Below, piece after piece: positions 1 through 53,051 of a DNA stretch of 53,051 nt. The position numbers were made by a program, and so were the translations under genes. The notes below the pieces were generated by a model. It was given only the letters and a program-made list of their open reading frames with translations, was not told where the DNA came from and ran no database searches. Within the stretch, counting starts at the first letter, position 1. The number at the start of each line of letters is the position of its first letter. Source of the stretch: Methanocaldococcus sp. (GTDB taxonomy: Archaea; AGJL01; Methanococci; Methanococcales; Methanocaldococcaceae); contig NZ_JACCLX010000042.1 of the NCBI RefSeq assembly GCF_024490875.1, positions 1-53,051 of the forward strand, read 5' to 3'.

Positions 1-1
1 A

Positions 2-379
2 TTATCTTTAATACTACTTATATTTGTCTGTCTGTTATTTCCATATCCAATTTCTACTGAAACACCCTTGTATATCCAAAATTATGATGTTAGGTTATTT
101 ATAATCTTAGCAATTTTTTATTATTTCTTACCGCTAATTGTTTTTAAATTATATAACAAAAAAATAAGAATTAAAAACTTAGTTAAAGTTTTAGTTTCTC
201 CTAAATATGTTTTAATTGTTGGAATATCTTTGATTTACTTATTTTTTATTTTAAAAGTTGCTATTTATTTAATGTTTTTAAAATCTTTCATTGTTTTTTA
301 TCTTCTTATTGTAATAGCACGAATGTTTGGAGTTTATTTTAAAGGAGAGTTGTATTTATTCAATGCCCAATTTCTTTAA
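2..379 (+). CDS. Membrane protein, C-terminal part (runs off the window's left edge)
   Basis: The frame is open from the first bases of the window, so the gene very probably starts outside it; the TTG at 68 has no convincing ribosome binding site. The visible part is almost wholly hydrophobic, with about four membrane-spanning stretches separated by short Lys-rich loops, so it is an integral membrane protein. Its last 24 bases overlap the 3' end of hdrB on the other strand. I recognise no family. A transporter or polysaccharide-related membrane protein is possible but unproven. Confidence 0.6.
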
Positions 380-1243
380 AACTGGATCTACTGGAATAGC
401 GTGAACACTAACTGCTAACTCTTCAGGTTTCATTCCAAATGCTAAACCTAACAACTGACTTAGATGTAAAACAGGAAGTTTGTATTCTTCACCAAACTTT
501 TCTTTAATTTCTAATTGTCCTCTATCAAACTGTAAATGACAGAATGGACAGACATTGACAGTACAGTCAGCATTTGCATCTAACATGTTTCTTATTTTTT
601 CTCTTGTCATATCTAATGCTGTTTTTAAAAATCTTGCCCTAACCCCACCTCCTGCTCCACAACACATTAAGTAATCTCTATACATAACTGGCTTAGCTCC
701 TGTTGCTGAAACTATTTCTTCTAACAGTTTTGGTCTTTCTGGGCTGTCAAGGCGCTTAACATCACATGGCTTTAAAAGGTGACATCCATAGTGTATAGCA
801 ACATTTAAGTTATTTAATGGTCTTACAACTTTTTCTTTTATTTTTTCAGTTCCTATCTCCTTATAAATTAATTCTGCAAAGTGATAAACTTTAACAGTAC
901 CTTTATACTGCTTACCAATTTTATCTAACTTCTCATTAACAAAGTCTAATGCTTCTTTATTCTCATGTAATATATGCGCCGCTTCAAATAAGGAACCATA
1001 ACATCCGTTACATACAGTTATTATATCTAAACCCATCTCCTCAGCAATACATAAGTTTCTTGCAGCAATTGTAAGCCATGTCTTTAAATCGAAAGATCCA
1101 AAGACTCCTGGAGCAGGACAGCAAGATGCTCCTGGCATGTATTCTAATTCAACTCCTAACTCTCTCATAACTTTTTTTGTAGCCAATTCAATTCCTGGAT
1201 ATCTATGTGGCATTATACAACCTAAGAAAAATGCATATTTCAT
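356..1243 (-). CDS. hdrB: CoB-CoM heterodisulfide reductase subunit B
   Basis: HdrB is the catalytic subunit that reduces the CoM-S-S-CoB heterodisulfide in the last step of methanogenesis, using two noncubane [4Fe-4S] clusters in the cytoplasmic HdrABC complex. The 295-residue protein has the duplicated Cys-rich (CCG) domain: FLGC near the N-terminus, [13 protein letters not shown], then [17 protein letters not shown] and CPFC in the second half. The ATG at 1243 is chosen because GGTGATAACA lies just before it; the longer frame starts inside that site. It follows hdrC with a 28-base gap, so the two are one operon. hdrA is not in the window. Methanogens of this group often carry two hdrBC copies; I cannot tell which this is. 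Confidence 0.95.
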
Positions 1244-1271
1244 TGTTATCACCATCATAATATTAATTGTT

Positions 1272-1832
1272 TTATTCTTTTAAGTCCATTTTTTCCCAAT
1301 CAAATCTTATTAATTCATCAAATTTTAATTCTTTAACTAATGTTCTAACTTCTTCTAAATCTTTTTCAGAAAATTGAGCTGTTGGAGATTTTGGAGGTAA
1401 CCCTAACTTTTTTCTTAATTCAACAACTTGCTTATTTGCTGGAACTGCATGTCCAAATCTCAAAACATAAGATGCTGTTTTTCTATGAGCTAATGCCATA
1501 TTTCCTTTCTTAGTTGCAATGTTTCTCAATGTTTTTATAATCTCAGTAATTTTTACATCTCTTGGACATCTCTCATAACAAGTATAGCATGTTGTGCAAT
1601 ACCAAATATCGTCTGAATCCAATACATCATCTAAACCTAAAAGAACTTTTCTTAAAACTTTTCTTGTTCTATATGCTGTTCTTCTTCCGCTTGGACAACT
1701 TCCTGTGCAAGTTCCACACTGATAGCATGCTTTAATTGATTTTACAACATCTTCACCTAAAATCAACTTTCCTTCCTCTACAACTTCATTTATAAAATTT
1801 TTATTAACATTGTTCATATTTATTACAGCCAT
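1272..1832 (-). CDS. hdrC: CoB-CoM heterodisulfide reductase subunit C
   Basis: HdrC is the ferredoxin-like electron-transfer subunit that passes electrons from HdrA to HdrB. The protein has 186 residues with two CxxCxxCxxxC motifs, [11 protein letters not shown] and [11 protein letters not shown], each binding a [4Fe-4S] cluster. The start at 1832 is set by GGTGATAAGA directly before the ATG; the upstream GTG frame would place the start within this site. It is the first gene of the hdrCB operon, and a TATA box lies at 1867-1880. Length and motif order are normal for the family. Confidence 0.94.
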
Positions 1833-1866
1833 TCTTATCACCTCACATTATATCTAATAATTTAGA

Positions 1867-1880
1867 CATTATTTATATGT
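1867..1880 (-). promoter_or_regulatory. TATA box of the hdrCB operon
   Basis: Read on the minus strand this is ACATATAAATAATG. It sits about 40 bases before the hdrC start, so transcription would begin about 25 bases downstream, leaving a short leader of roughly 17 bases that contains the ribosome binding site. The assignment rests on sequence and spacing only. Confidence 0.5.
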
Positions 1881-1969
1881 AGAGACTTTAAATATTAGTG
1901 TTTGACAACTGTAAAATAGTATCATTAGAGTATTTGCAATTATAAAACAATTAATATACAGGGGATTAC

Positions 1970-3292
1970 ATGAGAATTACGATTTACTGTCCAGAAGTAT
2001 ATACTTATGGTTCTATGATTGTTGGAAGGATTTTAAAAGATAAAGGGCATAAAGTTTATTTAATTAGAAAAATGGATAAAACACTACTTTTAAAGTCAGA
2101 TGTAGTTATATTTAGTTTATATTCTACTTTGCACATATTAGATAAAAAAATTAGAGAAACTATTGAAAATTTAAAAAAATCTAAAAAGAATAAAATTAAA
2201 ATATACATTGCTGGATGTGTTTCAGCATATCCAGAGATTATATTAAATGAACTAAATGTAGATGGAGTTATAGTTGGAGAAGGTGAAATAACTACTCCAA
2301 AAATTATAGAAGGAGATGAGGAAGGTTTAGCATACAAAAATGGAGATGAAATTGTAGTAAATTATCCAAAAGAAAGACCAGATTTAAATCATCCAATTCC
2401 TTTAATACCAAAAGACATTGGACAGCAGTGGATTAGAGGGGCTAATGTTTATATAGAAACTCATAGGGGTTGTTTGGGAAATTGCACTTTTTGTCAAGTT
2501 CCAAAATTTTTTGGAAAGAAAATTAGAAGTAGAGAAGTTGAAGATGTTGTTGAAGAAGTTAAAGCTTTTAAAAAGGCTGGAGCTAAGAGAATAGCGATAA
2601 GTGGAGGAACTGGAAGTTTGTATGCATTTAAAAAGTCAGTAAATAAAAATAAGTTCTTTGAGTTGTTAGAAAAAATTTCAGAAATTGTTGGGAGAAACAA
2701 TTTATCAGTTCCAGATATGAGAGTAGATTATGTTGATGAAGACATCTTAGAGGCTATAAAAAATTATACTATTGGATGGGTGTTTTATGGAATAGAAAGT
2801 GGAAGTGATAAAGTATTAAGAGATATGAAAAAAGGAATTAATAGAGAAAAAGTATTAGATGCTATAAAGTTGGCAAAGGATTGTAATGTTAAGGTAGGAG
2901 GAAGTTTTATAGTAGGTTATCCAACAGAGACAGAGAAAGATTATTTATTAACCAAAGATTTAATTGTAGATGCTGAACTTGATGATGTTTTTGTATCTAT
3001 TGCAGAGCCAATTCCTACAACAGAACTATGTGATTTAGTTTTATCAATTCCAAAAGAAGAAAATTTATTATATAAGCCACATGAAGGAATTTATAAAAAA
3101 CTTGGATTAAGTGAGGCAGAGGCAAGGTGTTTTGATTTATTAATACATTCTGAAATGTGGAAATCTAATCCAAAACCTTTAACTCCACAACTCTATAATA
3201 TATATTTAAATGAGGCAAAGATGCAGGGAAAAGATATAAGAGATATAACTGAACTATTATTTAAGTATAGGGACATATTACTCCAAAAATAA
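1970..3292 (+). CDS. B12-binding-like radical SAM protein (MJ_0865 family)
   Basis: The 440-residue protein has an N-terminal Rossmann-like domain (about 1-120) of the type that binds cobalamin in class B radical SAM enzymes, followed by a radical SAM barrel with the cluster motif C168-LGN-C172-TF-C175. I place it in the methanogen family named after MJ_0865. A member of this type of family (MgmA) has been described as the methylase that places a C-methyl on a glutamine of methyl-CoM reductase; whether this protein does that is inference. Its position beside hdrCB, divergently transcribed, fits a role linked to methanogenesis. The start lies just after a GGGGATTAC ribosome binding site. Confidence 0.8.
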   Translation: MRITIYCPEVYTYGSMIVGRILKDKGHKVYLIRKMDKTLLLKSDVVIFSLYSTLHILDKKIRETIENLKKSKKNKIKIYIAGCVSAYPEIILNELNVDGVIVGEGEITTPKIIEGDEEGLAYKNGDEIVVNYPKERPDLNHPIPLIPKDIGQQWIRGANVYIETHRGCLGNCTFCQVPKFFGKKIRSREVEDVVEEVKAFKKAGAKRIAISGGTGSLYAFKKSVNKNKFFELLEKISEIVGRNNLSVPDMRVDYVDEDILEAIKNYTIGWVFYGIESGSDKVLRDMKKGINREKVLDAIKLAKDCNVKVGGSFIVGYPTETEKDYLLTKDLIVDAELDDVFVSIAEPIPTTELCDLVLSIPKEENLLYKPHEGIYKKLGLSEAEARCFDLLIHSEMWKSNPKPLTPQLYNIYLNEAKMQGKDIRDITELLFKYRDILLQK

Positions 3293-3360
3293 ATAACAAA
3301 ATAAATTAAATTAAAAATATTAAGAAATAAAATAATTAAGAAATTAAAAAAGGTGAAATA

Positions 3361-3750
3361 ATGTGCATATTCTGTAAAATAGTAAATAGAGAAATTCCAG
3401 CAAAGATTGTTTATGAAGATGAAAATGTTTTGGCATTTTTAGATATTAATCCAAGAAATAAAGGGCACACATTAGTTGTTCCAAAAAAGCACTATGAGAG
3501 ATTTGACGAGATGCCAGATGAGGAATTATGTAATTTTATAAAAGGCGTAAAAAAAACTGTAAATATTTTGAAAAAATTAGGTTTTAACGGATACAATATA
3601 GTAAATAACAATGGTAAAGTGGCTGGACAGGAAGTTAATCATGTTCATTTTCACATAATACCAAGATATGAAGGAGATGGAGAAGTTGTTAAATTTGGAG
3701 AAGTTAAAAAAATTGATTTAGATGAAGTTTTAAAAGAAATTAAGGAATAA
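3361..3750 (+). CDS. HIT family nucleotide-binding hydrolase
   Basis: This 129-residue protein carries the histidine triad HVHFH (His94, His96, His98), whose middle His forms the nucleotidyl intermediate in the Hint branch. An N-terminal C2xxC5 pair suggests the zinc-binding form. Family members hydrolyse AMP-lysyl or other nucleoside phosphoramidates. The gene is 68 bases after the radical SAM gene in the same direction and has GGTGAAATA before its ATG. Its last 11 bases overlap the 3' end of the methylthiotransferase gene on the opposite strand. Confidence 0.92.
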   Translation: MCIFCKIVNREIPAKIVYEDENVLAFLDINPRNKGHTLVVPKKHYERFDEMPDEELCNFIKGVKKTVNILKKLGFNGYNIVNNNGKVAGQEVNHVHFHIIPRYEGDGEVVKFGEVKKIDLDEVLKEIKE

Positions 3751-5002
3751 TTTCCCCTTTCAATCCAAAAGTTTTAGCGTCAGTTATTTTTACTTTTACA
3801 AACTCTCCAATTTCTCCACCTTCAAACTTAACTACTTTAAAGTTTTCAGTGTATCCTTTACCGTTCTCTAAAACTAATGTCTTTAATGTTTTTCCAATGT
3901 ATTTTTTATTGTTCAAATAACTTAATTCTCTCCTTAACTTATCTAATATTTCACTTCTCCTTTTTCTAATCTTTGTATCAACTTGCTTCATTTTTGCCGC
4001 TTCTGTTCCTCTTCTTTGCGAATACTTTGCTCCATGAATATAATCTGGCTTTAACTCTTTTAAAACTTCTAATGTGTTTTGAAATTGCTCCTCTGTCTCC
4101 CCGGGAAATCCAACTATAACATCGGTTGTAAAGCAGAGATTTTTAACTTTCCTTTTAAATTCATTGACAATTTCTTTAAATTCATCTACCGTATAACCTC
4201 TCTTCATTTTCTTTAAAATTTCATCATCTCCACTTTGAAGGGGTAGATGTAAAAATTTTCCAACTTTTTCATTTTGATAAACCTCTATTAGTTCATCTAA
4301 AATTGGCTGAACATTTTTAGCGTGCATCATTCCTACTCTCATTATAAATTCTCCTTCTATTTGGGTTAAGTCATTTAATAAATTAACTAAGTTATCTCCA
4401 ATGTCTAACCCATAGCATGCAGTATCTTGGGCAGTAATAAATAAACACTTGACTCCACTTTTTATTAATACTTCTGCTTTTTTAACGATTTTCTCTCTTG
4501 GGTATGATATTAAATTACCTCTTGCTATTTTTACAATACAATAAGAGCAATTTCCTATACATCCTTCACATATTGGTAGTGGAGTGATTAAAGAGGGTTT
4601 TATATAATCTAATTTTTTGTATAATGTTTTATTAATCTCCTCCTCAATATATTTTTCTCTTTTTTTATATTTTAAATAATATTTTAAAATTTCTCCTGCT
4701 TTATGTGCTTCTCTTGGATATATGTGTAAAAATCCCTTAACCTTATTTTTTAAAGCCTTTGGTAAGCATCCAGCAACCACTACCTCTTTTCCTAAATTTT
4801 TAATCTCATTTATTCTGTAAATCATTCTATTTTCAGTTTCTAATCTAACAACGCATGTGTTTATTATTACAATATCCGCTTCCTCTAAATTATCAACTAC
4901 TATAAAGCCACACTCTCTTAAAGAATTTTTTATAATTTCAGTGTCAGCAGTGTTTAATACACATCCATATCCTTCCACATAAACTTTATAATTTTCTACC
5001 AT
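3740..5002 (-). CDS. tRNA N6-threonylcarbamoyladenosine (t6A37) methylthiotransferase
   Basis: Methylthiotransferases of the MtaB/CDKAL1 branch convert t6A37 to ms2t6A in tRNAs that decode ANN codons. The 420-residue protein has the UPF0004 N-terminal domain with conserved Cys residues (YGCVLNTAD, NTCVV, AGCLP), the radical SAM motif CIGNCSYC, and a C-terminal TRAM-like RNA-binding domain. The start is set at 5002 by GTGAT just upstream of the ATG. A C/D box sRNA on the same strand ends 34 bases before the start, so both could lie on one transcript. Confidence 0.9.
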   Translation of the reverse strand: MVENYKVYVEGYGCVLNTADTEIIKNSLRECGFIVVDNLEEADIVIINTCVVRLETENRMIYRINEIKNLGKEVVVAGCLPKALKNKVKGFLHIYPREAHKAGEILKYYLKYKKREKYIEEEINKTLYKKLDYIKPSLITPLPICEGCIGNCSYCIVKIARGNLISYPREKIVKKAEVLIKSGVKCLFITAQDTACYGLDIGDNLVNLLNDLTQIEGEFIMRVGMMHAKNVQPILDELIEVYQNEKVGKFLHLPLQSGDDEILKKMKRGYTVDEFKEIVNEFKRKVKNLCFTTDVIVGFPGETEEQFQNTLEVLKELKPDYIHGAKYSQRRGTEAAKMKQVDTKIRKRRSEILDKLRRELSYLNNKKYIGKTLKTLVLENGKGYTENFKVVKFEGGEIGEFVKVKITDAKTFGLKGEIIP

Positions 5003-5036
5003 ATTCATCACTGTCTTAATGAATTAAATAAAAATT

Positions 5037-5106
5037 AATTCCTCTCAGATACCCCGAAAGGGTTCATCATATTAATTCAGCTTTTATTACTCATCATCGA
5101 GGAATT
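5037..5106 (-). ncRNA. C/D box sRNA (2'-O-methylation guide)
   Basis: Read 5' to 3' on the minus strand the elements fall in canonical order. There is an 8-base terminal stem AAUUCCUC (5106-5099), box C AUGAUGA (5097-5091), a 10-base spacer, box D' CUGA (5080-5077), a 6-base gap, box C' AUGAUGA (5070-5064), a 15-base spacer, box D CUGA (5048-5045), and GAGGAAUU (5044-5037) closing the stem. All four boxes match the consensus exactly. The D guide predicts methylation of the first C-after-C position in a target reading AUACCCCGAAAGG, which resembles an archaeal 23S rRNA hairpin as I remember it. The D' guide spacer is GUAAUAAAAG. L7Ae, Nop5 and fibrillarin would assemble on it. Confidence 0.93.
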
Positions 5107-5127
5107 AAAAATAATTTTTGCATAAAA

Positions 5128-5138
5128 TTTATATATTA
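5128..5138. promoter_or_regulatory. TATA box, probably serving the C/D sRNA (minus) and the following gene (plus)
   Basis: TTTATATATTA is close to symmetrical. On the minus strand its centre is 27 bases before the 5' end of the C/D sRNA, the expected archaeal spacing, so the sRNA probably has its own promoter. On the plus strand the same element, or the similar ones at about 5165-5180, could drive the Cys-cluster gene starting at 5198. Confidence 0.5.
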
Positions 5139-5197
5139 TTTATTTATAATCTTTTAAAACTTTCTTTATATTTACTTTATATTTATGGAGAGATATT

Positions 5198-5515
5198 ATG
5201 AAAACATTAAGATTCAAAAAAGATAAAGTCATAAAGATAAGTGAAGAAATTTTTCCAGATGAATTATGTGAAAGATGTGGAAGATGTTGCATATTACACG
5301 CATATAAAACAGAAAAAGGTTTAGAAGTTATCTACTGCCCACATTTAGATAAAAAAACAAAATTATGCAAAGTATATAATAATAGATTTGAACATGGATG
5401 TTTAACAGTTATGGAAGGTATTATGGCAGGTGTTTTCCCAAAAGATTGTCCTTATGTTAAAGATTTAAAAAATTATGAAGAACCTTGGTTCTATAAATTA
5501 CTTAGAGAAAAATAA
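5198..5515 (+). CDS. YkgJ/UPF0153-type Cys-cluster protein
   Basis: This 105-residue protein has the family signature CxxCxxCC (CERCGRCC, residues about 24-31) followed by CPHLDKKTKLCKVY and a later Cys (HGC, DCP), a pattern predicted to chelate zinc or an iron-sulfur cluster. No biochemical role is established for archaeal members. It stands alone between the C/D sRNA and leuC, with GGAGAGATATT before its ATG. The complete pattern argues that it is an intact gene. Confidence 0.82.
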   Translation: MKTLRFKKDKVIKISEEIFPDELCERCGRCCILHAYKTEKGLEVIYCPHLDKKTKLCKVYNNRFEHGCLTVMEGIMAGVFPKDCPYVKDLKNYEEPWFYKLLREK

Positions 5516-5589
5516 AAAAGAATAATTTAAACTAAAATTTTATTTTAATTTTTCAACGAGATATCACTAATATTATTGATTATAACCTT

Positions 5590-5600
5590 TTTATATATAA
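5590..5600 (+). promoter_or_regulatory. TATA box of leuC
   Basis: TTTATATATAA lies about 50 bases before the leuC start, so the transcript would begin near 5620 and carry a leader of about 25-30 bases ending in GGTGATAGT. No operator or riboswitch is evident in that leader. Confidence 0.5.
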
Positions 5601-5648
5601 ACTTAGATTATGATAGTATTACCAACATTAAGATAACAAGGTGATAGT

Positions 5649-6926
5649 ATGGGAATGACAATTGTCGAGAAAATTTTAGCAAAAGCTTCTGGAAAGAAAG
5701 AGGTTAATCCAGGAGATATTGTAATGGCAAACATTGATGTGGCAATGGTTCATGATATTACAGGACCTTTAACAGTCAATACATTAAAAGAGTATGGAAT
5801 TGAGAAAGTTTGGAATCCAGAAAAAATAGTTATTCTTTTTGACCACCAAGTTCCTGCTGATAGTATAAAAGCCGCTGAAAACCACATATTAATGAGAAAA
5901 TTTGTTAAAGAACAAGGTATTAAGTATTTCTATGATATAAGAGAAGGTGTTTGCCACCAAGTGTTACCTGAAAAAGGGCATATAGCCCCTGGAGAAGTTG
6001 TTGTTGGTGCTGATAGTCATACATGCACACATGGAGCTTTTGGAGCTTTTGCCACAGGAATAGGTTCAACTGACATGGCTCATGTGTTTGCTACTGGTAA
6101 ATTATGGTTTAAAGTTCCTGAAACAATTTACTTCAACATTACAGGAGATTTACAACCTTATGTTACTTCAAAAGATGTTATTTTATCAATTATAGGAGAA
6201 GTTGGAGTTGATGGAGCTACATATAAGGCATGCCAATTTGGAGGAGAAACTGTAAAGAAGATGAGTATTGCTTCAAGAATGACCATGACTAACATGGCTA
6301 TTGAAATGGGTGGAAAAACTGGAATTATTGAGCCAGATGGAAAAACTATTCAATATGTAAAAGAGGCTATGAAAAAACATGGAACTGATAGACCATTTGA
6401 AATTGTAAAGGGGGATGAAGATGCAGAATTTGCCGAAGTTTATGAAATTGAGGCTGACAAGATAGAGCCCGTTTTTGCTTGTCCACACAATGTAGATAAT
6501 GTTAAACCAGCAAGAGAAGTTGCAGGAAAGCCAATAGATCAAGTATTTATTGGCTCATGTACAAACGGAAGATTAGAAGATTTAAAGATGGCTATTGAAA
6601 TTATTGATAAGCATGGAGGAATAGCAGATGATGTTAGAGTTATAGTTACCCCTGCATCAAGAGAAGAGTATTTAAAAGCTTTAAAAGAGGGAATAATTGA
6701 GAAATTCTTAAAGTATGGTTGTGTAGTTACAAATCCATCTTGCTCTGCATGTATGGGTTCATTGTATGGAGTTTTAGGACCAGGAGAGGTTTGTGTTTCA
6801 ACATCAAATAGAAACTTTAAAGGAAGACAAGGTTCCTTAGAGGCAGAGATTTATTTAGCATCACCAATAACTGCTGCTGCTTGTGCTGTTAAAGGAGAAT
6901 TAATAGATCCAAGGGATTTAGAATAA
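5649..6926 (+). CDS. leuC: 3-isopropylmalate/(R)-2-methylmalate dehydratase large subunit
   Basis: This is the large, cluster-binding subunit of an aconitase-family hydro-lyase that isomerises 2-isopropylmalate (leucine) and, in methanogens, citramalate (isoleucine). The 425-residue protein has [20 protein letters not shown] near residues 120-140. Three cluster Cys lie in GSCTNGR and in the later NPSCSACMG segment. Methanococci also have a homoaconitase paralogue for coenzyme B synthesis. The N-terminal sequence ([19 protein letters not shown]) matches my memory of the LeuC form rather than HacA. The small subunit is not nearby. The ribosome binding site GGTGATAGT fixes the ATG. Confidence 0.9.
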
Positions 6927-7034
6927 AGACCAAAAATATTAAATAACAGTTAAAATATACATAAGAGTAAATAAAATAATAAAAAATCATTCTAACCGTT
7001 TCCCATTTTCATAGCATAGTATTTAACAACTTAA

Positions 7035-7046
7035 TTTATATAAAAT
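7035..7046 (+). promoter_or_regulatory. TATA box of the candidate RNA
   Basis: TTTATATAAAAT matches the genus's TATA pattern and lies 20-30 bases before the structured segment that starts near 7060. It lies 100 bases past the leuC stop and points away from any protein gene start, which suggests an independent non-coding transcript. Confidence 0.45.
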
Positions 7047-7059
7047 CCGATAGCATTGG

Positions 7060-7162
7060 AAATGAGTTGTCTTCAACTCACAGATTCATCGAGATTACCA
7101 ATCTCTCCCTTGTGAGTTCATTGGACTTTGGGCTGAACGGAAACAGCCCCATAAACCTTTTT
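7060..7162 (+). ncRNA. Candidate structured small RNA of about 100 nt, family unknown
   Basis: The segment is more GC-rich than its surroundings. Hairpin TGAGTTG/CAACTCA (7063-7069 with 7074-7080) competes with a longer stem AACTCACA/TGTGAGTT (7075-7082 with 7111-7118), which encloses a perfect GAGATT/AATCTC hairpin (7091-7096 with 7100-7105). It ends in GGGCTG/CAGCCC (7130-7135 with 7144-7149) followed by a T run (7158-7162), like an intrinsic terminator. I could not match it to tRNA, 5S, SRP, RNase P or clear C/D or H/ACA guides. The strand is inferred from the TATA box and the T run. Confidence 0.45.
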
Positions 7163-7185
7163 ATCAAAATTAAAAATTATATTAA

Positions 7186-7218
7186 TCTCGAAGGCAGAGC
7201 CCTCTCATCGGTTAATTA
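7186..7218. repeat. Short inverted-repeat element with GC-rich core
   Basis: TTAATC and GGTTAA can pair around a core of about 22 bases that contains GGCAGAGCCCTCTC. On the minus strand the core begins GATGAGA and ends near CGAGA, weakly recalling C and D boxes, but neither matches the consensus well. It may be part of the neighbouring RNA, a degenerate guide RNA, or a small hairpin. Confidence 0.3.
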
Positions 7219-7250
7219 ATAATATACAGAAATTAAGAAACTGTTTCTAA

Positions 7251-7272
7251 CCCTACCTCAAAGTAGGTAGGG
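7251..7272. terminator. Strong hairpin between convergent genes
   Basis: CCCTACCT and AGGTAGGG form a perfect 8-base stem with a 6-base loop. No long T run follows on either strand, so it may act as a processing or protective hairpin, or as part of a two-hairpin bidirectional terminator with the next one. Confidence 0.5.
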
Positions 7273-7284
7273 TGTATATTTTAA

Positions 7285-7316
7285 CTGCACCCCATAGTGG
7301 GTGCAGTGCATTTTTT
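7285..7316 (+). terminator. Hairpin plus T run, probable transcription terminator
   Basis: CTGCACCC (7285-7292) and GGGTGCAG (7299-7306) pair perfectly with a 6-base loop and are followed by TGCA and six T (7311-7316). This is the strongest terminator-like structure in the window. It would stop plus-strand transcription just before the opposing gene's 3' end at 7338. Confidence 0.6.
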
Positions 7317-7337
7317 ATTATAAAATTTAAAAATTAC

Positions 7338-8384
7338 TTATTCGTCTGAACTCTTTTCACCACTATATATACTCCATAAAGCTATTAATGCAGATGGAAT
7401 GGCATGTTCTGTAGCAAATGTCATATGAGGGGCTAAGTCAATTACATAATCAGCAAATCTAAACAATCCTATTGGTATTCCCTCCCTTGAACCACAGAAT
7501 ACTACTATTTCCTTCTTTTTTCTTAAATCATAGGATAATTTATCTTTTATTTTTGAAATTTCTTCTCCTTTTGGATCAGTTATTATTATTAATCTATTAT
7601 TTCTCCTCTTATCTCTAATAACTTGATATAGATCCTGAACAGTTACAGGAACTAAAGAAATTTCAAATGGATATGCTCTCTTTTGAATCTCATATCTTGA
7701 ATGTTGCCCAATTTTAACCCCTTTTATGAATTCCATTAACTCGTAGGCATCTACTTTCTCTTTTGGAGATATAATTAATTCCTTAACCTCAAATCCTTGA
7801 GCGGCTCTACCTATTGCCTCTCCAAACCTTTTACAAACAATTTTTTCTCCTAAATAAGGCATTTGGACAATAACCACTTTTTTAAATAATTCTCTTGCAT
7901 TTCTTTTATCTTTTGTGTATTTTTTATATCTATCTTTATTAGTTATACAGATGTATGCCTTATCTTTAAAGATCTCAACATGAATAACTTTATCAGGTCT
8001 CTCTAAATCAACACTTGCATTAGTTAAATCTTTAATCTTAGCTCCCAAGACAATATTTACATCAATTGAATTAAAATCGTGTTTTCCTCTTTTTTTGGTC
8101 TCTACTGCAAATGTTTCTCCTTCTTGTATATAATCTTTAATTTTTTCAGCCATATTGACTATTTTTTCAAATTCTGCCTCAGTTTCAAAATAAACCTTTA
8201 AACATCTCTCAACTTCTGGAATTTGTAAAATTTTATCTTCAATATCTTCCTCACTTTCAATTATTACAACTCCATGATAACCATCTGGTGACACAATATA
8301 GTTAAAGTTTTCAACATAATCTTTTAATCTATTTACAACAATATTTTCAAAGCCTCTCTGAGTTTTTATTATATACTTTACCAT
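7338..8384 (-). CDS. THUMP-domain and SPOUT-like RNA methyltransferase-related protein
   Basis: The 348-residue protein has an N-terminal ferredoxin-like plus THUMP module (about 1-155, with RFGEAIGRAAQGF-type segments following) that binds RNA. The C-terminal domain ends in FCGSREGIPIGLFRFADYVIDLAP, typical of knotted SPOUT methyltransferases. The archaeal family is conserved but its RNA target is not known to me. The start at 8384 is set by GAGGTGG upstream of the ATG; the TTG one codon earlier is less likely. It starts 38 bases inside the 3' end of the preceding membrane-protein gene, implying translational coupling. Confidence 0.78.
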   Translation of the reverse strand: MVKYIIKTQRGFENIVVNRLKDYVENFNYIVSPDGYHGVVIIESEEDIEDKILQIPEVERCLKVYFETEAEFEKIVNMAEKIKDYIQEGETFAVETKKRGKHDFNSIDVNIVLGAKIKDLTNASVDLERPDKVIHVEIFKDKAYICITNKDRYKKYTKDKRNARELFKKVVIVQMPYLGEKIVCKRFGEAIGRAAQGFEVKELIISPKEKVDAYELMEFIKGVKIGQHSRYEIQKRAYPFEISLVPVTVQDLYQVIRDKRRNNRLIIITDPKGEEISKIKDKLSYDLRKKKEIVVFCGSREGIPIGLFRFADYVIDLAPHMTFATEHAIPSALIALWSIYSGEKSSDE

Positions 8385-9510
8385 CAAAATCCACCTCTAA
8401 TGAATTTAAATATATTAAGAAAAGTAAAACAATCAAAAAGCCATAGTTAATTCCTACTTCACAGTAAGTTAATAGTATCGAGGCATAAATGGCATAGAGT
8501 TTTTTATCTCCATTATATATATACTTTGAAACATAACCTAAAAATATAGCAAATAAAAAACTAAATATTCCAAAGTCTAAGAATACACTACCAAACATTA
8601 ATGTTGTTATATTATGCTTATAACCAAAAAGTATTTGTCCTATATAGCTCTCTCCGTTAGGAGTTAATATTATATTATATCCTAAACCAAACAATGAACT
8701 AATATCCAAAATTTTATTAAATACAGTCAAATCAAAGTATGCCCTATAACATAGTAAATTTAAAAAACCTATTTTCCAATGTTGATTTGAATTTAAAAGT
8801 ACTATAAAGCCAACGATATTTAAGATTAAAAATAGCCCTAAAAATATCAAAATAAGATGTTTTAAATTTATTTTATTTTTGTATTTGTAAATTATATATG
8901 AAACAGTGAGCATTAAAATTCCAGCTTTATATCCTAAGAGAGTTAATAAAACAAAACCTACTGCAAAATAAAAAATATTTTCAATGCCCGAATATATTAA
9001 TAAGCCAGTTGATATTAATCTCAATGGCTCAGAGTTTATAGCCATCCTTATATTATAATTTAGTAATGGAATCCCTTTATACTTTAAAACAATTAAAATA
9101 AAAGATAAAACCCCTCCTAAGAATACTAAATTATTAAAAAACTTGCTATTTTGATATTTTACAAATAACTTAACTATTAAGATTATAATAATTAAATAAA
9201 TAAATGTAAATAGTATTGAGTGAGTTATAGCAAAAGAACCATAACCTGTCAATATCAAAAAAGACAATAAAGATAAATTTTTAATAATATTTTTATTTAT
9301 TTCCAATTTTATATCTACAAAAAATGGCAAAGAAAAGGATATTAAAAAAATCCCAACAACTAATAAGATTTTTAAAAAGTTGTAAATTCCTATTTTATTT
9401 AAATATGGTAATGCCAATAAAATTATTGCCAAATGCCCAAAAACTACTATAAAAACTGGATGAAATAAATCTATCTCTTTAAGAATCTTTTTAATGTTGC
9501 ATAAATGCAT
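8347..9510 (-). CDS. Polytopic membrane protein, oligosaccharide repeat unit polymerase-like (copy 2)
   Basis: The 387 residues are nearly all hydrophobic, with about ten to twelve membrane segments and one larger outer loop around NQHWKIGFLNLLCYRAYFD. The layout, an Arg in the NIRMAINSEPLR segment and a GSVFLDFG motif near the C-terminus resemble archaeal Wzy/EpsG-like polymerases of surface polysaccharide. It is a paralogue of the preceding gene, which has VRYHLN and GSVVADFG at matching places. The ATG at 9510 follows GGTGTATTACT and lies 40 bases inside that gene. The polymerase role is inferred from topology and weak motifs. Confidence 0.6.
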   Translation of the reverse strand: MHLCNIKKILKEIDLFHPVFIVVFGHLAIILLALPYLNKIGIYNFLKILLVVGIFLISFSLPFFVDIKLEINKNIIKNLSLLSFLILTGYGSFAITHSILFTFIYLIIIILIVKLFVKYQNSKFFNNLVFLGGVLSFILIVLKYKGIPLLNYNIRMAINSEPLRLISTGLLIYSGIENIFYFAVGFVLLTLLGYKAGILMLTVSYIIYKYKNKINLKHLILIFLGLFLILNIVGFIVLLNSNQHWKIGFLNLLCYRAYFDLTVFNKILDISSLFGLGYNIILTPNGESYIGQILFGYKHNITTLMFGSVFLDFGIFSFLFAIFLGYVSKYIYNGDKKLYAIYASILLTYCEVGINYGFLIVLLFLIYLNSLEVDFDGKVYNKNSERL

Positions 9511-10535
9511 AGTAATACACCAAAAACATAATAGATTATAACATCTAAATCTAAGATTCCACTCTCAACTGCTATCAATGTATATGCAAAGACTACTCCA
9601 TAAATACCTAAATAAACTCCTCCTTTATGCTTTGCCAACATATATAAATATCCTAAATATATCCCTAAAAAACCAAAGTAAGGAATAATAGATAATGTTC
9701 CAAAATCTGCTACTACACTACCAACAATAGTTGGAGTTATACTCACTCCATAAATTCCTAATATATTGGCTATAACAGTCCTTGGACCATTACATAACCC
9801 AAAATATGAAAATATTGCCGCATAGTGTAAATATCCATCTAAAACTCCATTAAAATGATTAAATAATATATCATAAACTGACATAGTTAATTCAATTCTT
9901 GAGAGTATTGGATTTCCTCCAGCACCAAGGAAATACATCCTTAAAATAGACATTATTACCAATAAAACGAATATAATTCCAAAGTATTTTATAATATCCT
10001 TGGTTTCTATTAAATTTTTGTAGTATAAGACAGCAATCGTTGATAAGAGTAGGACTAAAACATTTGTTCTATAACCTAACAAAGCAATAGGAATTGACAA
10101 AATTAAAGTATAAAGTATAACTTTTTTTACTCTCTTTTTTTCTATATTATAGTATGATAAAATCAAAGCCCAACCAATAAATATTAAGTGAGATAAGGTT
10201 GTGAAATAAACATTTAAATGGTATCTAACTATTGGATTAAAAAGAGGAATGTCGTTAATCCAAATTATGTCAGCCAAAATCGATATTAAACCAATAAACA
10301 CAAATAACAATCCTATATAAAGCCAAATAGATTTATTTTTTTTGTTAAAATTATTTATTTCTTCATTTATATTATTCTCATTAAATATCCTAAAATATAA
10401 TCTTTTGCCAACTAAAAAGGATATATAAAAAAATATCGCAGAGAATAAAAACACTAAGGATGAATATAAAGAAATATCTGAAAAAATTAGATAAATACAA
10501 CATAATATTAAAAATAAATGGTTTAATTCTATCAT
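9471..10535 (-). CDS. Polytopic membrane protein, oligosaccharide repeat unit polymerase-like (copy 1)
   Basis: This 354-residue protein has about ten membrane segments, the NPIVRYHLNVYF loop, a GYRTNVLVLLLS helix and the GSVVADFGTLSIIPYFGFLG segment. All of these have counterparts in the following gene, so the two are tandem paralogues. The family pattern suggests extension or polymerisation of lipid-linked sugars for surface glycans. GGGATAAT precedes the ATG and overlaps the stop region of the upstream gene, so translation is coupled. No glycosyltransferase gene lies next to it in this window. Confidence 0.6.
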   Translation of the reverse strand: MIELNHLFLILCCIYLIFSDISLYSSLVFLFSAIFFYISFLVGKRLYFRIFNENNINEEINNFNKKNKSIWLYIGLLFVFIGLISILADIIWINDIPLFNPIVRYHLNVYFTTLSHLIFIGWALILSYYNIEKKRVKKVILYTLILSIPIALLGYRTNVLVLLLSTIAVLYYKNLIETKDIIKYFGIIFVLLVIMSILRMYFLGAGGNPILSRIELTMSVYDILFNHFNGVLDGYLHYAAIFSYFGLCNGPRTVIANILGIYGVSITPTIVGSVVADFGTLSIIPYFGFLGIYLGYLYMLAKHKGGVYLGIYGVVFAYTLIAVESGILDLDVIIYYVFGVLLCIYATLKRFLKR

Positions 10536-10536
10536 A

Positions 10537-11298
10537 TTATCCCAAAGTAATTACTGGATATTTATTACTAATGTTGTTGATGTTTGAGCTATTTATTACA
10601 ATATAAACTACTAAGTTGGAAGTAGAGACATTTGAAGTGTTAATAATCTTATCAAGATTTTTTAGGGTTTTTAAACTAATCTTTCCACTTAATATAACTC
10701 CATTATCTAAAAAATTTATATACAATCCTTTACATATATCAACATATAGTTTATTTCTTATATTTACTATCTCAGTTGGTGTATATTCCTTAGTGTCTGC
10801 TCCAAACATACCATTTATATAAACATATGTTATATTCAAATCTTTAAAATTATTGTTTATCTGTTTTTGAATATAGTTGGCAATATCTTTGAACGATTTT
10901 CCATTTGTATGATTAACCTTATAAATAATTACAGCATTACCCAATGGCTTTAATATTATCTTCCTTGCAGAAATATCCTCTTTATATGCATTAATACCTC
11001 CAATAGTTATTGTTGTATTTTGGTAGATAGCATATAATGTTCCACCAGATGCTTTATAAATTTCAACCGTTCCATTAAATGGTTTTCCATATCTCCATTT
11101 TCCTATAACCTTAGCATACAAAGGAATATTTTTATTCAAAATGTTTTCACAAACCCACGCACATTTATACATCTGACTACCATCAAACACATATTTATTA
11201 TTTTCATTACTTAAAGTAAAATACTTATACGCCAAAGATCCTGCTGTTATTAATATTGATAAGATTACTACAATTTCTAATATTCCCAACTTTTTCAT
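10537..11298 (-). CDS. Membrane-anchored extracellular protein of unknown function
   Basis: The 253-residue protein starts MKKLGILEIVVILSILITAG, a short basic end and one membrane helix (about residues 5-25), and the rest is soluble and probably outside the cell. The N-terminal region recalls bacterial DUF4330-type proteins (anchor plus a small beta domain around KVIGKWRYGKPFNGTVEI), but I would not assign it firmly. Many Asn-X-Ser/Thr sites fit a secreted, possibly glycosylated domain. The start at 11298 is set by GGTGAATTTT. It leads the four-gene overlapping operon with the two polymerase-like proteins and the THUMP/SPOUT protein, so a part in surface polymer export or assembly is plausible. 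Confidence 0.6.
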   Translation of the reverse strand: MKKLGILEIVVILSILITAGSLAYKYFTLSNENNKYVFDGSQMYKCAWVCENILNKNIPLYAKVIGKWRYGKPFNGTVEIYKASGGTLYAIYQNTTITIGGINAYKEDISARKIILKPLGNAVIIYKVNHTNGKSFKDIANYIQKQINNNFKDLNITYVYINGMFGADTKEYTPTEIVNIRNKLYVDICKGLYINFLDNGVILSGKISLKTLKNLDKIINTSNVSTSNLVVYIVINSSNINNISNKYPVITLG

Positions 11299-11410
11299 AA
11301 AATTCACCACATATTATTAAAAAATTAAATGTAAATATTTTGCTAATATATAATAACTATACTATAAATAACCATTCTTATTTACTTAAACAATAATTAA
11401 AGTGGTTTAA

Positions 11411-12124
11411 ATGAAAGTAGATTTGCACATTCACAGTATAGAAAGTAAATGCTCTTTAAATCCTAAAAGATTACTACAAAAAGTGTGTATAAAGAAAAAT
11501 ATTCTTCCAGCAATTTGTGATCACAATAAATTAACTAAACTAAATTTTTCTATTTCTGGGGAAGAAATTGCTACAAATAGAGGGGAATTTATAGGATTAT
11601 TTCTAAATGAAGAAATTCCTCCAAATTTAGATTTATATGAGGCATTAGATAGAGTTAGAGAGCAGGGAGGATTAATATATATTCCACATCCATTTGATAT
11701 TTATAGAAAAAGAAGTTTAGTTAAATTTAATGTTTTAGAAGAAAAGGAATTCTTAAAATATATTGACATTGTTGAGGTTTTTAACAGTAGATGCCGTAGT
11801 TTAGAGCCAAACATAAAGGCGTTAGAATTTGCTAAAAAACATAAGTTTTCAATAGGTTTTGGAAGTGATGCTCATTTTATTTGGGAAGTTGGCAACGCAT
11901 ACACGATATTTGATGAGATAAATATAGAGGATATAAGTAATATTTCACCAAAAGAATTTCTAAATTTATTAAATAAAAAAACTAAAAACCTTTTAAAATC
12001 TAACTTTAATTTATATGTAAATCCTTGGAAAACTAAGTATTATTTTGGAAAGTTGGGTAGTAAATATAATATTACATTGTATAGCAAAATTCTAAAAAAG
12101 ATTAGAAGGCGTTTAAATATATAA
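11411..12124 (+). CDS. PHP-domain metal-dependent phosphoesterase
   Basis: The 237-residue protein begins with the metal-binding motif DLHIHS, followed by CDHN (about residue 38), IPHPFD and GFGSDAHF, the ordered His/Asp ligands of the PHP superfamily, which binds up to three metal ions. Members include nucleotide phosphodiesterases, histidinol-phosphatase and polymerase exonuclease domains. This short stand-alone form has an unknown substrate. Its C-terminal 50 residues are basic (KKIRRRLNI). It is 40 bases before the RNA ligase gene, so a nucleic-acid end-processing role is possible but only inferred. Confidence 0.8.
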   Translation: MKVDLHIHSIESKCSLNPKRLLQKVCIKKNILPAICDHNKLTKLNFSISGEEIATNRGEFIGLFLNEEIPPNLDLYEALDRVREQGGLIYIPHPFDIYRKRSLVKFNVLEEKEFLKYIDIVEVFNSRCRSLEPNIKALEFAKKHKFSIGFGSDAHFIWEVGNAYTIFDEINIEDISNISPKEFLNLLNKKTKNLLKSNFNLYVNPWKTKYYFGKLGSKYNITLYSKILKKIRRRLNI

Positions 12125-12164
12125 CCATATGAATATTTAGAAATAGAATAGGGAGTTGATAGTT

Positions 12165-13337
12165 ATGCAAGTTTTAACATACGACTTAAAAAAAATATCT
12201 GAAAAACTTGGATTATCTTTAAAGGATATAAATAAAGCATTTAAAAAGAAAATTTTAAGAGAAGGAGAATATAGAGATACAAGAACACTATTATTTAAAA
12301 AGAACTTTATACACATTGAAAAAGGAACTGTAATATTCTTAAACGAGAATCTTGATATAGTTAGAGGTTATCCTAAAACTTATAGAGCTTTAACTCTTTA
12401 TCCTACGATAAAAAAGCATTTTATAGATAAAGTGGTTATTGAGGAAAAATTAAACGGATATAATACAAGAATTGTGAAAATAGACAATGAAACTTATGCT
12501 TTAACGAGAAGTGGATACATCTGTCCATTTACAACAAAAAAGGCTAAAAAGTTATTAAATTTAGAGATTTTAGATGATTATCCCAACTATATGCTATGTG
12601 GAGAGATGATTGGATTGAACAATCCATACACTCCATATTATTACGAAGAAGTTGATAGAGGTTATGAAAATTTAGGATTTTACATTTTTGACATAAAAGA
12701 GAGAGAAACTAATAAATCCCTCCCAATAAGAGATAGAATAGAACTTTGTGAGAAATATAATCTACCCTATGTTAAGCCAATTAAAATAGTAAATAAAGAA
12801 GAGGCTCATATTTATATAAAAGAGATAATTAAAGAGTTAGAAGAAAAAAGGAGAGAAGGGGTAGTTTTAAAAGATCCAGATATGGATGTTCCACCTTTAA
12901 AATATACAACTCACTATACGCAATGTGAAGATTTAAAGTCGGCATTTACATTTTTCTTTGACTTGGGAGTTGATTTTATATTTAGCAGAATTGTAAGAGA
13001 AGGTTTTATGAGTTTTGAATTTAAAGAATCTATTGAAGAGAGAAAACAAAGAGCTAAAAATTTAGGAGAATATATTTTACTACCGATGACTGAAACTATT
13101 GAGAAAGTAGCAAGAGGAGAAAGAGTTTCAGAGGATTTTGAAGTTATATTTGATAATGAAGAAGATTTAGAAGAATTTTTAGATTTTATGAGAAAGATGA
13201 AGATGGTTATAAAAATAAAAAATGTTAAAAAAATAAATACTAATGAAGGTTTAAAAATTAAAGTATTACTTGGTAAGATATACAATAAAACTAATGATAA
13301 AATTATTAGTTATTTAAATGGAACCCTCTGGGAATGA
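12165..13337 (+). CDS. ATP-dependent RNA ligase, Rnl3 family
   Basis: Archaeal Rnl3 ligases adenylate themselves on a Lys and join or circularise RNA with 5'-phosphate and 3'-OH ends. The 390-residue protein has motif I EEKLNG with the nucleophile Lys95. Further nucleotidyltransferase segments follow: LCGEMIG (motif III region) and EGVVLKDP (motif IV), then a C-terminal helical dimerisation domain. Length matches the archaeal family. The ATG at 12165 follows GGGAGTTGATAG; the TTG three codons earlier belongs to the binding site. It probably forms a two-gene unit with the upstream PHP protein. Confidence 0.85.
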   Translation: MQVLTYDLKKISEKLGLSLKDINKAFKKKILREGEYRDTRTLLFKKNFIHIEKGTVIFLNENLDIVRGYPKTYRALTLYPTIKKHFIDKVVIEEKLNGYNTRIVKIDNETYALTRSGYICPFTTKKAKKLLNLEILDDYPNYMLCGEMIGLNNPYTPYYYEEVDRGYENLGFYIFDIKERETNKSLPIRDRIELCEKYNLPYVKPIKIVNKEEAHIYIKEIIKELEEKRREGVVLKDPDMDVPPLKYTTHYTQCEDLKSAFTFFFDLGVDFIFSRIVREGFMSFEFKESIEERKQRAKNLGEYILLPMTETIEKVARGERVSEDFEVIFDNEEDLEEFLDFMRKMKMVIKIKNVKKINTNEGLKIKVLLGKIYNKTNDKIISYLNGTLWE

Positions 13338-13435
13338 TATCATTTATAAAAAATAAAAAACTTTAAATACCTTAATTTAAAGTTTTATTTATATTTAATA
13401 AATCTCATTTGAGATAAAATAAAAAGGGGATATTT

Positions 13436-14212
13436 GTGAAGTTAAGTTTAAAGAATTTTTTATTAAAAATTGTTTCTCCAATTTGTGCCATTATATTGTG
13501 GGAAATTTTGGCTATATATATAAATAATCCTGTTATATTGCCAAGAGTTGAAGATGTTATCAATGTTTTAATTCACCCTTTTAATGGAATTTTAGGCACT
13601 GGAAGTTTAGTAGATAATACGATTGTTAGTATAAAGAGAGTTCTTAGTGGATTTATATTGGCATCAATTGTAGCCGTTCCTTTAGGAATACTTATGGGTT
13701 ATTTTACATTAGTTAATAATTTATTAGATACAATAATTGAAATGTTAAGGCCTATTCCTCCATTGGCATGGGTTCCTTTATCATTGGCTTGGTTTGGTCT
13801 TGGAGAGATGTCGATGATATTTATTATTCTTATAGGAGCATTTTTCCCAATACTTATAAATACTATATCTGGGGTAAAAAGTGTCCCTAAACCGTTGATT
13901 GAGGCGGCTTTAACCTTAGGGGCTAAAGAAAAGGATATTTTAATAAAAGTTGTTATTCCTGCATCTTCACCTAGTATTTTAACAGGTCTTAGAGTAGGGG
14001 CTGGAATTGCTTGGATGTGTGTCGTTGCCGCAGAGATGCTACCTTCAAGTAATTCAGGTTTAGGTTATCTAATTATGTATGCCTATTCTTTAAGTAGAAT
14101 GGATGTAGTTATTGCCTGTATGATAATTATAGGTTTAATAGGGCTTACATTAGATAGAGGATTAAGATACATAGAGGATAAATACTTTGTTTGGAGAAAA
14201 ATGTTAAAATAA
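13436..14212 (+). CDS. ABC transporter permease, nitrate/sulfonate/taurine (SsuC/TauC) type
   Basis: This 258-residue inner membrane protein has about six membrane helices and the cytoplasmic EAA loop ([20 protein letters not shown], about residues 156-175), which docks the ATPase. The subfamily moves sulfonates, taurine, nitrate or pyrimidine precursors. GTG is the start, after GGGGATATTT. The next gene encodes the matching ATPase. No periplasmic-type binding protein is found on either side, so the substrate is undetermined. Confidence 0.88.
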
Positions 14213-14223
14213 AAAGTGATAAA

Positions 14224-15003
14224 ATGAAAGTAAAATTAAAAGTTGAGAATTTATCAAAAATTTATGAATTTAATGGAAATTATGTTAAAGCATTGGAAAA
14301 TATTAACTTAGAGGTTTATGAAAATGAATTTCTAACGGTTGTAGGTCCAAGTGGTTGTGGAAAAACCACTTTATTAAGGATTATTGCAGGATTAGAATAT
14401 CCCACAGAGGGTAGAGTTCTATTAGATGGAAAAGAAGTAAAGGGACCAGGAGCTGATAGAGGGGTTGTATTTCAGCAATATACATTAATGCCTTGGAGGA
14501 CTGTTTTAAAAAATGTCACATTTGGTTTAGAGTTAAAAGGTATTCCAAAGAAAGAAAGAATAGAAATTGCTAAAAAATATATAAAACTTGTAGGATTGGA
14601 AGGTTTTGAAAACGCATATCCATATCAACTGAGTGGTGGAATGCAACAGAGAGTAGCAATTGCGAGAACTTTGGCTAACGATCCAGAGATCGTCTTAATG
14701 GACGAACCTTTTACAGCATTAGATGCACAAACAAGAAATATTTTGCAAAATGAGTTATTAAAAATATGGCAAAAACAGAAAAAAACTGTATTTTTTGTAA
14801 CACATAGTATAGATGAAGCAGTGTATCTTTCAGATAGAGTAGTAGTTTTAACAGCAAGACCGGGAAGAATAAAAGAAATAATTAAAATTGAATTAGAAAG
14901 ACCAAGAGATAGAACAAGTATTGAATTCCTCGAATATAGAAAAAAGATCTTAGAGATATTAAAAGACGAAGTTTTAAAAGCATTAAAACTTAAAAATATT
15001 TAA
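14224..15003 (+). CDS. ABC transporter ATP-binding protein, SsuB/TauB type
   Basis: The 259-residue ATPase has Walker A GPSGCGKT (residues 41-48), the Q-loop VFQQ, signature LSGGMQQR, Walker B IVLMDEP, and the switch His in THSIDEA. It powers the adjacent permease. The start at 14224 is chosen because GTGATAAA precedes the ATG; a TTG frame from 14191 would overlap the permease gene and lacks a site. The gap to the permease is 11 bases, so they are co-transcribed. The following hisF gene converges on it from the other strand. Confidence 0.92.
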
Positions 15004-15007
15004 AAAA

Positions 15008-15826
15008 TTATAAGGTTCTTATTGGTATTCCTCGATCTATACAATATTTTTTTATTTCTTCTATTGTATATTCTTTATAGTGTAATATCCCAGCCATTAG
15101 TGCGGCATCTGCCTTTCCATAAATAAAGGCCTCATAAACATGTTCTGGTTTTCCTGCTCCTCCTGAGGCAATCACTGGAATTTTAACGCTTTTAGATATT
15201 TCTCTCGTTAATATTAAATCATAGCCACTTTTTGTTCCATCCTTGTCAATACTCGTCAATAGTATTTCTCCTGCCCCTAATTTTTCAACTTTTTTAGCCC
15301 ACTCAATTGCATCTATTCCTGTCTCTTTCTTACCTCCATATATATAAACTTCAAACCAGCAGTAACCATCTTCAACTTTAACTACATTTTTATCAATAGA
15401 ATTTATTTCATCTTCATTGACATAATGCCTTTTAGCATCAATTGCTACAACTACACACTGAGAGCCAAATATTTCACTCGCTTCTTTAATTAAATTAGGA
15501 TTTTTTACAGCCGCTGTGTTTATTGAAACTTTATCTGCCCCAGCCCTTAAAATTTTTCTAAAATCTTCAATTGATTTAATTCCACCACCAACAGTTAAGG
15601 GAATAAATACTTTTTCCGCTGTTCTCTCTACAACATCGATAATTATATCTCTCTTCTCTGCTGATGCAGTAATGTCTAAAAATACTAACTCATCAGCCCC
15701 TTCATTGTCATAATATTGAGATAATTCAACAGGATCCCCAGCATCTCTTAAATTCAAAAATTTTGTTCCTTTAACTACTCTTCCATCCTTAATATCTAAA
15801 CATGGAATTATTCTTTTTGTTAGCAT
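15008..15826 (-). CDS. hisF: Imidazole glycerol phosphate synthase cyclase subunit
   Basis: HisF uses ammonia from HisH to turn PRFAR into imidazole glycerol phosphate and AICAR, the branch between histidine and purine synthesis. The 272-residue TIM barrel begins [19 protein letters not shown] with the catalytic Asp of CLDIKDG. Phosphate-binding GGGIKS and SGGAG segments follow, with a second catalytic Asp in [11 protein letters not shown]. hisH is not adjacent. It is the last gene of the six-gene minus run and ends 4 bases from the ABC ATPase stop. Confidence 0.96.
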
Positions 15827-15851
15827 TATTCTCCCTTTATATCTTTTGTAA

Positions 15852-16619
15852 TTATTTAAATTCGTCCTCAGAAAGCCCAGATAGAGCTTTTGCTATCTTT
15901 AAAGCTCTTAATGAAGCCAAGTCCTTTTCTAAGTATACACTTGCAATATCATGAGTAAGATTATTCAATTCTTTTGAAAATTTTGTTTTAATTTTTACTA
16001 TTGGTTTGCTCTCTGACCACTGTCTTTCTACATTAGGATCATATGATAAAACCCCTACAATATCATCTGCTATTTCGCTAAGATCTGTAAGTCCTCTATA
16101 TTTATTTACTATAATTCCAGTCAGCCCAATTCCAAAATCTTTTAACAGATCTATACTTTTTAATGAATTTACTATTGCTGGAATACTATCTTCTCCTACT
16201 ACAATTACTTTATTAATTAAGTTTTCCTCACTACCATAAGCCAAAAGAATACTACTCTCTGGAATGTTTGGTGGAAAATCATAAACTATTACATCATACT
16301 CATCAGATAAAACTTCAACCAATTCAATAAATTTTTCTATATCTATTTTATATCCAAAAATATCAGAGGTTACTCCTGTTGGTATAATTGCTAAATCTTC
16401 ATAGTTATAAATAATATCTTCCATAGTTGAGTCTCCAGATAAATATGTATTTAAGTTTTGATCCACATCTTCTAGACCAAATATTAAGGATAAGGTTCCT
16501 CCATATAAATCGCAATCTATTAGTATAGTTTTGACTGACTGACTAAGAATGTAAGCAAAATTAGCGGCAATTGTGGTTTTTCCTGTTCCTCCTTGAATAT
16601 TATAAAATCCTACTTTCAT
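15852..16619 (-). CDS. MinD/ParA-like P-loop ATPase
   Basis: This 255-residue protein has an N-terminal deviant Walker [14 protein letters not shown] (about residues 4-16), then the switch segment IDCDLYGGT and VYDFPP, as in MinD/ParA/Mrp ATPases. No C-terminal amphipathic helix or cluster-binding CxxC is obvious, which makes a strict MinD or Mrp label doubtful. Such ATPases position cell-surface or chromosomal structures. It lies 23 bases after the large secreted protein gene, so it might be linked to that protein's placement; that is inference. Confidence 0.8.
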
Positions 16620-16642
16620 TTTATCACCAAAATTAAAAATAT

Positions 16643-18772
16643 TTAATTTAAAGGAATAACTTTTGGAGGATTTACAATTACATATTTATTATGTTCTTTA
16701 TCAAATTCTTCAAAACTATAACTTTCATTTACTGTGAAATTCTTCTTATAAATTGTAACTTTTATTCCTTTATTATCTTTAATTATTAAATCTGTTCCAT
16801 TATAATATATGTCATTATTTACATATTTACTTAACCATTTTGCTAAATCTTCAAACGAAACTATATCAGTTTCGTTTTCTTTTAGATTTAAAAGTAAGTT
16901 AGTGTTATAGTTTCTAATATCTGCAATATAAACTCCAAAGTTTTCTTCTTTTGGAGGTATATATAGTGTTGAAACAACATTTACTCCATAAATCTCTTTT
17001 AGAGGTGTTGGAATTCTAATTATAGGAATACCATTCTCTATATAAAATCCTTTTTTTCCAGGAATTACTATGTATTTTACTTTACCTTTTACATCTAATT
17101 TCCAGTCAATATCTTCATTTTCTTTCCCTAAAATTGCATCTACCAAGTATTTATCTGAACTTTCTAAGAATAAACCATCACAACCACTTGCAAGAGCATA
17201 GGCGTAATTTTTTACAAACCAGTGATTAAAATATTTATATCTTTCCCACATTTCACTATCATTTTTAGGAGATACAGGTTTTCCTTCATAATACCAATTA
17301 GATGTTTCCTTAGCATTACCATTCCAGTATGGCTCACCATAATCTAAATGATAGTAATAGTTTTCACTTTTAGGACCCTCTTCCCAATAACCATATTCTT
17401 CTGTTTCTTTATAACTTATTACTTTTGGATAATAACCACCAATTGGGTCATTTTGGAAAGTTTCTGGGGCTTTATCAACATAAATTAAAGGATAGTAACT
17501 TAAAGCCAATATATCAAATTTAAAGTTCTTAGTGGTTTTTAAAAAACTACTTAATTTTTCTGGATTAAAGTAGAGGTGTGTGTAGTTTGTATAAACTTTT
17601 TTAAACCAATAATCATTATATAAATATTCTAATTCGTCTTGACTAACATCTGATTTTTGAACGAGTTTTATTCCTTCACTACCTGTTACTATATAACTTA
17701 CATTTATTCCTAAAAGTCTTAAAGAATTTATATAATTTAATTTTTTGTAAATAATCTCATCGTCTAACACATCAACTTTAATCTTCCTACCAGCAACATC
17801 TATGGCGTAATCTCCATTTTCATCTGGAATTATTTTATCTATAGCAACGCCTGTGGCAAGTATATGCTTATAGTATGGAGGAACTTTATTTATATATGCA
17901 AATACTCCCCCATTATTTGCTATATACTCTCCAATAATGTCAAGGGTTTTCTTATCATTTAATGTTGTGGGATATAGGAAGAGAAGTTTATTTTTTTTAA
18001 GTTCATAAACTCCATTATCTACTTTTTTATAGTTAATTTTGTAGATTGGAATTTCTTTAACATCAACTGGGGGATTAAATATAATTGCTCCATCTTTAGT
18101 AGTAACAACATACTTTTTTGGATAGATTATAAAATTACTGTTGTTGTCAATGAATACATAGCCATAATAATCTGGAATACACTTTTGTGGATAAGTATAT
18201 GTATATTCATATCTATATTCATCTTCTGGTTCTTTTGGAGGATTATAGTAGATTACTCCATCATTTCCTTCAATAATGTATTTTTTTGGATATAAGATAA
18301 AGGTAGCATTTTTTATTAAAACATAACCATCATAGTTAGGGATTTCTGAAATGTTTGAAACTTTTACTTTATAGGGTTTTACAAATTCATATTTGCTATA
18401 ATTTTCTTTTTTTGGAGGATAGTATATCAATTCTCCATTTTTCTCATAGATACTATACTTTTTTGGATAGATTATAAAAATCCCATTATTTTCTACATAG
18501 GTATAATTACCATAATCCGGTATTTTTGATGGAATATATTTCTTTATTCCTAAATAATACAGAATATCTTTATTAATTGTATCGTTATCTAAACAAAATA
18601 TAGTTAATGTATTATTGTCATTTAAAAGATATTTAAGTTCTTCAACACTTTTAATTTCTGATAAAGGAACAAAATTTATAGGAATAGAACTTGCATACTT
18701 ATATTCAACCTCTGAAGGATAGACAAAGGAAAGTATTGAAAAAATTAATAAAATAAATAACAACTTTCTCAT
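16643..18772 (-). CDS. Large secreted protein with internal repeats, function unknown
   Basis: The 709-residue protein starts [20 protein letters not shown], a clear signal peptide with cleavage likely after about residue 19. Three copies of a unit follow (about residues 84-122, 144-181 and 199-237), with pattern [24 protein letters not shown], and a fourth is partial. The middle (about 400-570) is rich in Tyr, Trp and Glu and recalls carbohydrate-active enzymes without a motif I can name. There is no C-terminal anchor. The start follows AGGTGAGTAAT. It is wedged between mptD and a MinD-like gene in an otherwise metabolic operon. Confidence 0.75.
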
Positions 18773-18777
18773 ATTAC

Positions 18778-19146
18778 TCACCTTTCTTCAAAATCTTTCA
18801 CATACATCAAAGGATAGTCAATCTCTGGGATGTATTCAAGTTTTAAGTGAGCAATAACATTATTTACTTTAATTTTTAAATCTACATTTAACATTTTCCC
18901 ATCTAATGAAACATATTTTTCTTCTAAATTTTTAATCTTTACTTTCATGTCATATACAAAAGGTTGATTTTTCATAGATTCCTCTATAGCCCTCTCTAAT
19001 AATTCTTTATTTTTTTTACTTACAGGAGTTCCAACAAATTGGTGAAATAACGCCCCAAGAGTAATACCTCCTTCAAATACTGCCCTCTCTCTATCTGATA
19101 AATTTTTAAAATATTTTTCAAATATTTCACTATTTTCAACTCTCAT
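18778..19146 (-). CDS. mptD: Dihydroneopterin aldolase, archaeal MptD type
   Basis: MptD makes 6-hydroxymethyl-7,8-dihydropterin from 7,8-dihydroneopterin for tetrahydromethanopterin, the one-carbon carrier of methanogenesis. The 122-residue protein fits the short archaeal family (DUF372/COG2098), including the segment [18 protein letters not shown] near the N-terminus and the C-terminal YPLMYVKDF. The ATG at 19146 follows GGGATAAA; the longer frame would start inside nadA. Only one base separates it from the nadA stop and five from the next start, so it is embedded in the operon. Confidence 0.82.
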
Positions 19147-19147
19147 T

Positions 19148-20083
19148 TTATCCCTTAATATTAAGCATTCTCTCAATTGCTACTTTTGCTCTCTTTATAA
19201 TATCTTTATCTAATTTTATTTCATATATTTCCTCTAATAAACTTTTTTCTATCTTTTGTAAGGTTATTTTTTTCATTTCATTACATATAGCATCTTCTCT
19301 TAAAGGAATTAACACTTTCTTCTCTCCAATTTTTTCAAGTTCGAGTTCAATTCTATCTATCATCCCTACCTCAGTTCCAATTATAAACTCTTTTTCGTCA
19401 GAATTTAAAACGATTTTTAGCATTCCGCTTGTACTTGCTATATAATCAGCGTTATCTTGCAGTTCTGGATTACATTCTGGATGAATTAAAACAATAGCAT
19501 TTGGATATTTTTCTTTAACTCTCTTTAAGTCTTCAAGAGTAAATTTTTTATGAACATAGCATCCCCCACCTATTGGGATAGGAATGATTTTTTTATCAGT
19601 TCTCTTTTGAACATAGTATGCTAAGTTGTTATCTGGCCCAAATAATACAGTCTCTGCATCTAAGGAATTAACTACTTTATCTGCATTTGCTGAAGTACAT
19701 GTAATATCTGCCAACGCCTTAGTTTCAGCGGTAGTATTTACATAAACAACCAATGGAGCATCTGGATACTTTTCTCTATACTCTTTTATGATGTCAGGAG
19801 GTAGTTGATGAGCCATTGGGCATTGAGTTCCTTCAATTTCTGGCATTAAAACTTTCTTATCAGGATTTAATATTTTTGCAGTTTCAGCCATAAAATCTAC
19901 GCCACAAAATACTATTATATCTGCATCTGTTTCTTTAGCTTTAATACATAACTCTAAAGAATCTCCTAAAAAATCTGCTATTTTTTGAATATCTTTTGGT
20001 TGATAATTGTGAGCCAATATTATGGCATTTTTTTCCTCTTTTAATTTATTTATGTTTTTTATAATCTCTTCTTTATCTTTCAT
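19148..20083 (-). CDS. nadA: Quinolinate synthase
   Basis: NadA condenses iminoaspartate with dihydroxyacetone phosphate to quinolinate for NAD. The 311-residue protein has the triplicated fold. The three cluster ligands I can point to are the Cys in FCGVDFMAE, in ADITCTSANA and in HPECNPEL, matching the usual [4Fe-4S] NadA pattern. The N-terminal ILAHNYQ segment is also typical. The start follows a GGGATATGT site. It is the second gene of the minus operon after a nucleoside kinase; nadB and nadC homologues are not in the window. Confidence 0.95.
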   Translation of the reverse strand: MKDKEEIIKNINKLKEEKNAIILAHNYQPKDIQKIADFLGDSLELCIKAKETDADIIVFCGVDFMAETAKILNPDKKVLMPEIEGTQCPMAHQLPPDIIKEYREKYPDAPLVVYVNTTAETKALADITCTSANADKVVNSLDAETVLFGPDNNLAYYVQKRTDKKIIPIPIGGGCYVHKKFTLEDLKRVKEKYPNAIVLIHPECNPELQDNADYIASTSGMLKIVLNSDEKEFIIGTEVGMIDRIELELEKIGEKKVLIPLREDAICNEMKKITLQKIEKSLLEEIYEIKLDKDIIKRAKVAIERMLNIKG

Positions 20084-20103
20084 ACATATCCCTCTTTATC
20101 TTC

Positions 20104-21006
20104 TTATATTCTAAAACCATATTTCTTTAATCTTTCGATAGCCATATCCCAAGTTGGTAAATTCGTTTGGCAACCTTTTGCCTCAACTACAAAGGAGGCA
20201 GTTGCTGAAGCAATTAAACCACATTTTTCTAAATCATATCCTTTAATGTATGCAGATAAAAATCCTGCTCTATAACTGTCTCCTGCTCCTGTAGGATCTA
20301 CAACCTTCTCTGCCTTAATGCAAGGAATCTCTATTTTTTTATCTTTTGTATATATTACACTACCCTTAGAGCCTTTAGTAACTATGAGAATATCTACTCT
20401 ATTTAAGTAATCTTCAATGTCAAAGTTTAATAACTTAGATGCTTTTTCAAATTCATACTTATTCATAAACAAAAAGTTTGTATGTTCAATAATTTCTAAT
20501 AAACTTTCTTTTGAATATAGTGGTAGATCTTGACCAGGGTCAAAAGAAATTAAATTATTTCCATAAGCCTTTTTAGCACATCTTAAATTAAAATCAGGGT
20601 CTCCTGTAGCGATATGAACTATTTCTGTATTGAATTTAGGTGGGTCTATTTCCTTATAATGCTTAGCCGCTCCCCATAAAAAGAAAGTAATTTGATTATT
20701 ATCTTTATCTGTAAATATCCACGCTTTTGAAGTTTCCTCTTCATCAGAGTAGTAAAGTTTTGAAATATTTATTTTTAAATTCTTTAAATATCTTTCATAC
20801 CCACTATTTTTAAAATCATATCCAACACAGGATAAAAGTTCAGAATCTACTCCAAGTTTTTTTATGCCTACCGCAGTATTTGCCGCCGCTCCTCCATAGT
20901 ATTTTCTCGCAGAGGGTATTTGAACTGATGTATTGGGCTCTGGAAATTTTTCTACATTAAATATATAGTCAAGGGCTGTATGACCAACACAAGTAATTTT
21001 TTCCAT
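20104..21006 (-). CDS. PfkB-family nucleoside kinase
   Basis: The 300-residue protein is a ribokinase-like sugar or nucleoside kinase, with the substrate lid region YYGGAAANTAVGIKKLG (residues about 35-51) and the C-terminal anion-hole motif DPTGAGDSYRAGF containing the catalytic Asp. The Methanocaldococcus member in the equivalent place next to nadA has been characterised as a broad nucleoside kinase (inosine, guanosine, cytidine), as I recall. GGTGATAAA sets the start at 21006. It is the first gene of the six-gene minus run. Confidence 0.88.
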   Translation of the reverse strand: MEKITCVGHTALDYIFNVEKFPEPNTSVQIPSARKYYGGAAANTAVGIKKLGVDSELLSCVGYDFKNSGYERYLKNLKINISKLYYSDEEETSKAWIFTDKDNNQITFFLWGAAKHYKEIDPPKFNTEIVHIATGDPDFNLRCAKKAYGNNLISFDPGQDLPLYSKESLLEIIEHTNFLFMNKYEFEKASKLLNFDIEDYLNRVDILIVTKGSKGSVIYTKDKKIEIPCIKAEKVVDPTGAGDSYRAGFLSAYIKGYDLEKCGLIASATASFVVEAKGCQTNLPTWDMAIERLKKYGFRI

Positions 21007-21100
21007 TTTATCACCAATAAAAATTGACATAGTTAATTTAATATTTTAGTAGAAACAAACTATTACTTAAATGTTTAACTTAAATTATAGGGGAGATAAT

Positions 21101-21490
21101 ATGATATGCATATCTGAAAATTCTGAAGCAAAGGATTTAATACCAATAGCCAAATCTATTCATATGTTAGTAAATAAACTTCCAGTAGCTATGAGAAGTA
21201 AAAATAAACCAGGAGTTAGGTTAGAAAAAGGGGATGTTGTAGATACAAACTATGAAGGATATGTTTTAAAGGTAGCAATTGAAAAAGGCGAAGTTATTAA
21301 AGCCACGCCTATTTTAGGGCCTTATTCTGGCTTACCAGTTATAGTAACTCCTATAAAGGACAATGAAAATAATATAGTTGGTGCAGTAGGAGTTGTAGAT
21401 ATCACAGCAGGAATATTTGAAGACATATTAACCATTGCAAGAAGACCTGAACTCTATAAATTCTTACCAGAAGATGCATTCCCAAAATAA
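21101..21490 (+). CDS. DUF2111 family protein
   Basis: The 129-residue protein matches the methanogen DUF2111 family by length and by its PVAMRSKNKPGVRLEKGDVVD and GAVGVVDITAGIFEDI segments; its function is unknown. The fold resembles small sensor (PAS/GAF-like) domains, an impression rather than a result. The start at 21101 follows GGGGAGATAAT; the frame from 21071 reads through the binding site. It heads a three-gene plus operon with the Mmp5-like protein and the Cys-rich mini-protein. Confidence 0.75.
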   Translation: MICISENSEAKDLIPIAKSIHMLVNKLPVAMRSKNKPGVRLEKGDVVDTNYEGYVLKVAIEKGEVIKATPILGPYSGLPVIVTPIKDNENNIVGAVGVVDITAGIFEDILTIARRPELYKFLPEDAFPK

Positions 21491-21514
21491 ATAATAAAAT
21501 TTTAAGGTGATGTA

Positions 21515-21970
21515 ATGAAAAAAATATTTATATATCCTCCAAATAGTTTAATATTAACTGATTTAGTTGAAAGATTTGGACACAAGCCATTGAATTTAAA
21601 TATAGTTATAGGAAATTTAGTTAGAAATCCAGAAATAGATAGCCCTCCTATGAACATAACTGATGAAGTTCCTAAGCAAGGTTTAAAGTATGCCGCTGTT
21701 GAAGTGCCTTCTGGTGTTAGAGGAAGGATGGCTTTAATTGGTCCTTTGATTGAAGAGGCTGAGGCAGCTATAATAATGGAAGATGCACCTATTGCCTTTG
21801 GATGTATTGGATGTCAAAGAACCAATGAACTAACTCTATACTTAGTTAGAAGAAAGAATATTCCTACCTTAAAAGTTAAATATCCTACAAATGAAGAAGA
21901 GGCAGAAATCTTAGTAAATAAAATAGCAAATTTCTTAAAAAGTTTAGAAGAAGGAAATAATCAAAAATAA
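21515..21970 (+). CDS. Methanogenesis marker protein 5-like
   Basis: The 151-residue protein resembles the methanogenesis marker 5 family, which occurs with methyl-CoM reductase but has no fixed role. Visible features are the N-terminal [22 protein letters not shown] and a central [12 protein letters not shown] with a CxxC pair (about residues 114-117) that may bind a metal or form a redox pair. It is 24 bases after the DUF2111 gene and 9 before the Cys-rich gene, so all three are probably translated from one mRNA. GGTGATGTA precedes the ATG. Confidence 0.72.
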
Positions 21971-21979
21971 GGTGATAGA

Positions 21980-22186
21980 ATGGATTGTCCAAATAAAGAA
22001 ATAAACTTAAAAAGATGTAATTGCAGTTATCCTTCATGCTCTAAAAAGGGAATGTGTTGTGAATGTTTGCATTATCATTTAAAAAATAGACAGTTACCAG
22101 CATGCTGTTTCCCACCTGATGTAGAAAAAACCTATGATAGAAGTTTTGAAACTTTTGCAAAACTTGTTTTAGAAGGAAAAATTTAA
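21980..22186 (+). CDS. Cys-rich mini-protein (DUF6485-like)
   Basis: This 68-residue protein has nine Cys, in the order [20 protein letters not shown], then [12 protein letters not shown] and ACCFPPD, so it very probably binds zinc or an iron-sulfur cluster. The length and pattern match the DUF6485 family of anaerobes; no function is known to me. GGTGATAGA lies just before its ATG, 9 bases after the Mmp5-like stop. It overlaps nothing and is a complete gene. Confidence 0.75.
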
Positions 22187-22210
22187 ATTATTATATTTTA
22201 TTTTTTATTT

Positions 22211-23074
22211 TTATTCAACAATTGCTGAGGCATATCCAACAACTGCTGAATAATCTCCTGTTATATCCCCAGAAGTAGCATAACACAGAAGTTCTGATTT
22301 TGTTGCTCCTAATATTTTCATTGCCCTTATCATTGCTATTACTGGTCCATATCCACACATTGATATATTGTAGTTTATGACATCTTCATATAGATCTTTT
22401 TCATTCATTTCCAATATGTGCTTAATTACAATAGCATCTTTTTTTGTAGCGATTTCTTGTGGCTCATAATGACTTAAATCTGATGAGGCAATTATTACAA
22501 CTCTTCTATTCAACTCTTTAGCAATTTTAGCAATAAAATATCCTACTTCGATAGAAGTTTCATAATCTTGAAACATCATACATATTGGGACTATTTTAAA
22601 CTTGGCAATATTTAATAATTCTAAGTGCTTTAAAAATGGTAATTGAACTTCTATAGAATGCTCATTTAAATGAGCTGTTTCATCTAAGTCAATAATATCA
22701 CATTTTTTCCAAAGTTCTTCAACAAATTTTTCATCACTATTTACATCTCCTAATGGCGTTCTCCATACACCATCCATAACACTAACTCCCGAACCTAATC
22801 CTGTATGATTAGGCCCTAAAATAACAGCTGTAATTTCTTCAATAGTATCTACTCTTTTTGATAACTCATAATATGAATGTGCCATTACAGGGCCAGAGTA
22901 TATATATCCTGCATGAGGACATAGTAATCCAATAGGTTTCCTATAAGTTCCACGAACTGGCATAGATTTTGGACCAAATTTGTGTAAATAACATTGTTCT
23001 ATTAATTCAATAAGTTCATTAGGATGTGAAGGATAAAACATTCCTGCAACTGCTGGGTATCTTATATTTGTCAT
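22211..23074 (-). CDS. MEMO1 family protein
   Basis: The 287-residue protein is an archaeal member of the MEMO family, related in fold to extradiol dioxygenases and the AmmeMemoRadiSam B subunit. It has [11 protein letters not shown] at the N-terminus, [37 protein letters not shown] and SSDLSHYEP, the His-rich segments that form the metal pocket. The biochemical role in archaea is undetermined. The start is set at the ATG after GGGGATGATT. It is transcribed towards the Cys-rich gene and follows glmS on the same strand after a gap of about 97 bases. Confidence 0.88.
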
Positions 23075-23171
23075 AATCATCCCCACATATGTTGTAAATT
23101 TTTTAATGGAATATATAATAATATTTTTGTTATTAATTATATAATTATTTGTGGTGTGATTTCTTAACTAA

Positions 23172-26100
23172 CTACTCAACTGTAACACTCTTAGCCAAAC
23201 CTCTTGGTTTATCGACATCTCTTCCAAGTTCAACTGCCTTATAGTATGCTAACAATTGAAATGCAGGAGCATATACAATTGGAGAAATTTCCTCAATAAC
23301 TTCTGGAACTAATATGTTATATGTATTATCAATTTCAACTGGTGTTATAGCCACTACTTTTCCTCCTCTTGCTAAAACTTCTTCAATATTTGATAATAAT
23401 GACTCATACACTGAGGAACTTCTTGGTGGCACTATTGCTATTGTATCCATATTTTCATCTATTAATGATATTGTCCCATGCTTTAACATACCTCCACTCA
23501 TTCCCTCTGCATGTAAATAAGTAATTTCTTTAAACTTCAAAGCCCCTTCCAATGCACTAACAATATTTATCCCCTTAGATATAAATATGTAATTATTTAC
23601 TTTTAGATTTTGAGAAATATTTTTAATTATATCTTTTTTATTTAGAACCTCTCTTACATATTCAGGGATTTTTTCAATTTCCTTTTCATATTTACTCATA
23701 TCCCTACCAATAAGTTTTCCATACTCTATAAACAATCTATAAATTATCATTAATTGAGAAGTGTAAGTTTTAGTAGCACAAACAGCAATCTCAATTCCTG
23801 CACCCATCATAATGGTTATATCCGCCTCTCTTGTTGCAGAACTTCCAATAACATTTACTATAACTCCTGTTTTAGCTTTATTTTTCTTAGCGAATCTTAA
23901 AGCCTTTAAAGTATCATAAGTCTCTCCACTTTGAGTAATTCCTATAACCAATGTTTTTTCATCTACCACTCCTTTATTTAAAAACTCTGATGCATCACAG
24001 GCAATAACAACTTTTCCTAACTTTGAAAATAGATATTCAGCAACCATTGCCGCATGTAATGATGTTCCCATAGCTACAAAATAAACCCTTTCATAATCTT
24101 TTATCCACTCTGCCAATTTTTTAATTTCCTCAGAGGATATTTTAGCAGAGATTTTTAAAACTTCTGGCTGTTCCATAATCTCCTTTAACATAAAGTGAGG
24201 ATATCCCATCTTTTCAGCCGATGTAATATCCCAATCAATTTCTATTATATCCCTATTTACAATTTTTCCATCATTTTCTATAACAACTTTATAATTATCA
24301 TTTTCTTTTTTAATTATAACAATATCTCCATCTTCTAATGGAATCGCCTTATTTGTATAATCTAAAAATGCTGTAACATCGCTACCTAAATAATAACTAT
24401 TATTTCCAACCCCTAAAATTAGAGGACTTTCATTTCTTGCTCCAATTAATAGGTTTGGAAAGTTTTTATTTATTATAACTAATGCATAAGTTCCTTTTAG
24501 TTTTTTAATTGCATTTTTAACGGCTTTTATGTAATTTTCTTCATTTATATATTCAAATTTCTTTAATTCTTCTTCAATTAAATGAGGAATAACCTCTGTA
24601 TCTGTATCTGATTTAAACTTATGTCCTTTTTTAATTAATTCCTCCTTTAATTCTTTATAGTTAGAAATTATCCCATTATGAACCACTGCTATTTCATCAT
24701 TGCAATCAGTGTGTGGATGAGCGTTTTCTTTGCTTACATTACCATGCGTTGCCCATCTTGAATTATGATTAATTATTAGGTTTCCAATAAAGTTGTGATA
24801 ATCTTCAACATCTAAATCATAAACATACTCAACATCTGACTCAATCTTTTCAATCTCAAATTTTGTCCAAACTACATCTCCATTTAAAAATTTTTTTATA
24901 TAGTTTGCTTTGTCATATAATCCTCTACTATTTAACTCTTTAATAATCTTTTCTATTGTGTAATCAGTGCAATAGTTATCTTCACTTTTTATTGTTTTTA
25001 ATGAAACGCCTACAAATTCTATTATTTCTTTTTTAGTCATTGGAACTGAAATATACTTAAAGTTAAGACCTTTCATTTTGTTTAATATACTGTTTAATTT
25101 TTCCATTTTGTTAAAGCCAATGTATTTCTTAAATAATTCAAAGGATTTTTTATCACTTATAAGAAGTTTATATACATTTTTTAAATATGATGCTAAAATT
25201 CCAAATCTCAACAACAAGAACTGAATTTCTTTTATAAGACATTCAGAAGTCATTCCTATACCAATTTGCTTAGCATCAACTCCTATATAACCTTCTGCAT
25301 CAAATATTCCCCTTAAATATGATGCAACTAAATCATTATTTAATCTAAATACAAATTCTGGAGTTCTTTTATTTAACAACTCTGGAATGTTCTTTTTAAA
25401 CCAATCCACCAAGTATTTGTTATTTATCTCCAATATGTAATAACCATTATCTTTTTTGATATTTCCTTCTAAGTTAAAAACATTATTAAATAGTTTATTG
25501 TAATATTCCAAGACATCTTTTCTTTCATCTTTTAATCTCAACATTCTATTTGAAGAGCATCTATTTCCAATAATATAACCAACAATTTGCATTAATTCGG
25601 GAGTAGGGGTTTTTGGGAATTTGATTGGATTTATAATATCCTTAAACTCAACTTTATCATTAAAATTATAATTTAACTTCCTTACTATACCAATTAACTC
25701 ACTACCATTCAAATCCTCAACACATTTCTCAACTATCCTTCCATTTTCTACCACAAACAGTTTATGTTCTCCAGTTGTGATAAGTTCAGAAAAAGGTGTT
25801 TTTATCTTATATAATACCTTTGGTGCTTTATGTTTAAACTTTTTGATTTTTTTGTTATATAGTTTCAAATCTTCAAAATTAACTGATACAACTTCATCTT
25901 TATCATCAATTTCAGAAATCTTTTTTATCCTTCCATCTGATAGAATAATATAGGTATCTGGATGCAAACAATGTCCTACTCCTATATTACCCTCAACACT
26001 TAAAAAATCTTCTTTTTTAGATACTTCATCAACTTTTCCAACATCCTTTTTAATAATTAACATATCTTTGTTAATAACACCAATTCCACAACTGTCATAT

Positions 26101-26183
26101 CCCCTATATTCCAATCTTTTTAAACCATTCAGTAAAATCTTTGACGCCTTTTCATCTCCTATGTATCCAATAATTCCACACAT
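23172..26183 (-). CDS. glmS: Glutamine-fructose-6-phosphate aminotransferase, interrupted by an intein
   Basis: GlmS makes glucosamine-6-phosphate for glycans. The precursor has 1003 residues; removing the 403-residue intein (72-474) leaves the usual 600. The N-terminal glutaminase domain begins MCGIIGY with the nucleophile Cys2 and continues after the intein with SRWATHG. The two SIS isomerase domains hold AMGTSLHA, TQSGETYDT and the C-terminal PRGLAKSVTVE. The intein sits in the glutaminase active-site loop between GVGH and SRWATHG, so splicing is needed for activity. The start codon lies 29 bases beyond a GGTGATAAT site. Confidence 0.96.
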   Translation of the reverse strand: MCGIIGYIGDEKASKILLNGLKRLEYRGYDSCGIGVINKDMLIIKKDVGKVDEVSKKEDFLSVEGNIGVGHCLHPDTYIILSDGRIKKISEIDDKDEVVSVNFEDLKLYNKKIKKFKHKAPKVLYKIKTPFSELITTGEHKLFVVENGRIVEKCVEDLNGSELIGIVRKLNYNFNDKVEFKDIINPIKFPKTPTPELMQIVGYIIGNRCSSNRMLRLKDERKDVLEYYNKLFNNVFNLEGNIKKDNGYYILEINNKYLVDWFKKNIPELLNKRTPEFVFRLNNDLVASYLRGIFDAEGYIGVDAKQIGIGMTSECLIKEIQFLLLRFGILASYLKNVYKLLISDKKSFELFKKYIGFNKMEKLNSILNKMKGLNFKYISVPMTKKEIIEFVGVSLKTIKSEDNYCTDYTIEKIIKELNSRGLYDKANYIKKFLNGDVVWTKFEIEKIESDVEYVYDLDVEDYHNFIGNLIINHNSRWATHGNVSKENAHPHTDCNDEIAVVHNGIISNYKELKEELIKKGHKFKSDTDTEVIPHLIEEELKKFEYINEENYIKAVKNAIKKLKGTYALVIINKNFPNLLIGARNESPLILGVGNNSYYLGSDVTAFLDYTNKAIPLEDGDIVIIKKENDNYKVVIENDGKIVNRDIIEIDWDITSAEKMGYPHFMLKEIMEQPEVLKISAKISSEEIKKLAEWIKDYERVYFVAMGTSLHAAMVAEYLFSKLGKVVIACDASEFLNKGVVDEKTLVIGITQSGETYDTLKALRFAKKNKAKTGVIVNVIGSSATREADITIMMGAGIEIAVCATKTYTSQLMIIYRLFIEYGKLIGRDMSKYEKEIEKIPEYVREVLNKKDIIKNISQNLKVNNYIFISKGINIVSALEGALKFKEITYLHAEGMSGGMLKHGTISLIDENMDTIAIVPPRSSSVYESLLSNIEEVLARGGKVVAITPVEIDNTYNILVPEVIEEISPIVYAPAFQLLAYYKAVELGRDVDKPRGLAKSVTVE
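24762..25970 (-). mobile_element. Intein in GlmS with LAGLIDADG-type endonuclease domain
   Basis: This in-frame insert covers precursor residues 72-474. Splicing signals are intact: Cys72 first residue (CLHPDTYI), block B TxxH at 137-140 (TGEH), the terminal His-Asn (INHN, Asn474) and Ser475 as the +1 nucleophile. The endonuclease core has two helices. The second, LRGIFDAEGYIG (290-301), keeps its acidic residue. The first, VGYIIGNRCS (201-210), has Asn-Arg where Asp-Gly is expected. Splicing should work, but homing cleavage may be lost. Insertion at the same GlmS site is known for Methanocaldococcus. Confidence 0.95.
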
Positions 26184-26307
26184 AACATTATCACCGATAA
26201 GCCTAAATATTTCTTAACAATAAATAAGTAATAATTTAGATAATAAGTTTGATATATATTATTTGATGTAATTTAGATAAATAATATCAAATTGTGAGGT
26301 GGGTGTT

Positions 26308-26589
26308 ATGGTGTTTGGTAGTGCGGCAAGAGAAAAAACTCCTGAAGAGATATTAAAAGATGTTGTATTAATGTTAGATGAGATAATTAATGATACTACT
26401 GTTCCAAGAAACATTAGAGCAGCAGCAGAAAAGGCCAAAGAGACTATTTTAAAAGAGGATGAAGAACCAATTGTAAGGAGTGCGACTGCAATTCATATAT
26501 TGGATGAAATTAGTAACGATCCTAATATGCCACTTCATACAAGGACACAGATATGGAGTATAGTTAGTGAATTAGAGAGAGTTAAATAA
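26308..26589 (+). CDS. UPF0147 family protein
   Basis: This 93-residue, mostly helical and acidic protein matches the archaeal UPF0147 family: KTPEEILKDVVLMLDEIINDTTVPRNIRAAAEKAK and the repeated helical unit HILDEISNDPNMPLHTRTQIWS. Its two halves look like a HEAT-like duplication (NDTTVPRNIR and NDPNMPLHTR). The function is unknown. The start at 26308 follows GAGGTGG; the GTG at 26299 lies inside the binding site. It is divergent from glmS. Confidence 0.82.
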   Translation: MVFGSAAREKTPEEILKDVVLMLDEIINDTTVPRNIRAAAEKAKETILKEDEEPIVRSATAIHILDEISNDPNMPLHTRTQIWSIVSELERVK

Positions 26590-26599
26590 TCAAAAAAAT

Positions 26600-27148
26600 T
26601 TATTTATTATTTACAAGAAATTTTAAAAGAGTTAGTTTTGCCTGCTCCTCTAAGGTTTCTACTTTTATATAGGCATCAATTAAATCCTTTCCTAAGCAAA
26701 CTACACCATGATTTTTTAATATTATTACATCTTCATCTCTTTTTGCAGTTTCTTCTGCCAATTTTAAACTCCCTGCCTTGTAATAATCAACATATCCAAT
26801 TTTCTTTAAAAATACTTTTCCATCTGCTGTTAATATTTCTATTTCTTTGTCTATTATTGATAAAAAAGTAGAGACAATTGAATGAGTGTGAATTATTGCA
26901 TTTATATCTTTTCTTTTTTTATAAATCATTAAATGGAGATTTCTTTCAGAGGTTGGATTTCCTTTTATAACATTTCCATCTAAATCCATTATAGCAATAT
27001 CTTCTTCTTTTAAAAATCCTAAAATAGAGCCAGTTGGTGTTAAATAAACTATATTTTTATCTCTAACTGAAACATTCCCTCCACTACCTACTACATACTT
27101 TCTATCATATAATCTTTTACAGATTTCAATAAATAGAGATTTATTCAT
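26600..27148 (-). CDS. fucA: Class II aldolase, L-fuculose-1-phosphate aldolase-like
   Basis: The 182-residue zinc aldolase has the catalytic and metal-binding segments [19 protein letters not shown] (Glu and His nearby), IHTHS (two metal His) and NHGVVCLG (third His). The Methanocaldococcus enzyme cleaves fuculose-1-phosphate and can supply lactaldehyde for the lactate moiety of coenzyme F420, as I remember. The gene is last in a minus operon: lon, coiled-coil protein, aldolase with gaps of 18 and 8 bases. The lactaldehyde dehydrogenase lies at 33775-35166. Confidence 0.85.
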
Positions 27149-27156
27149 AGTTTCAC

Positions 27157-27441
27157 TTAAAATATCTTTAACATTAATATTATAACGGCAATGTATAGAA
27201 AAATAATTAAAATTTCTAAGAGTATTATGTTAATACGAATCATTTTTAAATTTTTTTTAATATCGTCCATAATCTTTAAATATAATCCGAAAATTAATAT
27301 AGTTTCTTGACTTAGTATTTTATTGGCTTTTTCATCAATCTTTTTCTCATTCTCTTTTAGTTTAGCATCTACTCTTTTTTCTAATTCCAAAATTTTTTTA
27401 TGTAATACTCTAATATTTTCTTCTATTTCTCTCTCGTCCAT
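27157..27441 (-). CDS. Small coiled-coil membrane protein
   Basis: The 94-residue protein has an N-terminal charged helix with heptad pattern (residues 1-45, rich in Glu, Lys, Ile and Leu) that should form a coiled coil. A C-terminal membrane helix follows (about 72-94, ending [18 protein letters not shown]). No family is recognised. It sits between lon and the aldolase with short gaps, so it is co-transcribed. Lon in archaea is membrane-bound, so an anchoring or adaptor role is possible but unproven. Confidence 0.65.
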
Positions 27442-27459
27442 AATAGCACTTTTTATTAT

Positions 27460-29424
27460 TTATTTAGCAATTTTAGATATTTCAGTTTTTGTATTTTTTA
27501 TAGAATCTAAGTCAAACACCAAAGGAATTATTTCATCCAATGTTTTTACTGGAATAATTTCTATTCCCTCACTATCTATAACATCAATTAAATTAGCCTC
27601 TGGAATTATAACCCTCTTGAACCCATATTTCTTTGCCGCCTCTATCTTTTCATTAACTCCTCCAATTGCCAATACATTTCCATTTAAATCTAAACTTCCA
27701 GTAATAGCAAAGTCTTGTTTTAATGGGATATTTAATAAAGCAGATATTATTGCTAAACAAACAGCCGCTGTAGCACTATCTCCATCTATTTTAGAGTATG
27801 ACTGACTAAATTGGATATAAATCTCTTTATTATTTAGATCTATATCTTTCTTAGGTAGTGGAAGTTTTCCATCACTAACGAGTTTTTTTGATAATGCAGA
27901 TGCCAAAGTTATTGAGTGTTTTGCAATGTCCCCTGATATATTTAATAAGTGAGTTCCTGGATTCTTTGAGTCTAATATTTGGACTATAATTTTGGTTACA
28001 TCTCCAATTCCTCCAACTCCTATAACTGCCAATCCATATACTACCCCAACTTTTGGTGTATCGTTAGGCACTATGTGTTTGTATCTCTTAAAGTTTTTAA
28101 TGTAGTTTATTGCTACCTGTTTCTCCATACTGTAAATTCCAGATTCAAACACCTTCCTAATATGCTCAGCAGTGATATATACTTTTTTATGCTCATCTTT
28201 TTTGGTCTCTGGATTGTAATTACCTTTTTCATCAAAGTTTCCTAATAATTCTTCGATTTCTTTACCCATTGCTATATCGTTTGCCATTTTTATAATGTTA
28301 GCAAGTAATCTTAACCTCAATGTTAATTTATCCTTAGAACCAGCTAAGTATTGAGCAATTTTAACTACTTCACAACATCCATCATAAGTCATTGGATTTA
28401 AATTGTTATTTTTTATTTCTTGAACAATGAACTGTAAAATCTTATCTCTATTTTCTAAGGTATTATCCATTTTGTTCTTTAAAACAATTTTATAGTCAAT
28501 TCTATCCAATAGAGGGGCTCTTAAATTATAAACATCATCCATATTTCCAGACATTATTAAAATAAAATCACATGGAATTGGATTAGTTTCTACAGTTGCC
28601 CCACTTGAGTTTGGATTTCTTCCACTAATTGGGAGACATTTATCTTGTAATGCAGTTAATATATAATCTTGAACTTCTAAGGGCATTGTTTTTATTTCAT
28701 CAACATACAAAATTCCTCTATGAGCCTCGTGAATAGCTCCTAATATAATTCTCTTATGTGGAGGAGTTCCTAATGGAGGTCTTCCACCTAATGGACAGTG
28801 CTTAATATCTCCCAATAATCTCGTTACATTGTATGCACTTGCCCTAACAAGAGGTCTTTTTTTGCATTCATATAATAGAACTGGTTTTAAATCCATTGGA
28901 CTTAAAGTATTACTCATTGATGATCTTGAAGCCCCCATTAGACTTGTTAATATTATAACAAATCCAAATATTAATACAATTAAAGATGTTACTGTTACTG
29001 CTGCAAGTAAATAATTTTCAGGCATACTTTTTAAAAAATACTGTGATAGAAGAATAGCCCCAACCATTATTAAAATTAGAGTCATTGGATTAGAAGTTTT
29101 TAAATCAATTTTAGGAATTTCTTTTGTATCCTCTTTATATTCTCCATCAATAACTTCTACAATAGGTCTCTCCATATTTTTTAAATTAGGTTTTGCTATT
29201 ACATAGTAAGGGGTAAAATCTCCAAAATCTTGTAGAATTTCTCCAACTGCCTTTACAATCATTGATTTTCCAACTCCCGGTTCTCCTAATAAAATAACAT
29301 TTCTTTTATTTTTAACTGCTGACAAAATAATCCTAACGGCTTCATCTTGTCCAATAACCTGATCAATAAGTCTTGGGGAGGGTTCAGGCAATTCTTCCGT
29401 AGTTTTAAATTTTATTGAAAACAT
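27460..29424 (-). CDS. lon: Membrane-bound ATP-dependent protease LonB
   Basis: Archaeal LonB degrades unfolded and membrane proteins. The 654-residue protein has Walker A GEPGVGKS (47-54), two membrane helices (about 114-131 and 139-163) inserted in the ATPase domain, Walker B GILYVDEI (237-244), and a C-terminal protease domain. Its catalytic dyad is Ser550 (DGDSATAAV) and Lys593 (NEKIEAAKK), 43 residues apart as in other Lon enzymes. The N-terminal substrate domain of bacterial Lon is absent, as usual for archaea. It leads the operon with the coiled-coil protein and aldolase, with GGTGTTATT before the ATG. Confidence 0.95.
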   Translation of the reverse strand: MFSIKFKTTEELPEPSPRLIDQVIGQDEAVRIILSAVKNKRNVILLGEPGVGKSMIVKAVGEILQDFGDFTPYYVIAKPNLKNMERPIVEVIDGEYKEDTKEIPKIDLKTSNPMTLILIMVGAILLSQYFLKSMPENYLLAAVTVTSLIVLIFGFVIILTSLMGASRSSMSNTLSPMDLKPVLLYECKKRPLVRASAYNVTRLLGDIKHCPLGGRPPLGTPPHKRIILGAIHEAHRGILYVDEIKTMPLEVQDYILTALQDKCLPISGRNPNSSGATVETNPIPCDFILIMSGNMDDVYNLRAPLLDRIDYKIVLKNKMDNTLENRDKILQFIVQEIKNNNLNPMTYDGCCEVVKIAQYLAGSKDKLTLRLRLLANIIKMANDIAMGKEIEELLGNFDEKGNYNPETKKDEHKKVYITAEHIRKVFESGIYSMEKQVAINYIKNFKRYKHIVPNDTPKVGVVYGLAVIGVGGIGDVTKIIVQILDSKNPGTHLLNISGDIAKHSITLASALSKKLVSDGKLPLPKKDIDLNNKEIYIQFSQSYSKIDGDSATAAVCLAIISALLNIPLKQDFAITGSLDLNGNVLAIGGVNEKIEAAKKYGFKRVIIPEANLIDVIDSEGIEIIPVKTLDEIIPLVFDLDSIKNTKTEISKIAK

Positions 29425-29684
29425 AATAACACCTTCTTTAATTTTTCAGATAATACAATATTTTGAAAAATATTAGTTAAATTATTAAAATTGTTTTTAA
29501 TATATTTAAAATAAATAGCCCTTAACTTTAAATTTAAATCTTTAAATATAATATTGCTCTTAAAATTAGATTATTATATTATTTTTCTATATTATTTTTC
29601 TATAAATCTATTAAAATACTAAATGTAATATTTAAGCATTTTTGCTATTTATATAAACAAATATAAAAATATTTTGGTGAGAAA
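29425..29684. promoter_or_regulatory. Divergent promoter region between lon and AIR-synthase-like gene
   Basis: These 260 bases are almost pure A/T. They contain TATA-like runs near 29505-29560 and a perfect 13-base tandem repeat, ATATTATTTTTCT twice (29576-29601). No gene, RNA or hairpin with GC content is seen. The spacing suits two divergent promoters, with the plus gene's ribosome binding site GGTGAGAAA at its right end. Confidence 0.4.
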
Positions 29685-31043
29685 ATGGATTTGGAAGGAT
29701 ATGTTAGAAGATGTTTAAAGAAAAATATTCCTGAAAATAAAATTATTGAGGATGGATTTAAGAGAATTTTAGAGATTAAAGAAGATATTGATGAGGAATT
29801 TGCAAAAAAATTTATAAAAGCAATATTGGAAGAGGTAAAAACTACTGAAAAATTTAAGGAGATTAAGGATGATAATCTAAAAAATTTATTGAGATATCCA
29901 GAGTCAAAGGTTACAATGGGAAAAATGGGAGTTGGTAGTAGAGGAGAAGGAGATTTTTTTGTTCATAGAGAAATAGCAAGAATCGTAAAAAGTACAAATG
30001 TTAAGGCATATGTTTCAACAGAAGAACAAGATGATGCTGGAATAGTTAAAGTTGATAATTCAAAATATATAGTTGCGGCAATAGATGGAACTCATTCAAG
30101 ATTGAGTGATTTCCCTTTCTTAGGAGGTTTTCATGTAACGAGAGCGGCTTTAAGGGATGTTTATGTTATGGGCGCAGAGGCTGTTGCCTTAATTAGTGAT
30201 ATTCATTTGGCAGATGACGGAGATGTTGGAAAAATATTTGATTTCACTGCTGGAATATGTGCTGTATCTGAAGCAGTCAATGTTCCTTTAATTGGAGGGA
30301 GCACTTTAAGAGTTGGAGGAGATATGGTTATTGGGGAAAGATTAGTTAGTGCTGTTGGTGCAATAGGTGTTATAAAAGAAGGAAAACCTACTGCCAGAAG
30401 AAATGCAGAGGTTGGAGACATTATATTGATGACAGAGGGTAGTGGTGGGGGAACAATAACAACAACCGCTTTATATTATGGATGGTTTGATGTTATTTAT
30501 GAAACTTTAAATGTAGATTTTATAAAGGCGTGTCAATCTTTAATTAAAAACAATTTAGTTAATAAGATTCACGCGATGACTGATGTAACTAATGGTGGTT
30601 TAAGAGGAGATGCCTATGAAATTTCAAAGACAGCAAATGTTTCGTTAGTTTTTGATAAAGATAAAGTATATAAAACAATAAATCCAAAGGTCTTGAAAAT
30701 GCTTGAAGCATTGAATATAGACCCATTAGGAGTTTCTACTGACTCATTAATGATAATTTGTCCAGAAGAATATGCCAATGAGATAAAAAAAGTTACTGGA
30801 GCCATAGAGGTTGGATATGTTGAAAAAGGGAACGAGAGTTATTTAATTGAAGAAAACAAAAGAATACCTTTAAAGCCAATGTTTAGAGAATCTGCCTATA
30901 CACCAGTAAAAAAGGTTGTTGGTGAAAAAAAACCTGAAAACTTTGAAGAAATGAAAGAAAAAGTTAGAAAAGCGTGTGATGAAGCAATAAAAAAGAAGGA
31001 TTTTGTGGTTAAAATGTTAAAGAGTAGAGAAAAATTAAAATAA
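29685..31043 (+). CDS. AIR synthase-related protein (PurM/SelD superfamily)
   Basis: The 452-residue protein has a variable N-terminal helical part (about 1-75), then the two-domain PurM-like fold. Visible segments include EEQDDAGIVKVDN (Asp-rich metal/ATP loop), the HSRLSDFPFLGG region, GGSTLRVGGDMVIGER and TDVTNGGLRGDAYE. It lacks the Cys/Sec-Lys of true selenophosphate synthetase and is not PurM by context, so the substrate, probably ATP-dependent, is unknown. A Lys-rich helix forms the C-terminus. It faces trpS convergently with stops adjacent. Confidence 0.72.
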   Translation: MDLEGYVRRCLKKNIPENKIIEDGFKRILEIKEDIDEEFAKKFIKAILEEVKTTEKFKEIKDDNLKNLLRYPESKVTMGKMGVGSRGEGDFFVHREIARIVKSTNVKAYVSTEEQDDAGIVKVDNSKYIVAAIDGTHSRLSDFPFLGGFHVTRAALRDVYVMGAEAVALISDIHLADDGDVGKIFDFTAGICAVSEAVNVPLIGGSTLRVGGDMVIGERLVSAVGAIGVIKEGKPTARRNAEVGDIILMTEGSGGGTITTTALYYGWFDVIYETLNVDFIKACQSLIKNNLVNKIHAMTDVTNGGLRGDAYEISKTANVSLVFDKDKVYKTINPKVLKMLEALNIDPLGVSTDSLMIICPEEYANEIKKVTGAIEVGYVEKGNESYLIEENKRIPLKPMFRESAYTPVKKVVGEKKPENFEEMKEKVRKACDEAIKKKDFVVKMLKSREKLK

Positions 31044-32147
31044 TTAGTATTTGTTCTCTAATATTTTTAATGCAATTTCCTTTGCTTGTTTTCTCTTTTC
31101 CTCTAATTCTTTTAAAAATTTTACAACCATTTCATAAGCCATTTTTTTACACTTTCCACATGTTAATTCTCCACTTTTGCATTTTCTATAAATTTCCAAA
31201 AGTTCATTATCATCTAAAATTAAGTGGTATAAAAATAATTCATAAATGACGCATTCCTCTGGAATACCTCCATATTTCTTATGCTCTTCCAAAGTTTTTC
31301 TACCGCCAGTTTTAGCTGAAAATATTTTCTTTTTAACAGTTTCTTCGTCATCAGTTAAAAATATTGCTGTCTCTGGCTTCGAAGAACTCATTTTTCCTCC
31401 TAATAATCCAGTCATAAATCTATGATAGGTTGATGAGGGAGGAATAAATTTAAATTCTTTGGCTCTGTTAGCTATATCCCTTGTTAATCTTATATGTGGA
31501 TCTTGATCAATCCCTACTGGAACTACAACTGGTTTCGGTTCTGGCTTTAAATTTTCGTCGAGTTGAGGATGTAGTATATCTGCAACTTGAACTATTGGAG
31601 CAATCACATGTCCTATATTTGTCTCTCCTTTAAATCCATAAATTGCACTCATTTCGCTCCAATTTGTTTTTTTAGATAAAATTAAAGCCAAATCTTTAAC
31701 TTTTTGATATTTTGACTGTAAATATACATTTATTTTTTCTGGCTCCAATCCAAGGGCAATATAGTTGGTTATATATTCATTTAAAGCAAGTTTTTTAGTT
31801 TTTTCAAAACTCATGTTTCTTGCCCAGTATGCCTCTAAGTCTGCTATAGGAATATTTATATTGTCAGTGTATTTTTGATAATATTTTAATAGATCAACAA
31901 CCATCTTATGCCCAAAGTGCATTTTTCCAGAGGGCATCATTCCACTAACTACAGCAAACTCTTTATTGTTTTTTATTGCATCTACTATTTTTTCAAAATC
32001 TCTATGTCCGAGTATAATATTTCTCCTAAAAAAATGATGTTCATCTTTTAAATCTTTTAAAATATCTTTTATTGGTTTTATTCCAAACTGTTCCATTGTT
32101 TTTCTATAATCTATAATTGCCGGTGTTTCCCATGGCGTTAATTCCAT
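31044..32147 (-). CDS. trpS: Tryptophanyl-tRNA synthetase
   Basis: This is a class I tRNA synthetase charging tRNA-Trp. The 367-residue archaeal-type enzyme has the HIGH-like motif PSGKMHFGH (about residues 80-88) and the KMSKS-like motif GGKMSSSKPETAIF. A C-terminal CKSGELTCGKC segment with paired Cys may bind zinc. The start at 32147 follows GGTGAAATTT. It ends where the AIR-synthase-like gene ends on the other strand. Good match in length and motif order. Confidence 0.95.
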   Translation of the reverse strand: MELTPWETPAIIDYRKTMEQFGIKPIKDILKDLKDEHHFFRRNIILGHRDFEKIVDAIKNNKEFAVVSGMMPSGKMHFGHKMVVDLLKYYQKYTDNINIPIADLEAYWARNMSFEKTKKLALNEYITNYIALGLEPEKINVYLQSKYQKVKDLALILSKKTNWSEMSAIYGFKGETNIGHVIAPIVQVADILHPQLDENLKPEPKPVVVPVGIDQDPHIRLTRDIANRAKEFKFIPPSSTYHRFMTGLLGGKMSSSKPETAIFLTDDEETVKKKIFSAKTGGRKTLEEHKKYGGIPEECVIYELFLYHLILDDNELLEIYRKCKSGELTCGKCKKMAYEMVVKFLKELEEKRKQAKEIALKILENKY

Positions 32148-32261
32148 AAATTTCACCTTTTGTTTTCTAACTAATTAACAATTATTAGATTAAAAACTTA
32201 TAAAAATATAAAAATAGTTTAATTAAAACAAGACTTAAAAGAAAAAAATTTAGATGTTATT

Positions 32262-33758
32262 CTACTTTTTTAATAGTATATAGACATCTTCTCCATGTTT
32301 AACATTTTTTAAATACTCGGCATTTTCAACGATTCTTCCAATGATGTTTGTTTTTTCAAAACTTTCACCAGTAGGTCCAAATTTATCACTATCTTTAAAT
32401 CTTACACCTATCATTCCTTTATATCTACTAACCATATTAGATACTCCAATGTAGTATTTTTCAACTTTTTCTTTTGGAGTATTTTCTGGCAATAAACCTT
32501 TTGCATAGTCAGGATTTCCTTTAAACATAATAACATCTTTGTGTTTAAAATAAACATGTAGTTTTCCTACTCTCTTAGTAGTTAATCCAGTTGTTTTCCT
32601 AAAATACCATGTAGTTATTGGAGCCTTATCCTCAAATAATTCTATTACTACTATCTTGTTTTTATTTAACCCAGTGATTTTAACTTTTTTCTTTTTTAAT
32701 ACATCCAAAGTATATTCAGGCTCTTGTTCAACAACAATAGCATTTTCTAAATCTCCCTCTTTTTCTACCTCTATATTATATTTTTTTAATAATTCCTCTG
32801 CTTCATCTATGGTTAAACCAATAGCACATAACCTTTCTGGAACTGTCTTTACTGACAAAATTCCAGAGTCTGAGAAGTCTATAAGTTCAATTCCTTCTTT
32901 AACTTTTCCAACAACTGTATGAGATAGAGAAGAACTTCTACTTTCTTTATAAATATAAACCTTCCCCTCTCCTACTCCATAATTCCTTACAGTTATAGTT
33001 CCTCTATCTCTATCTATTAAACTACCCTCTTCAATTTTTAAGGTTTGTAATCTACAATCTGCAATGTATGTTTTAGTATTTTCAGAAATTTCAAATATTC
33101 CATCTTCCATAAGTGCCAAACAGTGTTCAACTGCTGAGGGTGTTCCATCAAATTCGGCAGTAAAGTAAGTATAAATCTTCCAACCATCTTCCAACTTTGT
33201 ATTTAAATCTGTTGTTACAAAGTAATCAACTGCCTCTTTTTCCTCTCTAATTGGCTCTATATCAATAATTTCATCTCCAATATTTAGTTTATCAATAACC
33301 CACTTACCTCCTACAACAATTCCAATTTTTGGTTCTTTTAAACCATAAATAGCCTCTCCTTTTCTCTTAACAAATACAAGATGCCCCTCATCTTTATCCA
33401 AACCTGATATACTCAATACAACATCCCATTTTTTAAATTCTTTTGGTTCAGTTGATATTTCTAAATCAATTCTTGTAGAACCAAATGCCACATCTATACC
33501 ACTAACCCATCTAAGTTTTTTTACGAAGTTTTTATAATTATTTATGAAAAATTTAGCAGTTTCGTTATTTTCAGTTATCGCAATTGTTATATTTCCCTTG
33601 GTAGTTTTAATTAAGAACTTTTTGGGAATTTTCTCTGCCTCTTTTTTAACTCCTTTTATTATAACAATATTTGTCCCTTTTTTGTAATATTCATCCTTTA
33701 TAACATCTTTTAAAGTATTTCCTACTTTTTCTTTTCCATTAACTATAACCTTAGTCAT
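32262..33758 (-). CDS. UPF0288 family / methanogenesis marker protein 3
   Basis: This 498-residue protein matches the methanogen UPF0288 (Mmp3) family by length and overall pattern. Visible parts are the N-terminal ubiquitin-like [17 protein letters not shown], a central cyclophilin-like section (GFT-type [16 protein letters not shown]) and a C-terminal domain with [27 protein letters not shown]. Function is unknown; co-occurrence with methyl-CoM reductase suggests a role in its assembly or modification. It starts 16 bases after the lactaldehyde dehydrogenase stop, with GGTGGAACT before the ATG, so both share a transcript. Confidence 0.82.
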
Positions 33759-33774
33759 AGTTCCACCGTAATAA

Positions 33775-35166
33775 TTATTTTGAAATTACCACTGTTTTTA
33801 TATCACTCATTTCTTCCATTGCATATTTAACTCCTTCCCTACCTAACCCACTCTTCTTAATTCCTCCAAAAGGCATATTATCTTGCCTGAATAGTGAAGA
33901 GTCATTTATAATAACTCCACCAAACTTTAAGTTTTCAGCAAAGTATAATGCCTTATTAATATTTTTAGTAAATACTGCTGAATGTAATCCATACTCTGTA
34001 CTGTTGGCTATGTCTATCATCTCCTCCTCCTTAGCCCTAATTATTGGAATTACAGGAGCAAATGTTTCAGTTTTACATAAAATATTATCTTTATCAACCT
34101 CTAATATTGTTGGGTAAAATACTGCCTTTTCTCTTTTACCTCCTAATAATAGTTTTCCTCCCTCATTTATAGATTTTTTAACAATTTCTTCAACCCACTC
34201 TGCATGCTCTAAACTTATTAATGGTCCTAAATCAGTTTTTTCATCTAATGGATTACCTACATTGAGTTTTTTAGCCTTATTTACAAACATCTCTATAAAT
34301 TTGTCAGATATACTTTCATCAACTATAATCATTCCGACTGAAATACATACTTGTCCAGCGTAGATAAAACTTCCTTTTATTAATGAATTTACAGCCTTTT
34401 TTAAATCAGCATCCTTTAAAACAATATTTGGATTAACTCCTCCTAACTCTAATGCAATCTTTTTAAAACCTGCCTTTTTAGTTATTAATTCTCCAACTTT
34501 AACACTTCCAGTAAATGATATCATATTAACCTTTTCATTAACAACTATTTCATCTCCAACAATCTCTCCATTACCAGTAAGTAAATTATAAACCCCTAAG
34601 GGAACATTATACTTTTTTAAAGCGTTTTCTATTATTTTGGCTAACTCTATACAAACAAGAGGGGCTTTTGATGATGGATGATGAACAATAACATTTCCTG
34701 TGGCAATTGCTGGAGCTATCTTATGTGCTGATAAATTTAAAGGAAAGTTAAATGGAGTTATCGCTCCAACTATACCAACAGGTTCTCTGAGAGTAAAAAT
34801 TAACTTATCATCTGAAGGAATTACTTCATTTCTAAACTCCTTAACATAAAAAGCCGCTGATTTAAAGGTTCCTATACTTCTCTCAACCTCAACTCTTGCC
34901 TGTTTTATTGGCTTTCCTGCATCAATTGCCAATATTTTAGATAGTTCTTCTTTTTTTTCTTTAATTTGTTTAGCAATGTTCATTAAAATGTTGTATCTCT
35001 TAGCAATGGAAAGATTTTTCATGACATCCTTATATTTTTCAGCATTATCTATAGTTTCTTTAACTTCTTCTCTACTCAATGCAGGTATCTTTTTAATAAC
35101 TTCTAAGGTGTAGGGATTTATAACTTCTAAATCCTCTCTATCTATCCACTTTCCATCTATAAACAT
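33775..35166 (-). CDS. cofA: Lactaldehyde dehydrogenase (coenzyme F420 pathway)
   Basis: This aldehyde dehydrogenase oxidises lactaldehyde to lactate with NAD; lactate then becomes the phospholactate of F420. The 463-residue protein has the NAD-binding [21 protein letters not shown], the catalytic Glu in ELGGVNPN and the catalytic Cys in GQVCISVGM. The identity as CofA rather than another ALDH comes from its match to the methanogen form next to UPF0288, recalled from memory. GGTGAAAATTT precedes the ATG. It is divergent from RuBisCO. Confidence 0.85.
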
Positions 35167-35198
35167 AAATTTTCACCACTAAGGGTTTAACTAAATCT

Positions 35199-35210
35199 AT
35201 TTATATAATA
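35199..35210 (+). promoter_or_regulatory. TATA box of rbcL
   Basis: ATTTATATAATA lies 53-64 bases before the RuBisCO start, giving a transcript start near 35230 and a leader of about 30 bases that ends in GGGGGAATTGCA. No other regulatory motif is obvious. Confidence 0.5.
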
Positions 35211-35262
35211 ACTGATACTTAAAATTATGTGATTAATTAAAAATTGATGTGGGGGAATTGCA

Positions 35263-36540
35263 ATGGATTATATAAACTTAGAATATGTTCCTACAGAGGA
35301 TGATTTGTTATCTTGTATGATAATTAAAGGAGATAACCTAAAAAAATTAGCAAATGAAATTGCTGGAGAAAGTTCTATTGGGACTTGGACTAAAGTTCAA
35401 ACAATGAAAAGCGAAATTTATGAAAAATTAAAACCAAATGTATATGAAATTAAAGAATTAAAAGAAGAAAATGGTTATAAAGTTGGTTTAATAAAAATTG
35501 CATATCCATTGTATGATTTTGAAATAAACAACATGCCTGGTGTCTTAGCAGGAATCGCTGGAAATATATTTGGAATGAAAATTGTTAAGGGTTTAAGAAT
35601 ATTAGATTATAGATTTCCAAAGAAGTTTGTTAAAGAATATAAAGGGCCAAGGTATGGAATTGAAGGAGTTAGAGAAACTTTAAAGATTAAAGAAAGACCA
35701 TTATTAGGAACTATAGTTAAGCCAAAGGTTGGTTTAAAGACAGAGGAACACGCTAAAGTAGCTTATGATGCATGGATTGGGGGAGTTGATCTCGTTAAAG
35801 ATGATGAAAATTTAACCTCTCAGGAATTTAATAAGTTTGAAAATAGAGTTTATAAAACCTTAGAGATGAGAGATAAGGCAGAAGAAGAGACTGGAGAAAG
35901 GAAGGCATATATGCCAAATATAACTGCTCCATATAGAGAAATGATAAGAAGGGCTGAAATTTGTGAAGATGCTGGTAGTGAGTATGTTATGGTGGATGTG
36001 GTAGTTACTGGATTTTCAGCAGTTCAGTCATTTAGAGAGGAAGACTTTAACTTTATAATACACGGACATAGGGCAATGCATGCGGCAATTACAAGGAGTA
36101 AGGATTTTGGTATTTCAATGCTTGTATTGGCTAAAATATATAGATTGTTAGGAATTGATCAACTACATATAGGAACAGTTGTTGGGAAAATGGAGGGAGG
36201 GGAAAAGGAAGTTAAGGCAATAAGAGACGAAATAATTTATAATGAAGTTAAAAAAGATGATGAAAATATATTCTTTGATCAGGATTGGGTAAATATAAAA
36301 CCAATGTTTCCAGTGTCTTCTGGTGGAGTTCATCCAAGATTAGTTCCTAAGATAGTTGAAATTTTAGGTAGAGATTTGATTATTCAGGCAGGGGGAGGAA
36401 TTCACGGACATCCAGATGGAACAGTTGCAGGGGCTAAGGCAATGAGGGCGGCAATTGAGGCAGTAATGGAAAATAAACCATTGGAAGAGAAGGCTGAGGA
36501 GATTCCAGAACTAAAAAAAGCATTGGAATATTGGAAATAG
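35263..36540 (+). CDS. rbcL: Ribulose-1,5-bisphosphate carboxylase, archaeal form III
   Basis: Form III RuBisCO in archaea fixes CO2 on ribulose-1,5-bisphosphate produced from AMP or from ribose phosphates. The 425-residue protein is shorter than plant forms. It has GTIVKPKVGL (Lys153 and Lys155), the carbamylated Lys179 with metal ligands Asp181 and Glu182 in GGVDLVKDDE, HGHRAMHAA, the SSGGVHP segment and GGGIHGHPDG. All active-site residues I can locate are present. Ribulose bisphosphate-forming enzymes are not in the window. Two-base-separated stop and convergent methyltransferase end follow. Confidence 0.95.
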   Translation: MDYINLEYVPTEDDLLSCMIIKGDNLKKLANEIAGESSIGTWTKVQTMKSEIYEKLKPNVYEIKELKEENGYKVGLIKIAYPLYDFEINNMPGVLAGIAGNIFGMKIVKGLRILDYRFPKKFVKEYKGPRYGIEGVRETLKIKERPLLGTIVKPKVGLKTEEHAKVAYDAWIGGVDLVKDDENLTSQEFNKFENRVYKTLEMRDKAEEETGERKAYMPNITAPYREMIRRAEICEDAGSEYVMVDVVVTGFSAVQSFREEDFNFIIHGHRAMHAAITRSKDFGISMLVLAKIYRLLGIDQLHIGTVVGKMEGGEKEVKAIRDEIIYNEVKKDDENIFFDQDWVNIKPMFPVSSGGVHPRLVPKIVEILGRDLIIQAGGGIHGHPDGTVAGAKAMRAAIEAVMENKPLEEKAEEIPELKKALEYWK

Positions 36541-36555
36541 AATATTTTAATATTT

Positions 36556-37413
36556 TTAAATTTTTTCAGTTTCTTTTTCTTTTGGTTTTATAGCTACAAC
36601 TCCCAAAGCCTCTGGAACTCTTTTAACTTTTATAAAACCTACTTTTCTCAATCTATCCATTACTCCCTTTTGTAAATCTTTTCCTCTATATTTTTTTCCT
36701 GGATTGCCTACATAATGAAACAATCTACCTCCAGGTTTTAAAACTCTAAAAATTTCTTTGTAAAATTCTTCACTGTATAGATGTCCTGCTAAACTAAATC
36801 TTGGAGGGTCGTGAATAACTACATCAAACTCTTCATTATCAAAGGTCTTTATAACATCAAAGGCATCCCCTAATATTATCTTTATATCTCCTTTAAATAA
36901 CTCCTCACTGTATGGATTAATTTTAGCCAACTCCAAAACATTTGGATTTTTTTCTATCGTTATAACCTTTGCTCCTCTTTTATATGCTTCAATTGCCGTA
37001 TAACCCAAACCCATACAGGTGTCTAAAACCTTCTCTCCTTTTTTAACTTTTACAGAGTTGATTTTATTTAAAGTATCTTGATATGGATCAACTTCCTTAG
37101 TTCTGTGCATTCTTATTCCATTTATTTCAATTGTTGGAGGTATTGTAGGAACTAACTTATAATAGCCATTATTAGAAATTGCCGCTTTAAAGACATTTCC
37201 ATCTTTTATAAAGTATATATGCCCTTCATCCTTAGCTATTTTCTTTAAAATTTCAAAACTAATATTTCCCTCAGGAAACTTAACTACTTCATTTTTTCTA
37301 TCAATTATTATTTTTTCTTTTTTATCAGTTTTATTTAAGTCTAAATTTATAAAAAGTTCATCTTCTTTTGAGTTTAAAATTTCCTTAGCAATTTTTGATG
37401 TTAAATAATTCAT
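36556..37413 (-). CDS. Class I SAM-dependent methyltransferase
   Basis: The 285-residue protein has an N-terminal beta-rich segment (to about 95) and a Rossmann-fold methyltransferase domain. Motif I is VLDTCMGLGYTAIEAYKRGA, the acidic end of strand two is TIEKNP, and VVIHDPPRFS is the NPPY-like motif of nucleic-acid N-methylases. An RNA target is likely because of the DPPR motif, but the site is unknown. The start at 37413 follows GGTGAAGATT; an in-frame extension of 15 codons lacks support. Confidence 0.75.
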   Translation of the reverse strand: MNYLTSKIAKEILNSKEDELFINLDLNKTDKKEKIIIDRKNEVVKFPEGNISFEILKKIAKDEGHIYFIKDGNVFKAAISNNGYYKLVPTIPPTIEINGIRMHRTKEVDPYQDTLNKINSVKVKKGEKVLDTCMGLGYTAIEAYKRGAKVITIEKNPNVLELAKINPYSEELFKGDIKIILGDAFDVIKTFDNEEFDVVIHDPPRFSLAGHLYSEEFYKEIFRVLKPGGRLFHYVGNPGKKYRGKDLQKGVMDRLRKVGFIKVKRVPEALGVVAIKPKEKETEKI

Positions 37414-37477
37414 AATCTTCACCAAAAAGTTGTTCTCATTATAATCATAAAATTTCAATTAAAATCAAATCGATAAT

Positions 37478-37540
37478 TATATATTTATATAGTTTCATAA
37501 TATTTATCATATATGTCAATGATTTATCATCATTTATAAT
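37478..37540. promoter_or_regulatory. Divergent TATA region with iterated ATTTATCAT sites
   Basis: A TATA-rich box at 37478-37491 can serve both divergent genes. Downstream on the plus side ATTTATCAT occurs at 37502-37510 and again exactly 20 bases later at 37522-37530. ATTTATAAT follows at 37532-37540. Two helical turns between identical 9-mers over the expected transcript start of the HTH-CBS gene look like an operator. Confidence 0.4.
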
Positions 37541-37563
37541 CATGAAAAGTTTAGGGGATTTAT

Positions 37564-38454
37564 ATGGAACTAACTGTTATCCAAAGAGAGATTTTACAGG
37601 AACTTATAAATCTTTATAGAGAAAAAAATAGGCCAATTAAGGGAACTGAAATAGCTCTCAGATTAAATAGAAATCCAGGAACTATTAGAAACCAAATGCA
37701 GGCGTTAAGGGCATTAGATTTAGTTGATGGTGTTCCCGGACCAAAAGGGGGATATGTTCCTACAAGTAAAGCATATAGAGCATTAGGTTTGGGAGAAGAA
37801 GGAGAAATTATAGTTCCAATATACAAAGAAGGAAAAAAAGTTGAAGGAGTTAAAGTAATAAAAATTGAATTTGATACAGTTACCCATGAAAAATGTTGTT
37901 CCTCTAAGATATATATTGAAGGAGATACAAAGCATTTCAACATTGGAGACATTATAAGGGTTGGTCCTACATACCATAACAAAATAATAATAAATGGTAG
38001 AATTATAGGAAGAGACGATATTCATAGAATTTTATTAATTGATGTATTGGGAGTTTCAAGTATCCCAAATATTAGAGTTGGAGATGTGGGAATTAAGGAG
38101 GTTTATACTGTATCTCCTGAAAATACTTTAAGAGAGACAGCCAAGTTATTTGCAGAAAAAAACATTAGTGGAGCTCCTGTTGTAGATAATGATAGATTAG
38201 TAGGGATTATCAGTTTGCACGATATTGCTGAAAATATAGACAATGTAGATAAAAAAGTAGAGAAAGTTATGAACAGAAATGTTATAACAATAAATAAAGA
38301 TGAAAAAATATATGACGCTTTGAAAATTATGAATAAAAATGATGTGGGCAGGTTGGTTATCGTAGACGAAAATAACAAAATCATTGGAATTATTACAAGG
38401 ACAGATATATTGAAAATTATTAGTGGAAAATTTCCTGAAAATTTTTATAGTTAA
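37564..38454 (+). CDS. Transcription regulator with winged-helix and two CBS domains
   Basis: The 296-residue protein has an N-terminal winged helix (1-80, ELTVIQREILQELINLYREK...NPGTIRNQMQALRALDLVDG). A DUF293-like middle domain follows (about 80-165), then a tandem CBS pair (about 175-295, units ISGAPVVDNDRLVGIISLHD and VGRLVIVDENNKIIGIITRTD). CBS pairs bind adenosyl ligands such as AMP, ATP or SAM, so it probably couples gene expression to a nucleotide or SAM level. Repeated sites over its promoter suggest autoregulation. Confidence 0.85.
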   Translation: MELTVIQREILQELINLYREKNRPIKGTEIALRLNRNPGTIRNQMQALRALDLVDGVPGPKGGYVPTSKAYRALGLGEEGEIIVPIYKEGKKVEGVKVIKIEFDTVTHEKCCSSKIYIEGDTKHFNIGDIIRVGPTYHNKIIINGRIIGRDDIHRILLIDVLGVSSIPNIRVGDVGIKEVYTVSPENTLRETAKLFAEKNISGAPVVDNDRLVGIISLHDIAENIDNVDKKVEKVMNRNVITINKDEKIYDALKIMNKNDVGRLVIVDENNKIIGIITRTDILKIISGKFPENFYS

Positions 38455-38528
38455 ATAAATATTATATAGGATTATCCTATATTTTATTAAAATGATTATA
38501 AAAAAATTACAAATTAGAGGGATTAATT

Positions 38529-39185
38529 ATGAAATTCTTCTTGGATACGGCAAATGTGAAAGAAATTAAAAAGTATGCTGAGCTCGGTTTAGTTGATGGA
38601 GTTACAACAAATCCAACATTAGTATCCAAAGAAGGAAGAGATTTTTATGAAGTTATTAAAGAAATCTGTGAAATTGTTGATGGCCCTGTAAGTGCTGAGG
38701 TTATCTCAACAGATGCTGAGGGAATGGTTAAAGAAGCAAGAGAATTAGCAAAAATATCTGATAATATAGTTATAAAAATCCCAATGACAAAAGATGGAAT
38801 GAAAGCAGTAAAAATATTATCAAATGAAGGAATAAAAACAAATGTAACCTTAGTTTTCTCACCATTGCAGGCATTATTAGCGGCTAAGGCAGGAGCAACC
38901 TATGTATCTCCATTCGTTGGAAGATTAGATGATATAGGACATGTAGGGATGAAATTAGTTGAAGATGTTGTAAAAATCTATAAAAATTATAATATTAAAA
39001 CAGAAGTTATTGTTGCCTCAGTTAGACATCCATGGCATGTATTAGAAGCGGCAAAAATAGGGGCTGATATAGCAACAATTCCTCCATCAGTTATGGATAA
39101 ACTATTTAACCACCCATTAACTGACATTGGATTAGAAAGATTCTTAAAAGATTGGGATAATTATTTAAAAAGTAGAAATGAATAG
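38529..39185 (+). CDS. tal: Transaldolase (fructose-6-phosphate aldolase-like family)
   Basis: The 218-residue protein belongs to the short TalC/MipB transaldolase class. It has [13 protein letters not shown] at the N-terminus, [16 protein letters not shown] and the Schiff-base Lys in [10 protein letters not shown] (about residue 83). [14 protein letters not shown] and [13 protein letters not shown] follow. It moves dihydroxyacetone units between sugar phosphates and links hexose and pentose pools, which matters because methanogens of this group lack the oxidative pentose route. GAGGGATTAATT precedes the ATG. It lies 74 bases after the regulator gene. Confidence 0.92.
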
Positions 39186-39244
39186 AAATTCAATTTTTCT
39201 TATTTTTTAATTTAATTATCAATATATTATATAGGTGGAAAATT

Positions 39245-40402
39245 ATGAAATTGGAAGCAACTAAAAAATTGTTAATGATTCCTGGACCTACGATGGTACC
39301 TCCAGAGGTTTTAAATGCAATGGCAATGCCAGTAATTGGACATAGAACAAAAGAATATGGGATGTTATTAAAAGACACTATAGAAAAATTAAAAAAAGTG
39401 TTTATTACTGAAAATGACACATTTTTAATAACAGGTTCAGGAACTGCGGCAATGGATATGGCTATATCAAATATAATTAAAAAAGGAGATAAGATTTTAA
39501 ATATTGTTACTGGAAACTTTGGAGAGAGATTTGCAAATATAGTTAAAGCATACAAAGGAGAGGCAATTAGGTTAGATGTAGAATGGGGAGATATGGCTGA
39601 GCCAGAAGCAGTTAAAGAGATTTTAGATAAATACGATGACATTAAAGCAGTTACAGTTGTGCATAATGAAACTTCAACAGGTGCAAGGAATCCAATAAAA
39701 GAGATTGGAAAGGTTGTTAAAGATTACGATGCTTTATACATCGTTGATACTATCTCATCATTAGGAGGAGATTATGTAAATGTTGATGAATTCCACATTG
39801 ATATTTGTGTCACTGGATCACAAAAATGTTTAGCCGCTCCACCTGGAATGGCGGCAATAACTGTTAGTGAAAAGGCGTGGGAAGTTATCAAGAAAAATGA
39901 GGAAAAAGTTGGATTTTATTTAGATTTATTAGCATATAAAAAATACTATGAAGAAAAAAAACAAACTCCATATACACCATCTGTTAATTTAACCTATGCA
40001 ATGAATGTTGCCTTAGATTTAGTTTTAGAGGAAGGGATTGAGAATAGAGTTAAAAGACATGAAAGATTGGCTAAGGCAACAAGAGATGGATTAGAAGCTA
40101 TGGGAATAGAGTTATTTGCTAAAAAAAGAGCGAGATCAATTACAGTTACATCAGCAAAATATCCAGAAGGTATTGATGATAAGAAATTTAGAGAAATATT
40201 GAGTGAAAAATACAATATAGTAGTTGCAGGAGGACAGAAACACTTGGCTGGAAAGATATTTAGAATTGGACACATGGGAATCTGTGGTGAGAAAGAAATT
40301 TTAGGAACTTTAGCATGTGTAGAATTAGCTTTAAAAGAACTTGGATTTGAAGTTAAAGAGAGTGGAGTTGAAGTTGCTAAAGAGGTTTTATTAAAGAATT
40401 AA
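39245..40402 (+). CDS. Class V aminotransferase (alanine-glyoxylate/serine-pyruvate type)
   Basis: The 385-residue PLP enzyme has [13 protein letters not shown] at the N-terminus, the PLP-stacking NETSTG, the cofactor Asp in [10 protein letters not shown] and the Schiff-base Lys in [11 protein letters not shown] (about residue 196). This subfamily transfers amino groups among alanine, serine, glyoxylate and pyruvate. In methanogens some members may act on phosphoserine or sulfonate precursors, so the exact substrate is open. It is 59 bases after the transaldolase gene; its stop overlaps the hisC stop by 4 bases on the other strand. Confidence 0.88.
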
Positions 40403-41508
40403 TTTATAATTTCCTTTAAAATTTTTAAAAATTTTTTAATTTCTTCAAAAGTCCCTATTGATACTCTTACATAGTTATCTCCCAAACCATCAAATGATGA
40501 ACAATCCCTAACAATAACTCCTCTTTTTAATAGTTCTTCACAAAACTCCTTAGATTTCATTGTTTTCAATTCAACCAATAAATAATTTGCCTCAGAAGGA
40601 TAAACTTTGATGTCTTTAAATTTCTTTAAACCATTATATAGCATTTCCCTACTTTTAATTCCATCTTTTACACATCTTTCAAAGAATTCCCTATCTCTTA
40701 ATGCTGTTATAGCACAAACTTGACTTAATCTTGTTAAACTAAATATTGGCTTAACCCTCATCATATAATTAATAATTTTTTTATTTCCTACACCATAACC
40801 AACTCTCATTCCAGCTAAACCAAAAACTTTTGAAAAAGTTCTTAAAACTATAACATTATCATATTCAGGGGCTTTTTGAGTCCAGTCATACTCTTTTTTG
40901 GCATACTCAATATATGCGTGGTCTATAACAACCAAAGCATCTGTCTCATTAATAATCTTCTCTATATCTCTATTATCTATTATATTTCCCGTTGGATTGT
41001 TTGGAGTGCATAAAAAAATAACCTTTGTTTTATCTGTTATATTATTGAGAACGCTATCTACATCCAATTTAAAGTCCTTCTCTTTATCATACTTTGCATA
41101 TTTTATTTTAGCGTTGTGAATTGTTGCTGAAACTCTATATTGGGTAAATGTTGGAATTGGAATTATTACTTCATCTCCATCATCAACAAAAGTTCTAAAT
41201 ATCGTATCTATAATCTCATCAGCTCCATCACCACCAACAATAATATTATCTTTACCAACATTCAAAAATTTGCTTAACTCTTCCATTAAAATAGGATTAA
41301 CTGGCTCTGGATATTGATGAATCTTAGGAATCTCTTTTAATATTTCTTCTTTTATTTTTGGTGATGCTCTCCAAGGGTTTTCATTAGAGCCAAGTTTTAT
41401 AATATCTTCTGGTTTTATTCCATAATCTCTTGCTATTTCCTCCTTAGATTTTCCAGGAACATAGGGTTTTAAGTTTTTAACAACATCTCTCACTTTGTTT
41501 TCTATCAT
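40399..41508 (-). CDS. hisC: Histidinol-phosphate aminotransferase
   Basis: HisC transfers the amino group from glutamate to imidazole acetol phosphate in histidine synthesis. The 369-residue fold type I PLP enzyme has [10 protein letters not shown], the cofactor Asp and Tyr in [10 protein letters not shown], the PLP Lys in [17 protein letters not shown] and the carboxylate Arg in [19 protein letters not shown] precedes the ATG. It stands alone on the minus strand. Together with hisF at 15 kb it shows scattered his genes, as is usual for this group. Confidence 0.93.
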
Positions 41509-41605
41509 AATATATCACCTAAAATTTATAGCCAAAAATATTTTTAATCAGATATGGAATATCCATTTATTAATTTATTTTATAAAAATTAAAGAGGTGA
41601 GTATA

Positions 41606-42910
41606 TTGAAAACCTTAAATATATTTATAAATACTTTGCTAATTTTTTTTATTTTAAGTTTAACCTATTCATTACCAACGGAGCCATTAATATTTGTAAA
41701 TAAAAGTACAGTAGATTATCAAAATGCTAAAATTTTGTTAGATAATTTTTACTCTTCAAGAACTATAAATGTTAGTGGTAATAACATAACACTTAAAATT
41801 AAAGATATAGAGTATATTCCAGCAAAGAACACTCTTATAATAAAAGAGAATGATAGAGAGCTTATTATAAAATTTACAAAGAATAATAAGGAAATTAAAT
41901 ACAATGATATTACTTATAAGTATTATAATAATTTTGAAAAAGGCAAGGAAATAAATTTCTTTAATAAAAACTATATTGTAGAAAATGTATCTCCAAAATA
42001 TATAACACTAAAAGAAAAAAATAGTGAAAAAGAAATAATTACAAATGGAAGTTTTGAGTATAACGGATATAAAATCATTTTAAAAATGGTATCTCTTAAC
42101 TACAATACATTATATATTAATATATATAAAAATGGAACTTTATTAGAATCACCTAAGTTAGTTAAAGGAGTATGGTATTACTTAAAGAATGAAAATTTAG
42201 GAATATTATATAAAAATTATTCAAATAAAAAATATGTGTTTGATATAGTTAATATAATAAAAATTGAAAAAGATAAAGATTTTCCTTTAAATAATAGTTT
42301 TGTCGTAGAAGATATAGATTCTAACAAATTAGTCCTTAAATATAAGTATCCAAATAATTTATCTAAAAATATATGTATATTTAATTATAAAATAATTCCA
42401 GAAATGATTTATAAAAATTATGTTCTATTTAAAGTGATTAAAAGATACTGTAAAACTCTAAATATTAAAGATAAAGATATAGTTTATATTGGAGAAGGAT
42501 TTTATACAATTAAAGTAAATGGTTCTACTCAATTATACTATAAAGGGCATAAAATTAAAAATAATGAAAAAGTTTATATTAATACATTAAGTATGCTTGA
42601 TACAAATAATATTTTGAATATAAACAAAGATATAATACTTGTTGGAGGTCCAAAGGTAAATAAATTTGTTAAATATCTTGAAAGTAAATCTTTGTTATTA
42701 GTAAATATAACTAATAATTATCCAGGAAATAATATTGGAATAATTCAAAAAATAAAAAATCCTTATAACAAAAATTATAATATCTATATTTTAGCAGGTT
42801 CAAATAGATACGGTACAAAAGCGGCAATATTAGCATTCTTAACAAAATATAATGATGAAAGTATAATGAAAGTTAAATGGAATAATGGACATATAGAGGT
42901 TATTAGATGA
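41606..42910 (+). CDS. Secreted S-layer-like protein
   Basis: Starting at the TTG after GGTGAGTATA gives a 434-residue protein with a clear signal peptide (residues 1-24, KTLNIFINTLLIFFILSLTYS); an upstream frame of 37 codons has no binding site. The body is Asn- and Lys-rich with many glycosylation sites. The C-terminal 90 residues (DIILVGGPKVNKFVKYL... IYILAGSNRYGTKAAILAFL) match the S-layer C-terminal domain of Methanococcales surface proteins. It is much shorter than the main S-layer protein, so it is probably an accessory cell-surface protein. Confidence 0.72.
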   Translation: MKTLNIFINTLLIFFILSLTYSLPTEPLIFVNKSTVDYQNAKILLDNFYSSRTINVSGNNITLKIKDIEYIPAKNTLIIKENDRELIIKFTKNNKEIKYNDITYKYYNNFEKGKEINFFNKNYIVENVSPKYITLKEKNSEKEIITNGSFEYNGYKIILKMVSLNYNTLYINIYKNGTLLESPKLVKGVWYYLKNENLGILYKNYSNKKYVFDIVNIIKIEKDKDFPLNNSFVVEDIDSNKLVLKYKYPNNLSKNICIFNYKIIPEMIYKNYVLFKVIKRYCKTLNIKDKDIVYIGEGFYTIKVNGSTQLYYKGHKIKNNEKVYINTLSMLDTNNILNINKDIILVGGPKVNKFVKYLESKSLLLVNITNNYPGNNIGIIQKIKNPYNKNYNIYILAGSNRYGTKAAILAFLTKYNDESIMKVKWNNGHIEVIR

Positions 42911-42937
42911 TAATATTATTTTTTTGGAGAGATATTT

Positions 42938-43000
42938 ATGCATACAAGTAACAAAAATATATCTTATTTTTTAATTTTTGGTATTTTATTTATTTGGTGA
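42938..43000 (+). CDS. Possible 20-residue hydrophobic peptide
   Basis: A reading frame MHTSNKNISYFLIFGILFIW follows GGAGAGATATTT at a normal spacing, and its TGA overlaps the ribosome binding site of the next gene. It has one potential membrane helix. The arrangement fits a translated leader or mini-protein coupled to the 102-residue gene, but chance cannot be excluded at this length. Confidence 0.35.
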   Translation: MHTSNKNISYFLIFGILFIW

Positions 43001-43004
43001 TAGA

Positions 43005-43313
43005 ATGAACTCCTTAGATATGATTATTCTTATATTGATATATGCTCTATTACTTCCTTGGATAGTCAATTACATTATATTAAAAAATAGAAAAATAAAT
43101 TTTATCCAATCACTTACATACATGGATAAGATTTTAGGTAACAAAGAAAAATTGATACTAATAATTGTTGAAGGAATTTTAGTGGGAATCATTATTTATG
43201 AATATATTTTAAATAAATTTATAGTTATTTTGATTGTTGGTGGTATTGTTATATTTATATCTGATTACATTCTCAAAAAACATATTTTAGTTAAAAAATT
43301 AATTAGTCAATGA
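43005..43313 (+). CDS. Small membrane protein
   Basis: The 102-residue protein has three or four hydrophobic helices (about 4-24, 52-70 and 72-90) and short basic loops. No family is recognised. The ATG at 43005 follows GGTGATAGA; a longer frame from 42978 would cross that site. It may be co-transcribed with the S-layer-like gene 94 bases upstream. Its last 15 bases overlap the UPF0210 3' end on the other strand. Confidence 0.6.
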
Positions 43314-44675
43314 TTGTAATGGTGCAGGAATTCTACCTCCTCTTTTAATAAACTTCTCAGAAGAAAATTTACTAATTTTCATAATTGGAGCTTTTCCTAA
43401 TAAGCCACCATAATCTACAATATCCCCTTCCTTTTTTCCTGGAACTGGAATTATTCTTACAGCAGTTGTTTTATTATTTATAACTCCAATAGCCATTTCA
43501 TCTGCTATAATTGCTGAAATAGTTGATGTTGGTGTGTCTCCAGGAATTGCCACCATATCAATTCCAACTGAACAAACGCATGTCATAGCCTCTAACTTCT
43601 CTAAACTTAATGCTCCTACCTTAACAGCCTCAACCATTCCACTATCTTCACTCACTGGAATAAATGCTCCACTTAGCCCTCCTACATACGAAGCTGCCAT
43701 AGATCCTCCTTTCTTAACAGCATCATTTAATAAAGCCAAAGCCGCCGTTGAACCATGAGTTCCACACTTCTCTAAACCCATTGCCTCCAATATGTTGGCT
43801 ATACTATCTCCTCTTGCAGGAGTTGGGGCTAAGGATAAATCGACAACTCCAAATTTAACCCCCAATTCCTTAGAAACTTCCCTTCCAATTAACTCTCCAA
43901 CTCTTGTAATTTTAAATGCCACTTTTTTAATTTCATTTGCCAATGTTCCAAAGTCGGCATCTGGAAGTTTTTCTACCACTGACCTAACAACTCCTGGACC
44001 AGAGACACCGACATTTATAACTAAATCTCCCTCTCCAACACCATGAAAAGCACCAGCCATAAATGGATTGTCCTCCGGAGCGTTGGCAAACACTACCAAC
44101 TTAGCACAACCAATTCCATTTTTTGTTCTAAATGCTGTCTCTTTAATAATTTCTCCCATAATTTTTACAACATCCATATTAATTCCAGTTTTAGTTGAAG
44201 CAACATTTACTGAAGAGCAAACTCTTTTAGTTTTTTCCATCATAAATGGAATTGAATTGATTAATACAATATCTTCCTTAGTGGCATCTTTATGAACTAA
44301 GGAAGAATAGCCTCCTAAGAAATCTACTTTAACTTTCTTTGCCGCCTTGTCTAAGATTTCACCGACTTCTACACAGGCTTTTATTTTCTCCTCATTGTCC
44401 AAATCTTTAATTGCTCCACCAATAATTAAAGATATTGGTGTAACTGCTATTCTTTTATTTACTATAGGAATTCCATACTTCTCAGATACTTTATTGGCTA
44501 TTTCTACCAAATTCTCAGCAGAAGTTGTAATTTTATTATAGATATTTTCTTTTAATTCATCTAAATCTTTTGATACACAGTCTCTCAAACTTATACCCAA
44601 TGTAACTGTCCTTACATCTAAGTTTTCCATTCTTATCATTTTTATAGTTTCAATTATTTCCTCTGGTCTAAACAT
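43299..44675 (-). CDS. UPF0210 family (PFL/DUF711-like) protein
   Basis: The 458-residue protein matches UPF0210: it has [16 protein letters not shown], the [15 protein letters not shown] region, [42 protein letters not shown] and [15 protein letters not shown]. The Gly-rich segments resemble pyruvate-formate-lyase-fold proteins, but there is no glycyl radical site and no known reaction. In other genomes it often pairs with a small ACT-domain protein; none is seen here. The start follows GTGATAGTT at 44675. Confidence 0.85.
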
Positions 44676-44792
44676 AACTATCACATTTAGTTCTTTATTT
44701 TCAATTTTATGAAATAATTATAATTTAACTTATTTAAAATAATTATATGTAGATAAAAAATATTTTAACCTCTTAGTAAAGATTTAAAACGG

Positions 44793-44808
44793 ATACCTCA
44801 CTAGGTGA
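44793..44808 (+). promoter_or_regulatory. Hairpin over the truA ribosome binding site
   Basis: ACCT (44795-44798) pairs with AGGT (44803-44806) around CACT, and adjacent bases add a U-G pair, so the Shine-Dalgarno AGGTG can be hidden in a 5-base stem. It may be weak at high temperature. Confidence 0.3.
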
Positions 44809-44813
44809 AAATA

Positions 44814-45587
44814 ATGTATATACTAAAAATTGCCTATGATGGAAGATATAGTTTTCAGCAACAACATCATAAAGAAACTGTTTGTGATATTTTATTAGAT
44901 ACCTTAGAAGAAACTGGCTTTTTATATAAAAGGAAGATAATTTATAGCGGAGGTAGAACTGATAAGGGAGTTTCTGCCTTAGGTAATTTTGTTGTTGTAG
45001 AATTAAAAAAAGAGCCAATACTCTCATATATAAATGCAAAGTTGAAAAATAGGGGGATTTGGGTTTTAGGTTATAGAGAAATTAATGAAATTCCAAAAGT
45101 TAAATATAGACATTACCGCTATATTCTTCCAAATATTGATTATGATGTTGATTTAATTATAGAAGGAGCTAAAAAATTAATTGGAACTCATAGCTTTCAC
45201 AATCTGTCAAAAAGAGATAGAACAAAAGAAAAAAGTCCTATAAGGACAATTTATGATATAAAAATCTCTGAGAATGATTTTTATTTAACAATAGATATTA
45301 TTGGAGAAAGTTTTTTGTGGAATATGGTTAGAAAGATCGTTGGAGCATTAGATTTAATAGGAAGAGGAAAAAAACCAGTTGAATGGATTGATAAATTGTT
45401 AGATGAAAATTATAGAGAAGGAGTTCCAACATTTCTACCGGATGGGTTGATATTGGTTGAGGCAAAGGTTGATATTGACTATATTTATGATAATTATTCA
45501 ATAAAAAAGTTTAAAGAGTATTGGAAAGAATTCTTTAAATTGTATGTTATGAAAATGGGTATATCTAAAACAATATTAGATTTTTAA
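44814..45587 (+). CDS. truA: tRNA pseudouridine synthase A
   Basis: TruA converts U38-40 in the anticodon stem of many tRNAs to pseudouridine. The 257-residue protein has the catalytic Asp in SGGRTDKGVSALG (about residue 49), the KYRHYRYILP segment and the C-terminal SFLWNMVRKIVGAL motif, all typical. The N-terminal part is slightly divergent (YDGRYSFQQQHH). AGGTGAAAATA precedes the ATG at 44814; an earlier GTG lies in the site. The H/ACA-like sRNA lies just downstream on the opposite strand. Confidence 0.88.
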   Translation: MYILKIAYDGRYSFQQQHHKETVCDILLDTLEETGFLYKRKIIYSGGRTDKGVSALGNFVVVELKKEPILSYINAKLKNRGIWVLGYREINEIPKVKYRHYRYILPNIDYDVDLIIEGAKKLIGTHSFHNLSKRDRTKEKSPIRTIYDIKISENDFYLTIDIIGESFLWNMVRKIVGALDLIGRGKKPVEWIDKLLDENYREGVPTFLPDGLILVEAKVDIDYIYDNYSIKKFKEYWKEFFKLYVMKMGISKTILDF

Positions 45588-45593
45588 ATTAAG

Positions 45594-45665
45594 TGTGCCC
45601 CGGGGGAGCAAAGGAGAATCATCGCTTGCCGGGCTGTTGCTCATCTCCCGCGGTTTCCCGGGGCA
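45594..45665 (-). ncRNA. H/ACA-like sRNA (pseudouridylation guide)
   Basis: The GC-rich block stands out from the AT background. On the minus strand it folds as a lower stem GCCCCGGG/CCCGGGGC (45664-45657 with 45604-45597), then an internal pocket with 5' side AAACCG and 3' side UUUGCUCC. An upper stem GGAGA/UCUCC continues into a kink-turn (UGA on one side, GAUGA on the other) and a short apical helix. ACA (45596-45594) follows the stem directly. The pocket is complementary to an archaeal 16S rRNA stretch of the form GGAGC-CUG-CGGUUU, as I recall it, which predicts the U before the G as target. Confidence 0.8.
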
Positions 45666-45686
45666 TAAATAATATAGCTTCCATAC

Positions 45687-45695
45687 TTTATATAA
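45687..45695 (-). promoter_or_regulatory. TATA box of the H/ACA-like sRNA
   Basis: TTATATAAA on the minus strand is centred 26 bases before the predicted RNA 5' end at 45665, supporting independent minus-strand transcription. On the plus strand the same block lies 60 bases before the next protein gene and could also serve it. Confidence 0.5.
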
Positions 45696-45752
45696 TTTAA
45701 CTAACCAAAATCATCATATATGCTTTATAATTTTATCCTGAAAGGTGAAATT

Positions 45753-46802
45753 GTGAGATTTTTTAACAGAGAAAAAGAAATTAATGAAATACTATCGATC
45801 TTAGAAGGGGAGCCAAATTTTATTTATTTCATTTTTGGGCCTATTAATAGTGGTAAGACAGCATTAATTAATGAAATAATATCCAATAGGTTAGATAAAA
45901 ATAAGTATGTAGTTTTTTACTTTGATTTAAGAGAAATATTCTTATCTAAATATAAAGATTTTATTGAAGTATTATTTGATGAATATAGCGAGGATAAAAA
46001 ACCATTAGAAGTTATTAAAAGTATAATTAAAGACATTCCAGTAGTTAGCGGTATTCCAGTGCCTAAAAATACTTTAAACGAATTATTAAATAAAAAAACT
46101 ACTAAAAATGTTTTTAAATATATTACTAATATTTTGTTAGAATTAAAAAAGCAAGGAAAACAGCCCGTTATAATTCTTGATGAATTACAAAAAATTGGCG
46201 ATATGAAAATCAACGGATTTTTAATATATGAACTATTTAATTACTTCATTTCCTTAACAAAACATAAACACCTATGTCATGTTTTTTGCACATCTTCTGA
46301 TAGTTTATTCATTGAAAAAGTGTATAATGAGGCTATGCTTGATGGTAGAGTAGATTATATATTAGTAGATGATTTCGATAAAGAAACTGCCTTAAAGTTT
46401 ATGGACTTCTTAGCTAAAGAAATATTAAATAAAAATCTCTCTAACGAAGAGAAAGAAAAAATCTATTCTTATGTTGGAGGAAAGCCAGCTTCAATCTATA
46501 AAGTTATTGATAAAATGAGATACAAAGATTTAGAGGATATATTAAATTTTATGCTAAAAGAAGAAATTTCAAAATTGAAATACTTTTTAGAAGATGTAAA
46601 AGAGGATAATGAAGAATTTTATAAAGAAGTTGTTAATTATCTAAGTTTATTTAAAGAAAATTACATAATCGAGGATATGAAAATCCCTAAAAAAATTAGA
46701 GAGTTTTTAATTAAAAAGAATATTTTATTCTTAAATCCAATTGATGGAAATTTAAAACCTCAAAGTTATTTAGTCTGGAACGCTATAAAGAGAGTTTTAT
46801 AA
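45753..46802 (+). CDS. Archaeal P-loop ATPase (ATPase_2 / MJ-type family)
   Basis: The 349-residue protein begins [13 protein letters not shown], the usual start of this archaeal STAND-like ATPase family. It has Walker A GPINSGKT (about residue 30) and Walker B VIILDELQ, followed by a C-terminal winged-helix-like region. These paralogous ATPases are numerous in Methanocaldococcus and their roles are unclear. I choose the GTG at 45753 because AAAGGTGAAATT precedes it and because homologues start at this point; the ATG at 45720 has no site. Confidence 0.8.
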
Positions 46803-46838
46803 ACATGAAAAAGTCATAAAAAAAATTAGGATGATAAA

Positions 46839-47555
46839 ATGAAAAAATATATTATAAGTATTGGAGTAGATATATCTAACAATGATGTAAGAACTAATCC
46901 TAAAATTAATGAGTTAGTTAATAGAGAGGTTAAAGAAAGATTGTCTAAATTGGGAATAAAGGCGTGTATCTCAAATATAACCGGAGATGATATAGTTATA
47001 ACATCGTTCGTTCCAGAAGATTTAATTGAGGAAAATAATAGAATAATCTTTGAAATTTTAAATAAATATGCCGAGGGCTTTGATGATTTAAATGGGATCT
47101 CAAAAGAAAAAGACGAGGCAGGGGAAGGGTTATCTTACGCTGTTGCTGAATCTATATCTGAGTATGGAGATGCTATAATAGTATCTTTTGACACTTATGG
47201 AGGAGAGAGTTTTGTAGATGAAATGGCTCTATTTGTAAGGGAAATTGGGGAGAAGTTTGGATATGATGTTGGCTGTTCTGTCTCTAATGAACCAGTTGAA
47301 ATTCCTGGAATTGGCTATACTGGCTCAGAGAGTGATGACCCAGTTGTTATAATAACAGTTAATGAACTTAAAGAGATAAGTAAAATATCTGGATTAATAT
47401 ATGGGGGTTTATTAAGTTTTGATAAATTATACTTTGTAAAAAATGGGGAGGGGGTTGATATTCTACCCCCTGGCGTTATCTATACGATGAGTGCATTTTT
47501 AAATGGAAATATAATTGACCTATACGAGGGAATTAAAAAAAGAGTAAAATTTTAA
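46839..47555 (+). CDS. Conserved methanogen protein of unknown function
   Basis: The 238-residue protein is acidic and soluble and has no obvious signal peptide or membrane helix. Striking segments are the KKYIISIGVDISNNDVRTNPKIN start, the Asp/Glu-rich DTYGGESFVDEMALFVRE, and PGIGYTGSESDDPVVIIT, which may form a metal or nucleotide site. I do not recognise a characterised family. The gap to MarC is 10 bases and to the ATPase 36, so it probably belongs to this plus run. The start follows GGATGATAA. Confidence 0.65.
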   Translation: MKKYIISIGVDISNNDVRTNPKINELVNREVKERLSKLGIKACISNITGDDIVITSFVPEDLIEENNRIIFEILNKYAEGFDDLNGISKEKDEAGEGLSYAVAESISEYGDAIIVSFDTYGGESFVDEMALFVREIGEKFGYDVGCSVSNEPVEIPGIGYTGSESDDPVVIITVNELKEISKISGLIYGGLLSFDKLYFVKNGEGVDILPPGVIYTMSAFLNGNIIDLYEGIKKRVKF

Positions 47556-47565
47556 ATGTGATAGT

Positions 47566-48183
47566 ATGGACATACAGTACTTTATAGTAGCATTCACATC
47601 AATATTTTCAATTTTAAACCCGTTTGGTGCTGTTCCAGTTTTTATGGCTTTGACAGAATCATATCCTAAGAAGGAGAGGAATTTAATAGCAAAAAAAACA
47701 GTTATTTATACTTTAATAATATTGTTAATTTTTGCACTTTTTGGTAATTGGATATTAAAATTTTTTGGCATATCCTTAAATGCCTTTAAAATAGCAGGAG
47801 GTTTGTTATTACTTTTAATATCATTAGACATGGTTAGAGGTAAGCAGGAGGCAAAATTGCACAAAAAAGAGATTGAAGATGCTTATGAAATTGACGAAAT
47901 AGCATTAATGCCTTTAGCTACTCCTCTATTAGCTGGACCGGGATCAATAACTGCCTGTATGGTAGCAATGGCAGAGGCTCCAAGTTTTGGAGATAAATTT
48001 TTAGTAATATTAGCAATACTTGTATCTATTTTAATAACCTATGTAACATTACTATCTTCTGAAAAAATATTAGATAGAATTGGGAAGTTAGGGATTAAGA
48101 TACTAACAAGAATGATGGGTTTTATATTGACGGCAATAGCGGTTCAAATGGCAATTAGTGGAATTAAAGGAGCATTATTCTAA
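47566..48183 (+). CDS. MarC family (UPF0056) membrane protein
   Basis: The 205-residue protein has six membrane helices. It carries the family's conserved FSILNPFGAVPVFMALTES near the N-terminus (about 13-31) and the PLATPLLAGPGSITACMV segment after the central hydrophilic stretch. The family is widely conserved with no proven transport substrate. GTGATAGT precedes the ATG. It is 10 bases after the unknown protein and 31 before the SepCysS start, so it is likely in an operon with them. Confidence 0.88.
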   Translation: MDIQYFIVAFTSIFSILNPFGAVPVFMALTESYPKKERNLIAKKTVIYTLIILLIFALFGNWILKFFGISLNAFKIAGGLLLLLISLDMVRGKQEAKLHKKEIEDAYEIDEIALMPLATPLLAGPGSITACMVAMAEAPSFGDKFLVILAILVSILITYVTLLSSEKILDRIGKLGIKILTRMMGFILTAIAVQMAISGIKGALF

Positions 48184-48214
48184 ATTTATAATTTTTTTAA
48201 ATGAGGTGATTAAT

Positions 48215-49369
48215 TTGAACATTGATATTAACTTAGATAAATACAAAAATTTTAGAAGAAATTTAAACAGAGAGATAATAAACTTAAATCCAATACAGAG
48301 AGGAGGAATATTACCAAAAGAATCTAAAAAAACAGTTTATGAGTATTGGGATGGTTATAGTGTTTGTGACTTTTGCTATGGAAGATTGGATGAGATAACA
48401 AACCCTCCAATAAAAGACTTTTTAGAAGATTTATCTAAATTTTTAAATATGGATTATACAAGGCCAACACATGGAGCGAGGGAGGGAAAATTTATAGTTA
48501 TGCACGCAATTTGTAAGGAAGGGGACTATGTAGTTTTAGATAAGAATGCTCACTATACAAGTTATGTCTCTGCTGAAAGAGCAAGGTTGAATGTTGCAGA
48601 AGTTGGTTATGAAGAGGAGTATCCTACATATAAGATAAACTTAGAAGGGTATAAGGAGGTTATAGACAACTTAGAAGATAAAGGAAAAAATGTTGGATTA
48701 ATATTATTAACTCATGTTGATGGAGAGTATGGAAACTTAAACTATGCTAAAAAAGTTGGTAAAATAGCCAAAGACAAAGGAATACCTTTCCTGCTAAATT
48801 GTGCATATACAGTTGGAAGAATGCCAGTTAATGGAAAAGAGGTTAAAGCTGACTTTATTGTAGCCTCTGGACATAAGAGTATGGCTGCCTCTGGTCCCTG
48901 TGGTATTTTAGCATTTAATGAGGAATTTGCAGATAAAATTACTAAAACATCTGAAAGATATCCTCTCAAAGAAATTGAAATGCTCGGATGTACAAGTAGA
49001 GGATTGCCAATATTAACTTTAATGTCAAGTTTTCCTTATGTTGTAGAGAGAGTTAAAAAGTGGGATGAAGAGATTAAAAAAACGAGGTATGTTGTAGATG
49101 AATTAGAAAAAGTAGGTTTTAAGCAATTAGGAATAAAACCAAAGGAACACGATTTAATTAAATTTGAGACACCAATATTGGATAAAATTGCAAAAAAAGA
49201 TAAAAGAAGAGGATTTTTCTTTTACGATGAATTAAAGAAGAGGGGTATTGGTGGAATAAGGGCAGGAGTTACAAAGGAGATAAAGATGAGTGTTTATGGC
49301 TTAGAATGGGAACAAGTAGAATATGTAGTAAATTCAATAAAAGAAATTATTGAGAAATATAATAAATAA
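48215..49369 (+). CDS. pscS: O-phosphoseryl-tRNA:Cys-tRNA synthase (SepCysS)
   Basis: SepCysS converts phosphoseryl-tRNA-Cys to Cys-tRNA-Cys, the only route to cysteine in this group of methanogens. The 384-residue PLP enzyme has the catalytic Cys pair in CDFC (Cys51 and Cys54), the third Cys in MLGCTSRG, the PLP Lys in ASGHKSMAASGP, and the Arg-Gly-Gly start PIQRGGILPKES. The TTG at 48215 is preferred because AGGTGATTAA precedes it; the frame from 48158 would overlap MarC. SepRS and a scaffold protein must lie elsewhere. Confidence 0.92.
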   Translation: MNIDINLDKYKNFRRNLNREIINLNPIQRGGILPKESKKTVYEYWDGYSVCDFCYGRLDEITNPPIKDFLEDLSKFLNMDYTRPTHGAREGKFIVMHAICKEGDYVVLDKNAHYTSYVSAERARLNVAEVGYEEEYPTYKINLEGYKEVIDNLEDKGKNVGLILLTHVDGEYGNLNYAKKVGKIAKDKGIPFLLNCAYTVGRMPVNGKEVKADFIVASGHKSMAASGPCGILAFNEEFADKITKTSERYPLKEIEMLGCTSRGLPILTLMSSFPYVVERVKKWDEEIKKTRYVVDELEKVGFKQLGIKPKEHDLIKFETPILDKIAKKDKRRGFFFYDELKKRGIGGIRAGVTKEIKMSVYGLEWEQVEYVVNSIKEIIEKYNK

Positions 49370-49379
49370 TATTTAATTT

Positions 49380-50522
49380 TTAAATTTTAAACTCTCCATT
49401 TTCAATTTTCTTTTTTAGTTCTTTTGCTAATTTTAAGGCTCTTTTTCTATCTGACTGCCTGCAAGTTATAGGAATTCCACATATAGAGCCAAGTTTTGTT
49501 TTAAATACTCCATAAGGGCAGATATTACAAATACCACATCCAAAGCAATCCTCAGTTATCATTATCTTTCCATTCTCTCTTTTTATTGCAAAGGTAGGAC
49601 AATACTTTTCAGCTAAACATTCTTTACACTCTTTACATCTATCTGGGTATATTTTTGGTCTTAAATCTACATTTTCCCAAACTTCTGCATAGTTTCCAAC
49701 ATCTATAATTTCTCTACCAAATATATTAACTAATGGTAAAGCTATATCTTTATCTAACTTTTTTAAACTCTCTTTATGTTCATCAACTTTAACTGGAATG
49801 GCTACTGTATTATATATTTCAATTCCAGAAGAAGTTAAGAAACCTCCTAAATAGTAAGGATTCATTTCTTTCATATTGGCTGATAACATCAAATTAGGTT
49901 TTTTTATTGAACTTCTTGTTCCAAAACCTAATATTATACTCTCAGCACCATTTAATAGTGCCTTTTTTCCAATAATATCTTTTTCGTCTTTAATAATCAT
50001 ATTTTCCAATGGGTTATACATACCACATCCAGAAAATGAAGATTCTCCTTTTTTTAATGGTAATCTATGAAATATAGTATTAACTTCTTCATCAGACAAA
50101 TTTGTTATTGCAGTGTAATTTTTAAAAGCCATTCTCGTTCCAATCATTTTTGCTGTTGGTAAATCTTCAATAGTTACCTCATTTTTATAAGTTTTATTAC
50201 CACATACTGCTTTTGCCTCTACAACCTTACCTTTAACCAAATCTTTAAATAAAAATCCAACTTCTCCATAAAATATTGCATCAACTTTTCCTAAGTATTC
50301 ATTAGGGCAAACTCCTACAAGGCCTTTAATATCATTTAAATATATTTCATCTGCTTTTTTAAAAATCTCATTAAAAGGGATGTGAAAAACTCCCATAGTT
50401 CCTGACATTATTCCACAAGTTGCAGTTGTAACTATATCTACCTCATCTATTTTATCCTCCTCATTATTTCTAATGTATTTTTTTAATTCATTTACAGTTA
50501 TAACCCTTAAATAATTTTCCAA
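49380..50522 (-). CDS. DUF39/HcyS-related protein with C-terminal 2[4Fe-4S] ferredoxin (methanogenesis marker 16-like)
   Basis: The 380-residue protein has a DUF39-like domain (to about 285) with TTATCGIMSGTMGVF, the SGCGMYNPLENM Cys motif and GFGTRSS. A ferredoxin domain follows, with CKECKECLAEKYC and CFGCGICNICPYGVF for two clusters. DUF39 family proteins are implicated in making homocysteine from aspartate semialdehyde and sulfide with a ferredoxin partner. Here both parts are fused and the match is closest to the methanogen marker 16 family. TTG is the start, after GGTGGCAGT. It faces pscS convergently. Confidence 0.75.
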   Translation of the reverse strand: MENYLRVITVNELKKYIRNNEEDKIDEVDIVTTATCGIMSGTMGVFHIPFNEIFKKADEIYLNDIKGLVGVCPNEYLGKVDAIFYGEVGFLFKDLVKGKVVEAKAVCGNKTYKNEVTIEDLPTAKMIGTRMAFKNYTAITNLSDEEVNTIFHRLPLKKGESSFSGCGMYNPLENMIIKDEKDIIGKKALLNGAESIILGFGTRSSIKKPNLMLSANMKEMNPYYLGGFLTSSGIEIYNTVAIPVKVDEHKESLKKLDKDIALPLVNIFGREIIDVGNYAEVWENVDLRPKIYPDRCKECKECLAEKYCPTFAIKRENGKIMITEDCFGCGICNICPYGVFKTKLGSICGIPITCRQSDRKRALKLAKELKKKIENGEFKI

Positions 50523-50543
50523 ACTGCCACCTTTTTTTATTTG

Positions 50544-51404
50544 TTAATATTTATGAAGTTTTTTACTCAATTCTATCAATCTTCTGATTCTCTCCTCAGT
50601 TGGAGGATGAGTTGAGAATAGTTTCATTATAAAATCTGATCTAAATGGATTTACAATAAATAAGTGAGAAGTTGCTGGATTTCCCTTTTCTAATGGATAC
50701 TTCTGAACTCCTTCTTCCAACTTAGATAATGCATTAGCCAACCATAAAGGATGAGTCAATTTAGCCCCTTCTTCATCAGCGTAAAACTCTCTCTGTCTCG
50801 AAATTGCAAACTGTATTAATGTTGCCGCAATTGGTGCTAATATCAACAATAAAATTAGTCCAATAAATTCTAATGGATTGGTATCTTCACTCTCTGATGC
50901 GAAGAATAAACCACCCCAGTATAGCATCCACTCTGCAATATATATGATAGCCCCAGCCAATGTAGCCACTATGGTAGATATTAAAATATCTCTATGTTTA
51001 ATATGTGCTATTTCGTGTCCAATAACACCTTCCAGTTCTTCTGGAGACAATAGTTGTAAAATTCCTTCAGTAACAGCAACAACTGCATTTTTTGGATTTC
51101 TACCAGTAGCAAATGCATTGGGAGTCATTGTAGGAACAATAGCAACTTTTGGTTTAGGTAATCCTGCCTTTCTCGCCACTCTTTCAACCATCTGATGTAG
51201 CCAAGGCATCTCGTGCTCATCTAAAATTCTCGCATTGTAACTCATTAACACAAATTTATCACTATAATAGTATGCAATAATGTTAGGAATCAAAGCGATG
51301 AGTATAGCAAATATTGGATGTATATGTAACATAAGACATATTGCGTAAATTAAACCTATGAGAAGTGCCATCAATAAATATGTTTTTATCTCATTTATTA
51401 ACAT
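50544..51404 (-). CDS. htpX: HtpX-family membrane zinc metalloprotease
   Basis: HtpX degrades damaged membrane proteins. The 286-residue protein has two N-terminal helices (about 9-48) and the HEXXH zinc site GHEIAHIKH (about residue 137). Two more helices follow (about 150-168 and 186-207), then the third ligand Glu in [11 protein letters not shown] and the family segment [14 protein letters not shown]. The start at 51404 follows GTGATCGGT. It is 21 bases upstream of the DUF39 gene on the same strand, so they may share a transcript. Confidence 0.92.
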
Positions 51405-51475
51405 ACCGATCACATTATTTTTTATTTTATATAGTAAAATAATATTCCTTAAATTTAAATATTTTGGTGATATAA

Positions 51476-52708
51476 ATGGATGATAAATTTACCTCTAAGT
51501 TTGAAATAGACATTTTAAACAAACTATTGAATAAAAATTTTAACTATGATTTAGCAATAATACTTAAAAAAATTGGAGGTTTGGATTATAGAAAAAAAGT
51601 TTTTATTGGTGGAGAGTGTATAGGTATTTTAGAGTTCGATTTAATTGATTTGGATTGGAAGTTCCACCCTTATGCATCTTATTATCTAATAGAAGAGCCA
51701 AAGATTAAACTAAAACCTACAAAAAGAAAATTGAAAGGTAAAAAAGTTCCTATAAATTTAATTGTAAATCCAGAAGAACTTAAAGATATTAACGAGAATG
51801 AGTATGTTGGCGTAGAAATAGGAAACTATGTTGGTGTTGGAATTAAAAAAGGAGAAACTATAAAGATTAAAGACTTAACTTTAAAAAAAGAGATTAAATT
51901 TGAAAAGATTGAGGAATATTTGAGGAAGAATTATGACAGAATTAAAAAATTAGAGAAAAAATCTCTAAATATAATAGAAAAATATTACAAAAAATGTAAA
52001 GATAAAGGATATGTAATAAATGCTTCATTTAGTGGAGGAAAAGATTCATCTGTTTCTACATTATTGGCAAATAAAGTTATAGACGATTTAGAAGTGATAT
52101 TTATAGATACTGGTTTAGAATTTAAAGAAACTATTAAATTTGTTAAAAAATTTGCTAAAGAATATGATATAAATTTAGTTATTTTAAGGGGTAAAGATTT
52201 TTGGGAATACTTAGGAAAATTTGGCATTCCAACAAAAGATTATAGATGGTGTAACAGTATTTGCAAGTTAGAGCCGTTGAAGGAATATTTAAAGAAGTAT
52301 AAAAAAGTATATACAATTGACGGTTCAAGGAAGTATGAGAGTTTTACAAGGAGTAAATTAGAGTATGAAAGAAAAAGTAGTTTTATAGAGAATCAGATAA
52401 ATATCTTCCCAATATTGGACTGGAAAGGAACCGATGTATGGAGTTGGATATATTTAAATGATGTAATGTATAATGAACTCTATGACAAAGGTTTTGAAAG
52501 AATTGGCTGTTTTATGTGTCCATCTGCTTTAAACAGTGAGTTTTTGAGAGTAAAAGAGTTGTATCCTGAATTGTTCAATAAATGGGTGGAAGTTTTAAAA
52601 AGATTTGGATACAGTGAAGATGAAATATTAAGAGGATTTTGGAGATGGAAAAAACTTCCTCCAAAAATGAAGGAATTAAAAAAATTATTACAATACCTCG
52701 GGACTTGA
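51476..52708 (+). CDS. PAPS reductase-like PP-loop protein with N-terminal PUA-like domain
   Basis: The 410-residue protein has an N-terminal domain (about 1-145) containing [17 protein letters not shown], which resembles a PUA RNA-binding domain. A PP-loop ATP pyrophosphatase domain follows, with SFSGGKDSS (about residues 184-192). The C-terminal half has [10 protein letters not shown] and [12 protein letters not shown], paired Cys that could hold an [4Fe-4S] cluster or zinc. In methanogens such fusions are annotated as phosphoadenosine phosphosulfate reductases, but the RNA-binding domain suggests a tRNA thiolation or related RNA role. GGTGATATAA precedes the ATG. Confidence 0.8.
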
Positions 52709-53051
52709 TAATATTTTATAATAAAAATTTTCTATTTTTTATTATAATAATATTACAATTTTAATATTTTTCATATTATTATAATATTTTTTCGATATTT
52801 ATATGATTTAGTAATATTCAAATCAAGATTTTCTCGGGAGTCAGTATTACTCGTTAAATTTACAATTAATCTTCCCTCGCTAAAAATTTTTATTTTTTGA
52901 TTTAGAGGGTTTTAATTTATTATTTTTTAATTTTAAAAATTTTTATCAAATTTCGAAGGGTCACCTGTTTTGATTAATTTGAATATTTAATTTTATTAAA
53001 TTATTGAGATTTTTTGGAGATTTTATTTAATTGTTTTTATCTTCAATTTTC
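52709..53051. other. 343-base gene-free right end
   Basis: The sequence is very AT-rich. It contains a perfect 13-base inverted repeat, ATTATAATAATAT and ATATTATTATAAT (52741-52753 and 52773-52785), which may end the preceding transcript. There is also a GC-richer patch at about 52833-52882 (CTCGGGAGTCAG and CTTCCCTCGC) and GAAGGGTCACCTG near 52957-52969. No protein frame with a binding site and no confirmed RNA is seen. The patch may belong to an RNA or to a gene beyond the window. Confidence 0.5.

Follow-up and report, generated by a model that had tools for sequence, protein, structure and literature searches.

A predicted non-autonomous IS607-type mini-element with a putative TnpB guide-RNA scaffold in a convergent gene gap of Methanocaldococcus

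What occupies a long gap between two convergent genes in a compact archaeal genome? Within the window, the 53,051-nucleotide stretch of Methanocaldococcus DNA analysed here, 411 bases (6927-7337) separate the gene for a homoaconitase/isopropylmalate dehydratase large subunit (5649-6926, + strand) from that for a THUMP/SPOUT RNA methylase (7338-8387, - strand). An initial annotation proposed that this gap, too long for so compact a genome, encodes an unassigned structured RNA on the + strand, with its own TATA box and two mutually exclusive stems resembling a switch. The gap and all four stems are where that annotation placed them: read on the + strand, TGAGTT/AACTCA joins 7063-7068 to 7075-7080, AACTCACA/TGTGAGTT joins 7075-7082 to 7111-7118, GAGATT/AATCTC joins 7091-7096 to 7100-7105 and GGGCTG/CAGCCC joins 7130-7135 to 7144-7149. 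The TATA-like sequence, TTTATATAAAA, lies at 7035-7045.

Folding of the + strand between 7040 and 7160 gave z = -2.4 against shuffles, 6 of 200 of which folded equally well, and for a longer region z was about -1.7 whichever strand was folded, so that single-sequence folding offers no choice between them. The earlier failure to match a known RNA class was borne out by Rfam, which returned no significant match in this region at gathering or relaxed thresholds and none in four further loci with members of the family described below; the model of RAGATH-18, a bacterial IS607 reRNA, was likewise unmatched in the region and in the four family loci, and a tRNA search found none. Elsewhere in the window, an H/ACA guide RNA of the Pab160 family (Rfam RF02796) scored 74 bits, above the curated cut-off, at 45594-45664 on the - strand.

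The origin of the gap became apparent from comparison with related genomes. When the gap sequence was used as a query against 61 genomes, its outer parts (query positions 1-68 and 316-408) matched one place in genome G013, and its middle (about 67-315) matched many places. The same gap holds an empty site in three relatives, G013 (L034), G009 (L051) and G005 (L058), where, on the minus strand, GAGGTAGGG runs directly into TTAGAATGATT, the sequence reading ...GAGGTAGGG TTAGAATGATTTTTT... in all three. In the window, 255 bp (6996-7250) are inserted between AGGG and TTAGAATG in minus-strand reading, with a boundary ambiguous by the 2-bp GG. The unusual length of the gap is thus accounted for by one insertion, which abuts a host hairpin at 7250-7273; this hairpin and another at 7284-7307, both on the - strand in the 3' region of the THUMP/SPOUT gene, are kept beside the empty sites of the relatives, and the insertion lies between the first of them and the T-rich tail of that gene. 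Judged by its sequence, 6996-7250 is a non-autonomous IS607-type mini-element whose tnpB sense lies on the minus strand.

The 8-bp TTCTAACC is present on both sides of the insertion and could alternatively be a target duplication. We rejected an eight-base duplication and prefer insertion by GG crossover, because almost every copy has a right end (RE) that terminates in CGG and is followed by unrelated DNA, although a single site is no proof. The TTAGAA common to both sides after GG, seen at this one site only, is then explained by chance likeness of the left end (LE) and the target.

The window copy retains an LE, a complete RE and, between them, pieces of the 3' end of tnpB, and lacks tnpA and nearly all of tnpB. 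On the minus strand, its LE, TTAGAAACAGTTTCTTAATTTCTGTA (7225..7250), fits the family consensus TT(C/T)GAAACAGTTTCTTA(A/G)TTTCTGTA and holds the short direct repeats GTTTC/ATTTC; beside it lies AGGG (7251..7254), the target site and putative target-adjacent motif (TAM), which is present in the empty sites, and (A)GGG flanks the LE in most family copies. A CRISPR leader or repeat, considered for the GTTTC/GAAAC ends, was rejected, as full-length copies encode TnpB. A tnpB remnant coding for DERALPSR (7186..7209, - strand) contains hairpin H0 (GAGGGC/GCCTTC, 7190-7204, - strand), which forms in the minus-strand fold. With at most 5 mismatches allowed, this stretch is recognisable in 47 of the 52 copies, even though mini-elements encode no TnpB; H0 may belong to the RNA, or its retention could stem from common descent of the mini-elements. 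A second remnant (7090..7168, - strand), which corresponds by homology to the codons for the C-terminus in intact TnpB ORFs, overlaps the putative scaffold of a TnpB guide RNA (reRNA or omegaRNA) at 6996..7159 on the - strand, which scores 163.6 bits with covariance model R1. The predicted scaffold contains helices H1 (7130-7149), H2 (7075-7118), H3 (7091-7105) and H5 (7003-7015 with 7053-7065), in the last of which the end of the RE pairs with an inverted copy of itself further in. The RE terminus, ...GCTATGAAAATGGGAAACGG (6996..7015, - strand), carries the GGGAAACGG conserved in nearly all copies, and host DNA flanking it supplies the putative guide, TTAGAATGATTTTTTATTAT (6976..6995, - strand).

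A covariance model of the structured side found 52 strong matches in eight Methanocaldococcales genomes: 17 in G009, 15 in G013, 6 in G005, 5 in G001, 4 in G008, 2 each in G000, the genome that contains the window, and in G016, and 1 in G012; a weak match in G024 is not counted. Almost every copy terminates in GGGAAACGG, beyond which the DNA is unrelated, and most of those with a findable LE begin with the consensus after (A)GGG. Copies mostly measure 210-370 bp, and absence of the window copy from the orthologous gap in three genomes, together with ends common to dozens of copies, marks it as one of them. An insertion downstream of a same-sense gene was seen in 21 of 37 cases, no clear excess, and the copies are not independent.

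In the longest copies, which measure about 1.5-1.8 kb, the strand equivalent to the window's minus strand encodes a 421-442-amino-acid protein. Pfam assigns it a Cas12f1-like_TNB domain, and the NCBIfam guided_TnpB model scores 102 bits for one copy and 91 for another (cut-off 100). Only five copies hold an intact tnpB (one each in G000, G005 and G016, two in G001), the single open gene of G000 being a 425-aa ORF in a copy with a damaged H1 and a TnpB with a shifted C-terminus. A shortened TnpB of 315 aa is encoded in an open frame by two copies of G009, in L053 (positions 1962-2909) and in L054, the two copies lying at G009:C1:1030742-1031602 and 493684-494544; an internal deletion removes its first RuvC aspartate stretch (YALDFNLDN) and keeps the C-terminal part, which would fit a nuclease-dead derivative as well as a product of decay. 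G013 has a related, shorter copy (L040).

Directly upstream of the G000 tnpB (27245-28465), a PF00239 resolvase-domain match (G000:C6:26871-27197) marks a frameshifted, N-terminally truncated tnpA whose closest solved structures in the PDB are MJ0014 and the ISC1926 TnpA; no intact tnpA was found in G000. GG stands at both termini and at the target (AGGG before the LE, ACGG at the RE, AGGG in the empty site), and IS607 elements are known to have GG at their ends and target and to insert without duplication (PMC6188088; PMC10711439). On this sequence evidence the family is of IS607 type, because a serine-recombinase tnpA lies upstream of tnpB and GG occurs at ends and target with no clear duplication. 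Our first assumption, an IS605 type, was dropped: a Y1 TnpA (PF01797) was absent from G000, G008, G009 and G005, the genomes covered by that search (G013 lay outside it), and a serine recombinase stands beside tnpB. For the same reason, namely that the tnpA remnants adjoining tnpB are those of a serine recombinase, the family does not belong with the IS200/IS605 PATEs. In G008, an isolated LE-like sequence (L155 position 3272; G008:C1, about 15771) lies near an MJ0014-type tnpA/tnpB element, with no matching RE found nearby.

A TnpB guide RNA consists of the tnpB 3' end, the RE and about 16 nt of flanking DNA (PMC8612924), and IS607 TnpBs use a right-end RNA running into the flank (PMC10711439, PMC11061315). 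The stems of the window fall in precisely this reRNA-equivalent stretch, which leads us to expect an RNA on the minus strand; 6996..7159 is therefore a putative reRNA scaffold, with the flanking ~16-20 nt as candidate guide. In an alignment of 35 copies, 91% of cells in H1, H2, H3 and H5 are paired, a value that falls to 29-46% when partners are slid, and 12 of 34 pairs show changes in both partners, where shuffles give 7.7 +/- 1.5. The window copy still forms 6/6 pairs of H1, 8/9 of H2, 6/6 of H3 and 10/13 of H5, about as well as the tnpB-carrying copy of G000.

The same alignment bears on the discrete, trans-acting + strand RNA with a two-state switch that was first proposed, a reading that we now regard as highly improbable. 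A TATA-like box, stems and a T run do lie on the + strand, and either alternative stem can form. Of the two competing stems, however, 7075-7118 (H2) covaries across copies whereas 7063-7080 does not, with a covariation score of 0.108 where shuffles give 0.109; its arms also take part in H2 and H5, which explains its conservation without a switch. Compensatory change, the check that the initial annotation had suggested, is seen in the scaffold helices and not in the alternative stem, and a riboswitch-like RNA finds no support. The TATA-like sequence exists, but it sits in the variable loop between the H5 arms (7035..7046, + strand), and TTTATATA occurs in 9/52 copies, which argues against a dedicated promoter; with at most one mismatch, the motif occurs 64 times in the window against a chance expectation of 45, making a + strand match weak evidence for a promoter. 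The GGGCTG stem is indeed followed by a T run, which is, however, the complement of Lys-Arg codons in the tnpB remnant and hence antisense to them, and the whole region is a tnpB-derived insertion. The region is therefore structured and outside any Rfam family, as first described, but as a transposon insertion with minus-strand sense; the preference for a trans-acting role over a leader is retained as a putative function.

Mismatch polarity is divided. Over all helices, G.U and A.C mismatches pick no single strand: H2, with 60 G.U against 31 A.C, favours the tnpB sense, and H5, with 13 against 31, favours the opposite strand. A quite unlikely reading is that the palindromes act only as DNA, the short repeats and the inverted RE copy forming H5 being transposase binding sites at the ends with no RNA function. 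IS607 TnpA binds multiple subterminal repeats (PMC6188088), and H5 joins the RE end to an inner inverted copy with a polarity that does not favour tnpB-sense RNA. Against it, the covarying helices H2 and H3 are located deeper within the element, the wobbles of H2 favour tnpB-sense RNA, and IS607 TnpBs are known to use a comparable reRNA (PMC11061315, PMC10711439). Taken together, we put at roughly 0.8 the probability that the window element is a non-autonomous IS607-family element with a reRNA region usable in trans, a figure that mainly reflects identity (a transposon, of IS607 type, with a reRNA-equivalent region) and overlaps the weight given below to an inert copy.

How such an RNA might act can be outlined from the flanks. 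In all three relatives with an empty site (G009, G005 and G013), AGGG precedes TTAGAATGATTTTTTATTAT; at the RE junction of the window genome, ACGG stands before TTAGAATGATTTTTTATTAT. TAMs reported for IS607 TnpBs are GGG, AGGAG and GAGGG (PMC10711439, PMC11061315), and AGGG, as read from the flanks, is the putative TAM of the family's TnpB. The copy has inserted at AGGG in the convergent gap and separates the THUMP/SPOUT gene from its T-rich tail. Under the mechanism that we propose, the minus strand would be transcribed, most simply as THUMP/SPOUT read-through. Many copies, long and short, have an inward TATA-like box near +41 of the LE; the window copy does not, so we infer that minus-strand transcription here would depend on read-through, the T-rich tail now lying beyond the element. 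The transcript of the tnpB 3' end and RE would fold into a TnpB reRNA with host TTAGAATGATTTTTTATTAT as its 3' tail and be bound in trans by TnpB from the other G000 copy. TnpB loaded with this RNA would cut unoccupied sites marked by AGGG, its target being AGGG-TTAGAATGATTTTTTATT DNA, and would spare the occupied site because its RE junction reads ACGG; a requirement for AGGG or GGG would be enough for this distinction. Cutting of empty sites would favour retention of the element through repair from the occupied copy, a retention logic already proposed for TnpB (PMC8612924).

That the guide RNA of the window copy is expressed and functions is something we infer from these features, and we would place its working use a little below even odds. 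The main competitor is an inert relic, the same IS607 mini-element as dead DNA whose guide RNA is neither transcribed nor used, which disputes present function only and to which we give nearly, though not quite, an even chance. It gains from the missing inward LE box, from the lack of an intact tnpA in G000 and from the near-neutral drift of fixed solo copies: between G009 and G013, site-sharing solo copies have changed at 9.3% of paired and 10.7% of unpaired positions; of the pairs with changes, 42 were lost and 21 kept. Family-wide covariation consequently shows that the structure was of importance in lineages with active elements; it does not show that every solo copy is in use. Set against a relic, the helix pairs of the window copy still form about as in the G000 tnpB copy, and an open tnpB persists in that genome. 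At the sites shared by G009 and G013 (L054/L040, L050/L172 and others), the elements differ by about 10% and most 150-bp right flanks are 95-100% identical, which suggests that element content has been replaced, for example by gene conversion between copies.

What had been an unassigned structured RNA thus becomes a named element, its RNA moved to the other strand and its putative guide and target open to testing. The comparison also points to high-copy IS607 mini-elements, each with its own flank-derived putative guide, in this genus of hyperthermophilic archaea, and it can now be asked whether the solo guide RNAs work with TnpB in trans or are debris. We consider it unlikely that Methanocaldococcus keeps a repertoire of dispersed solo guides, at up to about 17 loci, serving one TnpB in trans; equally doubtful is the variant in which the partner is the shortened TnpB lacking the first RuvC motif. 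If true, the arrangement would resemble a guide array, with a single protein guarding many insertion sites.

Solo derivatives lacking tnpB with a complete RE (PATE-like, IS605; PMC7290912) and IS607 reRNAs are already known; in the literature covered, which excluded ISfinder and most subscription papers, we found no description of this family in Methanocaldococcus. Like IS607-family transposons (IS607, IS1535, ISC1926, ISXfa1 and the MJ0014 recombinase of M. jannaschii), the family has a serine-recombinase tnpA upstream of tnpB, GG at termini and target and short subterminal repeats; it differs in that the window copy has neither gene and the G000 tnpB copy has a broken tnpA. The putative RNA resembles TnpB reRNAs (ISDra2; ISXfa1 and ISFba1 for IS607) in combining the tnpB 3' end with the RE over about 165 nt and several stem-loops, followed by a variable flank whose adjoining motif is kept in the empty site, a G-rich motif like those of IS607 TnpBs, but it is unmatched in Rfam and encoded apart from a TnpB gene. 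The same architecture is found in PATE-like or MITE derivatives of tnpB elements, which share the short LE, the tnpB 3' scrap and the complete RE, such as the element of Halanaerobium hydrogeniformans with a 28 nt LE, the last 58 nt of tnpB and a whole RE (PMC7290912). That element is IS605-derived, with a Y1 transposase, whereas the window element is IS607-derived and, unlike the PATE-like example, belongs to a family that reaches high copy number in some archaeal genomes.
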